Translations under genes and position numbers: made by a program
Part shown: positions 1-48,956 of the stretch, in pieces
Numbering within the stretch: position 1 is the first letter of the stretch
How the letters are laid out: every line of letters starts with the position of its first letter
Assembly (NCBI GenBank): GCA_900019385.1
Contig: FIZJ01000013.1
Coordinates: forward strand, 1 to 48,956
Length of the DNA stretch: 48,956 nt
DNA from: an uncultured Clostridia bacterium
GTDB taxonomy: Bacteria; Bacillota; Limnochordia; Darwinibacteriales; DTU012
Direction: 5' to 3'
The notes under the pieces: model-generated
What the model was told of the DNA's origin: nothing
The model's database searches: none
What the model saw: only the letters and a program-made list of their open reading frames with translations

Positions 1-3000
1 AACCTAAACCAGCCAAAGTCAAAGTGCGACCCGGGCATAAAGATGAACGTGACCGTCTGTTTGCCCGTCATCGGCTCCAACTCAAAGTTGAGCTCCTGAT
101 ATTCCTTGGAAGCTGGGAACTCGATGATCTGCCTTCGCTCTCCTTCGGATCCGCTGAACTGCACATGAATCGAATTGTCCCCGTGAGGAGCCCGGCCATA
201 TACCACCAGCTTGCGCGTGCCGGCATCACCGAAGTCCAGATCGGCAAATACGATGGAAACGTTGTTTCCGATACCGGTGATCGCATCATCCTCGACAGTA
301 TAGTCGTCACCGTAAATTTGGTCGTATTCCACGATCCGGTTCAACGCGAAGGCCCGCGGCGACGCCGCAAACTCAAAGCCCTTGATGTGCATCCGATCAT
401 AAACGACAAAGTACAGATCATGCACTCCCCGCAGGCGCCGCTCCAACCGATAGGTCTCCGGCTGATACACATTCCACTTCATAGGCTTGTGATAGATCAA
501 ATCACCGAGCAAGCGGCTGCCTTCAGCCTCAGGCAATCCAGACCAAACCTCTATCCTCTGCGGCTCGTTGGTCATGGCAAAAATTGAGATAGTGATAGTA
601 TCTGAGCCGTCTGTCCCAAAATCCACATTTTTAAAGCCGATTACTGACCGTGTCAGCCGCCCGGTGGCCACACCCTGCTCATTGCCGCTGCCTATCACGC
701 CATCAGCAAAGTCGTACAAACCGGCGGTAACAAACTGATACGGATTGACAGCCAGCGCACCCAATCCTCTCGCCGCAAACTCAAGCTCTGAGATAAGCCT
801 GGGTTTGCCTGTGCCGTTTTTGGACATGCTCCTCACCCGGAATTGACCATCGGCAAGCGCCCTGATCGTCACCCGATGCCCTTCGGCGGCCACTTCAGCG
901 ATGGGCACTGGAATCTTCAGGTCGTTCACCACCTGCCACTCCAACTCCTGATATGACGTATTCTCCGGGTAAAGAACAGCTTCCACTACCACTACTGGCT
1001 TCTCCTTGGTGAGCACCCGCTCCGGAGAACTGCCGTCCAGCCCAACACACCGCAGCTCAATCTTGCGCACCGGGATTTCATCATACCCACCAGTCACGCA
1101 GGGCATAACCCGGTTTTCCATCAGAGCAGAAACCCCCGCCTTTTCGCTATCATCAGCAGGCACAGCATCAAACTCGACGCTTTCTGTGGGCAGCCCCTTG
1201 GAAGCCACTTCCATGCGGATTCTCCCCGGCTCAAGCTTCGCGGCGACAACCGCCATTAACTTGCCGTTAAACAACCTGCGGCTCAAGCCTTTGTACTGAT
1301 CAAAGTCCGTACTGTCGCCGTTGTCCAAACCGATCAACCGGCCGGCACCGGTAACCTTGACCTCCATCCGGTTCGCGGCATTCTCCACCACATTGCCGTC
1401 CTCATCCTCGACAGCAATCTCCACAAAAATCAAGTCGACTCCATTGGCCTTCAACCGGTACTTGTCCGGCTTCAGGCGGATCCGCCGCGCCTCCCCGAAC
1501 GATCTTCTTTCGTGGACAGCGATAACATTGCCGTCTTCGTCATAGGCAATCGCTTTGAGCACTCCAGGCTCATACGGCACTTTCCACCAGCCCACTAGCT
1601 CTGTGCCGTGCTGGTGGTCAATATCGAAGGTGCCGACAGTCGCTCCATTTAGCTGAAGCTCTATCTTCGGCGCATTGGAGCAGACCCGGACATCGACGAC
1701 CTGACCCGGATTGAAATCCCAATAGGGGAAGATATGGATCATGGGACGAGTCCTGTAATCCGTCCAGGCCGCCTGGTAGATGTAATACGAATCCTTGGGA
1801 AAAGTCGCCGTATCGATCTGCCCGAAGTAGCAGCTTTTCGTGTGATAGGGTGTCGGCTCGCCGATGTAGTCGAACCCGGACCACAAAAACTGTCCCAGGG
1901 AAAACGGCGCATCCCGCTCGGCGATTATGCACGACTCCGCCGACCGCGCGCCCCAGCTCACCGAGCTGTTGCCCAAAGCTGAGCACTGTTCATCATCGTC
2001 AGTCAAGACTGCCTGTTCAAACGGAAATTTGTAAACACCGCGGCTCTGCACCACTGAACTCGTCTCACTGCCGAAAATCACCCAGTCGGGATACTTCCGG
2101 TGATGCTCGTGGTACAGCTTTTCGGCGTAGTTGTAGCCGGCGATTTTGAGAATGTCGGCGCATTTCTGCGCGTTTTCCCACCACATATAGTTGGATCCGA
2201 TTGTGATCGGCGCATTCGCCTTGGGATCATGCTCCCGCACCAGGTCCCGGAGCATCCGGGTCAATTCTTGCCCGCGGCTGTCAACATGGGTGTCGTAGAT
2301 TTCGTTGCCGATACTCCACAACAGCAAACTTGGATGATTGCGGTCCCTTCTCACCCAGCTCCGCACGTCTCGCTGCACCCATTCCGGGAAAAACCTGGCA
2401 TAGTCATACTTGGTCTTGCGCCGCTCCCACATATCAAAGGCTTCATTAACGATAAAAAAGCCCATTTCATCGGCTAGGTCCATCAAGTCCGGCGCCGGTG
2501 GGTTGTGAGCGGTGCGGATCGCATTGACACCCATTTCCTTCAATATTTTGAACCGCCGTGCCAAAGCCACTCGGTTAAACGCCGCCCCCAAAGCCCCCAG
2601 GTCATGATGCTCGCATACACCGTTCAGTTTCATCTTTTGACCGTTGACGATCAAACCGTTGTCGGGATCGAGGACTATTTCCCGAAACCCGATGTTTTGC
2701 GCGACTGTTTCCACAATGCGGCCATCTTCCACAAGCCGCAGTTTGGTCACGAGCCGGTAAAGATACGGGCTGTCCGGGCTCCACCGCTGCAGATCGGCCA
2801 CCTCGATAACCTGGGAATCCAGCTTTGAACACACCTTCTGTTCAGCTGTGAGATCGTCAGCGCCAATGATGTGGCTCGATGCGGCAACCACCTGTTCCTG
2901 ATCATAAATGGTGTGGATCAACTCAACATCGGCAGACAAGCACAGTTCCGTATCGATTTCCACCCGCCACCGGCCCTGCTCCGGCTTAATGGATACGTAA

Positions 3001-3446
3001 ATCCCGTCCGTTTCGACGAAGCTCGCGCCTCTAAGCTTCAGCCACACATTGCGGTAGATCCCCGCCCCTGAGTACCAGCGGCTGTTAGGCGCCTGGTGGA
3101 CCACTTTGACCAGAATCTCGTTCTCGCCCGGAACCAAAGCATCGGTAATCTCATGTTCGAAAGAAGTATAACCGTACTTCCATTCGCCGGCCAGTTTCCC
3201 GTTCACATACACTGAAGAATCCATGTATACGCCTTCAAAATAAAGCAGGACATGTTCTGGTATCTCGGGTAAAACCAGCTTTCTGCGGTACCAGCCGATG
3301 CTGTCTTCGTAGAGGTTCGTTGTATCCCAAATCAGCCAATCATGAGGAAGATCCACAGGCTGGAAATCGAGCCCTGCCGGATCATTGACCTCCAGGCTGC
3401 TTTTGGCAAACTCCCAACCATCATTGAAAAGCAGTTTCTGATTCAT
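1..3446 (-). CDS. Glycoside hydrolase family 2 (beta-galactosidase-like), 3' end cut by window edge
   Basis: The frame is open from an ATG at 3446 to the left edge (1148 codons visible, no stop in the parts translated). The start follows a strong GGGAGGGG-type ribosome site. The order seen is an N-terminal sugar-binding jelly roll, an Ig-like domain, and a TIM barrel. The barrel has the GNE motif (acid/base Glu about residue 382) and the FGSETSS motif (nucleophile Glu about residue 461). A DUF4982-like Ig domain (motif ELQLNG) and a GH2 C-terminal domain (motif GLDNGD) follow. The last 110 residues or so resemble a CBM6-type beta-sandwich. No signal peptide is visible, so the enzyme is probably cytoplasmic and acts on imported oligosaccharides; beta-galactosidase is the family-level guess and substrate is unknown. 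It lies 32 bases downstream of the HD-domain gene and may share its transcript. Confidence 0.9.
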   Translation of the reverse strand, partial: MNQKLLFNDGWEFAKSSLEVNDPAGLDFQPVDLPHDWLIWDTTNLYEDSIGWYRRKLVLPEIPEHVLLYFEGVYMDSSVYVNGKLAGEWKYGYTSFEHEITDALVPGENEILVKVVHQAPNSRWYSGAGIYRNVWLKLRGASFVETDGIYVSIKPEQGRWRVEIDTELCLSADVELIHTIYDQEQVVAASSHIIGADDLTAEQKVCSKLDSQVIEVADLQRWSPDSPYLYRLVTKLRLVEDGRIVETVAQNIGFREIVLDPDNGLIVNGQKMKLNGVCEHHDLGALGAAFNRVALARRFKILKEMGVNAIRTAHNPPAPDLMDLADEMGFFIVNEAFDMWERRKTKYDYARFFPEWVQRDVRSWVRRDRNHPSLLLWSIGNEIYDTHVDSRGQELTRMLRDLVREHDPKANAPITIGSNYMWWENAQKCADILKIAGYNYAEKLYHEHHRKYPDWVIFGSETSSVVQSRGVYKFPFEQAVLTDDDEQCSALGNSSVSWGARSAESCIIAERDAPFSLGQFLWSGFDYIGEPTPYHTKSCYFGQIDTATFPKDSYYIYQAAWTDYRTRPMIHIFPYWDFNPGQVVDVRVCSNAPKIELQLNGATVGTFDIDHQHGTELVGWWKVPYEPGVLKAIAYDEDGNVIAVHERRSFGEARRIRLKPDKYRLKANGVDLIFVEIAVEDEDGNVVENAANRMEVKVTGAGRLIGLDNGDSTDFDQYKGLSRRLFNGKLMAVVAAKLEPGRIRMEVASKGLPTESVEFDAVPADDSEKAGVSALMENRVMPCVTGGYDEIPVRKIELRCVGLDGSSPERVLTKEKPVVVVEAVLYPENTSYQELEWQVVNDLKIPVPIAEVAAEGHRVTIRALADGQFRVRSMSKNGTGKPRLISELEFAARGLGALAVNPYQFVTAGLYDFADGVIGSGNEQGVATGRLTRSVIGFKNVDFGTDGSDTITISIFAMTNEPQRIEVWSGLPEAEGSRLLGDLIYHKPMKWNVYQPETYRLERRLRGVHDLYFVVYDRMHIKGFEFAASPRAFALNRIVEYDQIYGDDYTVEDDAITGIGNNVSIVFADLDFGDAGTRKLVVYGRAPHGDNSIHVQFSGSEGERRQIIEFPASKEYQELNFELEPMTGKQTVTFIFMPGSHFDFGWFR

Positions 3447-3478
3447 CCTTCCACCCCTCCCTGCCTGTCGGCAGCTGA

Positions 3479-4069
3479 TCACTGTTCGGCCATCTCGACG
3501 GCGCCTTTCAACCCAATAGCTTCCGCTGCCGTACGCATACCCTGGATTGTTTCATGAATCAGTTCGTTCATTTCTATGCCCAACATCTGGCAGCCTTTCT
3601 CTATCACATCACGGTCGACACCGGCGGCAAAGTTTTTCTGCTTATATTTCTTAACCACCGACTTCACTTCCAGATCCAGCACACTCCGGGAAGGGCGCAT
3701 CAAGCAAACAGCGTTGATCAAACCGGTAAGCTCGTCAATTGCATACAAGACCTTTTCCATGCGGTGGATCGGCTCCACATCGCAGCAGATGCCGTACCCA
3801 TGGCTGCAGACGGCATGGATGTATTCTTCATCGATACCCCGCTCCCGCATGATTTCGGCTGTTTTCTGGCAGTGCTGTTCCGGAAACTGCTCATAGTCCA
3901 AATCATGAAGCAGCCCTATCACACCCCATTTTTCCTCGTCTTCGCCGTAAAGGCGGGCGAAGTGGCGCATCACTGCCTCTACAGCCAATGCGTGCTTCAA
4001 TAATGCATCTGATTGATTGTATTCAGTTAGAAGTTCCCAGGCCTGCTCCCGGGTTAGCGGTGCTGCCAT
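3479..4069 (-). CDS. HD-superfamily hydrolase
   Basis: A 196-residue protein starting at the ATG at 4069, seven bases after a clear AGGAGG; the frame stays open further upstream but that part is not needed. It shows the HD metal-binding pattern: His26, His55-Asp56 in GLLHDLDYE, and a later His in a CSHGYG context. This matches small stand-alone HD-domain proteins (COG2316-like), presumed metal-dependent phosphohydrolases whose substrates are mostly unknown. It is followed after 32 bases by the GH2 glycosidase, so the two are probably co-transcribed, but nothing links their chemistry. No membrane segment or second domain is visible. Confidence 0.75.
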   Translation of the reverse strand: MAAPLTREQAWELLTEYNQSDALLKHALAVEAVMRHFARLYGEDEEKWGVIGLLHDLDYEQFPEQHCQKTAEIMRERGIDEEYIHAVCSHGYGICCDVEPIHRMEKVLYAIDELTGLINAVCLMRPSRSVLDLEVKSVVKKYKQKNFAAGVDRDVIEKGCQMLGIEMNELIHETIQGMRTAAEAIGLKGAVEMAEQ

Positions 4070-4247
4070 CTCTATTCCTCCTGACATTGTTGTGGTATAG
4101 TGGAAGATGCATTGGTGATGCATTATTGTTTGGTATTCGCATCCAGCATAGGAAACTCCTTCAGTGCCTGGATATCCCAAACCTTATTGCCACACTGCTT
4201 AGGCTTAGATCCACCGTATAATTTCTGGAAAAAACTGATTTTCCCCC

Positions 4248-4276
4248 TTGCCTTTTGCGAAGTTTTATGCTATATT
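4248..4276 (+). promoter_or_regulatory. Promoter upstream of the M48 peptidase gene
   Basis: TTGCCT (4248-4253), a 17-base spacer, and TATATT (4271-4276) preceded by TGC, an extended -10. It sits about 30-40 bases before the peptidase start and fits a SigA-type promoter. The rest of 4070-4247 shows no gene; it contains a GATGCATT direct repeat near 4107-4124 of unknown meaning. Confidence 0.65.
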
Positions 4277-4307
4277 CTAAATTAACAGAATTATACTTGC
4301 GATAGGA

Positions 4308-5102
4308 GTGGTGAGGTTGGATGTTCGTCTTCGGTTCAGAATCCTTTATTACCTCCTGATCGTATTCTTCATAGCGATTTACCTAATCGCTATATGGTGC
4401 ATGGTTTCTGACAGGGTGCATTTTAGCGTGACATTATCGCTTTTTCTGACTCTTCATGTTGTGATTACCTCAATTGGCTGGCGGTTACCGATAATCCAAG
4501 CACGAGCTGGGATATTCCAGACTCTGACAGAAGGCCCCATTCACGAGATCACTACCGAGCTTCTGCGCAAAGCAGAGCTGAAACTCAAACAGATTCACGT
4601 GTTCATACAGCCTGCTAAGAGCTTTAACGCGATGGTAAACGGTTATCGGGATTATTTCTACATCATCGTGACCAAGCCCTTGCTTGAGACACTGTCCAAT
4701 GAGGAACTAAGGGCGATCTTAGCTCATGAGATAGCGCATATCAAGCATAAGGACGGTGTAAAAAGATTGTTTGATCTTTGGATGCTCATAATCCTCCCGA
4801 TGGGCCTGCTTACCACAGCCAACGTGTTACCAAAAGATTCTCTTTCCAGTAATCTCATCGGGACCATTGGTATCGTCAGCTTTGTTGTGTTGTTGCTTCG
4901 CTGGTTATCCAACACTAGAAAAGGCGAATACGCTGCAGACCGCTATGCGGCCGAGCTGATCGGTGACAAAGAAGCCCTGATTCGCGCACTGACAATTCTA
5001 AATGAGAAGTCCCGGTATAAGCCTGAATTTGCGGTATACAGACGGCCTCTCTTGACGCATCCTGATCTGAACTCACGCATTGCCAACCTACGTAAAGCTT
5101 AA
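4308..5102 (+). CDS. Membrane-bound M48-family metallopeptidase
   Basis: A 264-residue protein with two N-terminal membrane segments (about residues 10-32 and 40-60), a zinc site HEIAH (His140, Glu141, His144) and the third ligand Glu207 in GEYAADRY. A further hydrophobic hairpin (about 155-200) lies between them. This is the HtpX/Ste24 (M48) pattern, with the active site expected on the cytoplasmic face. The start is uncertain: GTG 4308 and GTG 4311 are close to the AGGAG, while TTG 4317 has better spacing. It has its own extended -10 promoter and is followed after about 50 bases by a small double-glycine-leader peptide gene, suggesting a role in maturing, clearing or tolerating that peptide. 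General membrane quality control is the alternative. Confidence 0.85.
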   Translation: MVRLDVRLRFRILYYLLIVFFIAIYLIAIWCMVSDRVHFSVTLSLFLTLHVVITSIGWRLPIIQARAGIFQTLTEGPIHEITTELLRKAELKLKQIHVFIQPAKSFNAMVNGYRDYFYIIVTKPLLETLSNEELRAILAHEIAHIKHKDGVKRLFDLWMLIILPMGLLTTANVLPKDSLSSNLIGTIGIVSFVVLLLRWLSNTRKGEYAADRYAAELIGDKEALIRALTILNEKSRYKPEFAVYRRPLLTHPDLNSRIANLRKA

Positions 5103-5153
5103 AAAGGATATCCGGGGATCCTTTTATGAATAAAGGAAAGGAGGTGGGTGTTC

Positions 5154-5417
5154 ATGGCCGAGCTCAGCAATCTGACTACCCTTGATGATGTTCAGTTGTT
5201 GGCGATTAACGGTGGTTTGGAACCTGATAAAATCGCATCCGGTCTAGGTGCAATCGCATCAGCCACATCCATAGCAGTACACCTAGGCGGAGCATCGATT
5301 TTCGGTATGAGCGTAGGATCTCTCTTGGCTTGCGGCCCCGTTGGATGGGCTATCGCAGGGGCAGTAGTCGTTGGGTCTTTTGTCGGCGGTTACTTAATCG
5401 GAGATGGGCTAAGATAA
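5154..5417 (+). CDS. Small double-glycine-leader peptide, bacteriocin-like
   Basis: An 87-residue peptide from the ATG at 5154, nine bases after AAGGAGG; GTG 5148 is too close to that site. The first 21 residues end in LLAINGG, a double-glycine leader of the type cut by C39-peptidase ABC exporters. The remaining 66 residues are very rich in Gly, Ala, Ser, Val and Ile, contain one Cys, and form a long hydrophobic stretch with several GxxxG-like spacings, as in class II two-peptide or membrane-active bacteriocins. No second peptide, exporter or dedicated immunity gene is visible nearby; the only candidate partner is the M48 membrane peptidase just upstream. The family is not certain; it could also be a signalling peptide. 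Confidence 0.65.
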   Translation: MAELSNLTTLDDVQLLAINGGLEPDKIASGLGAIASATSIAVHLGGASIFGMSVGSLLACGPVGWAIAGAVVVGSFVGGYLIGDGLR

Positions 5418-5458
5418 CCCCCTATCGCAGATATCCGTAGCACACTACACCCGTCATA

Positions 5459-5484
5459 AGACTGCCAGCCCGGACTGGCAGTCT
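5459..5484. terminator. Perfect 10-bp inverted repeat between convergent genes
   Basis: AGACTGCCAG and CTGGCAGTCT pair perfectly around a 6-base loop. It lies between the ends of the double-glycine peptide gene (+) and the helicase gene (-), so it may serve both directions, although neither side has a long T run. Confidence 0.55.
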
Positions 5485-5528
5485 AAATTTCAGAATCTTC
5501 CGTATTATATATTTTCGCTGCAATAAGA

Positions 5529-7784
5529 TTACAGAATGATCGATACCTGGTCCCTGTCCATCCGGGCGATACACTCTTTAATCTTGCCCCCCAAATATGC
5601 ATCCTCCAACGCAGCATTGCGCACCTGCCGCAGCAGATCAATTCCGCGCCGGAAAGCAAAAACCAAATCGCCTTCATCAATAGCCGCCGCATCCATCAAA
5701 GTGGAGAAACTCTCTCCATGCGACCAGCGGTAGGCCAAGAGCGCGATATGGTCGTTGAAGGTGACGGTGGAGTAGCCCAAGAACCGTTCTTCCATCTTGG
5801 CCAACTGAAACACAAACTTGTAGGCAGGCGCGAAATTGAGTCTATGACGGATCTTCACTTCGTTGCGGCGCGGCTCATAGCTGATGGCAACCGCCAGGGC
5901 ATTCAGCTCTTCCACAGAGTACTTATGGAACCACCCATCCATGAACAGTTCGGTGATCAACAGCTCATGACCGTGGATTTGACTGGCAAACTCACCAGCC
6001 GCTGTCAGCTGGTTGCCGTTGAGATAGCCCAAGGCCTCAAGCAGCGCTTTCTTGGATTGAAACTCCTGGTAATACCTTCCCTGGGGATCAATCTGCTGCT
6101 CCCGCTTCAGCAAAGCCTGGTAGCGGTTTTTCAGCTTGCGGTACTTCTTCTGATCGCGCAAGCACTTGCGCTGTTCTTCTCTGGAACACTCTTTCAAGGA
6201 CATTTGACTGAGTTTATCCTGGATAATCGCTATTTCCTGCCGCAGCTTCCGCTTCGATCGCGGATTCTTGGTCTTGCGCAGAATAGCCTGGAGCCGTTTT
6301 TTGTTCCGGACCAGCCGCTCATACTCCACAGGGCATGATTGGCTGTCCAAGTGTTCGCAGAATTTGTCCAGCTCCGCTTTTAACTCATCGATCTGCTGCC
6401 GCAGAAAACTCCTGGTGTCCAAAGCTTGGTATGTGGCGAAATTCTGCCCCAGGATGCGGTAAATGTGCTGCTCATCATAGTTTTTGATCAAATTCAGAAC
6501 AGAGTTGTATGTCAGGTTGAACTGGCTTTGCAGCGGCTCAATCTCAGACTCTTTCATACTCGGCAGTTCCTGCAGGTCGAAGTACTGGAAGTCCACTACA
6601 GTGAACACAAAGCCTTCCGTATCGATCCCCCGCCTGCCTGCGCGCCCAGCCATTTGATAGTATTCACGGTTGGAAATGGTGCGGAACGACTGGCCGTCCC
6701 ATTTGGTGCTGGAGTCAAAACAAACAGTGCGGCAGGGGAAGTTCAAACCCACTGCGAACGTTTCTGTACAGTACAAAACCTTGATCAAGCGGTGGGTGAA
6801 CAGGTCTTCCACCACATCTTTCAAAGCCGGCAGCATCCCGGCGTGATGATAACCGATTCCCTGCAGCAGAAGACTGCGCAAAGTACTCCAGCGGTCGCTC
6901 AGGATCGGGGGATAGCGCTCTGTCACTTCTTCGATCAACGCTTCCACCCGCCTGCGTTCCTTCGGCGTCAGGAAGTTGTGTTCCCAGCCAAGCTCCACCG
7001 CGTTGAGTTCTGCTTTTTTGCGGCTGAAGGTGAAAAAGAGACAGGGCAGGTAGTCATCCTTGATCGCTTTGATCAAATCCACATGTGTGGTCTTGGGCAC
7101 AGCCCGAGGATCGAGAGATTTTAGCCTGCCGCTTATTTTCTTATACTGCTTCTGGAACTGATTCACCGGCACCATGCCCAAACTTTGTTCATAGATAAAG
7201 TGGCGGAGAGGCACCGCCCGTTCAAAGTAAGTCACCACTTTAATATCCTGCTGTTTGATCTCGCTGATCCACGATGCCAGCTGAGTCACATTTGGAATTG
7301 TGGCGCTCAAGCCCAGAAACCGCATCGAATCCGGCATAAAAATCAGGCTTTCTTCCCAGACACTGCCCCGCTCGGGATCGTCGATGTAATGGATCTCATC
7401 GAAGATGACATAGCGGACATCAGCCACCCGCTCCGGCGATTCCTGGAGGAGATTCCGGAAGATCTCGGTGGTCATAATCAGAATTGAAGCATCGGGATTC
7501 ACAACTATATCGCCAGTCAAAATACCGACTGCTTCTTCCCCGAGAAGCGCCTTGAACTCCTTGAACTTCTGATTGCTCAACGCTTTGATCGGGGCGGTGT
7601 AGATCACCCGGCCATGTTCCCTGTACACTTTTTCGATCAGATAATCAGCGATCAATGTCTTGCCGGTGCCGGTGGGAGCCGCCACGAGTACGGAAAAGCC
7701 CTGGTCGATGTGCTCGATCGCTTCCTGCTGAAACGGGTCCAAGACAAAGCCCCGGTAATTCCTTTGTGTGCCCTCAATAATCAA
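5529..7784 (-). CDS. Ski2-like DEAD/DEAH-box RNA helicase
   Basis: A 751-residue protein starting at TTG 7784 behind AGGAGG. Visible motifs: a Q-like FQQEA, Walker A APTGTGKT (residues 36-43), DEIH (129-132), SAT, a TETFAVGLNFPCRT segment and motif VI QMAGRAGRRG, the last two typical of the Ski2/Mtr4 family. A highly charged, probably coiled-coil region rich in Lys and Arg (about 465-575) follows, then a C-terminal helical domain. Bacterial members (such as actinobacterial HelY) are presumed to unwind structured RNA; the substrate here is unknown. It lies 36 bases downstream of the ADP-dependent kinase gene and may share its transcript. Confidence 0.85.
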   Translation of the reverse strand: MIIEGTQRNYRGFVLDPFQQEAIEHIDQGFSVLVAAPTGTGKTLIADYLIEKVYREHGRVIYTAPIKALSNQKFKEFKALLGEEAVGILTGDIVVNPDASILIMTTEIFRNLLQESPERVADVRYVIFDEIHYIDDPERGSVWEESLIFMPDSMRFLGLSATIPNVTQLASWISEIKQQDIKVVTYFERAVPLRHFIYEQSLGMVPVNQFQKQYKKISGRLKSLDPRAVPKTTHVDLIKAIKDDYLPCLFFTFSRKKAELNAVELGWEHNFLTPKERRRVEALIEEVTERYPPILSDRWSTLRSLLLQGIGYHHAGMLPALKDVVEDLFTHRLIKVLYCTETFAVGLNFPCRTVCFDSSTKWDGQSFRTISNREYYQMAGRAGRRGIDTEGFVFTVVDFQYFDLQELPSMKESEIEPLQSQFNLTYNSVLNLIKNYDEQHIYRILGQNFATYQALDTRSFLRQQIDELKAELDKFCEHLDSQSCPVEYERLVRNKKRLQAILRKTKNPRSKRKLRQEIAIIQDKLSQMSLKECSREEQRKCLRDQKKYRKLKNRYQALLKREQQIDPQGRYYQEFQSKKALLEALGYLNGNQLTAAGEFASQIHGHELLITELFMDGWFHKYSVEELNALAVAISYEPRRNEVKIRHRLNFAPAYKFVFQLAKMEERFLGYSTVTFNDHIALLAYRWSHGESFSTLMDAAAIDEGDLVFAFRRGIDLLRQVRNAALEDAYLGGKIKECIARMDRDQVSIIL

Positions 7785-7820
7785 CTGGATCCTCCTTATG
7801 ATCCGGACTGCAAGCAGTAA

Positions 7821-9248
7821 CTAACAGTTGCACGATTTGACAGCTGCAAGTGACACTTCGGCGGCATAGGCGCTGGAAGATACGGTATCGCCCATTCCCA
7901 CAGTGCTGACAGGATTCGGGATCACGTGTGCCGGGACAACCAGCACCCAATGATCATCCATCTCCATGATGCCGGTATCCAGCATCTCGTCGGTTGCCGG
8001 CAGGCCTAGGCGCTTGGCTTCGCTGGCAAACGCTTTCAGCTGTTCCAGCCCAATCTCACTCAGCGGGTAATCCGCCATCCGGGCAACATCCTCCAGCGGC
8101 ACTGCCCCGCCCTGCATCGCCTTGACACCGTTCACTGCCGAGGCGAACAGGCAAGCCTGCCTTACTACTGCGGGATCCACGTCATACGGCTTCATCAGCA
8201 CAACTACATAATAACCAAGGTTGTGGAGTTGAATGCGGGATACTTTCAACTCCCGGGCAATCTGCAGTACGCCTTGGTACAGGCTGAATGCCCGTTCTTT
8301 TTTTACTATCTCCGCCACCAAATCTGGATGGCCCAGCTCGTCCAAGAGCCGGCGGATCTCGTTTTCATTGATACCAAAGCTGGTGAACAGCGGTGCGATT
8401 TCCCTCATCAAAATCACTTCATCCGCCGCATTGGGCATGGGCACGTATTCCAGATGAAGCTTGAGATTAGGATTCCCAGATTTCAAGCGTTTAAGGTCAT
8501 TGACGCTGAGATCAATGTATTCTGCCAGAGTCTCAGCCCGGCCCTCAATCCTCCCGTGGTGATAGCCTGCCATGAAGGCTAGATCAACACTTTGCCCGAC
8601 TTCGGCCAAGTGTGCCTCTATCACCGGATCGAAGCCCATGGCTGCTTTGGGGTTGCGGGTACCGAGGATGACCCGGTTGGCTCTCGGTGAGATGATTTCC
8701 TGATCGCCAAACTTAAAGATCGTCCCTTTGGGGTATTCGAAAATATAGTTGAGCTTGGTCCACTGATCATTGACAGCTGTCCTGATCGGAATCCAAGCGA
8801 ATTTGCCGTTGACCTTGGGATAAAACACCCTCTCGTCAAAGTGCGCTGCCTGCTTCGGGGATAGGACCGGGCAGTATACGCAGCTGGTCGCGCCCAACGC
8901 TGCCATTTGATTGGCGATGATTCCTGCCTGGCCGCCCATAGCTTCGGCCCGCTCGGGAAAGACCTGGTTGAACCAGTCGGAAAGGCTGGAATCCATCACA
9001 CCATAGTATGACTTCCCAACCTTGATGCATTCTTGAAGCAAGGCCATGAATTCCACATTGGTCTTGATCGGCCACACAGCGGTGGGATTCTCAGGTGCGT
9101 TTACCAGAACCTGTGGTTCCCGCTCAATGATCTTAGCGATCGTTGCTGCGTTGAGTTTGATCACAACATCGACATTGGCGTTAAATCCGGCCAGCACCCG
9201 ACAGTTGAGCTTGGTTTTCACCGCTTGTTTCAGTAGCTCTTTCCACAT
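7821..9248 (-). CDS. ADP-dependent glucokinase/phosphofructokinase family protein
   Basis: A 475-residue protein. The ATG at 9248 is chosen because a GGAGGAGAGG ribosome site lies directly before it; an upstream in-frame ATG overlaps that site. Features of the ADP-dependent sugar kinase branch of the ribokinase superfamily are visible: GFNANVD near the N-terminus, GGQAGIIAN, and a C-terminal NPVSTVGMGDT motif whose Asp (about 454) is the expected catalytic base. Such enzymes phosphorylate glucose or fructose 6-phosphate with ADP and are best known in Archaea and animals. Whether this one uses ADP, and on which sugar, cannot be told from sequence alone. It is followed after 36 bases by the helicase gene. 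Confidence 0.8.
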   Translation of the reverse strand: MWKELLKQAVKTKLNCRVLAGFNANVDVVIKLNAATIAKIIEREPQVLVNAPENPTAVWPIKTNVEFMALLQECIKVGKSYYGVMDSSLSDWFNQVFPERAEAMGGQAGIIANQMAALGATSCVYCPVLSPKQAAHFDERVFYPKVNGKFAWIPIRTAVNDQWTKLNYIFEYPKGTIFKFGDQEIISPRANRVILGTRNPKAAMGFDPVIEAHLAEVGQSVDLAFMAGYHHGRIEGRAETLAEYIDLSVNDLKRLKSGNPNLKLHLEYVPMPNAADEVILMREIAPLFTSFGINENEIRRLLDELGHPDLVAEIVKKERAFSLYQGVLQIARELKVSRIQLHNLGYYVVVLMKPYDVDPAVVRQACLFASAVNGVKAMQGGAVPLEDVARMADYPLSEIGLEQLKAFASEAKRLGLPATDEMLDTGIMEMDDHWVLVVPAHVIPNPVSTVGMGDTVSSSAYAAEVSLAAVKSCNC

Positions 9249-9404
9249 TAAATGCCTCTCCTCCATCGAACATGGTTTACATTCATATATTACAGATTAT
9301 CCACAATTATCCTGCCGGTATATGCAACATATGCAGCAACTGGCGTCAATCCCGGGATGGCTTGAATCTTTAACCGTAAACCTGCCAAAGATGGAGTCTT
9401 CGCC

Positions 9405-9887
9405 TCATCTCAACAACAATTCCATTTCCATCTCGTCTCTGATCGGTATCCCGTCAACACCCACAAGCGGGATCTTCGGTTTCAGCTTTCTTGATTCGGC
9501 AATGGCGTTCCGGTATACGGCGACCAAAGTAAAACCCCGTTTTTGGTAAAACCGGAGCGCAGGTGTGTTGTCATTGGTTGTTATAAGCCAAACACGCCCG
9601 CATCCATGCAGCCTAGCAATTCTCTTCACCGAATCGATTAATGCCGAGCCTATCCCCACTCTCTCAGTGAAGCTCGCCAAAAGCACTATTTCGCAGTCGT
9701 TATCCCTAATGTTATACAATATGATACCAACAGGTTTCTTGTTTTTCTCCGCAATGAAGCCCGGAACTTCAGCGGCTTCATGTATGGTATTTCTGGTCAC
9801 AATTTTCTCCGAACCCCAGTTCTCCCTCATATAGGGTATAATCCATGCTTTATCTTCCGGGGTCTTCTCTCTTATCTGATAATCCAA
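9405..9887 (-). CDS. GNAT-family N-acetyltransferase
   Basis: A 160-residue single-domain protein. The acetyl-CoA pyrophosphate loop is seen as ERVGIGSAL (motif A), followed by motif B in NDNTPALRFYQKRGF. These are standard for GNAT enzymes that move acetyl groups from acetyl-CoA to amines; the acceptor is unknown. The C-terminal tail (about 130-160) extends beyond the core. Just upstream on the same strand lie the remains of a second, different acetyltransferase, so this may be the survivor of a small cluster of such genes. Confidence 0.8.
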   Translation of the reverse strand: MDYQIREKTPEDKAWIIPYMRENWGSEKIVTRNTIHEAAEVPGFIAEKNKKPVGIILYNIRDNDCEIVLLASFTERVGIGSALIDSVKRIARLHGCGRVWLITTNDNTPALRFYQKRGFTLVAVYRNAIAESRKLKPKIPLVGVDGIPIRDEMEMELLLR

Positions 9888-9924
9888 TCATATCACCAGC
9901 TTTCTGTGATATGTGTAGTCACGC

Positions 9925-10200
9925 TTATAGTTTTTTACTAAGGAAACTTTCATTACAGATACTGATGGTAACAAACTTGCCTTTGTGGAAAACAGCCCAG
10001 TTATTGAAGACACAATGTACTTGGCTTGATACCGTCAAACGACAAGACCAGAAGCTCATATTCGTTATCAATCGGATCTACAGTTTCAAAGCCAAGTTTT
10101 CGTATAAACTTCTTATCGGAAAAAAGTTTTTTCACATGGTGGAAAAACCAAATCTAGTGTTCACAAGAGCAGCGTGGTCTCCTTTTACCAAGTTGTTGTT
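9925..10200 (-). pseudogene. Frameshifted remnant of a YoaP-like GNAT acetyltransferase
   Basis: Three short stretches in different reading frames follow each other on the minus strand: one around NTRFGFSTM, one reading SDKKFIRKLGFETVD then EYELLVLSFDG and ending in a stop, and a last one reading NNWAVFHKGKFVT and ending at 9925. In that order they resemble the GNAT middle region and the YoaP C-terminal domain of Firmicutes acetyltransferases, by memory of the family. Frame changes and stops break them, and the N-terminal half is not seen. The plus-strand ORF across this stretch looks like chance. The rest of 9888-10376 holds only the promoter of the NifU-type gene. Confidence 0.5.
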
Positions 10201-10310
10201 TTCGCGATTGTTCTAATCCCCATCCTATAGCACCATTGCTTGTCTCTTCTATTTATTCTTGTCAAACACCTGCACCATAATCAGCACCGGTATCAATTTC
10301 CCCCCAAGTG

Positions 10311-10339
10311 TTGTAAATCATGGCGAAAAGGTGTATACT
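10311..10339 (+). promoter_or_regulatory. Promoter upstream of the NifU-type gene
   Basis: TTGTAA (10311-10316), a 17-base spacer and TATACT (10334-10339), close to SigA consensus, about 40 bases before the start codon. Confidence 0.7.
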
Positions 10340-10376
10340 TATCAATACAGTTATAAATTTAAAGGGGGTGCCTTTC

Positions 10377-10610
10377 TTGAGCTCGCTTCAAGAGAGAGTG
10401 CAGAAAGTCATAGACTTGATCCGTCCCCAAATCCAAGGCGACGGTGGCGATGTAGAGCTGGTCAGCATTGATGACAACAACGTTGTGACAGTCCGCCTCA
10501 AAGGCGCGTGCGTAGGCTGCCCAATGTCCCAGATGACTCTGAAAGCCGGCATTGAGCGCATTATTAAACAACAGGTACCTGAGGTTACCTCTGTCGAAGC
10601 AGCCAACTAA
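10377..10610 (+). CDS. NifU C-terminal-domain iron-sulfur scaffold protein
   Basis: A 77-residue protein starting at TTG 10377, six bases after AGGGGGTG; the in-frame ATG at 10320 lies within the promoter and is rejected. It contains the NifU-like pattern IRPQIQGDGGDVEL and the CVGCP motif, whose two cysteines bind a transient [4Fe-4S] cluster for delivery to target proteins. Length is normal for the stand-alone Nfu type found in Firmicutes. It has its own promoter and a hairpin just after its stop, so it is probably expressed largely on its own, with some reading into queG, itself a [4Fe-4S] enzyme. Confidence 0.88.
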   Translation: MSSLQERVQKVIDLIRPQIQGDGGDVELVSIDDNNVVTVRLKGACVGCPMSQMTLKAGIERIIKQQVPEVTSVEAAN

Positions 10611-10619
10611 CTGATGCAT

Positions 10620-10650
10620 AAGGGCAGGCCGTCATGCCTGCCCTTTGTCT
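10620..10650 (+). terminator. Hairpin after the NifU-type gene
   Basis: AAGGGCAGGC (10620-10629) pairs perfectly with GCCTGCCCTT (10636-10645), followed by a T-rich TGTCTT. It lies between the NifU-type stop and the queG start, so it may end or attenuate the transcript. Confidence 0.6.
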
Positions 10651-10684
10651 TGCAAACTCTTTGTCTGACCAGGGAGAGATTGCC

Positions 10685-11773
10685 GTGGATAAGTTCTTCG
10701 CCAAAGCCTACAGCTTAGGGTTGGACGCAGTCGCCGTCACCCACCCGGCTCCGTTTGCCGAGTCCCTGCCGGCGCTGGCCAAACTTCAGGAACAAAAACT
10801 CTATCCCGATTTCGCAGGGCAGGATCTGCAGCTCCGCACCCACCCTCAGGCACTGCTGCCCAGCGTCAAATCCATCATCAGTACGGCCATTGCCTACAAA
10901 TCCGTGCCGCCTCGGGTGGAGCCCCAGTCCGGGCTTTTGTCCCGCTATGCCTGGGGCAGCGACTACCACAGGGTGTTCACTGAGAGGCTCACCGCCCTAG
11001 CCCGCTGGATGCAGGCCCATCTCAGTGTAAATGAATACCTGATCTGCGTCGACACCAAACCCACCATCGACCGGGCGATCTTCCTCCGTGCCGGGCTTGG
11101 CTGGCTGGGCAAAAACTGCTGCGTCTATCTGCCGGATTACGGCTCCTGGATCTTTCTCGGCAGCATTCTCGTGGATGTGGAACTGCCGGCCACCAATGCC
11201 ACTCCAATGGCATCCCGCTGCGGCGACTGCGAACTCTGCGTCAAAGCCTGCCCCACCAATGCCCTCTTCGCACCGGGCAGAATCAATCCCTATATCTGCA
11301 TCTCATACCTGACCCAAATGCAGGGCTTCATTCCCCGGCAGCTGCGGGAAAAGATTGGGATCCGCCTCTGGGGCTGCGACATCTGCCAGGAGGTATGCCC
11401 ATATAACCAGCAGGCCAAACCTTCCCCCCACTCTTGCTTCATGCCGCAGGAAGGGCCGAGTGTTCCAGTCATTCCTTTGCTGAACATCACCAGCACCGAA
11501 TTTAAACAAAGATTCGGGCGGACGCCAATCGGCTGGCGCGGCAAAGGCATCCTCCAGCGCAACGCCGCCGTCATCTGCGGTAACCTCCGCCTTGAAGAAG
11601 CGGTTACTGAACTGGCCCGTGCCATCAAGGACCCGAAGCCGGCAGTCCGGGGCACAGCTGCTTGGGCCTTAGGCAGAATTGGCGGCAAAAAAGCCAGGGA
11701 AACCCTGGCTGAAGCTCTCACCCTGGAAAATGACCCCCAGGTGTTGACCGAAATCAATGAAGCCCTGGCCTAG
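10685..11773 (+). CDS. queG: Epoxyqueuosine reductase
   Basis: A 362-residue protein. GTG 10685 is chosen because AGGGAGAG lies six bases upstream; the longer frame from ATG 10634 starts inside the preceding hairpin. Two ferredoxin-like clusters are visible: CGDCELCVKACP (Cys179, 182, 185, 189) and CDICQEVCP (Cys231, 234, 238), after a cobalamin-dependent reductase domain with the AGLGWLGKN motif. A C-terminal HEAT-like repeat (about 295-360) is also typical. QueG reduces epoxyqueuosine to queuosine in tRNA, using cobalamin and two [4Fe-4S] clusters. No other queuosine gene is in the window. Confidence 0.92.
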   Translation: MDKFFAKAYSLGLDAVAVTHPAPFAESLPALAKLQEQKLYPDFAGQDLQLRTHPQALLPSVKSIISTAIAYKSVPPRVEPQSGLLSRYAWGSDYHRVFTERLTALARWMQAHLSVNEYLICVDTKPTIDRAIFLRAGLGWLGKNCCVYLPDYGSWIFLGSILVDVELPATNATPMASRCGDCELCVKACPTNALFAPGRINPYICISYLTQMQGFIPRQLREKIGIRLWGCDICQEVCPYNQQAKPSPHSCFMPQEGPSVPVIPLLNITSTEFKQRFGRTPIGWRGKGILQRNAAVICGNLRLEEAVTELARAIKDPKPAVRGTAAWALGRIGGKKARETLAEALTLENDPQVLTEINEALA

Positions 11774-11775
11774 AC

Positions 11776-12885
11776 TTAAGCATTCCGCAGCCAGGCCGCA
11801 TACCCCTGCTCCTTCAGGATCCGGACCGCGGCGGCTGCCGCCCCCGGCTTGGCAAACCCCAGCCTTAAGGAGCCACCTTCACCTTCCCGCACTCTGAGGA
11901 TTTCTATGTCGTCGATGTTAATGCTTGCTCCGCCCAAAATGGCCGCCACTTCCCCGATTGTCCCCGGCCGGTCGGGAATGGTGACAATCACCTCATCCAG
12001 GAACGGCCAATACCCTTTCATCTTGGCCGGAATCTGATCCCGCACAGCCTTGGCCTTTGCCAGCTGATCCACAAACTCCTGCTCCCGGTCTCCAGCCAGC
12101 GCCTGCCGCATGGCGGCAAGGTAGCCCACAAAGTGATCAATCATGGTAATAATCTGCTCCTTGTTGCTGAAGCAGATTTCCCGCCACAAGGATGGGTCTC
12201 CTGAGGCTATCCTGGTCGTATCCTTGAATCCTCCCGCCGCCAAAGCAAGTGTCACCGGATACTCTACATCGACGGCAGCGGCCGCCTGCACCAAGGCAGC
12301 CGCCGCCAAATGGGGCAAGTGGCTGATGGCTGCCACAACCAGGTCGTGCGTTTGGGGATCCAAAAACAGCGGCTTGGCACCAATCCCTTTCACTAATTCC
12401 TCCATCGCTGCCAAAGCCTGAGGAGCAGTCTTTTCCGTGGGTGTGAGAATGTAGTAGGCGTTTTCAAAGAGATACGGATCGGCCCTTCTCACTCCGCCAG
12501 CTTCCGCACCCGCCATCGGATGGCCGCCTACAAACATGCTTCTGCCTGCCATCATCCGCTCGGCATGTGATATGAACTCGCCCTTGGTGCTGCCTACATC
12601 TGTGATCAGCGCCTGCGGCGCAAGCAGCGGGCTGATCTTTTCCAAAATCTCCAAATTGGCGCTGATCGGCGCCGCCAAAATCACCAGATCCCCATCTTCG
12701 ACCGCTGTATACTCTGTATCCCACATGTCTACGGCGCCCAAATCCTGAGCCAGCGCCAGGCTTTGGGTGTCCAGGTCAATCCCAATCACCTGTTTTGCCA
12801 GACGATGTTTGCGGATAGCCATCCCCAGCGACCCGCCGATCAATCCCACGCCGATAATCACAACTTGTTCAAAAACTCCACCCAT
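11776..12885 (-). CDS. tyrA: Prephenate dehydrogenase with C-terminal ACT domain
   Basis: A 369-residue protein starting at ATG 12885, nine bases after GGGGAGG. The N-terminus has the dinucleotide-binding fingerprint GVGLIGGSLG. DVGSTKG and the active-site GGHPMAGAEAGG motif follow, then the helical dimer domain. The last 75 residues or so form an ACT domain (VTIPDRPGTIGEVA), expected to bind tyrosine and cause feedback inhibition. The enzyme oxidatively decarboxylates prephenate to 4-hydroxyphenylpyruvate in tyrosine synthesis. It converges on queG, with two bases between the stop codons. No other aromatic-pathway gene is nearby. Confidence 0.92.
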   Translation of the reverse strand: MGGVFEQVVIIGVGLIGGSLGMAIRKHRLAKQVIGIDLDTQSLALAQDLGAVDMWDTEYTAVEDGDLVILAAPISANLEILEKISPLLAPQALITDVGSTKGEFISHAERMMAGRSMFVGGHPMAGAEAGGVRRADPYLFENAYYILTPTEKTAPQALAAMEELVKGIGAKPLFLDPQTHDLVVAAISHLPHLAAAALVQAAAAVDVEYPVTLALAAGGFKDTTRIASGDPSLWREICFSNKEQIITMIDHFVGYLAAMRQALAGDREQEFVDQLAKAKAVRDQIPAKMKGYWPFLDEVIVTIPDRPGTIGEVAAILGGASINIDDIEILRVREGEGGSLRLGFAKPGAAAAAVRILKEQGYAAWLRNA

Positions 12886-13197
12886 CCGGAATCGCCTCCC
12901 CGGCACTCAAGTTGCACGCTACAGCCTTATATTTGACCAGACTATCGCCTGTTCCTGCCTGCTGTCCAATGCTACCGTCAATTGCGATCGGCCGCCGCGT
13001 CCGGCCTGAATGAGTGGAATTTGTGATCATTTTGTCAATTCCGAAAGGATAATCGCTTTTTTAAACGAATACATATGACAAAAAGTGGTTTTTTTCACTC
13101 TCCGGCATTGAATCCTTACGGCAGCGTTGTTTGATTCTCCTTCATACCTCGGCCTTATATGTTCATTCACCAATAACATCAAGAGGAGGTCAAACAT
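12886..13197. other. Divergent intergenic region tyrA / alcohol dehydrogenase
   Basis: 312 bases with no convincing gene on either strand. It should hold the promoters of both flanking genes. On the plus strand TTGATT (13131-13136) and TTATAT (13155-13160) with an 18-base spacer are a weak candidate for the dehydrogenase. On the minus strand a TTGACA (13033-13038) has no good -10 at the right distance. Confidence 0.4.
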
Positions 13198-14250
13198 ATG
13201 AAGGCGTTCGTGATGCGCAGGATTGGTGAAGTGGGGTTCATGGAAAAGGATAAGCCGGCCTGCGGTCCAAATGATGCTGTCGTGCGGGCTACAAGGGGGC
13301 TGGTGTGCACATCGGACGTGCATACAGTCGCCGGCGCCATTGGTGAGCGGACGAATCTCACCCTTGGCCATGAAGCCGTGGGAATTGTGGCAGAAGTTGG
13401 CAGCGAAGTCAAACTGTTCAAACCAGGAGACCGAGTCTGCGTTGGCGCCATCACCCCCATCTGGGGTTCCGATGCGGCGCAGCGCGGATTCCCGTCCCAA
13501 TCCGGACAGGCATTGGGAGGTTGGATGTACGCCAATGTCAAGGATGGGACATTCGCCGAGTATTTCCATGTCAACGAAGCCGATGCCAACATGGCCTTGA
13601 TTCCCGATGGCATTTCAGATGACGCAGCTGTTTACTGCACCGACATGATGTCCACCGGATTCGCAGGCGCGGAAAACGCCAACATCCCTCTGGGCGGCAC
13701 TGTGGCGGTTTTCGCCCAAGGCCCTGTCGGCTTGATGGCCACGGCGGGGGCGCGAATGCTTGGAGCAGGGCTGATCATTGCCGTCGAAGCCGACCCCAAG
13801 CGCCAGGAGCTGTCCCGTTATTACGGCGCAGATGTGATTGTGGACTTCACCAAAGAAGACCCTGTGAAAAAGATCATGGAGCTTACAGACGGCCAGGGAG
13901 TCGACTCGGCCATTGAAGCCCTGGGAGCGGATATCACGTTCCAACAGGCAGTAAAGGTCACCAAACCCGGAGGCACTGTATCCAACATCGGCTATCACGG
14001 CAGCGGTGAGTTTGTCCATATCCCCCGCCTCGAATGGGGTGTGGGCATGGCCAACATCACCATTGTCACCGATTTGTGCCCCGGCGGCCGTGTCCGCATG
14101 GAGCGAATGCTGAGGCTTCTGCAAAACAAACGGATCGACCCGACCCGCCTCACCACCCATGTTTTCCCCTTTGATGAGGTGGACAAAGCCTTCGAATTGA
14201 TGAAGACCAAAGCGGACAACATCATCAAACCGCTTATTGTATTCTCATGA
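13198..14250 (+). CDS. Zinc-dependent secondary alcohol dehydrogenase (Thermoanaerobacter type)
   Basis: A 350-residue MDR-family enzyme starting at ATG 13198 behind AAGAGGAGG. It resembles the tetrameric Thermoanaerobacter brockii / Clostridium beijerinckii secondary alcohol dehydrogenases along its full length. Catalytic zinc ligands are Cys37, His58 (GHEAVG) and Asp149 (CTDMMST); the structural-zinc cysteines of other MDR enzymes are absent, as in that group. The cofactor loop GPVGLM is followed by VEADPKR, where the T. brockii enzyme has GSR for NADP; here an acidic Glu197 suggests a preference for NAD(H). Expected reaction: secondary alcohol to ketone. A terminator follows and the gene appears monocistronic. 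Confidence 0.9.
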   Translation: MKAFVMRRIGEVGFMEKDKPACGPNDAVVRATRGLVCTSDVHTVAGAIGERTNLTLGHEAVGIVAEVGSEVKLFKPGDRVCVGAITPIWGSDAAQRGFPSQSGQALGGWMYANVKDGTFAEYFHVNEADANMALIPDGISDDAAVYCTDMMSTGFAGAENANIPLGGTVAVFAQGPVGLMATAGARMLGAGLIIAVEADPKRQELSRYYGADVIVDFTKEDPVKKIMELTDGQGVDSAIEALGADITFQQAVKVTKPGGTVSNIGYHGSGEFVHIPRLEWGVGMANITIVTDLCPGGRVRMERMLRLLQNKRIDPTRLTTHVFPFDEVDKAFELMKTKADNIIKPLIVFS

Positions 14251-14275
14251 TCATGAATGATGCAGCTTTATGCCT

Positions 14276-14310
14276 GATCCCGCCTCCCGGCAGGATCGGG
14301 CTTTCTTTTC
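14276..14310 (+). terminator. Terminator after the alcohol dehydrogenase gene
   Basis: GATCC-c-GCC, a TCCC loop, and GGC-a-GGATC form an interrupted stem (14276-14297), followed by GGGCTTTCTTTTC. Confidence 0.6.
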
Positions 14311-14324
14311 GCAGGCGCTCTATC

Positions 14325-14353
14325 TTGGCATTCATGCGCAAATGTGTTATCTT
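14325..14353 (+). promoter_or_regulatory. Promoter upstream of the zinc-finger membrane protein
   Basis: TTGGCA (14325-14330), a 17-base spacer and TATCTT (14348-14353), about 37 bases before the chosen start. Confidence 0.5.
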
Positions 14354-14389
14354 TAATTATGAATAATGGCATTTTTGGGAGGTGAAGCT

Positions 14390-15184
14390 GTGGAGGAAAA
14401 ACTGGAAGTTCTCGATGCACAGTCTCGTCATATCGGCAGAAAATGCCCCCGCTGCGAGCAGGAATTTGCAGCCGGCGATGAAGTGGTGGAATGCCCCCGC
14501 TGTCACCTGGTCCATCACGCTGACTGCTGGAAAGAAAACGGCGGCTGTGCCCGGAGAGGATGCCCCCAAGTGGCCAAAACGGTTGTGGGCGAACGCCGCG
14601 CCGGTGACGGCCCTCCGCCGCCGATCGACCCCAAACACCTGATGATCGCGGTGGGAGTGATCATCGCTCTGATTATTGTTACTATCATCTGGCCGAAGCC
14701 GTCGGATCCTGCGGCCGGGCGTATCAAGATCACAGTTTTGGTGGAGGCTTCGTTCGAAGAACAGAAACAGCTTAATCAGATTATCGGCGATTTCAATTCC
14801 ACCAATGATGAAATCTACATCGAGCTGCAGACATCAAGCCTTAGCGTGATCGAAAACCAGCTGTTCGTGCGCATGGCGGCAGGGGAGGCACCGGACATCT
14901 TTTCTCTTCCCTATGACCGCTTTGAGCGGATCCAGGAGGAATTGGGCGCCATGTATCCTCTTGGCGACGCCACCAACCGGTTCTACGGTGTCCAACACCC
15001 CTCGCAGCTCCGTGTGCTAAGTATTTTTGTGCATACCAAACATCCTGACGCGGCTGTGGCCGTACTGCGCCACCTGCTCCAGGAAATGCCGCGCCGGGAT
15101 TTGACCGAGTTAAAGGAGCAGGCCCATATCATTGATCCGGAGCGGATGATGGACATCGACACATTTTTAAGCCTACCTTACTAG
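14390..15184 (+). CDS. RING-like zinc-finger / membrane anchor / truncated solute-binding-like protein
   Basis: A 264-residue protein. GTG 14390 is chosen because GGGAGGTG lies just before it; the upstream ATG 14366 would put that site inside the gene. Residues 19-58 hold CPRCEQEF, CPRC, HHADC and two further cysteines, a RING/treble-clef pattern like the prokaryotic RING family. A proline-rich linker and one membrane segment (84-101) follow. The outside part (about 112-264) starts like a family 1 extracellular solute-binding protein and shares its AAGEAPDIF motif. It then jumps to a segment resembling the C-terminal part of that fold, so it is far shorter than a real binding protein. Topology puts the zinc finger in the cytoplasm. 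Function unknown; a sensor is possible. Confidence 0.7.
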   Translation: MEEKLEVLDAQSRHIGRKCPRCEQEFAAGDEVVECPRCHLVHHADCWKENGGCARRGCPQVAKTVVGERRAGDGPPPPIDPKHLMIAVGVIIALIIVTIIWPKPSDPAAGRIKITVLVEASFEEQKQLNQIIGDFNSTNDEIYIELQTSSLSVIENQLFVRMAAGEAPDIFSLPYDRFERIQEELGAMYPLGDATNRFYGVQHPSQLRVLSIFVHTKHPDAAVAVLRHLLQEMPRRDLTELKEQAHIIDPERMMDIDTFLSLPY

Positions 15185-15256
15185 GCAAGGCTGGTTCCCG
15201 AACCTCCACTGCGATCATAGACTGTAGTGTCAGCCCTGTCAGTGGAGTGAAAAACG

Positions 15257-15418
15257 GTGATAGAACCAAGAAACAGAAATCCGCACAAGATCTATGATTA
15301 TCAATACGAGTATTACGGTTACAACTACGATTTTGATCAGTACCGCCCAAGCAAAAAGGCGGAGCGCAAACAGCTAACACTGCCAAAACCTCTTAAACCA
15401 CAACAAAAGCCGGGATAA
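15257..15418 (+). CDS. Small tyrosine-rich hypothetical protein
   Basis: A 53-residue ORF starting at GTG 15257, seven bases after GGAGTG. Residues 13-31 are packed with Tyr, Asp, Asn and Gln (YDYQYEYYGYNYDFDQY), and the rest is basic and proline-rich. No family is recognised. It lies about 70 bases after the zinc-finger membrane protein on the same strand, and its stop codon falls in the loop of the following hairpin. The ribosome site and position support a real gene; the absence of a known homologue is the main doubt. Confidence 0.45.
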   Translation: MIEPRNRNPHKIYDYQYEYYGYNYDFDQYRPSKKAERKQLTLPKPLKPQQKPG

Positions 15419-15430
15419 ACCCGGCTTATT
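15407..15430. terminator. Bidirectional terminator
   Basis: AAGCCGGG (15407-15414) pairs perfectly with CCCGGCTT (15420-15427) around ATAAA. On the minus strand it is followed by TTTTGTTG, so it mainly ends rnhA; it also lies at the end of the tyrosine-rich ORF. Confidence 0.65.
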
Positions 15431-15439
15431 GTTATTCAG

Positions 15440-15901
15440 CTATCTGCTGGCAAGCCCCTGCTTGATCGCTTCCCTTGCCAGCTGATCACAGCGGTTGTTC
15501 CAGTAGTTGTCGGCATGGCCTTCAACTTTAATCCACTCTATATCGTGCTGCCCCGCCAACTCCAGCAGCTGCTCCCACAGATCCCGGTTGCTCACCGGCT
15601 GATTGCGGGCATTCTTCCAGCCCCGCTTCCTCCAGCCGTCAATCCATCTTAAGGTGAAGGCGTTTATCAGATACGCACTGTCGGAATACAGCTTAACCCG
15701 GCAGCCGGTTTTAAGCCGCCTCAACCCTTCGATGGGGGCAGTCAGTTCCATGCGCTGGTTAGTGGTGTGTTCAGCATACCCGCTGAATTCCTTCACATGC
15801 TGGCGGGCCTTGTCGGTGTAAATCAAGACAGCCGCCCAGCCTCCCGGCCCAGGGTTGTGGGAACAGGCGCCGTCGGTATAGATTTCCACCAAAGGGCGCA
15901 C
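15440..15901 (-). CDS. rnhA: Ribonuclease HI
   Basis: A 153-residue protein of normal length. The four catalytic carboxylates are present: Asp10 (YTDGACS), Glu52 (QRMEL), Asp74 (YSDSAYL) and Asp139 (NNRCDQLA), with the helpful His129 (VEGHAD). The basic handle region (WRKRGWKNARN) of the E. coli-type enzyme is also kept. It cuts the RNA strand of RNA-DNA hybrids, removing R-loops and lagging-strand primers. The stop is followed by a strong hairpin; the gene lies 11 bases after the lemA-like gene on the same strand and may end that operon. Confidence 0.95.
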   Translation of the reverse strand: MRPLVEIYTDGACSHNPGPGGWAAVLIYTDKARQHVKEFSGYAEHTTNQRMELTAPIEGLRRLKTGCRVKLYSDSAYLINAFTLRWIDGWRKRGWKNARNQPVSNRDLWEQLLELAGQHDIEWIKVEGHADNYWNNRCDQLAREAIKQGLASR

Positions 15902-15912
15902 CTATATCACCC

Positions 15913-16515
15913 CTAATCGAAACTCACCACCGGCGGTTCATCCGCTCCCGGCCTGGCTTCAAAGAACGGCCGCTCTGTCTTGCCGAACATGCTGGCCACG
16001 ATCACAGTGGGGAACTGCTTGATCTTCACGTTCCACGCGGCCACTGCGTCATTGTACCGGCGCCGTTCCTGGAACAACTTGTTCTCGCTCGCCGACAGCT
16101 CATCCATCAGGGCGGTGAAATGGGTGTTCGCTTTCAAATCAGGATATGCCTCACTCACAGCAAGCAGCTGCGCCAGAGCTCTGTCCATGAATTGGTTGGC
16201 TTCCATCATCTCCGCCGGGGTGTTGGCCGACAACATCCGCGAACGGGCATCGGCAATCTCTGTGAACACTTTCTCTTCATGTGTCATATATCCCTTGGCG
16301 GTCGCCACCAGGTTCGGAATCAAATCCATGCGGCGCTGCATCGCGTTCTCCACTTCCGCCCAAGCCGCATCCACCGCGGTTTCCATGCTTACCAGCGAAT
16401 TATAGGTGGAGATGACCGCGCCTGCCGCTGCCGCCAAAATGGCCAGCAGGACCACAACAACGATCAGCGCTATGACACCTGCGCTCATTCCTCTTTTCTT
16501 CATTTCTGCGCTCAC
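15913..16515 (-). CDS. LemA-family membrane protein
   Basis: About 200 residues. The frame opens at an ATG (16533) touching the stop of the preceding gene, but GGAGGAGG lies inside that extension and is well spaced for GTG 16515, which is preferred. One N-terminal membrane segment is followed by the LemA alpha-helical domain with its hallmark YNSLVSMETAVDAAWAEVEN and DLIPNLVATAKGY regions. LemA proteins are anchored with a short N-terminal tail outside and a helical body inside; function is not firmly known. The tight pairing with a TPM-domain (YgcG-like) gene directly upstream is a common arrangement and suggests joint action in the envelope. Confidence 0.85.
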   Translation of the reverse strand: MSAEMKKRGMSAGVIALIVVVVLLAILAAAAGAVISTYNSLVSMETAVDAAWAEVENAMQRRMDLIPNLVATAKGYMTHEEKVFTEIADARSRMLSANTPAEMMEANQFMDRALAQLLAVSEAYPDLKANTHFTALMDELSASENKLFQERRRYNDAVAAWNVKIKQFPTVIVASMFGKTERPFFEARPGADEPPVVSFD

Positions 16516-16533
16516 TTGTTTTTCCTCCTCCAT

Positions 16534-17295
16534 CTAGAATCTGCGGGTGGCGCCGCCGCCACCGCTGCGCCCGCCGCCGAAACCGCCAAACCCTCCACCG
16601 GATCTGCCTCCACCGGATCTGCCTCCTCCAGATCGGCCGCCGGACTTGCCTCCGCCAATACGGGGAATCCCCGGGGGCATGATGATCGGCGGCTGAGGCG
16701 GCTGGTTTCCCGAGCCCTTGTTGGGCGCGGACGAATTCCGGGCCATTATCATCCAGATAACGATGACAACTATAAGAGCGATCACGAATGACGGCAGCCT
16801 GTCGCCGTCATCGTCCGCTTTTCTTTCTAATGTGAACGATTCTCCTGCCAATGCCTCCTGATACGCCTTGGCCGCCTCAACCATCGCCGTGTCCCAATCA
16901 CTTCTGCGCAGATGCGGTATGACGTATTCATCAAGAATGCGGCCGACTTTTCCGGCAGGCAAAACGGTTTCAATGCCGTAGCCCGTCTCCACCCTGATTT
17001 CCCGTGTGTCGATCACCAAAAGAATCAAAATCCCGCTGTCGTCCGGGCCTCCGATCCCCCAAGCGGCAAACAGGTCAACAGCATAGTCCTCCAAATACTG
17101 TCCGCCTATATCGGAAAACGTTACAACCGCCAGCTCAATCCCCTGATTCTCGGCCAAAGCCTCGGCGATGGCCGTGATTTGGGCTTCACTGCTGCTGCTG
17201 ATCACATTGGCGAAATCGTTGACATAGCCCACCGGCTCAGGGAAAGCCGCCGCGGCGGCCGCCGAGAAGGCCAGGATAATCACAAACACGAACAA
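16534..17295 (-). CDS. TPM-domain (YgcG-like) membrane protein with glycine-rich tail
   Basis: About 253 residues or slightly more. A signal peptide is followed by a TPM domain (about 20-150, with VNDFANVIS near its start and VETGYGIE), one membrane segment (about 168-185), then a tail of RSGGG repeats ending in RRF. TPM proteins of this kind accompany LemA and may act in envelope or photosystem-type repair; chemistry is unproven. The start is odd: the only usual codon is TTG 17295, without a ribosome site and cutting into the signal peptide. An ATC at 17313 sits nine bases after GGGAG and would add IGKAKW, giving a proper charged n-region. A TATAAT lies upstream at 17350-17355 on this strand. 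Confidence 0.85.
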   Translation of the reverse strand: MFVFVIILAFSAAAAAAFPEPVGYVNDFANVISSSSEAQITAIAEALAENQGIELAVVTFSDIGGQYLEDYAVDLFAAWGIGGPDDSGILILLVIDTREIRVETGYGIETVLPAGKVGRILDEYVIPHLRRSDWDTAMVEAAKAYQEALAGESFTLERKADDDGDRLPSFVIALIVVIVIWMIMARNSSAPNKGSGNQPPQPPIIMPPGIPRIGGGKSGGRSGGGRSGGGRSGGGFGGFGGGRSGGGGATRRF

Positions 17296-17349
17296 CCACT
17301 TGGCTTTGCCGATGTCAAACCGCTCCCTTCTTGACTGCAGTTCGACTCT

Positions 17350-17355
17350 ATTATA
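17350..17355 (-). promoter_or_regulatory. Possible -10 element for the TPM-lemA-rnhA group
   Basis: A perfect TATAAT on the minus strand about 40 bases before the ATC at 17313. No good -35 is seen at 16-18 bases, so this is only a candidate. Confidence 0.35.
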
Positions 17356-17389
17356 CTACTGTCACAGCTCAACCGCCAGCATATTTTCA

Positions 17390-18031
17390 TTAAAGCTGCT
17401 CCACAGGCACCTGCCGGTAGACTTCTCCGGCCAGTTCCCACTGAAATTGGTCGGCAGTGAGATCCTGCACCGTCCGGTAGATGTGTTCTGCCTTTTCTGT
17501 TTGGACATCCACGACAAAAGTGACTTCCGCCGCATATAAGGTGTCGTGGATAAGCACACCGCCGTTGGCCAGCTCGTTCTGGACTTTGCCCATCAATGGA
17601 TACCCGACCGTCAATCTAATCCTGTGATGCGGCACACAGCGGACAATACCCGCCGATTTCAACGCCTCGGCGGCGGCGCTTCCGTAAGCCCGGATCAAAC
17701 CGCCTCGCCCCAGCAGGATGCCGCCGAAGTATCGGGTGACCACTACCACCACATTGGTCAGGTTCATCGCTTTAATTGCCTCCAAGGTAGGCAGCCCGGA
17801 ACTGCCGCTCGGTTCTCCGTCGTCGTAGCATTTCTGCTGTTCAGCGTTGATGCCGACAATGTAGGCGTACACATTGTGCGTGGCATCCCAGTGTTTCTTG
17901 CTGATCTCCTGAATAAACTGTTCCGCCGCGGAAACAGAATCAACTGGGCAAGCGCGCCCGATGAATCTCGATTTGCGCTCCACCAACACTATTTCACTGG
18001 TTTTGGCCACTGTTAAGTATTCACTTAACAA
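17390..18031 (-). CDS. YigZ/IMPACT-family protein
   Basis: A 213-residue protein starting at TTG 18031, seven bases after GAGGTG. The N-terminal UPF0029/IMPACT domain carries its signature motifs: KKHWDATHNVYAY, DDGEPSGSSGLP and TRYFGGILLGRGGL. A smaller C-terminal domain (about 135-210) is also typical. YigZ relatives are ribosome- or translation-linked regulators by family, with no proven reaction. A strong terminator ends only 20 bases before this start, so expression must come from leaky read-through or a promoter overlapping that hairpin. Confidence 0.9.
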   Translation of the reverse strand: MLSEYLTVAKTSEIVLVERKSRFIGRACPVDSVSAAEQFIQEISKKHWDATHNVYAYIVGINAEQQKCYDDGEPSGSSGLPTLEAIKAMNLTNVVVVVTRYFGGILLGRGGLIRAYGSAAAEALKSAGIVRCVPHHRIRLTVGYPLMGKVQNELANGGVLIHDTLYAAEVTFVVDVQTEKAEHIYRTVQDLTADQFQWELAGEVYRQVPVEQL

Positions 18032-18050
18032 ACCAACTCACCTCATTGCC

Positions 18051-18100
18051 CAAAAAAAGGCCTCGCTACCATAACCACACCGGGCAGGGAGCGAGGCCTT
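18051..18100 (-). terminator. Strong intrinsic terminator after the MazG-like gene
   Basis: On the minus strand AAGGCCTCGCT (18100-18090) pairs perfectly over 11 bp with AGCGAGGCCTT (18067-18057), followed by a run of seven T. Confidence 0.85.
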
Positions 18101-18117
18101 CATGTTCGCGGTTGTTT

Positions 18118-18450
18118 TCAAGCGCGCTGCTGCGAGCGGATTTGCTCAAATCCGTTCGGATAACGCTTTCGCAGTTTGGCGATATTCTGCTCGGCTATGT
18201 CCCCCAGGGAAAGGCCGGCCGCCTCTGCCACATTCGCCAGGTACCAGAGGACATCGCCCAGCTCTTCGCTCACTTTGGCCGGATCAAGCTGATGGCCGTG
18301 GAAGACGACTTTCTTGAGATAGTCGCACACTTCGCCCGCTTCTCCTGCCAATCCCATGCCGAGATTGGCCAAAATGTACCGGGCTTCGATCTTTGTGTTC
18401 AATGTCCGCTTAGCCGCTTCCTGGTACTGATCAAACTGGTTCAATCCCAT
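18118..18450 (-). CDS. MazG-like nucleotide pyrophosphohydrolase
   Basis: A 110-residue single-domain protein. ATG 18450 overlaps the lepB stop (TGATG), which suggests coupled translation; TTG 18444 is also possible. The metal-binding pattern GEAGEV (Glu37, Glu40) followed by EELGD (Glu62, Glu63, Asp66) marks the all-alpha NTP pyrophosphatase superfamily. These enzymes cut nucleoside triphosphates to the monophosphate and pyrophosphate, often to clear abnormal nucleotides. It is much shorter than two-domain MazG. A strong terminator follows. Confidence 0.82.
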   Translation of the reverse strand: MGLNQFDQYQEAAKRTLNTKIEARYILANLGMGLAGEAGEVCDYLKKVVFHGHQLDPAKVSEELGDVLWYLANVAEAAGLSLGDIAEQNIAKLRKRYPNGFEQIRSQQRA

Positions 18451-19013
18451 CACTCCTGTTCCGCTAGTCCTGCCAACGCCTCCGGTACTCGGAAAATGCC
18501 GATGCGGTTCAATGGCCAATAAGACCAGATGGCTCTGCCGATAATGTTTTTCCGGGGCACAAAGCCGACGCGGGGATCACGGCTGTCCAGGCTGTCATTG
18601 CGGTTGTCACCCAATACAAAATAGTGCCCTTCGGGGACAATGTGCGGACTGAAACCCCGGATGGTCGGCTCCAGAATATAGTCCTCCACAATCACTTGGC
18701 CGTTGACATAGACTTTTCCGCTGGTAATAGCCACTGTGTCTCCGGGAACGGCTATGATCCGTTTGATGAATTCCTCCTTGGGATTCGTTGGATACCTAAA
18801 GACCACAATGTCGCCGTGCCTGGGTTCGCGGAACCGGTAGGTAAGCTTATCCACCAACAAACGCTGGTTATTCTCCAGGGTGGGCAGCATCGATGTGCCC
18901 TCCACCACAAAAGACTGAGCGATAAAGACAATAATGAAGGCAGTAAGGATTACAGCTCCGACAATCGATTCGACCCATTCCCGCAGCGGCGATTTCGTTC
19001 TCTTTACTTTCAT
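18450..19013 (-). CDS. lepB: Signal peptidase I
   Basis: A 187-residue protein with one N-terminal membrane segment (about 14-34), the catalytic Ser41 in EGTSMLPTL and the Lys84 base in FIKRIIAVPGD. The later box GDNRNDSLDSR is also present. Length and single anchor match Gram-positive SipS-type enzymes, which remove signal peptides from exported proteins outside the membrane. The stop overlaps the start of the MazG-like gene. It follows the YpiB-like gene by about 90 bases and may be co-transcribed with it. Confidence 0.95.
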   Translation of the reverse strand: MKVKRTKSPLREWVESIVGAVILTAFIIVFIAQSFVVEGTSMLPTLENNQRLLVDKLTYRFREPRHGDIVVFRYPTNPKEEFIKRIIAVPGDTVAITSGKVYVNGQVIVEDYILEPTIRGFSPHIVPEGHYFVLGDNRNDSLDSRDPRVGFVPRKNIIGRAIWSYWPLNRIGIFRVPEALAGLAEQE

Positions 19014-19102
19014 GTCCCCTCACCTCTTACGACAATTTCCACAGCCGGCAAACGAATTCCTGCCAACCTCATCCGAGGTAAAAGCAGGAACAAGCCAATA
19101 AA

Positions 19103-19684
19103 TTAGAAATCCCACAAACATCTTTCGCAGATTTGTTTGTATTGCTGTACTTTGATCTGAAACAATTTTTCGTCGCCCATCTGCAGCGCCTGATCGATTT
19201 CGTCCTTCAGGACAACTCCGGAAAGGAGCAGTTCCACCTGCTCCCGGATCAACTGGGCGATCTCCGATTCCATGGCGCACTCAGCCTTGAATTCGGCCAC
19301 GATTTGCCTGTACCATTCGGGGACCTCGCCTGCGAACCGGAACTCCACATAGAGGATTCCGTTGAATTTGCGGAGCACCTCAACCGCCTGCACCGGATCA
19401 GTTATCCAAATCGCTCTGTTCTTCCGCTTCTGCTTCACCAGCCGCCCGTTGATGATGGAAACTTCATCGCGCTCCACCGCTCCCAGTTCCAGTTCAAAAG
19501 GCAGCCCCTCCACTCCTGCCTGCGCGATCATCATTGTGTCCGGCAAATATGCCCGTGTATTGACGATGCGGATTTTGTTCAAGAGCTCTGTGTTTTCCAG
19601 CAGATACTCCAGCAGGTACTTGCTCATGCGATGCTTGAGCGGGGTTTTGCTGAACCTGCGAATTGCATCACCGACATCCACCAA
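19103..19684 (-). CDS. YpiB-like UPF0302/IDEAL-domain protein
   Basis: A 193-residue protein. The N-terminal two thirds match the layout of Bacillus YpiB (UPF0302): a helix like LKHRMSKYLLEYLLEN, then a short IPF/LPFELE-type strand region. Near the C-terminus a segment (LKDEIDQALQMGDEKLFQ) resembles the IDEAL domain. YpiB-type proteins are small cytosolic factors restricted to Firmicutes and without a firm biochemical role. The assignment rests on pattern memory rather than a strong motif. It leads the lepB-mazG group on the same strand. Confidence 0.6.
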   Translation of the reverse strand: MVDVGDAIRRFSKTPLKHRMSKYLLEYLLENTELLNKIRIVNTRAYLPDTMMIAQAGVEGLPFELELGAVERDEVSIINGRLVKQKRKNRAIWITDPVQAVEVLRKFNGILYVEFRFAGEVPEWYRQIVAEFKAECAMESEIAQLIREQVELLLSGVVLKDEIDQALQMGDEKLFQIKVQQYKQICERCLWDF

Positions 19685-19752
19685 TCATCACCCCTACTCT
19701 GGAAGCAGATTGACAATATAAATATATGGCTGACGGCAAAGCTAGATGCCTG

Positions 19753-20511
19753 TTAGACAGTAATAATCAATCCGTCGTAGGCTAGCGACACAGCTGGCGG
19801 CAGCTGCCGGTTTGTCTGCTCATGGTCCAGAAGATGGGTGATGTGAGTGAAATATGTCTGCCGCGGCTTAAGTCTGGCGACAAGCTTCAAGGCGGCATCC
19901 ACGTGCATATGACTTGGATGAGGCTCGTGGCGGATCACCCCCAGGATCAGCACCTTTAAGCCCCGAAGCAGCTCCAGCGAGGCCTCAGGCAGCCGGCTGC
20001 AGTCGGTAATGTAGGCCAGATCACCGACGCGGTACCCATAAATCGGCAGATTGCCGTGGTACACCGGAATCGGGGTCACCGCAACCCCCTCCACTTGAAA
20101 AGGGCCGTCGACAACGATTGGCGTGACCAATGGCTTTCCGCCGCCTTCCTGAGTTCTGCGGAAGACATAGCCGAACACCTGCAGCATTTCGGCAATGGTG
20201 TCGTAATTGCCGTAAAATGGTACCGCCTTGCCCGAACGCTGGCTGAAAATGCGCAGATCATCAAAGCCGAAAACATGATCCGCATGGCAGTGAGTGTACA
20301 GCACCGCGTCGATCTGCTTAATCCCAGCCCGCAGGGCTTGAAGGCGAAATTCGGTGGCAGTGTCGATCAAAATGTGCAGACCGCCGGTTTCCACCAAAAT
20401 CGATGATCTGGTGCGGTGGTTGCGAGGGTCCATGCTGCGGCAGACTGCGCAATCGCATCCGATGACCGGAACGCCGTGGGATGTCCCGGTTCCCAGAAAA
20501 GTTACTTTCAC
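19753..20511 (-). CDS. PhnP-like metallo-beta-lactamase-fold hydrolase
   Basis: A 252-residue protein. The frame stays open far upstream, but GTG 20511 is chosen because a GGGGG ribosome site precedes it and the fold starts there (KVTFLGTGTSHGVPVIGC). The zinc motif THCHADH (His74, His76, Asp78, His79) and a cysteine set CDCAVC near the N-terminus, typical of the PhnP branch, are visible. PhnP cuts cyclic phosphodiesters such as phosphoribosyl cyclic phosphate; related proteins act on other phosphodiesters. It is transcribed away from the SOS-type cassette, and its 5' region shares the LexA boxes, so it could be co-regulated. Confidence 0.85.
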   Translation of the reverse strand: MKVTFLGTGTSHGVPVIGCDCAVCRSMDPRNHRTRSSILVETGGLHILIDTATEFRLQALRAGIKQIDAVLYTHCHADHVFGFDDLRIFSQRSGKAVPFYGNYDTIAEMLQVFGYVFRRTQEGGGKPLVTPIVVDGPFQVEGVAVTPIPVYHGNLPIYGYRVGDLAYITDCSRLPEASLELLRGLKVLILGVIRHEPHPSHMHVDAALKLVARLKPRQTYFTHITHLLDHEQTNRQLPPAVSLAYDGLIITV

Positions 20512-20535
20512 GTTGATCCCCCTAATATTTGCCAC

Positions 20536-20565
20536 TTGACGCGAACGTATGTTCTGTATTACAAT
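20536..20565 (+). promoter_or_regulatory. Promoter of the imuB-like / dnaE2 cassette
   Basis: TTGACG (20536-20541), an 18-base spacer and TACAAT (20560-20565). The spacer is filled by a LexA/DinR box, so repressor binding would block RNA polymerase. Confidence 0.75.
20542..20555 (+). promoter_or_regulatory. LexA/DinR box 1
   Basis: CGAACGTATGTTCT matches the Firmicutes DinR consensus CGAACRNRYGTTYC at all but the last base. It sits between the -35 and -10 of the cassette promoter. Confidence 0.8.
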
Positions 20566-20572
20566 AGACACA

Positions 20573-20586
20573 CGATCATATGTTCG
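20573..20586 (+). promoter_or_regulatory. LexA/DinR box 2
   Basis: CGATCATATGTTCG differs from the DinR consensus at two positions (the fourth and last bases) and is otherwise a full half-site pair. It begins 31 bases after box 1, about three helical turns, just downstream of the -10. Confidence 0.65.
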
Positions 20587-20601
20587 CAAGAGGTGATTCT
20601 G

Positions 20602-21552
20602 ATGATCGTCTACTGCGCCGTCGAACATGCGGGCGGTAAAGAAAAAATCTGCGAACAGCTGCTGCAGTTCTGCCGCGGCTGGACTGACCAGATTGAAATG
20701 GAAACGCCTTGTGCCTGGTACTGCCGCCTGCCGGATCACTTCATTCCCGCCGAATTGGGCGCCCAATTCTTGGCACAGCTGCAGGCCCATCGGCTGACGG
20801 GAGTATGGGGCGCCGGCGCCACCAAGCTGATTGCCAGGCTCGCCGCCCTCACCCGGCCAAACACTGCCGTCCCTGCTGCTGACAGCCGGGCTTTTCTGGC
20901 CGATCTGCCCATCACTCTGCTTGACAGCTTGTTCGCGCTGCCGGAGGTGCTGCAGCTGCAGCGCCTTGGGATCAACACCTTTCAAGCCTTGGCCCAGGTC
21001 CCTTTGGGTGCTCTGCAGCTTCAGTTCGGCAATACTGCCGAAACCCTGGCGAAACTTGCCCGCGGTTTGGATCTTGAGCCTTTTGTTCCAGATCAGCCGG
21101 TTGTCGTCTGTTGGGAATTTGACTTCTTGACCGATCCGGAAATCTCCGCGCCTGTCAGCCGCCCCCAACTGGATCTGTTTTTGGCCAAAGGCCTGGCCGA
21201 AATCGAGCAGCAGCTCCATTCCGCCCGGCTCCTCGCCGCCAGAATCCGCCTGGAATGGCGGCATGGGCGATCCGGTTCCGGCACGGTCCGCAAATTTGAC
21301 CCTCCGGCCGCGTCCGCAGATGTGCTTTACCGATCCCTGCTCACAGTCCTGCCGGACCATCCTGTCGAATCGATGCGGATCACCGGCCTGGACTTTGCGC
21401 CGCAGTCACCTAAACAATTAGACATCTTCGGGCAAAACCCTACCCGCAGAAAGCTCGAGTCGCTAAAAGCCCAACTGGGTGCCGGTTTGATCCAACTGCA
21501 GCTTTCCCGCCGCGAAAAAATCCTGGCATTGTGGGAGAAATCCCATCTCTAA
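20602..21552 (+). CDS. ImuB-like Y-family polymerase remnant with beta-clamp motif
   Basis: A 316-residue protein from ATG 20602 behind AAGAGGTGA. Residues from about 75 read as the end of the palm and thumb of a Y-family polymerase (GAGATKLIARLAAL, then helix-hairpin-helix-like LQRLGINTFQALAQVP), followed by a little-finger region (about 165-260). The N-terminal part with motif I is missing and the usual SPDEA-like acidic site is replaced by ETPCAWY, so catalysis is not expected. QLDIF at 272-276 fits a beta-clamp-binding motif, as in ImuB. By analogy it would tether DnaE2 to the clamp during damage tolerance. It lies under two LexA boxes, and a DUF6504-like ORF and dnaE2 follow it. Confidence 0.75.
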   Translation: MIVYCAVEHAGGKEKICEQLLQFCRGWTDQIEMETPCAWYCRLPDHFIPAELGAQFLAQLQAHRLTGVWGAGATKLIARLAALTRPNTAVPAADSRAFLADLPITLLDSLFALPEVLQLQRLGINTFQALAQVPLGALQLQFGNTAETLAKLARGLDLEPFVPDQPVVVCWEFDFLTDPEISAPVSRPQLDLFLAKGLAEIEQQLHSARLLAARIRLEWRHGRSGSGTVRKFDPPAASADVLYRSLLTVLPDHPVESMRITGLDFAPQSPKQLDIFGQNPTRRKLESLKAQLGAGLIQLQLSRREKILALWEKSHL

Positions 21553-21601
21553 GATCATCAACGGCGCGATTACCGTCAAAACCACCGGACAGCTGCCCTG
21601 C

Positions 21602-21784
21602 ATGTTTGTCTATCATAAACCATATCAAATCGAGTCCATCAAAGATCGCTGGCGGGAAGCGGGGCAGTGGTGGCTGGGGGAACAAGAACTCCATGTTTAT
21701 CAGGTGATCGCCGCCGGCACCCTGTTTGAGCTTCATTATTATCCGGCCCAGTCCCGCTGGATTCTCCACAAAATCCATGACTGA
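21602..21784 (+). CDS. DUF6504-like small protein, possibly fused to ImuB by frameshift
   Basis: At least 60 residues, with SIKDRWREAGQWW in its middle, matching the DUF6504 pattern often found with or at the end of ImuB-type proteins. The first ATG (21602) has no ribosome site, and the homologous-looking part clearly begins earlier (GAITVKTTGQLPC), in the same frame but with no ATG, GTG or TTG available there. Two ways to reach it are an ATC at 21545 spaced seven bases after GGGAG, or a +1 slip at the imuB end where CTC TAA G could be read TCT AAG. Role unknown; it sits between imuB and dnaE2. Confidence 0.55.
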   Translation: MFVYHKPYQIESIKDRWREAGQWWLGEQELHVYQVIAAGTLFELHYYPAQSRWILHKIHD

Positions 21785-21809
21785 CAGCATTGATCCGTAG
21801 GTGGTTTAT

Positions 21810-24800
21810 ATGTTCGCCCATTTGCATGTCCATTCCGTTTATTCCTTCCTTGACGGCGCCGCATCCGTCGGCGCATACCTGCAAAAAGCCGCCGAGTTCG
21901 GCATGACGGCCATGGCCCTGACCGATCACAACTGCCTCAGCGGCGCGGTGGAATTTCATAAAACCGCCCTCGAACTCGGCATCAAACCGATCCAGGGCGT
22001 GGAAATCACCCTCGAAGGCGGGTATCACCTCACTTTGCTGGCCCAGAACAATGCGGGCTACCAAAACATCTGCCAGCTCCTGACCGCCGCCTTTCAGGCA
22101 GATCGCAAGCAGCCGGTTGTCACCTGGGAAAAACTGGCCGCCTACCATCAAGGGTTGCTGGCGCTCACCGGCTGCCGCCGCTCGGCCCTCTGGCGGGCTT
22201 TGCTCTGCAATCAATATCAGGCGGCCCTCAAACACCTGCAGCGGCTGATCTCCATTTTCGGCAGAGAAAATGTCTATCTGGAAATGATCAACACTTTTTT
22301 GCCCAAAACCGGTTCCGTCCTCAAGGCAATCGCCCAATTGAGCGAACACGCCAAAGTGCCCATGGTCGCCACCAACAACGTCCATTATCTGGAGAAAACC
22401 GGGTTCGCCCTTCACGATCTCCTGGTCTGCACCCGCACCCAGACCCGGCTCGCGGACATCCACCCTGAACGGCCCTTGAATGGGGAGAACTACTTCGCGC
22501 CGCCCGAGGAAATGGCTTTCCGGTTTCAGCAGTACCCGCAGGCGCTTGCCGCAGCGGAAGAAATCGCCGAACGCTGCGAGGTGTCGCTGCCTTTGGGCCG
22601 CAACCTCTTCCCCCGGTTCCAGATTCCGGCAGGGTTCAGTTCGGCAAAGCAGCTTTTGCACCACCTGGTATGGCAGGGAGCCCAAGAGCGGTACGGGAAC
22701 ATCACGCCGGAGATCCGGGAGCGGCTGGAACACGAGTTAAGCATCATCGAGCAGTTGGATGTGATCGATTATTTCCTCGTGGTCTGGGATATCGTCGCAT
22801 ACGCCCGCCGGCACCGGATCCGCCACGCGGGCCGGGGCTCGGCCGCCGATTCCGCCGTCGCCTACTGCCTGGGGATCACCAATGTCGATTCCATCGGGCG
22901 CAATCTCCTCTTTGAACGGTTCTTGAGCCTTGAGCAGGCCCGCAAGCCCGATATCGACGTCGATTTCGACGCTGCCAAACGGGATCAGATCGCCGAATAT
23001 GTCTACCAAAAATACGGCAAAGGCCATGTGGCCTCTGTCTGCACCTTTGTAACATACCATGCCCGTTCTGCCCTCAGGGATCTGGCCAAAGCCTTTGGGT
23101 TCAGCGAGGAAGAAATCAAGCGGCTGAACCGCCATATCCCCCACTACGTACCGGCCGACGGGATCCGCAAAGTCCTTGCCGTGCTGCCGGAACTGAAAAA
23201 CCACCCGCTCAAGCAAAAGCAATATACTGCGCTGCTGGACTTGTGCGAACAGCTGACCAATGTGCCGCGGCATATGGGGACGCACTTGGGGGGAATGGTA
23301 GTCAGCGGGCCGCTTCTGACCACCGTAACACCGCTGCAGCCTTCCGCCAAAGGCGTGTTGATCACCCAGTTTGACAAAGACACTATTGAAAATCTGGGCC
23401 TGATCAAGCTTGATTTGCTCTCCCTCAGGACTTTGTCGGCTGTCCATGCTGTGGATACTGCCCTGCAGGCCAAGGGCGGTTTCAGTTATGATCAAATTCC
23501 TTTGGACGATCCGGCAACCTACAAGCTGCTGAACCACGGCGACACTGTCGGGGTGTTCCAATTGGAAAGCCCGGCCCAGCGCAGTCTGCAGTCACGGCTT
23601 TTAGCGGACAACATCGAGGATATTGTGGCCAGCGTGGCTTTGATCCGCCCCGGCCCCATCAAGGGCGACATGGTTGAACCGTTCATCGCCCGCCGCCATG
23701 GATTGGAACCGATCAGCTACATTCACCCAAAATTGGAGCCGATCTTGAAGGGTACTTACGGTGTGGTGCTCTACCAGGAACAGGTAATCGAAATTGCCAC
23801 GGAAATCGCTGGCTTCACTCCGGGAGAAGCGGACCACCTGCGCCGGGTGATGTCCAAATACCGCTCACAAAAAGAGATGGATCAGATCGGCGAGCTGTTC
23901 ATTGCCAAAGCGACTGCCAATGGGATCAGCAGAGAAGTCGCCGAGACCATCTTTTCGTACATCGTCGGGTATGCGGGCTACGGCTTCTGCGAGGCCCATG
24001 CCGCCGCTTTTGCCGATACCGCCTACAAGACCGCCTATTTGCTCAAGCATTATCCGGCCCAGTTTTACGCCGCCATCCTGAACAATCAGCCTATGGGGTT
24101 TTACCCGCCGAACACCATTTGTGTGGAAGCCCGCCGCCGGGGAATCACCATCCTGCCGCTGGACATCAATCAAAGCGAGGCGGATTTCACCGCTGACGAC
24201 ACTTCCATCCGGATTGGTTTGAAGCAGGTAAAGAGCATGGAGGCCAGGTTCATGGAGGAAATCCTGAGTCAGCGCCGCAGCAGGCCTTTCGCCTCCCTGG
24301 CCGATTTTGTCTACCGCACCAGCTTAAGCAAGGATGTGATCGAAAACCTGATCCTTGCCGGCGCCTTTGACCGGCTTAATCCCAACCGCCGCTCCCTGAT
24401 CTGGCAGCTGCCCCATTATCTCAGCCGCCGCCAGGGAAGCCTGTTTTTCCTGGAGGAAGAACCGGCGCAGCCTGTCTCCGATTTCACTCCCTGGCAGCGC
24501 TGGCTCAATGAGTTCCGCGTGTTGGGCTTGTCCGCCACCACCCATGTGATGGACTTTTTCCGGCTGCGCCTGCAAAAACAGCGGTTTGTCACCAGCCGCG
24601 ACATCGCCGGCTTGGCCGAGGGTGCCAAAATCAAGATCGCCGGGCTGGTGATCCGGCCTCACCGGCCGCCGACCCGGAGCGGCAAAATAGTTGTTTTTCT
24701 CACCTTGGAGGACGAATTTGGCCTGATTGATGTCACTGTCTTTGAAAACATCTACCACCGCTATGGGGAAAAGCTGTTCAAAAACCCCTTGCTGAGCATT

Positions 24801-24887
24801 GAAGGCACTGTGGCCCGCCGCGGCGGCAACGAAGCGGGTATTGTCGCCAACCGGATTCAACCCCTCACCCAGGCTCAAGCCTGGTAA
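21810..24887 (+). CDS. dnaE2: Error-prone DNA polymerase III alpha subunit, DnaE2 type
   Basis: A 1025-residue protein from ATG 21810, five bases after AGGTGG; GTG 21801 overlaps that site. The PHP domain opens with HLHVHSVYS and continues with ALTDHN. The catalytic aspartates are Asp381 and Asp383 (KPDIDVDFD) and Asp535 (IKLDLLSLRT). The ILNNQPMGFYPPN segment is a hallmark of the DnaE2/ImuC branch rather than of replicative DnaE. An OB-fold domain lies at about 940-1025; length is typical of DnaE2. It makes translesion synthesis with ImuB at the clamp, under SOS control. The last 23 bases overlap the end of the convergent ypeB. Confidence 0.88.
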   Translation: MFAHLHVHSVYSFLDGAASVGAYLQKAAEFGMTAMALTDHNCLSGAVEFHKTALELGIKPIQGVEITLEGGYHLTLLAQNNAGYQNICQLLTAAFQADRKQPVVTWEKLAAYHQGLLALTGCRRSALWRALLCNQYQAALKHLQRLISIFGRENVYLEMINTFLPKTGSVLKAIAQLSEHAKVPMVATNNVHYLEKTGFALHDLLVCTRTQTRLADIHPERPLNGENYFAPPEEMAFRFQQYPQALAAAEEIAERCEVSLPLGRNLFPRFQIPAGFSSAKQLLHHLVWQGAQERYGNITPEIRERLEHELSIIEQLDVIDYFLVVWDIVAYARRHRIRHAGRGSAADSAVAYCLGITNVDSIGRNLLFERFLSLEQARKPDIDVDFDAAKRDQIAEYVYQKYGKGHVASVCTFVTYHARSALRDLAKAFGFSEEEIKRLNRHIPHYVPADGIRKVLAVLPELKNHPLKQKQYTALLDLCEQLTNVPRHMGTHLGGMVVSGPLLTTVTPLQPSAKGVLITQFDKDTIENLGLIKLDLLSLRTLSAVHAVDTALQAKGGFSYDQIPLDDPATYKLLNHGDTVGVFQLESPAQRSLQSRLLADNIEDIVASVALIRPGPIKGDMVEPFIARRHGLEPISYIHPKLEPILKGTYGVVLYQEQVIEIATEIAGFTPGEADHLRRVMSKYRSQKEMDQIGELFIAKATANGISREVAETIFSYIVGYAGYGFCEAHAAAFADTAYKTAYLLKHYPAQFYAAILNNQPMGFYPPNTICVEARRRGITILPLDINQSEADFTADDTSIRIGLKQVKSMEARFMEEILSQRRSRPFASLADFVYRTSLSKDVIENLILAGAFDRLNPNRRSLIWQLPHYLSRRQGSLFFLEEEPAQPVSDFTPWQRWLNEFRVLGLSATTHVMDFFRLRLQKQRFVTSRDIAGLAEGAKIKIAGLVIRPHRPPTRSGKIVVFLTLEDEFGLIDVTVFENIYHRYGEKLFKNPLLSIEGTVARRGGNEAGIVANRIQPLTQAQAW

Positions 24888-26181
24888 TCTTCTCTTCCGC
24901 GCCGTTTTCGGCGTTGATATAGATCAAAAACTGGTCTGGCCCCTGTTTTACCCGAAATTCATATGTAAGTTTTTGCTCGAAGTTCGGATCAAGAATCACC
25001 GCTGGGCGCTGCTCCAAAATCTCCGCTGTCTCGATCACAAACGCCCGGGCTTGTTCCGGGCTCAATACCGGCGTGGCCTTCCTGATATAGGCGAAAGCTT
25101 GGTAGGCCAGGCCTTGGTAGCCCACGATCTCACCGTTGTCGGCAGCCACCTGGACCTTAAGCTGCCGCGGGTAGACGAGCACTCCCTCTTCCACCACGAC
25201 AAAGCTGCACATCAGCCGGTTCAAGTTCCAATCGGTGTCCACCAGCTCCACTTCGGGGAACCCCCGCTCTTGGAGGAACTGCACTGCATAGGCGGCCATC
25301 TCTCCTTCAGTAAGCTGCCGTTTTTGCACAATCCTGGGGTTGATCATCCACAACACATGGCCGCCATCTTTGGCGATCTCGATGGTGATGGGGTCTTTTC
25401 CCCCAGCTGCGGCGGTGACTGTATAGGTCGGGAACTCACCCTCTGTTAGATTGGTGACGGCCAGTTCCCTGCCGGCGGCCTGTTCGGGCATAAAGGCTTT
25501 GGCCGCGGCCACCGCTTCCGCTTCCGAAATCGGCTCTCCCGTAGGCAGCGGTGCCTTCAGGCGCTTGATCTCGCTGGGAAAATCCGAATCATAGAACCGA
25601 TCCATGCCGTCCTCGATCATCAACAGCGCCTGCATCAAAGGTTGTTGCTCACCGAAAGCAGTCTCGGCAGGCGACAAGAGCGATGCGTACATGAAACCGC
25701 CCCGGACAGTCCAGCTGGTTTTGTGCTCTCCGAGAGCCAACTGAGCCTGCAGCTCATTGTTGACATACCTTACCTGCTCATATAGCTGGGAGAGTTCATT
25801 CCGCACTGCATTTAACGGCTTGGTTTCATGCATGCCCTGGGCTGCTTCCACTGCGACTGCCTGAACCCTGGCCAGCAGGTTCTCAATTCGAGCCAGATTC
25901 AAGCCGTGAATCGGCAGCTGCCCTAGATTAGCCTGGGCAGCGTAGACCAGGCGCAGCACATTTGCCAGCCCACCAAACTGCTGTGTGGGTGAATTGGCCA
26001 CCAAAAGCTTGCTCAACTCCGTCTCCATACCGTCGATATGCACCGCCAACTCTCTAAAGGCGCGCCTGTAGCCCGCTTCCAACTGCAGACGGTAAGCCCG
26101 GTTGGCATAATACTGGCTGCCGGCCGCGGCGGCCAGGATGACTATGAGCGTGAAAATCACTGGCGTCTTGATTCTCTGCAC
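24865..26181 (-). CDS. ypeB: Spore germination protein YpeB
   Basis: A 438-residue protein from GTG 26181, seven bases after AGGGGTAGG. One N-terminal membrane segment is followed by a helical region and then tandem PepSY-like repeats in the C-terminal half (for instance ISEAEAVAAAKAF and LTEGEMAAYAVQF). In Bacillus, YpeB is needed for correct placement and stability of the cortex-lytic enzyme SleB in the spore envelope. It lies directly downstream of sleB, as expected. Its 3' end overlaps the convergent dnaE2 by 23 bases. Confidence 0.9.
   Translation of the reverse strand: MQRIKTPVIFTLIVILAAAAGSQYYANRAYRLQLEAGYRRAFRELAVHIDGMETELSKLLVANSPTQQFGGLANVLRLVYAAQANLGQLPIHGLNLARIENLLARVQAVAVEAAQGMHETKPLNAVRNELSQLYEQVRYVNNELQAQLALGEHKTSWTVRGGFMYASLLSPAETAFGEQQPLMQALLMIEDGMDRFYDSDFPSEIKRLKAPLPTGEPISEAEAVAAAKAFMPEQAAGRELAVTNLTEGEFPTYTVTAAAGGKDPITIEIAKDGGHVLWMINPRIVQKRQLTEGEMAAYAVQFLQERGFPEVELVDTDWNLNRLMCSFVVVEEGVLVYPRQLKVQVAADNGEIVGYQGLAYQAFAYIRKATPVLSPEQARAFVIETAEILEQRPAVILDPNFEQKLTYEFRVKQGPDQFLIYINAENGAEEKITRLEPG
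24869..24884. terminator. Palindrome in the overlap of two convergent genes
   Basis: CCAGGCT and AGCCTGG pair perfectly around CA, inside the last codons of both dnaE2 and ypeB. It could act as a bidirectional terminator, but the loop is only two bases and neither flank has a long T run. Confidence 0.35.
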
Positions 26182-26195
26182 TTTGCTACCTACCC

Positions 26196-26696
26196 CTAAC
26201 TTGTGAAGATATGCCGCCCGATTTTCTTGACCACCGGCCGTGTTCTGATCCACCTGTTCCGCGTCTTGGCTGGATTGTAGAAATATAAAGCTCCGTTGGT
26301 GGGATCCACGCCGTGGAGGGCATCATAAGCTGCCTGCAGCGAAACCTCATCCGCCTTCTGGTTGATCGTCCCGTTGGCCACCACCTGAAACGCCAGCGGC
26401 TCGTAAATCACACCGGCAATTGTGTTGGGAAACTCCGGATGCTCGACCCGGTTGAGGATCACCGCCGCCACTGCCACCTTGCCTTCATAAGGCTCGCCTT
26501 TTGCCTCGGCATGGACTGCCCGGGCCAGCAAATCCAGTTCATTGTCCTTGATCGTCAGCCGCGGCGTTTTTTCAGGTTCAGACTCAGGTGTTTTGTCTTC
26601 CGGGACTTGGACTTGATTGATCCATTGGATGACCACCAGTGAAGCGGCGGCCAAACACAGCACCGCATAGATGAGGTACACTCTTTGAAGCCGCAT
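26196..26696 (-). CDS. sleB: Spore cortex-lytic enzyme, SleB/CwlJ family
   Basis: A 166-residue protein with an N-terminal membrane or signal segment (about 6-26) and the SleB hydrolase_2 domain (about 50-166). The domain shows LLARAVHAEAKGEPYEGKVAV with the catalytic Glu, and AVILNRV. It is a lytic transglycosylase that opens the muramic-lactam cortex during germination. The peptidoglycan-binding domain of Bacillus SleB is missing, so it is catalytic domain plus anchor only. Start codon and spacing are less clear (AAGGCG before ATG). It is followed directly by ypeB. Confidence 0.88.
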   Translation of the reverse strand: MRLQRVYLIYAVLCLAAASLVVIQWINQVQVPEDKTPESEPEKTPRLTIKDNELDLLARAVHAEAKGEPYEGKVAVAAVILNRVEHPEFPNTIAGVIYEPLAFQVVANGTINQKADEVSLQAAYDALHGVDPTNGALYFYNPAKTRNRWIRTRPVVKKIGRHIFTS

Positions 26697-26818
26697 CGCG
26701 CCTTAATGCCCCCTTTCACCTAGATCCAGTCATAGCCTATCCAGAACACTGCACTTGTATCTACTCCTTCTGACTGAAAACTGTTTTGCCGCAAATACTA
26801 AACCCGAGGTGATGGCTG

Positions 26819-29038
26819 ATGCTTGCATGGTTGAAACGTTACCGTCTTACAATACTGGCTTTGTTCCTGCTGATGCTGCTTCCGTTCGCGGTTGTTTTCA
26901 TCAAAGGGTATTTCACGATCCGTGCTTTTGATATCGGCAGGCCGATGCAGACGGCTGTGGTGTTTGATCGGGAGGGCAGATTCATCGGTGCTCTTGGTGA
27001 AACGGGGCGCTATGTGACTATCGGTGCCATTCCTCAGGACCTGGCCGACGCAGTTGTGGCAGTGGAAGACTTCCGGTTTTACAAACACTCTGGAGTCGAC
27101 ATCATTGGGATTGCCAGGGCGCTTGTGGCCAATCTCCGCGCCGGCGAAACAGTGCAGGGGGGAAGCACCATCACTCAGCAAGTGGCCAAAAACCTGTTCC
27201 TTACTCCCCGGCGCACTTTGAAGCGCAAATTCGAAGAACTGGCCTTGGCCTTGCTCCTGGAAGCCAGGTTTTCCAAGGAGCAGATTTTGGAGCTCTATTT
27301 AAACTCCTCTTACTTTGGCGAAGGGGCATATGGAGTGGAAAGCGCTGCCCGGACGTATTTCGGCAAGGCTGTATCTGAACTGACTCTGGACGAAAGCGCC
27401 ACGCTTGCCGGGCTGCTCCAAGCGCCCTCGGCCTATTCACCTTACAAATACCCGGAGCGGGCCCTGAACCGGCGCCGCATCGTGCTTGACCGCATGGTGG
27501 AGCTAGGCTATTTGAACCAAGCCGAGGCCGACCGGGCCGCTTCGGCCGGCTTGGAGTTGGCCAAACGCACTGGTGGGCTCGCCCGCTATTTTCTGGACTG
27601 GGTCAGCCAGATTCTCATCGAACGATTCGGCGAAACCACTGTCTTCGGCGGAGGGCTCCGGGTTCACACATCTCTTAATCTGGAAATGCAGAAGATAGCC
27701 GAAACACTGTTCGCGGATCAGGAGCACCAAGGGGCCCTTGTGGCCATCGATCCCCGGGATGGGACTGTGTTGGCTTTGGTCGGCGGGAGGAATTATATCG
27801 AGAGCCCGTTCAACCGGGCGGTCGATGCCAAACGCCAGCCGGGCTCGGTATTCAAACCGATCGTCTATGCCGCGGCCATCAAACAAGGCTGGCAGGTCAA
27901 CTCCATCGTGGAAGACATCCCTCGGGAATACAGCGGCTACAAACCGGAAAACTACGAAGAAGCCTATTGGGGCCCTGTCACCATGAAGCACGCCATCGCT
28001 CTTTCGCTGAACAACGCGGCGGTGTGGACCCTGAATGAAATCGGTATCTCGAGCGTGTTCAGCTTCGCCGAAGCAGTGGGGATCAAGCTTCCCCCCCAGG
28101 ACCGGAACCTGGCATTGGCTTTGGGAGGGCTGACCGAAGGAGTGAGCCCGCTGCAGATGACTGCCGCCTTTGTCCCTTTCGCCAACGGCGGCGCCTATTT
28201 CACGCCAAGCCCGATCCTCAGAGTGATCAACCAGGACGGAGACGTACTCTTTGACTTCGAACCGGACAAGAATCAGGTTTTGTCGCCGCAGCAGGCCTAT
28301 CTCATGTGCGATATGCTGCAGGCTGTGATGGAATACGGCACCGGCCAGGCTGTGCCCGTAGAGCGCCCTTCGGCCGCCAAATCCGGAACTACCAACAACC
28401 AGAGGGATCTCTGGTTTGTAGGCTTCACCCCTGATCTGGCGGTGGGGGTGTTCATCGGTAATGACGACAATTCACCAATCGCCGGTTTCGGCGGTTCCAC
28501 AGCCGGACCGATTTGGGCCGAATTCATCAATCAGGCTCTGGCCGACAAACCGCCCCGTCCGTTCCCGGTCCCCTCCTTGATTGTGGACGATGTGCAGATC
28601 GACATTTTCACCGGCCTGCTCGCCAATGATCAGTGTGAATGGACCGAATTCGACGCTTTCATCAAAGGAACAGAGCCCACCAGGCAGGCCCCCTGCGCCA
28701 TCAGGTTCGCGCCGCAGCCTAGGATCAGTGTCCCCATTCCCGAACTACCGCCGGCGGAAGAACAGCCGCCCATGCCTGAAGAACCCGAACCCGAACCTGA
28801 GCCTGAGCCGGAACCTGAACCGGAACCTAAACCTGAACCTGAACCCGAGCCCAAGCCGGAACCTGAGCCGGAAAAGCCCCAACCGGGACCGCAGCCGCCG
28901 TTATCACCGGAGGAACCTCCGGTCCAGCCTCAACCTCCACCGGCCGAACCGCCGAACAACGCAGCGCCAATTCAGCCACTGCCTCCAGTGGGCGGCCGCA
29001 ATAACGCCGGCAACAATGAAAAAACCCCGCAACCATAA
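26819..29038 (+). CDS. Class A penicillin-binding protein (PBP1A-like) with Glu-Pro repeat tail
   Basis: A 739-residue bifunctional enzyme. One membrane anchor (about 10-30) is followed by the glycosyltransferase family 51 domain with the catalytic Glu83 (EDFRFYKH) and QGGSTITQQVAKN. The transpeptidase domain has all three motifs: SVFK (Ser343-Lys346), SLN (396-398) and KSGT (521-524). It polymerises and crosslinks peptidoglycan outside the membrane. The last 90 residues or so are a low-complexity EPEP/KPEP stretch ending in proline-rich and Asn-rich sequence, a probable cell-wall-spanning tail. The start follows GAGGTG. Its stop codon lies in the loop of the terminator below. Confidence 0.93.
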   Translation: MLAWLKRYRLTILALFLLMLLPFAVVFIKGYFTIRAFDIGRPMQTAVVFDREGRFIGALGETGRYVTIGAIPQDLADAVVAVEDFRFYKHSGVDIIGIARALVANLRAGETVQGGSTITQQVAKNLFLTPRRTLKRKFEELALALLLEARFSKEQILELYLNSSYFGEGAYGVESAARTYFGKAVSELTLDESATLAGLLQAPSAYSPYKYPERALNRRRIVLDRMVELGYLNQAEADRAASAGLELAKRTGGLARYFLDWVSQILIERFGETTVFGGGLRVHTSLNLEMQKIAETLFADQEHQGALVAIDPRDGTVLALVGGRNYIESPFNRAVDAKRQPGSVFKPIVYAAAIKQGWQVNSIVEDIPREYSGYKPENYEEAYWGPVTMKHAIALSLNNAAVWTLNEIGISSVFSFAEAVGIKLPPQDRNLALALGGLTEGVSPLQMTAAFVPFANGGAYFTPSPILRVINQDGDVLFDFEPDKNQVLSPQQAYLMCDMLQAVMEYGTGQAVPVERPSAAKSGTTNNQRDLWFVGFTPDLAVGVFIGNDDNSPIAGFGGSTAGPIWAEFINQALADKPPRPFPVPSLIVDDVQIDIFTGLLANDQCEWTEFDAFIKGTEPTRQAPCAIRFAPQPRISVPIPELPPAEEQPPMPEEPEPEPEPEPEPEPEPKPEPEPEPKPEPEPEKPQPGPQPPLSPEEPPVQPQPPPAEPPNNAAPIQPLPPVGGRNNAGNNEKTPQP

Positions 29039-29060
29039 TGGTCCGGGGAGTTTTGCAATC
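29019..29060. terminator. Terminator shared by the PBP gene and rpsI
   Basis: ACCCCG pairs with CGGGG(A) around a nested ACCATAATGGT. On the minus strand the stem is followed by six T, so it ends the rplM-rpsI transcript; on the plus strand TTTT follows. Confidence 0.8.
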
Positions 29061-29063
29061 GAT

Positions 29064-29468
29064 CTAGCGTTTGGAGAATTGAGGCGCTTTCCGTGCCTTC
29101 TTCAGGCCGTATTTCCTTCTTTCTTTCATCCGTGGATCCCGCGTCAGGTATCCCGCTTTCTTCAGCTGCGACCTTAACTCTGGATCTATTTCCAGCAGCG
29201 CCCTGGCGATACCGTGCCGGATGGCACCCGCTTGGCCGCTGGAACCGCCGCCGTGGACGGTGGCGACCACGTCATATTTGCCTTCCATGTTAGTCAACAC
29301 CAACGGCTGCAAGACAATGGTACGCAAGACCGCTCTGCCGAAATAGTCTTCTATGTCACGTCCGTTGATCATCACCTTGCCGGTCCCCGGCAAGAGCCGT
29401 ACGCGGGCAACCGATGTCTTTCTGCGGCCGGTGCCGTAATTGGTTTCCTGCCTTGCCACTGCACTCAT
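29064..29468 (-). CDS. rpsI: Ribosomal protein S9
   Basis: A 134-residue protein with [15 protein letters not shown] at the start and the conserved C-terminal [14 protein letters not shown] tail, which reaches the P-site tRNA in the 30S subunit. Length is normal. It is the last gene of the run and lies 15 bases after rplM, the standard pairing. A strong terminator begins just after the stop. Confidence 0.97.
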
Positions 29469-29483
29469 GGTTAGCCCCCTCTC

Positions 29484-29915
29484 TTAAATGTCTAGTTTCT
29501 CAGGCTTTTGAGCACTGTGTGGATGCTCATCGCCGGCGTACACCTTCAATTTCTTGAACATCTTCCGACCAAGGCGGTTGTGCGGCAGCATCCCCCACAC
29601 AGCCAATTTCAACACTCTTTCCGGCCTACCGCTGCTGAGCAGCTCGGCGGCAGTGCGCACCTTCAACCCACCGGGATACCCACTGTGGCGGTAATACTTC
29701 TTATCTTGAAGCTTTTTGCCAGTCAAGTGGATTTTCTCGGCGTTGACCACGATGACATAATCGCCAGTATCCACATGTGGTGTGTAAATTGGTTTATGTT
29801 TTCCGCGCAGTATTGAAGCGATCTGCGTTGCCAGCCGGCCCAAGGTCTTGCCGTCAGCGTCGATCACATACCATTTTCTCTCGACACTCTCTTTAGCTGC
29901 CATATACGTTTTCAC
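29484..29915 (-). CDS. rplM: Ribosomal protein L13
   Basis: A 143-residue protein from GTG 29915, six bases after GGGGGG; the frame is open further upstream but family length and the ribosome site fix this start ([15 protein letters not shown]). The typical [15 protein letters not shown] and [12 protein letters not shown] segments are present. L13 is an early 50S assembly protein. It has its own consensus promoter and a structured leader, so it forms a separate transcription unit with rpsI although it follows truA. Confidence 0.96.
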
Positions 29916-29963
29916 GATCTTCCCCCCTTGCATGGTTGCTGCATGGACCTGTATGCTCACCTG

Positions 29964-30001
29964 ATTGGAGTAGTTGTACGGGGCTGGGACAACCTTCCAA
30001 T
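29964..30001 (-). promoter_or_regulatory. Structured leader hairpin upstream of rplM
   Basis: In the roughly 105-base leader, ATTGGA pairs with TCCAAT and, inside, GTTGT with ACAAC, with short bulges between. Firmicutes rplM genes often carry an L13-binding leader that gives autogenous control; this hairpin is a candidate for it, not a proven match. Confidence 0.4.
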
Positions 30002-30029
30002 TAGGAGATTACCGAAAACAACACATTTA

Positions 30030-30058
30030 ATTTTACTGAAAAACCGCGTCTCTGTCAA
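30030..30058 (-). promoter_or_regulatory. Consensus promoter of rplM-rpsI
   Basis: On the minus strand TTGACA (30058-30053), exactly 17 bases, then TAAAAT (30035-30030). The -35 is perfect and the -10 has one mismatch. It partly follows the truA stop. Confidence 0.85.
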
Positions 30059-30061
30059 GCA

Positions 30062-30817
30062 TCATCCCAATCCAGCCGGGTGCTCATACCACACCCGCTC
30101 CAGGAACAACCCAGACGCCGGCGCCGTAACACCGGCACAGTCCCGGTTCTTCGAGGCGATAACGGCAGGGATGTCGGCTGCACGCCGTTTGCCGAGGCCT
30201 ATTTCCACCAGTGTCCCCACCATGTTGCGGACCATCTTGTAAAGAAACCCGTCCGCTGTGAAGCGCAGATCAAGGCCCCCTTCCACATCAGCCTGTCCAT
30301 AGCGGAACAACGTCCGCACTGTCGATTTGACACTGCTGCCGCTGGCGGTGAAAGCTGCGAAATCATGGGTCCCTTCCAAAAGCTTTCCCGCTTCCAGCAT
30401 CGCTTCACGGTTCAAAGGCCGCCTGATCCACCAGCAGTAGTGCCGTTCGAAAACCGGCGCTGATGCTCCTTGGCGGATCCGGTACAGGTAAGTCTTGGCG
30501 ACGGCGCTGTACTGGGCATGAAAATGATCAGGGACGATTTCACAAGACTTGACACGGATATCCGGCGGCAGCAGGCTGTTGAGAGCTAAAGGCAGCCTGT
30601 CCACGGGCACCGTCAAGCCGCTGCGGAAGCTGACTACCTGCGCTAAGGCATGCACGCCGGCATCGGTCCGCCCGGCGGAAATCACTTTCACCGGTTCCTT
30701 GGCCAGCTTGGCCAGTGCTGATTCCAGCACTTCCTGGATCGTGATGCCGTTGTTCTGAATCTGAAAGCCGTTGTATGCCGTCCCGTCATACTCCAGGATC
30801 AGCTTGTAATTGGCCAT
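30062..30817 (-). CDS. truA: tRNA pseudouridine(38-40) synthase
   Basis: About 251 residues, with ATG 30817 (ANYKLILEYDGTAYNGFQ) chosen over GTG 30826 and ATG 30823, which sit on the ribosome site. The catalytic Asp lies in SAGRTDAGVHALAQV. FLYKMVRNMVGTLVEIG is the typical C-terminal motif. TruA makes pseudouridine at positions 38-40 in the anticodon stem-loop of many tRNAs. It follows ecfT closely and shares its transcript, the usual order in Firmicutes. Confidence 0.96.
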   Translation of the reverse strand: MANYKLILEYDGTAYNGFQIQNNGITIQEVLESALAKLAKEPVKVISAGRTDAGVHALAQVVSFRSGLTVPVDRLPLALNSLLPPDIRVKSCEIVPDHFHAQYSAVAKTYLYRIRQGASAPVFERHYCWWIRRPLNREAMLEAGKLLEGTHDFAAFTASGSSVKSTVRTLFRYGQADVEGGLDLRFTADGFLYKMVRNMVGTLVEIGLGKRRAADIPAVIASKNRDCAGVTAPASGLFLERVWYEHPAGLG

Positions 30818-30827
30818 GGCCATCACC

Positions 30828-31625
30828 CTAGAAACAGAACCCGACCAAGATCACCAGTCCTGCGACCAAAATCAAGGCTGCCGCGTCCCGGCGGGTGAAC
30901 TTCAGCACCCGGAACCTGGTCCGGCCTTCTCCCCCGCGGTAACCGCGGGCTTCCATGGCGACCGCCAGCTCGTCGGCCCGGCGAAAAGCACTGACAAACA
31001 AGGGAATCAGGATCGGGATCAGGCTCTTTGCCCGGTGAAAGATATTGCCCGACTCAAAATCCGCGCCCCGGGCCATCTGAGCCTTCATGATCTTCTCCGT
31101 TTCTTCCACCAGTGTCGGGATAAACCTCAAGGCTATCGTCATCATCATCGCCAGTTCATGAGCAGGGACACCCACTGCCCTGAACGGCTTGAGCAGGCTC
31201 TCAATTCCGTCTGTCAGCAAAATCGGCGATGTAGTCAGGGTCAGCAATGACGAACCAATGATCAAGAGAATCAGACGGGATACCATCATCAATCCGCGGA
31301 TCAATCCTTCATACGTCAGCTTTAAAAACCAGATCTGCAGAATCACTCTGCCCTCAGTCATGAAAAAGTGCAAACACAAAGTCAGAACGATGATGAACAT
31401 CAGCGGCCTGATGCCCCTCAAGACAAACTTCACCGGTATCCGGGAAAGAAGGACGATCACAAAGAGCATCAGCGCGCCAAGAGCATATCCCGTGAAAGTT
31501 TCCACCAGGAACAAGAGAGCAATGAACAAGAATGTGGCCAGGATCTTGGTTCTGGGATCGAGTTGGTGAACGATGGATTCGCCGGGTACATATTGTCCAA
31601 TGGTAATGTTTTTCATCATTGCCAT
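30828..31625 (-). CDS. ecfT: ECF transporter transmembrane component EcfT
   Basis: A 265-residue membrane protein with several hydrophobic segments (around 30-60, 75-95, 110-135 and at the C-terminus) and the two cytoplasmic ARG-type coupling motifs MARGADF and EARGYRGG that contact the ATPases. It joins EcfA1 and EcfA2 to a substrate-binding S component, here encoded elsewhere, to import vitamins or metals. Start ATG 31625 lies just after the ecfA2 stop. Confidence 0.94.
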   Translation of the reverse strand: MAMMKNITIGQYVPGESIVHQLDPRTKILATFLFIALLFLVETFTGYALGALMLFVIVLLSRIPVKFVLRGIRPLMFIIVLTLCLHFFMTEGRVILQIWFLKLTYEGLIRGLMMVSRLILLIIGSSLLTLTTSPILLTDGIESLLKPFRAVGVPAHELAMMMTIALRFIPTLVEETEKIMKAQMARGADFESGNIFHRAKSLIPILIPLFVSAFRRADELAVAMEARGYRGGEGRTRFRVLKFTRRDAAALILVAGLVILVGFCF

Positions 31626-31626
31626 G

Positions 31627-32478
31627 TCACATCGTCTCCAATAACTTTACAATCTCTTCTTCGACGGCTTCGATCGTATAGTGATCCGGATCCACAGCAA
31701 AGCCCTGTTTTTTCAGCACCTGCAGCAGCCTGGTCACCTGAGGGACACCTAGGCCGATAGCCTCCAGGTATTCAGCCTGCCTGAAGACTACTTCTGGTGT
31801 GCCTTCCAAGACAATCTCCCCGTGAGCCATCACCACCAGCCGCTGGGCCAGCCGGGCCACATCCTCCATGCTGTGGCTGACCAGGATAATCGTCTTGTGC
31901 TCCCGCTGATGCAGATGGGCTACCAATGAAAGCACCTCGTCCCGGCCTTTGGGATCCAAACCGGCGGTGGGTTCATCGAGAATCAAAGTCTGCGGCTGCA
32001 TGGCCAATACCCCGGCAATGGCCACTTTCCGCTTCTGCCCACCCGACAGTTCGAACGGCGATCGTTCCTTCAGGCTCAAATCCAAGCCTACCAAAGCCAG
32101 CGCCTGATCCACCCGGTCATTTAACTCCGCGTCGGGCACACCCATGTTCTTGGGTCCGAATGCCACATCCTCAAACACCGTTTCTCCGAACAGCTGGTAT
32201 TCAGGGTACTGGAATACCATGCCCACTTTCTGACGGATGCTTCTTAGGCTGACCCCTTTGCTGAAGATATCCACACCGTCGATATATATCTTGCCTGACG
32301 TCGGTTTCAGCAAGCCGTTGAAATGCTGCACCAAAGTGGACTTGCCCGATCCGGTATGGCCGATCAAGCCCACAAATTCACCATCCTCTATCGTCAGGGT
32401 CACATTCCGCAGCGCTTCCTGCTCCATGGGCTGGCCGGCATTATATGTGTATGATAGATTCTCTACCCGAATTGGCAT
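31627..32478 (-). CDS. ecfA2: ECF transporter ATPase EcfA2
   Basis: A 283-residue ABC ATPase with Walker A GHTGSGKS, the Q-loop region [14 protein letters not shown], signature [13 protein letters not shown] and Walker [13 protein letters not shown]. The first 16 bases overlap the end of ecfA1, which suggests translational coupling. It is the second of the paired ECF ATPases; together they power one or more S components through EcfT. The YTYN segment near the start is typical of EcfA2. Confidence 0.95.
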
Positions 32479-33305
32479 AGCACATTCACCATCTCTTCAA
32501 TGGTCAGGATGTTGTTGGGGATCTGGTCGAAACCACGCTGGCGCAGGCGGTTGGCCAAGGAAGTAATCTCAGGGACATCCAAACGCAGTTTGGCAAGGGT
32601 TTCCACTTTGGAAAAGACTTCCCGGGGCGTCCCGGTCATGACAATCCTGCCCTCTTCCATCACGATTACCCGATCCGCCAGAATCGCTTCCTCCATGGCA
32701 TGAGTGATCAAGACAATGGTAATCTTTTCCTCCCGGTTCAGCTTGATTACGGTCTGCATCACTTCCCGCCGGCCTACAGGGTCCAGCATGGCTGTGGGTT
32801 CATCAAGGACAACACAGCGAGGGCGCATGGCGATCATGCCGGCAATGGCCACCCGCTGTTTTTGTCCACCGGAAAGCTGGTGCGGCGAATGCAAGCGGTA
32901 GTCGCTCATGCCGACCACTGCGAGCGCTTCATCAACCCGCCGGTGAATTTCGGGAGTGGGCACACCCAAGTTTTCTGGGCCAAAGGCCACGTCTTCTTCA
33001 ACCGTGGTGGCCACCAACTGATTGTCTGGGTTTTGAAACACCATGCCCACCATCTGCCTGATTTCCCACAATCGCTCGGCGTTCTGGGTATCAATGCCGG
33101 CTACGTACACCTTGCCGCTGGTGGGCACCAGCAGTGCGTTCATATGCTTGGCCAAAGTGGACTTGCCCGATCCGTTGTGGCCGAGCACAGCGACAAACTC
33201 ACCGTCATCAATGTCCAGATTGATGTCGGCCAGTGCTTCCAGTTCATGTTCCGCATCCGAACTATAGGAAAAACTTACATCGACAAATCGGATCAATGCG
33301 TCCAC
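32463..33305 (-). CDS. ecfA1: ECF transporter ATPase EcfA1
   Basis: A 280-residue ABC ATPase starting at GTG 33305, eight bases after GGAG; the longer frame begins within the leader. Walker [30 protein letters not shown], signature [13 protein letters not shown] and Walker [14 protein letters not shown] are all intact. It pairs with EcfA2. It lies downstream of rplQ with a hairpin between, so expression may be lower than that of the ribosomal genes upstream. Confidence 0.95.
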
Positions 33306-33343
33306 GGCAATCACTCCATCAAACAACAAAAAATAACAGAGAA

Positions 33344-33365
33344 CGCAGAGGCAACCACCTCTGCG
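33344..33365 (-). terminator. Hairpin between rplQ and ecfA1
   Basis: CGCAGAGG and CCTCTGCG pair perfectly over 8 bp around six bases. On the minus strand a TTCTCTGTTATTTTTTG follows, so it may partly end the ribosomal transcript. Confidence 0.55.
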
Positions 33366-33407
33366 ACCTGCAACCAGCCTCGATACTCCGCCAGCAAGCA
33401 GCGGCCA

Positions 33408-33746
33408 CTATACCCATTCAATAATGGCCATTGGAGCTGCATCACCACGGCGCGGGCCAGTCTTGAGAATCCGGGTATATCCACCGCTGCGCTCTGCGTA
33501 CTTGGGAGCTATATCGCTAAACAGTTTCTGAACTGCCTCAGGTTCCATCAGAAAAGCAGCTGCCTGTCGCCGAGCATGCAAATCGCCACGTTTACCGAGG
33601 GTAACCATTTTATCCGCCAAGGGCTTGACAGCTTTTGCTTTTGCCTCTGTTGTCTCGATCCGCCCATGCAGCACCAGCGCAGTCACCAAACTCCTGAGCA
33701 GTGCCCGCCTGTGGCTGGAAGAGCGGCCTAGTTTTCTCTCTCTCAC
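33408..33746 (-). CDS. rplQ: Ribosomal protein L17
   Basis: A 112-residue protein from GTG 33746 behind AGGTGAACG. The start [19 protein letters not shown] and the end [16 protein letters not shown] are the two conserved blocks. L17 sits at the peptide exit of the 50S subunit. It follows rpoA by 15 bases, the standard alpha-operon order, and is the last ribosomal gene before the ECF module. Confidence 0.97.
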
Positions 33747-33761
33747 ATTCGTTCACCTACC

Positions 33762-34703
33762 TTATTCATCTGATTCCCGTAACGACAGCCCTAAAGCCCC
33801 GAGCTTGTCCTTGACTTCCTGGAGGGATTTCTTGCCAAGATTGCGGACTTTCATCATGTCCTCTTCGGTTTTGCGGGTCAGCTCTCCAATGGTGTTGATA
33901 CCGGCCCGCTTCAGGCAATTGTAAGAACGAACTGACAGATCCAACTCTTCGATAGTCATTTCCATGAGCCGATCAATGGCTTCCTCTTCTTTCTCGACCA
34001 TGATCTCCATGGAGCTGCCGGCGTCGGTAAGATCATTGAACAGCTTCAGATGTTCAATCAAAATCTTGGATGCCAGGCTCAGCGCCTCATCCGGTGCGAT
34101 CGTCTTGTCGGTCCAGATATCCAAGGTCAGCTTGTCGTAGTCGGTAACCTGTCCGACCCGGGTATGATCGACCTGGAAATTGACCTTGGTTACGGGCGTG
34201 AAAATAGAGTCCACCGGAATAATGCCTATGGGGTGGTCCGGCATTTTGTTGCGCTCGGCCGGGACATAGCCTCTACCCTTTGACACGGTGATTTCCATGT
34301 TCAAGCTACTGTCTTTTTCCAGAGTCGCGATATACAGATCAGGGTTGAGGATTTCCACGCTGGCATCGGCGATAATGTCCCGGGCGTAAACCGGGCCCGG
34401 CCCTTTCGCTTCGACGCGGATCACTACCGGCTCATCGGAATACAGCTTGACCAGAAGCTTCTTCAAGTTGAGAACAATGTCAACTGTATCCTCGACCACG
34501 CCGGGCAGAGTGGAGAACTCGTGCAGCACACCTTCAATCCGCACCGATGTCACTGCCGTGCCGGGAAGAGACGATAGCAAAACCCGGCGCAGGCTGTTGC
34601 CCAAGGTTATTCCGTAACCTCTTTCCAGAGGTTCAACCACAAAACGGCCGTAGTCCTCCGTCAATTCCACCGGCTCAATTCTTGGTTTTTCAATCTCGAT
34701 CAT
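33762..34703 (-). CDS. rpoA: RNA polymerase alpha subunit
   Basis: A 313-residue protein from ATG 34703 after AAGGAA; the upstream extension in frame is not conserved. The N-terminal assembly domain includes [21 protein letters not shown] flexible linker leads to the C-terminal domain (about 245-313) with [17 protein letters not shown], which binds upstream DNA elements and activators. Length is normal. It lies between rpsD and rplQ as usual. Confidence 0.97.
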
Positions 34704-34784
34704 TTCCTTACGCACCCTCCTTCTCGAATGCACGTGATCAGGCCACACAAGGGCTCGAACCTTCTGAGGGTAAGGGGGAGGTTA

Positions 34785-35408
34785 TTATCCTGAATAATAC
34801 TCTACGACCAAGTGCTCTTCGACAGGGACATCGATTTGTGCCCTGGTAGGAACAGCCTTGACCCGCCCCTCCAGTTTCTCAGGATCAAATTCCAACCATT
34901 CCGGCAGCGCCCGCTCAGATGCCGCCTCCACATTCATCTTCACCAAATCAAGGTTCCGTGAAGACTCTCTGACGGTAATGACATCGCCGGCTTTGACTTC
35001 GTACGATGGAATGTCAACCTTGTGGCCGTTCACACTGATATGCCCATGCATGACCAGCTGCCGTGCTTGAGGCCTGGATGCGCCGATTCCAAGGCGGAAT
35101 ACGATATTGTCTAAACGCATTTCCAAAGCTTGGAGCAAAATCTCGCCGGTAATACCCCGCTTCCGGGAAGCGTCGCGGTAGTAATTCTCCATCTGCCGCT
35201 CCGAAACGCCGTAAATCCGGCGCAGCCTTTGTTTCATTCTCAACTGCAGTCCATATTCAGACAGCTTCTTCCTTGCCTGCCCGTGCTGGCCTGGCGCATA
35301 GGCCCGGCGCTGGACAGGGCATTTGTCTGTATAACACTTGTCGCCTTTAAGGTAAAGCTTTTCTCCTTCGCGTCTGCACAGGCGACATACTGGTCCTGTA
35401 TACCTCAT
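34785..35408 (-). CDS. rpsD: Ribosomal protein S4
   Basis: A 207-residue protein that keeps four cysteines near the N-terminus (CRLC and CYTDKC), the zinc-binding form of S4. The S4 RNA-binding domain includes [21 protein letters not shown]. It nucleates 30S assembly on the 16S 5' domain and controls its own operon in other bacteria. About 80 bases separate it from rpoA, the largest gap in this part of the run. Confidence 0.97.
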
Positions 35409-35430
35409 TCAATTCACCTCCTGAACCAAA

Positions 35431-35829
35431 TCAGACTCTTCTCCGCTTCGGCGGACGGCATCCGTTGTGAGGAATCGGGGTGACGTCCTTGATTATATTG
35501 ACATCTATACCTGCACTCTGCAGCGACCGGATGGCAGCTTCTCTGCCTGCGCCGGGGCCTTTGACGAAAACCTTGACCTCACGCATGCCGTGCTCCATGG
35601 CAGCTTTAGCCGCCGCTTCCGCAGCCATGCCCGCCGCAAAAGGAGTGCCTTTTCGCGATCCTTTGAAGCCCATGTTTCCTGCGCTCGACCAGGCGATCAC
35701 ATTGCCTTGGTTGTCGGTGATGCTGACAATGGTATTGTTGAACGTGGAACGGATGTGGGCGATACCGCTTTGAATGTTCTTCCGTTCACGCCTTTTGGTC
35801 CGTTGTGTCTTGCTACGGGGCCTTGCCAT
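35431..35829 (-). CDS. rpsK: Ribosomal protein S11
   Basis: A 132-residue protein with [18 protein letters not shown] and the C-terminal [19 protein letters not shown] block. It helps to form the 30S platform near the mRNA exit. It sits between rpsM and rpsD in the usual order, with a 19-base gap to rpsM. Confidence 0.97.
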
Positions 35830-35848
35830 TAACTAATTCCTCCCTTCT

Positions 35849-36214
35849 CTACCTCTTCTTGGCAGCCACACGTCTAGGGCCTTTTCTGGTCCGGGCATTG
35901 GTCTTGGTCCGTTGGCCGCGGACAGGCAAACCCCTCCTGTGGCGCAGGCCGCGATAACAGCCGATATCCCGCAGCCTTTTGATATTCATGTTTATCTCAC
36001 GTCGCAAGTCACCTTCCACCACAAACTGGTTCTCAATGACTTCGCGCAGCCTGTTCGCTTCATCCTCAGTCAAATCGCCAACACGTGTATCGGGGTCGAT
36101 CCCGCAGATAGCCAAGATCTTTTGGGAGGTAGAGCGCCCAATACCGAAAATATAGGTCAACCCTATTTCCACCCGTTTCTCACGAGGCAAATCCACTCCA
36201 GCAATACGTGCCAC
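35849..36214 (-). CDS. rpsM: Ribosomal protein S13
   Basis: A 121-residue protein from GTG 36214, eight bases after AAGGGGGTG. It has [20 protein letters not shown], the helix-hairpin-helix-like [10 protein letters not shown], and the C-terminal [17 protein letters not shown] tail that contacts tRNA and the 50S subunit. Standard position after rpmJ. Confidence 0.97.
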
Positions 36215-36236
36215 TAGCTAAACACCCCCTTCTGGT

Positions 36237-36350
36237 CTATCCTTGTTTCTGCTTGTGCCTAGGGTCTTGACAAATAACCATAACCTTACCCTTACGGCGG
36301 ATCACTTTACACTTCTCACACATCGGCTTAACCGAAGGTCTAACCTTCAT
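36237..36350 (-). CDS. rpmJ: Ribosomal protein L36
   Basis: A 37-residue protein from ATG 36350. It has the [21 protein letters not shown] start and the [12 protein letters not shown] end. The zinc ligands are Cys11, Cys14, Cys27 and His32 (CxxC...C...H), the zinc-containing form of L36. Position between infA and rpsM is standard. Confidence 0.97.
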
Positions 36351-36371
36351 CACAATCCCCCTTTGGTCGCC

Positions 36372-36590
36372 CTATTTTTTCCGATAGACAATTCTGCCGC
36401 GAGTCAGATCATAAGGCGACAACTCCACGGTTACTTTGTCACCGGGCAGAATTCGGATGAAGTTCATACGCATCTTCCCGGAGATGTGAGCCAATACCTT
36501 ATGACCGTTTTCCAATTCTACACGAAACATTGCGTTCGGCAATGGTTCGACAACAGTGCCTTCAACTTCGATCACATCATCCTTTGCCAT
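36372..36590 (-). CDS. infA: Translation initiation factor IF-1
   Basis: A 72-residue single S1-type OB-fold protein, starting [14 protein letters not shown] and ending [11 protein letters not shown]. It blocks the ribosomal A site during initiation and helps IF-2 and IF-3. Its start overlaps the end of the KOW-domain gene by 14 bases, so the two are likely to be translationally coupled. Confidence 0.97.
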
Positions 36591-36885
36591 TACCAGACGA
36601 AACCTCCTCTCGCTCCTCCGGTGTATCAGTAAACGATTGGATTGCCAATCTTAACTGTTCATTGGTGAGCTTCCTTTTCTGCTGTAACGCCTGGGTGATC
36701 TCAGCGGCTATCTGACGATGTGCCACCAAATGGCGAATGTTTTTCTTTTTGGGTTGGGTCACTTTTCTGGACGCCCCATCGGCAACCAGTACGTATTTGT
36801 CGTCCAACACACCAATGACAATATACTTTTTGCCAGCATCCCGCCCTGCTTTCGACGAAACTAACTGGCCGATCTCCAGACCCAC
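36577..36885 (-). CDS. KOW-domain RNA-binding protein, L14e-like
   Basis: A 102-residue protein from GTG 36885, five bases after GGGGGG. The N-terminal 60 residues form a KOW-type SH3 barrel ([20 protein letters not shown]) like the archaeal and eukaryotic L14e/L6e group (COG2163). The rest is a charged, probably helical tail. Many Firmicutes carry this gene between map and infA; its role is not established but the context argues for ribosome or RNA binding. The 3' end overlaps infA by 14 bases. Confidence 0.82.
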
Positions 36886-36895
36886 ATTATCCCCC

Positions 36896-37645
36896 CTACG
36901 ACGCTGCAGTCAGAATTTCAGGCCCATCACCCGTCACAACAATCGTGTGTTCAAAATGGGCTGCCCAGCTTCCATCAACAGTCACCGTCGTCCAATTGTC
37001 GGGCAAGATCCGCACATGATAATTTCCGGCGGTGACCATCGGCTCAATGGCCAAGGTCATCCCGGCCTTAAGGCGCGGGCCCCGCCCCGGCGGCCCAAAG
37101 TTGGGAATCTGCGGCGCTTCGTGCATCTTGCGCCCGATTCCGTGCCCGACAAAATCCCGGACGACAGAAAAGCCGCTGCTCTCCACAAATGTCTGCACTT
37201 GATGGGAGATATCCGATATTCGATTGCCAACCAGCGCCTTGGCAATACCAAGATACAGCGATTCTTTCGTGACAGTCAAAAGCCTTTGGGCCTCTTGGCT
37301 TATTTTTCCAACCGGATAAGTCCAGGCCGAATCGCCGCAAAAACCGTCTACAAACGCACCGATATCAACGCTGAGAATCCAGCCTTCCTCCAGTGGAACA
37401 TCGTTGGGTATCCCGTGCACCACCACTTCATTGATTGACGCGCAAATGGTGGCAGGATATCCATTGTACCCCTTGAACGCAGGTACCGCGTTTTGCGACC
37501 GGAAGAAATCCTCCACCAACCGGTCAAGCTGCCTGGTTGTCACCCCAGGGCGGACGTGCTCCGCCACAATCTGATGGGCCTGAGCCACTACACGGCCGGC
37601 TTTCTGCATGGCTGCGATCTCAGGGTCAGACTTGATAACGATCAC
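36896..37645 (-). CDS. map: Methionine aminopeptidase, type I
   Basis: A 249-residue protein from GTG 37645, which overlaps the adk stop (GTGA). The metal ligands are seen in VDIGAFVDGFCGDSAWT (two Asp), FVGHGIGRKMHEAPQIPN (His) and LAIEPMV (Glu), plus a Glu near the C-terminus. It removes the first Met from new proteins and is essential in most bacteria. No N-terminal zinc-finger extension, so it is the short type Ia form. Confidence 0.97.
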   Translation of the reverse strand: MIVIKSDPEIAAMQKAGRVVAQAHQIVAEHVRPGVTTRQLDRLVEDFFRSQNAVPAFKGYNGYPATICASINEVVVHGIPNDVPLEEGWILSVDIGAFVDGFCGDSAWTYPVGKISQEAQRLLTVTKESLYLGIAKALVGNRISDISHQVQTFVESSGFSVVRDFVGHGIGRKMHEAPQIPNFGPPGRGPRLKAGMTLAIEPMVTAGNYHVRILPDNWTTVTVDGSWAAHFEHTIVVTGDGPEILTAAS

Positions 37646-38316
37646 CCTTGTTCACCAGCCTTTTGGGCGTACAATGCCGCGACGGCTGTGGCTAGATCAG
37701 CGAAAACGCCGTCGATATCCTGTTCACCATTAATGCCGGTCAACCTCCCTGACTGGGCATAGTAGTGGACCACCGGATGAGTTTGTTCCATATATACCTG
37801 GATGCGGTGCTTCGCGACTTCGACATTGTCATCGGGGCGCTGATACAAGGGCCCACCGCATTTGTCGCAGACGCCCTTAACTTTCTCAAGGCTGTGTTCG
37901 ATACTGTAGATCTGCCCGCAGCTGCGGCAAACCCGCCGGTTGGTAATCCGAGACACCGCCTCGTCAGCGGATATCCTGATGTCAAACGCCCGATCCAGGG
38001 CTTGAGAATCCCGTTTGAGCATCTCATCCAGGTGTTTCGCCTGTTTGACAGTACGAGGGAAACCATCGAGAATCCAGCCGTTCCGGCAATCATCTTCCAT
38101 GATCCTCTGCCGCAGAATTTCCATCATATATTCATCCGGTATCAAGTTTCCCTTGGCGATGTAGGAATTGACGATCGCGCCAAGTTCCAAACCTGAATTG
38201 ACTACTGAACGAATCAGGCTGCCTGTCGAAATGTGGGGAATGCTATATTTCTCGGCTAATCGTTCACCCTGAGTGCCTTTGCCTGCTCCAGGCAAACCGA
38301 GCAATACCAGACGCAA
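37642..38316 (-). CDS. adk: Adenylate kinase
   Basis: A 224-residue protein from TTG 38316 behind AGGAGG. The P-loop GLPGAGKGTQ opens the fold, and DGFPRTVKQA is the AMP-side motif. The long lid carries a four-cysteine zinc site (CRSCGQIYS and CDKCGG), usual in Gram-positive enzymes. It interconverts ATP, ADP and AMP. It lies between secY and map in the standard spc-operon tail and overlaps map by four bases. Confidence 0.97.
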   Translation of the reverse strand: MRLVLLGLPGAGKGTQGERLAEKYSIPHISTGSLIRSVVNSGLELGAIVNSYIAKGNLIPDEYMMEILRQRIMEDDCRNGWILDGFPRTVKQAKHLDEMLKRDSQALDRAFDIRISADEAVSRITNRRVCRSCGQIYSIEHSLEKVKGVCDKCGGPLYQRPDDNVEVAKHRIQVYMEQTHPVVHYYAQSGRLTGINGEQDIDGVFADLATAVAALYAQKAGEQG

Positions 38317-38332
38317 TGCCCCAGCCTCCTAA

Positions 38333-39592
38333 CTAACTGAGAAAACCTTCATAGTGCCTGAGCAGCAGATGTGACTCGATTTGCTTCATCGTGTCCAAAG
38401 CCACACCCACCATGATGATCATGCCGGTTCCCCCAAGACTCAAAATATTCTGCGGAATACGCGTGACTGCCGAAATGACGAAAGGCATCACGGCGATGAT
38501 TGCCAGGAAAACCGCGCCGGGCAGTGTGATCCTGGCCAACACTCTTTCCATATACTCTGCTGTCGGCCTACCCGGGCGCAAACCGGGAACGAACCCCCCG
38601 TTTTTCTTCATGTTGTCTGCTATTTCCTGCGGATTGAAAGTCACCGCTGTATAGAAATAGGTAAAAAAGATAATCATTCCTACATAGAGGATGATGTAGC
38701 CGATACTGCCGTACCCGATCCACCGCTCCAGCGCGCCGACCGCAGGTATGAACTGTGCCAGCGTCAGCGGGAATGTCAGGATAGACGAGGCGAAAATCAC
38801 CGGAATGACACCCGCCTGGTTCACCCGGAGCGGAATATGGGTTGACTGGCCGCCGTACATGCGCCGCCCAACCACTCGCTTGGCGTATTGGACAGGAATC
38901 CGCCGCTGCCCTTCAGTAACCAGGACGATGCCTGCGATCAACAACACGGTGACAACCACATAGACGAGCACACCGATGATGTTGATGGCTCCAGCCCGCA
39001 GGGCAAGGACAACATTGCGGACATTGGATGGGATCTCAGCGACAATTCCGATGAAGATCAGCATAGAGATGCCGTTACCGATCCCCTTCTCCGAAATCTT
39101 CTCACCCAGCCACATCAGGAAACTGGTCCCTGCCACCAAGCTGATAATAATCAAGAATGGGGTCAGCGGGTTCTGGTTGGTGACCACACCCCAGTTCCTG
39201 GCCATCATCGTGGTGGCAAAGGCCTGAATCAGCGCCAAGACTACCGTCCCGTAACGGGTGAACTTGGCTGAGACTTTTTGATCTTCCTTGATCATCTGCT
39301 CCAGTTTCGGAATGACCAGCGCCAGCAGTTGGATGATAATCGACGCCGTGATATACGGGCCGACACCCATGGAGAAAAGGGTGAACCGGCTCAATGCCCC
39401 ACCGGTGAACAAGTCCATCAGGCCGAAAATATTGCCGCTGTCCAACCCCAGCTGTTCAGCCAATCCCGCTGCATCAACGCCGGGCACCGGCACGTAGGCT
39501 CCGATGCGCGCTACTCCCAAAAGGATAGCCGTATAGATTATCTTGCGCCGCAGATCTGGAATCCGCCATGCGTTTCTTAGTGCTCCCAGCAA
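38333..39592 (-). CDS. secY: Protein translocase subunit SecY
   Basis: A 419-residue integral membrane protein with ten predicted segments. Conserved parts include RIGAYVPVPGVD at the start of the fold, GIGNGISMLIFIGI, and the NPQEIADNMKKNGGFVPGLRPG loop. It is the channel for protein export and insertion. The start is a TTG right after the rplO stop, five bases behind GAGGTGA that lies in rplO, so the two are coupled. Confidence 0.97.
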   Translation of the reverse strand: MLGALRNAWRIPDLRRKIIYTAILLGVARIGAYVPVPGVDAAGLAEQLGLDSGNIFGLMDLFTGGALSRFTLFSMGVGPYITASIIIQLLALVIPKLEQMIKEDQKVSAKFTRYGTVVLALIQAFATTMMARNWGVVTNQNPLTPFLIIISLVAGTSFLMWLGEKISEKGIGNGISMLIFIGIVAEIPSNVRNVVLALRAGAINIIGVLVYVVVTVLLIAGIVLVTEGQRRIPVQYAKRVVGRRMYGGQSTHIPLRVNQAGVIPVIFASSILTFPLTLAQFIPAVGALERWIGYGSIGYIILYVGMIIFFTYFYTAVTFNPQEIADNMKKNGGFVPGLRPGRPTAEYMERVLARITLPGAVFLAIIAVMPFVISAVTRIPQNILSLGGTGMIIMVGVALDTMKQIESHLLLRHYEGFLS

Positions 39593-40036
39593 TTAGATCA
39601 CCTCAACCTTACCGCCGGCCTTTTCAATCTTGGCAGCAGCCGATTTTGAAAAACCATGGGCTCTAACTGTCAAAGCATGCTTTAACTCACCGTTGCCGAG
39701 AATCTTGACTCCATCGTACATTTGCTTTACCAACCCAGATTCCCTCAGAAGCTCGGGAGTAATCACACTGTCAGGAGCAAAGCGGTTAAGGTCCTCAATG
39801 TTCACTTCTGCATAGACTCTCCGGAATACAGCGTTGGAAAAGCCGCGTTTAGGCAGACGCCGCTGCAAAGGTGTCTGGCCGCCTTCGAAATAAGGGCCCT
39901 TACCTCCGCCTGAGCGTGCCTTTTGTCCTTTATGGCCTTTTCCGGCAGTCTTGCCCAAACCTGAACCGATGCCTCTGCCGACCCGCTTCGGGCTGGTCTT
40001 GCTGCCGGGTGCTGGTTTTAGTTCATGGATCCGCAC
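39593..40036 (-). CDS. rplO: Ribosomal protein L15
   Basis: A 147-residue protein from GTG 40036 behind GGAGGTG. It has the glycine- and lysine-rich N-terminal arm ([20 protein letters not shown]) that winds through 23S rRNA, and the C-terminal globular part. Late 50S assembly protein. Its stop abuts the start of secY. Confidence 0.97.
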
Positions 40037-40053
40037 ACCTACACCTCCTTGCC

Positions 40054-40236
40054 CTAATTGACTTCCTCAACTTCGACTAAATGCTTCACCTTAAAGACCA
40101 TCCCCCGGATGCAGGGGTTGTCTTCTTTGATCACTGTCTGATTTAGCTTGCGCAGCCCCAGGGCTTTGATCGTATCCTTTTGATCCTGTGTGTAACCGAT
40201 TGCGCTCTTTTTCCATGTGATCTTCAGTTTTGCCAC
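40054..40236 (-). CDS. rpmD: Ribosomal protein L30
   Basis: A 60-residue protein from GTG 40236 after GGAGGCG. It contains [20 protein letters not shown] and [15 protein letters not shown], the standard L30 core. Small 50S protein. Position between rpsE and rplO as expected. Confidence 0.96.
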
Positions 40237-40248
40237 ACCAACCGCCTC

Positions 40249-40758
40249 CTAACCTAAGATTTCCGATGGATCAAGACCGCGGAGACGGGCAACCTGCTCG
40301 ATAGTTTTCAAAGACTGCAAGCCTTTTACCGTCGCACGCACCACATTAATCGGATTGGATGAACCAAGGGACTTGGTCAAAATATCTCTGACTCCGGCCA
40401 GTTCCAACACGGCCCGCACCGGCCCGCCGGCAATCACACCTGTACCTTCGGAGGCGGGTTTCAACAACACGCGGGCTCCGCCGAATCTCTCATTCACTTC
40501 ATGAGGTATGGTCGTACCCACCAATGGGACTTGAATCAAGTTCTTCTTGGCATCATCCACCGCTTTGCGGATCGCGTCTGCGACTTCTTTGGCTTTTCCA
40601 AGGCCAGCACCGACTATGCCGTTGCCATCTCCTACCACAACCAGTGCGCTGAATGATATATTTCGGCCACCTTTGACAGTCTTCGACACTCTATTGATGG
40701 CTACCAGCCGCTCTTGCAGTTCCAACCCTGTGGGATCAATTCGATTAGCCAAACTCAT
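40249..40758 (-). CDS. rpsE: Ribosomal protein S5
   Basis: A 169-residue protein with the dsRNA-binding-like N-terminal domain ([20 protein letters not shown], then [20 protein letters not shown]) and the [19 protein letters not shown] region. It forms part of the mRNA entry and decoding-fidelity site. ATG 40758 lies only two or three bases from the GGGGGG, so TTG 40752 is an alternative start. Confidence 0.96.
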
Positions 40759-40773
40759 TTCCCCCCTTGCCGG

Positions 40774-41139
40774 TTAAAATTCTAATCCACCTTCGCGGGC
40801 GCCATCTGCCAAGGCTGCGATCCTGCCGTGATAGATATTGCCGCCGCGATCATATACTACTTTGGTAATGCCTTTTTCCAGTGCTCTCTTGGCAATCAGC
40901 AGTCCGACTTCCTTGGCAGCCTCTTTGTTCTTCGTGCTGGTCAATTTGTTTCTCAGCTCCGGCTCAATGCTGGAAGCTGCAACCAGAGTCCTGCCTTCTG
41001 TATCGTCAATAATCTGTGCGTACATATGATTCAGGCTGCGGTATACACTTAAACGCGGTCTTTCCGGCGTTCCGAAGACTTTCTTTCTCATCCGGAGATG
41101 ACGCCGTTTGCGTGCTTCACGCCGAGTTAACTTGGCCAC
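40774..41139 (-). CDS. rplR: Ribosomal protein L18
   Basis: A 121-residue protein from GTG 41139, six bases after GAGGTGGTG; the longer frame to 41151 takes in that site. Basic N-terminal arm ([18 protein letters not shown]) and the [18 protein letters not shown] core. It binds 5S rRNA with L5 and L25. The C-terminal [20 protein letters not shown] block is intact. Confidence 0.96.
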
Positions 41140-41183
41140 AGAACTCACCACCTCTAAAACGATTTGCCAGATATTTCACCAGT

Positions 41184-41729
41184 TTATCTGCCTGCCTTGC
41201 CGGCTTTGCCTGCTTTGCGGATTACCCGCTCGCCTTCGTAACGGATTCCCTTGCCCAAATATGGCTCTGGAGGCCTTACTTTACGAATATTGGCTGCCAG
41301 CTGGCCCACAAGTTCTTTGTCAATGCCTCTCACCGTAATTCTGTTTGGAGCCGGCACATCTATTTCCATACCTGCTTCCGGTACAATTTCCACTGGATGA
41401 GAATATCCGATTGACAGAACCAGTTTGTTTCCTTGTTTTTGTGCGCGATATCCAACGCCCACGATTTCCAGATTGCGTTCAAACCCCTTGGTGACACCCT
41501 CGATCATATTGGCGATCAGAGTCCGGGTAAGGCCATGCAGGGAACGATGCTCTTTTTCGTCCGAAGGCCTGGTGACTCTAATTTCTCCGTTCTCCACCGT
41601 GATGTTCATGTCTGGGTGAAGTTCCTTGACCAGTGTGCCTTTTGGGCCCTTTACAGTCAGTTGGTGGTCCGACTGGGTGACTTCGACGCCTGCTGGAATC
41701 TTCACGGGCTGCTTACCGATGCGTGACAT
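41184..41729 (-). CDS. rplF: Ribosomal protein L6
   Basis: A 181-residue protein with [16 protein letters not shown] at the start, the two repeated L6 folds, and the signature [24 protein letters not shown] near the end. It lies by the sarcin-ricin loop of the 50S subunit. Ribosome site GGGGGG, six bases before ATG 41729. Confidence 0.97.
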
Positions 41730-41741
41730 CCTTTTCCCCCC

Positions 41742-42140
41742 TTACCATACGTAGCAGATCACTTCTCCGCCAATATTGCTCTTACGGGCAACTCTGTCTG
41801 ACATAATCCCTTGAGAAGTGGACAAAATCGCTATCCCCAAGCCACCAAGGACGCGAGGTATCTGATCTTTAGTGGCGTATACCCGCAGACCGGGTTTGCT
41901 GATCCTTTTAATGCCAGTAATAATCTGTTCCTTGTTCGGGCCGTACTTCATATAAATCCGCAGTGTCTTTCTGCCGCCTTCTTCGAGGACTTTATAGTCC
42001 CGAATATACCCCTCTTCTTTGAGAATCCGGGCCAGCTCACACTTCATTTTTGATGCCGGTATGTCCACCGACTCGTGCTTGACCGAATTCGCATTTCTAA
42101 TTCGAGTGAGCATATCCGCAATAGGGTCAGTCAAAACCAT
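41742..42140 (-). CDS. rpsH: Ribosomal protein S8
   Basis: A 132-residue protein from ATG 42140 behind AGGAGG; the upstream extension is not part of the family. It starts [15 protein letters not shown] and has the C-terminal [19 protein letters not shown] and GGEVICYVW signature. It binds the 16S central domain and, in other bacteria, represses the spc operon. Confidence 0.97.
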
Positions 42141-42175
42141 ACAGGAACCTCCTTTCAACCTCTGGTGAACATTGA

Positions 42176-42361
42176 TCACCAGCTAGCCTTGGTAACTCCG
42201 GGAATCTGGCCTTCGTTCGCTAATTTCCGGAAACAAACACGACACATTTGGAAACGTCTCATATAACCCCGGGGACGCCCGCACAAACGACAGCGGTTCA
42301 CCCTGCGCACATCATACTTGGGAGTCCTCTGGGCTCTGATGATCATCGACTTCTTTGCCAC
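42176..42361 (-). CDS. rpsN: Ribosomal protein S14, zinc-binding type
   Basis: A 61-residue protein from GTG 42361 after GAGAGG, the normal length of the short zinc form. The zinc cysteines are CRLC and CRVC. It belongs to the C+ type common in Firmicutes, located between rplE and rpsH as usual. Confidence 0.96.
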
Positions 42362-42374
42362 CGTACCTCTCCTT

Positions 42375-42914
42375 TCATTCTCTGAACGGTACACCCATCA
42401 GCTTCAACAGTTCATATGCCTCTTCGTCAGTCTTGGCAGTGGTTGCAACCGTAATCTCCACGCCGCGGATCTTGTCTACCTTGTCATAGTCGATTTCCGG
42501 GAAAATCAGCTGTTCTCTGATTCCCAGGCTGTAATTTCCCCTGCCGTCGAAAGACTTGGAAGAAACACCCCGGAAGTCCCGCACCCGCGGTAATGCGGCG
42601 TTCACCAGGCGGTCAAAGAACTCATACATCCGATCGCCCCGCAAAGTCACTTTGCATCCGATCGGCATGCCGGCGCGGAGCTTGAAGGCGGCAATGGATT
42701 TCTTGGCCCTGGTGATGATGGCCTTCTGTCCTGTGATTGCCTCCAAGTCACGTACGGCAAAGTCTAAAGTCTTGGGATCGGCCACAGCTTCGCCAACCCC
42801 GATATTGACAACAATCTTTTCCAGTTTGGGAACCTGCATCACGTTTGCGTACTTGAAACGCTCAATGAGGGCAGGCACCACTTCGTTTTTATATTTCTCC
42901 TTCAAACGTGGCAT
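42375..42914 (-). CDS. rplE: Ribosomal protein L5
   Basis: A 179-residue protein with [19 protein letters not shown] and the [20 protein letters not shown] loop, plus the C-terminal [16 protein letters not shown]. It binds 5S rRNA and touches the P-site tRNA. Start ATG 42914 lies six bases after GGGGGAG. Confidence 0.97.
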
Positions 42915-42944
42915 CCACTACTCCCCCTTTCCCTGGATCTCAAC

Positions 42945-43265
42945 CTAATCGATCGCCTTGCTGCAATGTCTGCATTTGCGTGTCACTTTTCCGTTTTCAT
43001 CCCGCTCTCTTACAGGGCGGGTCGCTTTACGGCAGCTCGGGCACACCAATTGGACGTTGGAAGCGTCAATCGGGCCTGGGCGTTCAATGATACCACCCTG
43101 AGGATTAGATTGAGTAGGACGAGTGTGTTTCTTTTGGATATTGATGCCTTCAACGATCACCTTGCCGGTCTTGGGGTAAACCTGCAGCACTCGGCCGCGT
43201 TTGCCCCGGTCGTTACCGGTAAGAATCTCTACCTGATCACCGCTTTTGACGTGAACCTTGGTCAT
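42945..43265 (-). CDS. rplX: Ribosomal protein L24
   Basis: A 106-residue protein with the KOW motif ([18 protein letters not shown]) and [19 protein letters not shown]. The C-terminal part keeps four cysteines (CPSC and CRHC), a zinc-ribbon form. L24 starts 50S assembly. Ribosome site GGAGG before ATG 43265. Confidence 0.97.
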
Positions 43266-43284
43266 CCCTCATCCTCCTTTCCAA

Positions 43285-43653
43285 CTACAAAACCTCAGGG
43301 GCCAGAGATACGATTTTCATGAAATTCTTCTCCCGCAGTTCCCTGGCCACTGGGCCAAAGATCCGGGTGCCTTTGGGATTACTCTGATCACTCAAAATTA
43401 CTGCCGCGTTTTCATCAAACCGAATTATCGATCCATCCCGGCGCCTAATCTCCTTCTTTGTCCTGACGATCACAGCCCGGACAACGTCGCCTTTCTTGAC
43501 CATTCCGCCGGGGCTGGCCTGCTTCACACTGGCAACGATCACATCGCCGACTCTCGCGTAGCGAGTTCTGGTGCCGCCGAGTATACCGATGCACATTAGT
43601 TCTTTCGCGCCTGTATTGTCTGCGACTTTCAACCGCGATTGTTTTTGGATCAC
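43285..43653 (-). CDS. rplN: Ribosomal protein L14
   Basis: A 122-residue protein from GTG 43653, five bases after GGAGGGG. It has [18 protein letters not shown] and the [19 protein letters not shown] end. It lies at the subunit interface where IF and RsfS factors bind. It opens the spc part of the run. Confidence 0.97.
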
Positions 43654-43689
43654 AATAGCCCCTCCTTCCCTTTCTAGATTCTAGGGCGC

Positions 43690-43950
43690 TTAGCGAGCCT
43701 TCTCAATGATTTCCGCCACCCGCCACCGCTTGTCTTTGCTTAACGGACGGGTTTCCATAATCTTTACCAGGTCGCCGACTTTGCACTCATTGTTTTCGTC
43801 ATGGGCTTTGAGCTTGACAGTCTTCCGGACCGTCTTGCCGTACAATGGATGGCGCACATCCCGGTTGACGGCTACGACTACCGTCTTATCCATTTTATCG
43901 CTAACGACAACGCCGACGCGAGTTTTTCTCGATCCTCTCACAATCTCCAT
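43690..43950 (-). CDS. rpsQ: Ribosomal protein S17
   Basis: An 86-residue OB-fold protein with [16 protein letters not shown] and the [20 protein letters not shown] end. Early 16S 5'-domain binder. Ribosome site GGAGG, seven bases before ATG 43950. Confidence 0.97.
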
Positions 43951-43976
43951 GCGTGTTCCTCCATTCCTTACGAGGC

Positions 43977-44180
43977 TTATGCCCTTTTGTTCTGGCGCGT
44001 TCTCTCTGTGATGACGGTTTTGACGCGCGCAATGTCCTTCCTTACCGCCCGCACACGCATTGGGTTCTCCAACTGACCGGTCGCCAGCTGAAACCGAAGG
44101 TTAAAAAGCTCTTCCTTGAGTTCTGCCAGCTTCTGATCCAACTCTTCGAAAGACAAATCACGCAGTTCCTTAGCCTTCAT
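43977..44180 (-). CDS. rpmC: Ribosomal protein L29
   Basis: A 67-residue protein of two helices, starting [23 protein letters not shown] 44180 fits family length and spacing from GGTGG; ATG 44186 is possible. The start overlaps the end of rplP, so they are coupled. L29 lies by the exit tunnel and helps dock SRP and trigger factor. Confidence 0.95.
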
Positions 44181-44604
44181 GTGCATCACCACCCGCAACA
44201 GTCCTACTCACAAACTTGCACTTGATCGGCAGCTTGTGAGCTGCAAGTCTCATCGCTTCACGCGCCACATCTTCAGGCACTCCTGCGATTTCAAACATCA
44301 CTCGTCCCGGTTTCACCACGGCAACCCACATTTCAGGTGAACCTTTTCCGGAACCCATCCGGGTTTCAGCAGGTTTCTTAGTCACAGGTTTGTCAGGGAA
44401 AATCCTGATCCAGACTTTTCCGCCGCGTCTGATTGAACGAGTCATTGCCACACGTGCCGCTTCGATTTGTGTATTGGTAATCCAGCCGGGTTCCATGGCC
44501 TGCAGCCCATACTCGCCGAAATCAACCGTGGAGCTACGGGTAGCCTTGCCGGTCATCCGGCCCCGGTGGACCCTGCGGTACTTAACACGCTTTGGTATCA
44601 GCAT
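44170..44604 (-). CDS. rplP: Ribosomal protein L16
   Basis: A 144-residue protein with [20 protein letters not shown], the [15 protein letters not shown] block and [19 protein letters not shown]. It organises the A-site region of the 50S subunit. It begins one base after the rpsC stop and overlaps rpmC. Confidence 0.97.
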
Positions 44605-44605
44605 C

Positions 44606-45271
44606 CTATTCGCTCCCTTCAGCCTGCTTCTTCACTTTTCGTTCAGGCAATACTTCACCCTTGTAGATCCAGACTTTAACTCCCAGCTGACCGAAGGTGG
44701 TTTTGGCCTCGGCAAAACCGTAGTCGATATCTGCTCTCAACGTGTGCAATGGCACATTCCCCTCTGTGTGCCACTCAGTCCGGGCGATTTCCGCTCCGGC
44801 AATCCGGCCCGAAACCATGACCTTGATACCTTTGGCTCCAAGCCTCAGGGAACGCTGCTGCGCCTGGCGCATCGCCCGGCGGAACGAAACACGTCTTTCC
44901 AGTTGGAAAGCGATATTCTCAGCCACCAGCTGGGCGTCCAATTCCGGGTGCTTGATCTCAACAATATTTATCTGGTACTGTTTGCCGTATTTCTGCTCCA
45001 GATCCTTGCGCAGTTTATCGACTTCGGCGCCGCCTTTGCCAATAATCATGCCAGGCCGTCCAGTATGAATGCTGATCTTGCAGCGGTTTGCCGCTCGCTC
45101 GATCTCAATCCTGGAAACACCGGCCAGATAAAAGCGCTGCTTGATCAGTTTGCGGATTTCCAGGTCCTCATGGAGCAGTTCCGCGTAACTGCGTTTATTG
45201 GCGTACCATCTGCCGTTCCAGTCTTTGATGACCCCAAGCCTAAAACCCAACGGGTTTACTTTCTGACCCAC
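44606..45271 (-). CDS. rpsC: Ribosomal protein S3
   Basis: A 221-residue protein from GTG 45271 after AGGAG. The KH domain includes [19 protein letters not shown]. The C-terminal domain has [20 protein letters not shown]. It lies at the mRNA entry with helicase activity of the ribosome. It begins four bases after rplV. Confidence 0.97.
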
Positions 45272-45275
45272 GCAT

Positions 45276-45626
45276 CTACTCCTCCTTTTCCTTTACTACC
45301 ACAGTGACATGGCAAGTACGCTTCAGGATTTGATCAGCCATTCCTCTTGCCCGCGGCCTCATCCGTTTCCATATGGTGCCTTGATCGACATAGCATTCAG
45401 CCACATACAGCTGATCCGGATCCATGCCGTGGTTGTTCTCCGCGTTGGCCACTGCGCTTTTGAGCACCTTTTCCACCACGGTGGACGCTCTCCGCGGTGT
45501 GAGCTGCAGAATAGCCAATGCCTCGCCGATGTCTTTATTGCGAATCAAATCCACAACCTGCCGCGCCTTTCTGGGCGACATGCGGACAAAACGTGCTACA
45601 GCTTTCGCGCTCGGTCTTGCATCCAT
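45276..45626 (-). CDS. rplV: Ribosomal protein L22
   Basis: A 116-residue protein with [20 protein letters not shown] and the long beta-hairpin ending [16 protein letters not shown], which lines the exit tunnel where macrolide resistance changes occur in other species. Standard position between rpsS and rpsC. Confidence 0.97.
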
Positions 45627-45646
45627 CTTCTATCCCCCCATCCATC

Positions 45647-45925
45647 CTATTTGCCCGATGACTTCTCGCTGCCGGCATGGCCGCGGAAGGTCCGGGTGGG
45701 AGCAAATTCACCCAGTTTGTGGCCTACCATTTCCTCGGTGATATAGATCGGAATGTGTTTTCTACCGTCATGAACCGCGATGGTATGGCCAACCATGTCC
45801 GGAAATATGGTCGAACGACGAGACCAGGTCTTGATTACCTTTTTCTCGCCGGCTTCATTCATTTTGCGAATCTTTGCCAACAGATGCTCATCGGCAAAGG
45901 GTCCTTTCTTCAATGATCTGCCCAT
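45647..45925 (-). CDS. rpsS: Ribosomal protein S19
   Basis: A 92-residue protein with [15 protein letters not shown] and the [20 protein letters not shown] block. It lies in the 30S head near the A-site finger. Ribosome site AGGAGG before ATG 45925. Confidence 0.97.
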
Positions 45926-45952
45926 GGTTACACCTCCTCATGGAGAATCAGG

Positions 45953-46780
45953 TTATTTTGCCCGGCGCCGTACAATCAATCGATCACTGGCCTTCTTCTT
46001 CCTGGTCTTGGTCCCCAGGGTCGGTTTACCCCACGGAGTCACAGGAGACGGCCTTCCAACCGGAGCTTTGCCTTCTCCACCGCCGTGCGGGTGATCCACC
46101 GGGTTCATGGCCACGCCGCGCACATGCGGCCGCTTACCCAGGTGACGGCTCCTGCCGGCTTTACCGACGACAATGTTCTCATGCTCCAAGTTGCCTACCT
46201 GGCCGATCGTCGCCCGGCAGTTCTGATGCACCATGCGGAATTCACCTGACGGCAGCCGCAGGGTCACGTAACTGCCTTCCTTGGCCATGATCTGCGCCGA
46301 TGTTCCTGCCGAACGGGCCAACTGCCCGCCCTTGCCGGGCTGCAGCTCGATGTTGTGCACGACCGTACCCGCAGGGATATTCGCCAGCGGCAGAGCATTG
46401 CCTACCTTGATGTCTGCATCCGGGCCCGACTCGACCATCTGGCCTACTTGCAGGCCGGCGGGGGCGATAATATAGCGTTTTTCCCCATCGAGATAATGCA
46501 GAAGCGCTATTCTGGCTGTGCGGTTTGGATCGTACTCAATCGCCGCAACCTTGGCAGGCACTCCGTCTTTGTCCCGCTTAAAGTCGATGATGCGGTACTT
46601 GCGTTTATGCCCGCCGCCCCGGTGCCTCATGGTGATCCGCCCGTACATGTTGCGTCCACCGGATTTGTTCAGAGCAACCGTCAAAGACTTCTCAGGCTTT
46701 TTCTTGGTAATCTCTTCAAATGTGGATACTGTCATCCCACGGCGGCCCGGAGTGGTCGGTTTGTATTTCTTAACAGCCAT
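45953..46780 (-). CDS. rplB: Ribosomal protein L2
   Basis: A 275-residue protein with [15 protein letters not shown], the SH3-like core and the C-terminal [21 protein letters not shown] segment, which holds the conserved His near the peptidyl-transferase centre. Length is normal. Confidence 0.97.
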
Positions 46781-46795
46781 GATTTCCGTCCCTCC

Positions 46796-47080
46796 CTATA
46801 GTCCTTCAAAAACATCGATACTATGGCCGGGAACCAGGGTTACGACAGCCTTCTTGTAATCGGAAGTCCTGCCTACGCTGCGGCCCTGCCGCCGTAATTT
46901 GCCCGGTACACGCATAGTATTCACCTTGTCGACCTTGACTTTGAAAACTTCTTCCACCGCTTGTTTAATCTGTGTTTTGTTGGCTCTCATGTCCACAATG
47001 AATGTATATTTGTTCTGTGAGAGCAAGTCGGTGCTTTTTTCCGTAACCACTGGCCGAATCAGGACATCACGCGCATCCAT
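46796..47080 (-). CDS. rplW: Ribosomal protein L23
   Basis: A 94-residue protein with [16 protein letters not shown] and the [20 protein letters not shown] loop. It sits at the tunnel exit and docks trigger factor and SRP. Its ATG overlaps the rplD stop (TAATG). Confidence 0.97.
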
Positions 47081-47703
47081 TATGCAAGCACCTCCTCCAA
47101 CCTCGCGAGGGCATCTTTGGTGAAGATGACCCGATCATGGTTGAGTACATCATATACGTTCAAACCAGTGCTTTTCCGCAAAAGTGCCTTGGGAATATTG
47201 CGGGTCGCAAGTTCAATATTGGCGTCCCAGTCGCCAATCACGATCAAAGGTTTCTTGTCAGCGTTGAGCGCTTTCAGCACCTTGACCATCAGTTTGGTTT
47301 TCGGTTCCTCAATGTTCAATTCATCCAACACAATCAGTTCGCCGTCGCGCACCTTGGCCGACAATGCCGACTTCAGAGCCATCCGCCGCGCTTTCTTCGG
47401 CAGGCTGAAGGAATAATCCCGGGGCTGAGGCCCGAACACCACACCTCCACCTACCCACAAAGGAGAACGGATACTCCCCACGCGCGCCCTGCCCGTCCCT
47501 TTCTGACGCCAGGGCTTGCGGCCGCCGCCTCTTACCATCCCGCGGCTCTTTGTGGCGGCAGTCCCTTGTCGGCGGTTGGCCAGGTGGCTGAGCACGGCCT
47601 GATGCATCAGAGCCTCATTAATTGTGACTCCGAAGATGGCATCATTCAATTCAATATCGCCTATCTGAACGCCTTCCATGTTGTATACGGCCACTTTCGG
47701 CAT
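47080..47703 (-). CDS. rplD: Ribosomal protein L4
   Basis: A 207-residue protein with [16 protein letters not shown] and the extended tunnel loop [20 protein letters not shown]. In other bacteria L4 can repress this operon; no matching leader is proven here. It overlaps rplW by one base. Confidence 0.97.
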
Positions 47704-47735
47704 GATTGCAGCCTCCTCTCTTGCAATACTCTGGA

Positions 47736-48371
47736 TTACTGTTTCACGCTGCTGCTAATTGTAAGCAAACTGCCTTTTACACCGGGGACAGACCCGTGAA
47801 CCAACATCAGGTTCCGCTCCGGATCCACCTTGACAACTTCCAGACATTGCACAGTCCGCTGTGCTCCGCCCATTCTCCCGGCCATCTTGCGTCCCGGGAA
47901 TATTCTCGACGGCTGTCTGGAGTTCAGCGACCCAACCTGGCGGTGGTACTTGGAGCCGTGAGCCATAGGCCCTCTGTGGAACCCGTGGCGCTTGATCGGG
48001 CCTTGGTAGCCTTTCCCTTTAGTTACGCCTGTCACATCCACCTTTTCGCCTTCACTGAATATGTCAACCCTCACTTGATCGCCAACATTGAGAGATGCCA
48101 GTTCATCAGCTCTATCTAAACGGAACTCCTTTAGATATCTCAGTGGTTTAACATTAGCCTTGGCAAAATGCCCCTTCAGCGGTTTGTTGAAAAGTTTTTC
48201 GCGTTTTTCGCCGAAACCCAGCTGCACTGCCTCATAACCGTCAGTCTCCGTTGTTTTCTTCTGGACTACAGTGCAGGGGCCCGCTTCGATCACAGTGACG
48301 GGAATGAGCTCGCCTTGTTCGTTGAAAATCTGAGTCATACCCAATTTCTTGCCCAAAATCCCTTTGGCCAT
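47736..48371 (-). CDS. rplC: Ribosomal protein L3
   Basis: A 211-residue protein starting [19 protein letters not shown], with the long loop [20 protein letters not shown] that reaches towards the peptidyl-transferase centre. Standard second gene of the S10 operon. Confidence 0.97.
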
Positions 48372-48413
48372 TCTGACACCCCCTAAAATCGTAGCATAAT
48401 GATTCCGCCAGGC

Positions 48414-48728
48414 TTAATTTTGCAGTTTGATCTCAATATCGACTCCAGCAGGCAAATCCAAGCGCATCAAGGCATCAACCGTTTTGGGGTTCGGTTCAAG
48501 GATATCGATCAAACGCTTGTGGGTGCGCATTTCAAACTGCTCCCTAGAATCCTTGTGAATGTGAACCGAACGCAAAACGGTGAAGACGCTTTTGTCTGTC
48601 GGTAAGGGGATTGGCCCGGAAACAGTTGCTCCAGTCCGTCTTGCTGTCTCTACAATCTTTTCAGCAGAACTGTCCAGAATCTTGTGGTCGAATGCCTTCA
48701 AGCGAATCCTTACTCTTTGCTTAGCCAT
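48414..48728 (-). CDS. rpsJ: Ribosomal protein S10
   Basis: A 104-residue protein from ATG 48728 after GGGAGG; the longer frame to 48806 runs into the leader. It has [19 protein letters not shown] and the [18 protein letters not shown] block. S10 is part of the 30S head and, as NusE, of the antitermination complex. First gene of the S10 operon. The 120-base leader before it has no clear promoter. Confidence 0.97.
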
Positions 48729-48849
48729 TGGTTTTCCTCCCTTTCGTCCGATTGGCAGACATGCTCCGCAGAAATTCCCCAGGCTGCGGGCTTCGCCTCC
48801 TGGCAACCTCCTGCATCATCGCCAGCCTAAACAGCAAAAACTAACATTG

Positions 48850-48881
48850 AAAGAGTGACCCGGCGACCGGGTCACCTCTTT
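48850..48881 (-). terminator. Terminator between tuf and rpsJ
   Basis: GTGACCCGG pairs perfectly with CCGGGTCAC around three bases, with AAAGA/TCTTT extending the stem after one bulged base. It separates the tuf transcript from the S10 operon. Confidence 0.7.
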
Positions 48882-48884
48882 AAT

Positions 48885-48956
48885 CTACTTCAAGACCTTG
48901 GTCACAACACCAGCGCCAACTGTGCGGCCGCCTTCGCGGATAGCGAAACGCAGGCC
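48885..48956 (-). CDS. tuf: Elongation factor Tu, C-terminal end only
   Basis: The last 23 codons of EF-Tu are visible (RFAIREGGRTVGAGVVTKV and a short end), with the rest beyond the right edge. EF-Tu brings aminoacyl-tRNA to the ribosome. Position before rpsJ is the usual str-S10 order; a terminator lies between. Confidence 0.95.
   Translation of the reverse strand, partial: GLRFAIREGGRTVGAGVVTKVLK

Follow-up and report, generated by a model that had tools for sequence, protein, structure and literature searches.

Gene content of the locus

The window (the whole 48,956-nucleotide stretch that we analysed) carries two plus-strand genes between two minus-strand genes, one encoding an HD-domain protein and the other a helicase. 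The upstream member of the pair encodes a membrane peptidase of family M48, and the downstream member, separated from it by 51 bp, encodes a small precursor with a double-glycine (GG) leader. The features are as follows.

3479-4090, minus strand: HD-domain gene (PF01966), a neighbour outside the system, conserved in the related genomes G001 and G004
4248-4276, plus strand: possible sigma-70 promoter, TTGCCT-17-TATATT, with an extended -10 (TG) and a consensus match of 9/12
4317-5102, plus strand: M48 (Ste24/HtpX-type) membrane zinc peptidase, 261 aa, from PF01435, catalytic motifs and an AlphaFold model
5154-5417, plus strand: double-glycine-leader precursor, 87 aa (21-aa leader and 66-aa Gly/Ala-rich hydrophobic core), from leader pattern, PF10439 and an orthologue
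5154-5216, plus strand: leader peptide MAELSNLTTLDDVQLLAINGG, with C39 cleavage predicted from the sequence after GG
5459-5484, plus strand: hairpin, a probable terminator between the convergent peptide and helicase genes, from fold and conservation
5529-7784, minus strand: Ski2-like DEAD/DSHCT helicase gene (PF00270, PF08148), a conserved neighbour outside the system, syntenic in G001 and G004

Translation of the peptidase likely starts at TTG 4317, behind the Shine-Dalgarno (SD) sequence TAGGAG, with GTG 4308 as a possible alternative. A profile search matched the protein to PF01435 with 97 bits (cut-off 20.3), and its catalytic residues are invariant: HEIAH, the E/A/D residues of the third-ligand motif and the C-terminal HP...R are all intact. 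Together with hydrophobic segments that are predicted to form membrane helices, these are the full set of features expected of Peptidase family M48. The AlphaFold model (mean pLDDT 83.5) found its best PDB matches in ZMPSTE24/Ste24p, with TMq up to 0.72. While the protein thus shares with HtpX and Ste24 (ZMPSTE24) the fold, the membrane helices and the HExxH and downstream E/D motifs, it is shorter, forms a long divergent branch in the M48 tree, has a bacteriocin-like partner peptide and scores at best 67 bits against HtpX equivalog models (NCBIfam cut-offs 245-422). PF02517 was absent from it in the profile search, which sets it apart from proteins with a CPBP/Abi domain. The approximately 2.0 of 2.17 Mb of this genome that were scanned contain just one M48 gene besides this one. 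Among plasmids, M48 homologues amounted to 1288 records, mostly from Klebsiella, and among the matches listed the annotation was zinc metalloprotease HtpX.

The precursor begins at ATG 5154 with a strong SD (AAAGGAGGTG). Spacing in its leader is canonical (L-12, L-7, I-4, and GG at -2/-1), and the hydrophobic residues at -12, -7 and -4 followed by GG are contained in LDDVQLLAINGG. The strict leader pattern combined with an SD occurs once in the window, against 0.13 occurrences expected in simulated windows of the same composition, and the same L-12/L-7/I-4/GG pattern is found in PF10439 (Bacteriocin_IIc) peptides of other genomes. The precursor itself matches PF10439 with E=0.001 and 19.4 bits, which is below the 27.1-bit cut-off, and we regard it as weakly resembling that family without assigning it as a member. 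The mature core is acidic (pI 5.4) and has one Cys, the C-terminus (GDGLR) lacks a CAAX-type end, and a search of solved structures with the peptide gave no match. Within the scanned approximately 92% of the genome (~2.0/2.17 Mb), this is the sole convincing GG-leader ORF. The initial annotation, made from the sequence alone, had described an M48 peptidase paired with a bacteriocin-like GG-leader peptide. Our analysis confirms that pair as real and upholds the bacteriocin-like nature of the peptide.

Signals around the two genes differ in their value. An extended -10 promoter of the pair's own, as had been proposed, is present upstream of the M48 gene, but sites of that quality are no commoner in the window (4 found) than in shuffled sequence (2.7 +/- 1.7), so the promoter is not usable as evidence. 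The hairpin downstream of the precursor (-18 kcal/mol, z=-4.3) likely marks the end of the transcript; a simple terminator scan missed it because its T-run is weak.

The locus in related genomes and the unlinked exporter

The initial annotation had allowed for a small ORF without homologues. We found an orthologue in the sister species G004, where a contig opens with the C-terminal 58 residues of the precursor (47% identity, E=1e-11); behind them come the hairpin and the convergent helicase gene, as in the window. Differences between the two genes, by codon position, number 26/17/38 over 60 codons, consistent with a precursor gene under amino-acid constraint. The G004 contig that carries the HD gene stops inside that gene, and the M48 slot of this species falls in the assembly gap between contigs C13 and C19. 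In another congener, G001, the interval between the HD and helicase genes is occupied by two half-size ABC exporter genes (L155:3564-7061) instead of the M48-peptide pair, which identifies the interval as a variable slot in a conserved neighbourhood. Neither G001 nor a further congener, G002, has the peptide or a C39 exporter; G004 keeps both, and G003 has a C39 exporter of the same type with no peptide detected. Congeners without the peptide are also without an M48 of the window type.

No ABC exporter adjoins the pair, as the initial annotation had observed, but this premise was misleading. A search of the genome for a C39-type exporter, which that annotation had suggested, found exactly one C39-domain gene, on contig C16 and unlinked to the pair. 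It encodes a 725-aa C39-ABC protein and is followed by genes for HlyD and two outer-membrane efflux proteins (OEP), a combination of the CvaAB/TolC-like type I kind that implies an outer membrane. A GG-leader precursor in this genome therefore has an exporter available to it, probably the one by which the window peptide leaves the cell, and the M48 peptidase need neither export the peptide nor remove its leader. In the stretches read around the C39 exporters of G000, G003, G004, G006 and G007, no GG-leader substrates were seen.

Recurrence of the pair in bacteriocin arrays

A search for PF10439 across 398 genomes of the phylum led to G412 and G305, two informative genomes that belong to a single other family, where the pairing of an M48 gene with a GG-leader peptide recurs independently. 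Both have arrays of bacteriocin genes, with a separate membrane protein encoded after each precursor. The G412 array (L292) starts with two precursors and a CPBP/Rce1-like protease (PF02517, 81 bits), continues with a precursor beside a 117-aa membrane protein and another beside a 124-aa membrane protein, and includes a precursor followed by a 391-aa M48 peptidase (PF01435, 89 bits), after which come a C39-ABC exporter and HlyD. The array of G305 (L293/L300) is similar and likewise includes a precursor paired with an M48 gene, as well as an Rce1-like gene.

These two genomes represent different genera. When their arrays are compared, identity is 64% for the cores of the M48-linked peptides and 56% for the M48 proteins. 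For another cassette the figures are 52% (core) and 64% (membrane partner), and the cores beside the 124/116/134-aa membrane proteins are also alike (48-50%), while non-cognate cores align poorly. Each peptide thus tends to keep its own partner, with M48 among the partners. Array M48 genes were found only in G412 and G305 among 24 genomes of their order. In these arrays the precursor comes first and the M48 gene second, the reverse of the order in the window, and the window M48 shares only 26-29% identity with the M48 proteins of the cassettes. The tree places window and cassette proteins in one clade in 12% of bootstraps, with long branches. Given the low identity and the lack of a supported clade, recruitment of M48 may have been independent, and a role in the arrays may not transfer to the window. 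At approximately 110 loci that encode other M48 homologues, in other phyla and in the same class, no GG-leader ORF lay alongside, as expected of a large family made up mostly of housekeeping proteases. A plasmid search with the G412 M48 gave no match.

A proposed role in self-immunity and its alternatives

The gene that follows a class II bacteriocin precursor in such arrays is usually an immunity gene. In both G412 and G305 the M48 peptidase occupies the slot that immunity-type membrane proteins take in the other cassettes, and so, among the three roles that the initial annotation had offered (processing, export coupling or neutralisation of the peptide), neutralisation fits best. We hypothesize that the window contains a bacteriocin- or microcin-type cassette of a C39-exported peptide and a dedicated M48 peptidase, most likely a self-immunity protease, a reading that we favour with restrained confidence. 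Under this hypothesis, the single unlinked C39 ABC exporter would recognise the 87-aa precursor through its double-glycine leader, cleave it after GG and export it across both membranes with the HlyD adaptor and the outer-membrane efflux proteins. The hydrophobic core of 66 aa, which resembles a glycine zipper and is presumably antimicrobial, would then act on the membranes of competing cells, while the M48 peptidase would destroy or extract any peptide inserted in the inner membrane of the producer, as has been proposed for CPBP/Abi immunity proteases.

Synteny makes it probable that the M48 partner is specific to its peptide. The two genes are adjacent in the window and such a pair is co-conserved in G412 and G305, with the M48 slot of G004 lying in the gap noted above; immunity itself we infer as the role of the peptidase. 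Several observations count against a cassette of this kind, including a precursor that falls below the PF10439 cut-off, an acidic core unlike most cationic class II bacteriocins, a gene order reversed relative to the arrays, and the fact that protease partners are not always immunity factors.

This last point bears on a role in maturation, in which the M48 peptidase would trim or process the leader or the core within the membrane, either ahead of export or in the course of it. The peptidase is of the Ste24 type, whose eukaryotic members process prenylated pheromone peptides. Roles in maturation have been proposed for SagE, for SilX/SilCR and for the M48 genes of circular-bacteriocin clusters. 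In the latter, M48 genes lie near those for head-to-tail cyclised bacteriocins and leader removal has been suggested (PMC8659200), while the CPBP protein SilX is required for bacteriocin production and not for immunity (PMC9298176). The window precursor, however, has no CAAX-type C-terminus, its canonical GG leader and the C39 exporter already provide for leader removal, and neighbouring cassettes in G412 and G305 have similar leaders without an M48 gene. We therefore consider a maturation protease rather unlikely here. The pairing might also be a coincidence, with a housekeeping HtpX-like quality-control protease lying by chance upstream of an orphan bacteriocin gene. The assembly gap in the sister species, the ABC transporter pair in the variable slot of G001 and the unsupported grouping of window and cassette M48s all leave room for this. 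Yet the sequence scanned has just two M48 genes, one of them 51 bp from the sole convincing GG precursor, two other genera have the same pairing as a co-conserved cassette, and an M48 of the window type is missing from congeners that lack the peptide, all of which makes coincidence improbable. C39-exported GG-leader peptides can also be signals, as in the ComC/BlpC type, and the product might be a secreted signal, a colony peptide or an inner-membrane peptide with no antimicrobial function, which the M48 peptidase turns over or senses. While an acidic core with one Cys would suit such a peptide, known peptide pheromones are far shorter and less hydrophobic than the Gly/Ala-rich core of 66 aa, relatives of the window peptide are located in multi-peptide bacteriocin arrays, and neither a regulator nor a histidine kinase adjoins the window gene, so that we give the signal interpretation very little weight. 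Proteolysis as the proposed mechanism can be tested directly through the catalytic residue in HEIAH.

Relation to known systems

The closest parallel to the proposed function is found in CPBP/Abi (Rce1-type) proteins, among which SkkI, PlnI and PlnL serve in self-immunity and are believed to break down the cognate bacteriocin (PMC8538875). Like the window M48, these are multi-span membrane metalloproteases encoded at the immunity position next to a bacteriocin-type precursor with a GG leader, and CPBP proteins occupy other cassettes of the same G412 and G305 arrays as M48. The two families are unrelated, CPBP proteins being type II Rce1-like enzymes with EExxxR and M48 proteins Ste24-like type I CAAX proteases with HExxH. 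On this analogy, the array M48 would most simply be the Ste24-type equivalent of CPBP proteins, which are of the Rce1 type. The pair in the window, which the initial annotation had put forward as a new two-gene arrangement, is better described as a variant of protease-type immunity or protease-linked bacteriocin cassettes than as a wholly new system.

One earlier report of M48 peptidases in bacteriocin clusters concerns a different class (PMC8659200). There too an M48 zinc peptidase lies near a bacteriocin precursor and its role is only suggested. Those clusters differ in that the M48 gene is three genes downstream of a circular precursor, with leader cleavage or cyclisation suggested, whereas in the window it adjoins a GG-leader precursor and a C39 exporter is present in the genome; the GG leader argues against assigning the peptide to the head-to-tail cyclised class. 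Similarity also exists to class IIc bacteriocins and class II microcins with C39 export (CvaAB-TolC-like), with their GG leaders, hydrophobic Gly/Ala-rich cores and export by C39 ABC, HlyD and an outer-membrane efflux protein. The system in the window differs from these in its unlinked exporter, sub-threshold precursor and acidic core, and its partner gene encodes an M48 peptidase where they have a small immunity protein.

In the openly licensed literature that we searched, we found no description of M48 beside GG-leader bacteriocins, although absence there is not proof, and no protease-type immunity family other than CPBP. The pairing of M48 with GG-leader peptides suggests a little-noticed class of self-immunity protease. 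A broader proposal, which we advance tentatively, is that M48/Ste24-type (type I CAAX-like) peptidases make up a second class of bacteriocin self-immunity proteases, recruited independently and parallel to the Rce1-type CPBP proteins. This class would be present in three genera or more, and would also serve a microcin-like system that has a single, unlinked exporter and belongs to a lineage with outer-membrane efflux genes. It is often poorly explained how a producer withstands the membrane-active bacteriocins that it makes. If M48 is indeed a second, unrelated membrane protease family in the immunity slot, intramembrane proteolysis would be a general immunity strategy. An M48 gene beside a GG-leader ORF would in that case also offer a genome-mining handle for peptides that exporter-centred searches miss, as they would miss the window peptide because its exporter lies on another contig.

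Additional precursors and leader motifs

Large bacteriocin arrays with many GG-leader precursors are present both in G412 (L292) and in G232 (L294). In L292, truncated copies of the C39-ABC N-terminus lie between cassettes, suggesting cassette duplication and recombination, and elsewhere in G412 a second copy of the M48 gene, degraded and with a single stop (48% identity), is located at a contig end (G412:C13:55-348, L301). A same-order genome, G011, encodes two tandem GG-leader bacteriocin-like precursors (L295:8520-9016), a possible two-peptide bacteriocin; no M48 gene was seen in their flanks as read. We also identified leader-like motifs, PLSQEELEEVEGGYK and PLERDEMEMVDGEYK, in the same-order genomes G021, G016, G014 and G012 (L283:1411-1701, L281:1444-2098, L278 and L279). 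The precursors that contain these motifs start with a hydrophobic, Sec-like signal, and one of them (L281) is followed by a small membrane protein; this could reflect a hybrid export route.

Follow-up and report, generated by a model that had tools for sequence, protein, structure and literature searches.

The mutasome formed by ImuA, ImuB and DnaE2 is known from Mycobacterium and Caulobacter, and related sets without ImuA have been reported for other bacteria. According to the available portions of the respective reports, the arrangement lexA-imuY-imuB-C-dnaE2 of Deinococcus has been described together with mutagenesis data (PMC8072749), an ImuA-less set of an inactive PolY, a standalone ImuB-C and DnaE2 occurs in Kyrpidia tusciae (PMC6511836), and the combination DnaE2X-iPolY-ImuB-C-RecA is represented among bacteria with each of the three types of replication system (PMC12926913). 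Near-cognate start codons have been reported for infC (ATT in Escherichia coli, ATC in Streptomyces) and for sigR (GTC), whose start limits one partner of an operon (PMC5472188, available portion).

In this work we analyzed a window of 48,956 nucleotides, that is, the whole stretch of DNA under study, which carries an operon of the known ImuA-less iPolY/ImuY-ImuB-C-DnaE2 kind. The preliminary description of this DNA set the lack of ImuA against the cassettes best known from proteobacteria and actinobacteria; an arrangement without ImuA was already described, as the available portions of three reports indicate (PMC6511836, PMC8072749, PMC12926913). The explanation that we consider probable is that of a LexA-controlled translesion-synthesis operon in which ImuB-C is started at an AUC codon and is coupled to iPolY. 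The claim of the preliminary description is ordinary, because the mutasome itself is already known; the new element seems, judging from the sequence, to be the apparent start of ImuB-C at AUC, a very unusual initiation codon.

Operon layout and LexA-type sites

The proposal that LexA-type boxes, an imuB-like gene, a small ORF and DnaE2 constitute one operon (positions 20536-24887) was confirmed (Table 1). The start of DnaE2 is most likely the ATG at 21810, which is preceded by AGGTGG, rather than a possible alternative GTG at 21801.

Table 1. Features of the operon (positions in the window)
Feature	Position	Strand	Basis
Promoter-like elements TTGACG (-35, 20536-20541) and TACAAT (-10, 20560-20565), 18-nt spacer	20536..20565	+	read from sequence
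LexA/DinR-type box 1, CGAACGTATGTTCT, within the -35/-10 spacer	20542..20555	+	sequence match, recurs in relatives
LexA/DinR-type box 2, CGATCATATGTTCG, 3' of the -10	20573..20586	+	sequence match, recurs in relatives
iPolY/ImuY (imuB-like ORF), inactive Y-family polymerase homologue, 316 aa	ATG 20602..stop 21552	+	lacks the fingers region; QLDIF resembling a clamp motif
TGGGAG (Shine-Dalgarno core GGAG), within the 3' end of iPolY	21532..21537	+	7 nt 5' of ATC
ImuB-C (DUF6504-like; ORF2), 79 aa, predicted to start at an AUC that overlaps the stop of iPolY	21545..21784	+	sequence
DnaE2-type error-prone polymerase, 1025 aa from ATG	21810..24887	+	tree, profile models

Both LexA-type boxes reported at the imuB-like promoter were found, each one base off CGAACN4GTTCG, and they recur 5' of the modules of relatives. 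Counted over the whole window, such matches are unremarkable (4 against 1.35 expected, with 4 reached in 7 of 100 shuffles); the presence of two of them within 45 nt at the promoter is remarkable, as the expectation there, taken from the rest of the stretch, is ~0.00. LexA-like sites stand 5' of the module in all 18 modules checked, and many of the relatives examined share a TTGAC-type -35 whose spacer contains a box. The genome, which was to be searched for lexA, encodes LexA outside the operon, along with one RecA, and LexA-like sites precede lexA and recA as well. No genome-wide enrichment of LexA boxes was detected (134 and 122 matches versus control counts of 248 and 246), therefore single matches elsewhere mean little. 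At the level of sequence, the sites at the module and the presence of lexA point to SOS control of the operon.

ImuB-C is present in 33 of 36 genomes of the order and 68 of 72 of the class; DnaE2 follows it, in the same orientation, in 54 of 55 named loci, and an iPolY-like match was obtained in 48 of 55. The same-genus genome G002 (96% complete) has none of the three module genes. The absence of ImuA claimed previously agrees with a RecA-family search of the genome, which gave a single match, RecA itself, and no second RecA-like one. A PF00817 profile search of the whole genome returned no match. Since this genome is 97.7% complete, the absences of ImuA and of other Y-family polymerases are not final.

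The predicted model of iPolY matches Y-family polymerases among the known structures (Z 16.7-19.3 in the best 50 rows). It superposes over about 257 residues with an rmsd near 16, a high value due to shifted domains; with 4dez the rmsd is 2.6 over 162 residues. By the Y-family domain layout, the fingers segment is absent. IVYCAVEH is the sequence of the first strand, and the segment from this strand to the next helix is deleted in five genomes of two genera and in G011. By sequence and predicted fold, iPolY is an inactive Y-family polymerase homologue that has lost the fingers region. The sequence QLDIF, presumably a clamp-binding motif and here a putative site, has Q and L invariant and F nearly so across 14 aligned sequences. 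A partial likeness between LKAQLGAGLIQ of iPolY and IEKQFGKGSIM of the genome's own RecA was noted by eye; the glycines of this RecA-NT-like stretch are not kept in relatives, and the stretch falls in the part of the model, from residue 271 on, with a pLDDT of about 47-66.

The second ORF, previously called DUF6504-like, is indeed present and corresponds to a standalone ImuB-C, but it runs over the interval given in Table 1 and not from the ATG at 21602. Pfam DUF6504 scores 20.3 bits on it, below the cut-off of 24.2. When 32 standalone ImuB-C were compared with 4 full ImuB using hhalign, the match (E 5.8e-4, with a probability of only 29) fell on ImuB columns 437-515, the C-terminus. The predicted model of ImuB-C is nearly all-beta; among solved structures no match was found by sequence, and the best match by fold had a background-level Z of 5.7, which gave no fold assignment. 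The preliminary description mentioned neither the missing start codon of ImuB-C nor the lost fingers region.

The start of ImuB-C

The junction was compared in the nine module-bearing genomes of families f1 and f2, namely that of the window and eight relatives. In all nine, ImuB-C has no ATG, GTG or TTG at the start site, which reads ATC TCT AAR/AGG; in the junction, ATCTCTAA, the ATC overlaps the iPolY stop and lies 7 nt after GGAG. The homologous site holds ATG or GTG in 21 of the 21 other members of the order first read (in G026 one codon later), and ATG, ATG and GTG in three further genomes of family f3. The Shine-Dalgarno duplex has an energy of -6.5 to -7.3 kcal/mol; of 277 windows within iPolY, only 2-13 match this.

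Codon choice in the overlap was also evaluated, with tests picked after the junction had been seen. The last Leu of iPolY, a residue conserved in 14 of 14 aligned sequences, is encoded by CTC in 9/9 genomes, where CTC makes up only 10-28% of CTN (naive product 3.4e-7), and the Glu codon of the Shine-Dalgarno sequence is GAG in 9/9 (naive product 1.2e-5). These naive products overstate the significance because the nine genomes are related; with one genome per genus they become about 5e-5 (CTC) and 8e-4 (GAG). The codons that keep GGAG (GAG) and Ser2 of ImuB-C (CTC) look constrained. For the T of ATC the test is weak (product 0.029). The conserved terminal Leu of iPolY could alone keep the C of ATC.

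The most probable reading of this junction is that translation starts at the AUC and is coupled to the termination of iPolY, in the manner of the near-cognate starts of infC and sigR. In support, 11 of 13 infC rows from these and nearby genomes have, by homology, an ATT start; infC is a classic near-cognate-start gene. Loss of the ATG would be explained if a junction like that of G011 had undergone an 11-nt deletion between two TAA repeats; the tree gives no order of events, and monophyly of f1 plus f2 is neither shown nor rejected (p-AU 0.40). Among the open-licence PMC articles listed by the literature searches, no title or abstract beginning mentions a near-cognate start of ImuB-C, and nothing on DUF6504 or on Limnochordia with DnaE2 was found in open-licence PMC.

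A separate candidate, L179/L281, has ATA immediately behind a stop, at the place occupied by GTG in two relatives. In its order ImuB-C occurs in 37 of 42 genomes; of 30 listed loci, 22 have a readable start (the motif used is missing in 8), 21 with ATG or GTG and L179/L281 with none, so that as a lone case among readable loci it was rejected as a conserved near-cognate start.

ImuB-C could instead be decayed or started elsewhere, the conserved ATC being a mere effect of two overlapping frames. We consider this unlikely, even though every constraint on the junction is shared with the iPolY frame and a GTG or TTG occurs 9-10 codons downstream of the ATC in four of the nine genomes (G005, G007, G008 and G009). 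ORF2 is under purifying selection despite near-saturated synonymous sites (pN/pS 0.13-0.61; pS 0.65-0.99 between genera), and its WRE-G-WW core is conserved in all nine. Moreover, the nine genomes share no alternative start: the next ATG of the window (21602) would remove 19 residues, and loci L140 and L141, which belong to G004 and G003, have no alternative start before the core. Overlapping frames alone also leave the GAG and CTC choices unexplained.

Slightly less probable still is a programmed +1 frameshift at the end of iPolY (CTC TAA R) that would fuse iPolY and ImuB-C and recreate a canonical ImuB. Such a fusion would match the ImuB layout; in all nine genomes the frame of ORF2, which is +1 to iPolY, has no stop over at least 6 codons 5' of the ATC, and eight of them retain CTC TAA, with CTC TAG in the other. 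Frameshifting of the prfB type uses a slippery codon before the stop and a Shine-Dalgarno sequence about 3 nt upstream. The iPolY end does not have this geometry, since GGAG lies 9 nt before CTC, compared with 7 nt before ATC. Re-pairing from CTC to TCT is poor, judged from base pairing, and none of the nine has CTT, a good prfB-like codon found in G011. Slippage at CTC would, furthermore, skip TCT, whose Ser the CTC choice preserves, and no other conserved slippery site was seen between the frames in the window. AUC initiation is accordingly ranked above the frameshift, which is the less likely of the two.

Identity of the polymerase

In agreement with the earlier assignment to the DnaE2 type, a quick tree of 53 rows, made without bootstrap and with one DnaE1 and four DnaE2 as named references, places the DnaE protein in the DnaE2 group (SH-aLRT 100) and separates it from E. 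coli DnaE1 and the other DnaE of the genome. The reported NQPMGFY motif is present; it is shared with the reference DnaE2 of Sphingobium, Agrobacterium and Thermomicrobium and is absent from E. coli DnaE1 and from the second DnaE of the genome, but it is not universal, being variant or missing in several DnaE2 of the same clade. The polymerase Asp motifs are kept (PDIDVD and KLDLLSLR). The protein ends just past the OB domain (945-1022 of 1028), without a C-terminal tau-binding domain. The search suggested for a separate replicative polymerase recovered PolC as well as another DnaE, so that DnaE2 is not the replicase.

A role of this protein as replicative or lagging-strand alpha subunit is very improbable: the error-prone model NCBIfam PRK05672 scores 910.9, under its curated cut-off of 939, a replicative DnaE model also scores 896, and DnaE2-like matches covering most of the query occur widely in the class, yet the error-prone model is still the best-scoring one, the gene sits in an operon with LexA-like sites, iPolY and ImuB-C, it is missing from the same-genus G002, and a replicative role is rejected on account of the tree, PolC and the second DnaE.

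Proposed mechanism and comparison with known systems

We propose that upon DNA damage RecA would inactivate LexA, which presumably binds the two boxes, allowing transcription of the operon. Contacts with the sliding clamp and with RecA would be made by iPolY/ImuY, which is fingerless and catalytically dead; together with the small beta-domain ImuB-C, it may carry DnaE2 to stalled forks, with mutagenesis as the expected outcome. In this lineage ImuB-C would be translated from the AUC that overlaps the iPolY stop, by ribosomes placed by the GGAG inside iPolY, so that its level would be low and tied to iPolY translation. More tentatively, the conserved AUC might act as a regulatory brake, in which IF3 discrimination and coupling to iPolY termination keep ImuB-C limiting and allow the mutasome only under strong induction.

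If ImuB-C starts at AUC, standard gene finders would probably overlook the gene; a new gene would enter the short list of conserved bacterial near-cognate starts, and dosage control of a mutagenic complex could be tested by a one-base change. If the brake also operates, SOS mutagenesis would be subject to start-codon control across a whole bacterial lineage, in which a protein family would escape both standard gene callers and polymerase surveys based on proteomes.

The operon shares LexA control, a dead Y-family scaffold and DnaE2 with the ImuA-ImuB-DnaE2 mutasome; in contrast, ImuA was not found and ImuB is split into iPolY and ImuB-C. With no ImuA match and ImuB in separate frames, the canonical system was rejected. 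To judge from the available part of the Deinococcus report (PMC8072749), both systems have an inactive PolY, a standalone ImuB-C of ~80 aa and DnaE2 in the same order, no ImuA, and SOS control; here, however, lexA is outside the operon, PolC is present, iPolY lacks the fingers and ImuB-C lacks a canonical start. The DnaE2X-iPolY-ImuB-C-RecA modules have the same composition as the module of the window, but neither a reduced iPolY nor an AUC start of ImuB-C is mentioned in the available portions of the reports (PMC6511836, PMC12926913). With no canonical start, and with ATC and a Shine-Dalgarno sequence in 9/9 genomes, ImuB-C appears to fit among the genes with conserved near-cognate starts. 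It shares with infC and sigR, as presented in the available portion of PMC5472188, a lineage-conserved start other than ATG, GTG or TTG and a good ribosome-binding site, and it differs from them in that it encodes a translesion accessory subunit and in that its predicted start overlaps the upstream stop.

Layout and LexA control of the module

The window is one of the 71 contigs of the draft genome (G000; 2.17 Mb, 97.7% complete). A LexA-boxed promoter, an imuB-like ORF, a small ORF and a DnaE had been claimed to lie together in the preliminary description, and all of them are present, closely packed on one strand (table below). LexA box 1 is placed between the -35 and -10 hexamers of the module promoter. 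LexA-type sites, with up to two mismatches and within 150 nt upstream of the gene, were found in the 18 modules checked from the class (18/18), for a local expectation of 0.00-0.20. The lexA gene that the description suggested looking for is present once in G000 and is preceded by boxes; the single RecA gene also has a LexA-type box in front of it.

The product of the divergent gene reads like a metallo-beta-lactamase-fold phosphodiesterase, and apparent antisense traces of this protein were observed upstream of the first ORF (iPolY) in two relatives (G007 and G015). The two convergent ORFs presumably encode YpeB and SleB, two proteins of spore germination, which would agree with a spore-forming organism.

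Coordinates of the module, its neighbours and related loci
Locus	Position	Strand	Feature
Window	20536-24887	+	Promoter with two LexA-type boxes, 316-aa ORF, small ORF, ~1025-aa DnaE
Window	19753-20514	-	Divergent gene
Window	24865-26696	-	Two convergent ORFs
L092 (G000:C16)	about 25940-28348		Second DnaE of G000, 1006-aa ORF
L179 (= place of L281)	4492		ATA at the beginning of a Bacillota ImuB-C
L193	about 4400-7911		1199-aa ORF of a Fimbriimonadales genome
L197	1203-6668		Recombinase A, ImuB-like ORF and DnaE2 of a Thermomicrobium roseum plasmid

The first ORF and the polymerases of the genome

The first ORF is a dead Y-family polymerase. Its structural model has a mean pLDDT of 86.7, lower from residue 271 on, and aligns with Pol IV, Rev1 and Dpo4 (Z up to 19.3, ~257 residues) with an rmsd near 16 because the domains are shifted; against 4dez the rmsd is 2.6 over 162 residues. 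In the four genomes of the window genus that have iPolY, and in G005 and G011, the protein lacks the stretch from the first strand to the next helix, where Y-family polymerases have their fingers; the 8 remaining aligned relatives retain it. At its C-terminal end iPolY retains QLDIF and RREKILALWE. The loss of the fingers is an extension and not a surprise, given that drastically reduced ImuB proteins are already reported (PMC12926913, excerpt).

The DnaE2 assignment made earlier was right: in a tree of 53 rows (quick method, no bootstrap) the protein is on the DnaE2 side with an SH-aLRT of 100, in a clade shared with Alicyclobacillus and other Bacillota proteins. The error-prone polymerase model of NCBIfam ranks first for it, with a score under its cut-off. 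The search for a separate dnaE or polC, also proposed as a check, found PolC and a second DnaE, the latter placed elsewhere in the tree. This second DnaE is a short protein whose middle region is reduced; together with its counterparts in the order it makes up a clade on a long branch. A search of G000 with PF00817 (Y-family catalytic domain) gave no match, so DnaE2 may be its sole translesion polymerase, subject to completeness; the six relatives searched with this model all have a match.

In other genomes, the DnaE2 of G028 (L066) has CTG at the position where its relatives start with ATG, TTG or GTG; two loci of family f7 (L267 in G042, L269 in G037) carry a DnaE2 of a different branch, close to the DnaE2 references from plasmids, and nearby on the same contig a weak match resembling ImuB-C; and in the T. 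roseum plasmid an annotated recombinase A lies directly 5' of an ImuB-like ORF and DnaE2.

Identity and predicted start of ImuB-C

The small ORF is ImuB-C, a name that comes from PMC3765255 (seen in excerpt). A profile built from 32 standalone copies aligns with the C-terminal end of four full-length ImuB proteins (E 5.8e-4, probability 29), and the model of the ORF is nearly all-beta. The earlier label DUF6504-like agrees with the Pfam name; the score is below the DUF6504 cut-off. DnaE2 is downstream on the same strand in 54 of the 55 named loci (none is in view in L160), and 48/55 have an iPolY-like match. At L193 a weak ImuB-C match stands at the front of the ORF holding DnaE2, which looks like an N-terminal fusion to the polymerase.

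In the window and eight further genomes of families f1 and f2, the start site reads ATC TCT AAR (9/9; third codon AGG in G003). ATC and the stop codon of iPolY overlap (ATCTCTAA; ATCTCTAG in G003), and GGAG is found 7 nt ahead of the ATC in the nine genomes; in many f3 genomes an ATG follows GGAG by ~8 nt at the corresponding place. The same site is ATG or GTG in 21/21 other members of the order in the first set read (one codon later in G026), and ATG, GTG and ATG in the additional genomes G022, G025 and G030. From the upstream stop through the eight codons after ATC, none of the nine has an in-frame ATG, GTG or TTG. GTG or TTG occurs 9-10 codons 3' of ATC in G005, G007, G008 and G009, the next ATG in the window is 19 codons 3', and no alternative start is common to all nine.

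Among 70 loci of the class, ImuB-C starts with ATG in 37, GTG in 8 and TTG in 9; the motif was not found in 2, and 14 have no canonical start at the site: the nine ATC cases and five f9/f16 members with a longer, different N-terminal region. Weak starts recur in this gene, since family f10 (L200-L208, L210, L211, L241) uses TTG in 9/12 loci (ATG in 2, GTG in 1). At L179 ImuB-C begins with ATA directly after a stop, and two relatives have GTG.

Among the nine genomes the pN/pS of ImuB-C is 0.13-0.61, with synonymous differences between genera near saturation. In 9/9 the last Leu of iPolY is encoded by CTC, the choice that retains Ser as the second ImuB-C residue; CTC accounts for 10-28% of the CTN codons of these genes. 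The Glu codon making GGAG is GAG in 9/9 (17-42% of Glu codons), and sites of GGAG strength occupy 2-13 of 277 windows inside iPolY; the wobble base supplying the T of ATC is less informative. These counts support, and do not prove, translation of ImuB-C, because of the relatedness of the nine genomes and the post hoc choice of tests.

ImuB-C would be initiated at AUC by termination-coupled reinitiation after iPolY, a reading favoured because it agrees with the ribosome-binding site, with the resemblance to M-S-K starts and with the constraint on Ser. A +1 frameshift rebuilding a full ImuB seems quite improbable, given that the junction has the wrong spacing and does not look like a good slippery site. 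AUC initiation could be checked by a single-base change in a reporter.

Comparison with known starts and modules

By homology, infC starts with ATT in 11/13 rows from these and nearby genomes (ATC in G011, ambiguous in G008, no match found in G003), with an in-frame ATG also two codons upstream in the window genus and G005. According to excerpts of the cited papers, infC starts with ATC in Streptomyces and the GTC start of sigR holds SigR below its partner (PMC5472188), and weak codon-anticodon pairs are disfavoured by IF3 in vitro (PMC10158994). By analogy, an AUC start would keep ImuB-C scarce.

As far as the available parts of these papers indicate, the operon is of the imuY-imuB-C-dnaE2 type of Deinococcus (PMC8072749), the same as in Kyrpidia (PMC6511836), and the module type is named DnaE2X-iPolY-ImuB-C-RecA in PMC12926913. 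The novelty attributed to a module lacking ImuA finds no support in these papers; the new element is the predicted near-cognate start of ImuB-C, conserved in one lineage.
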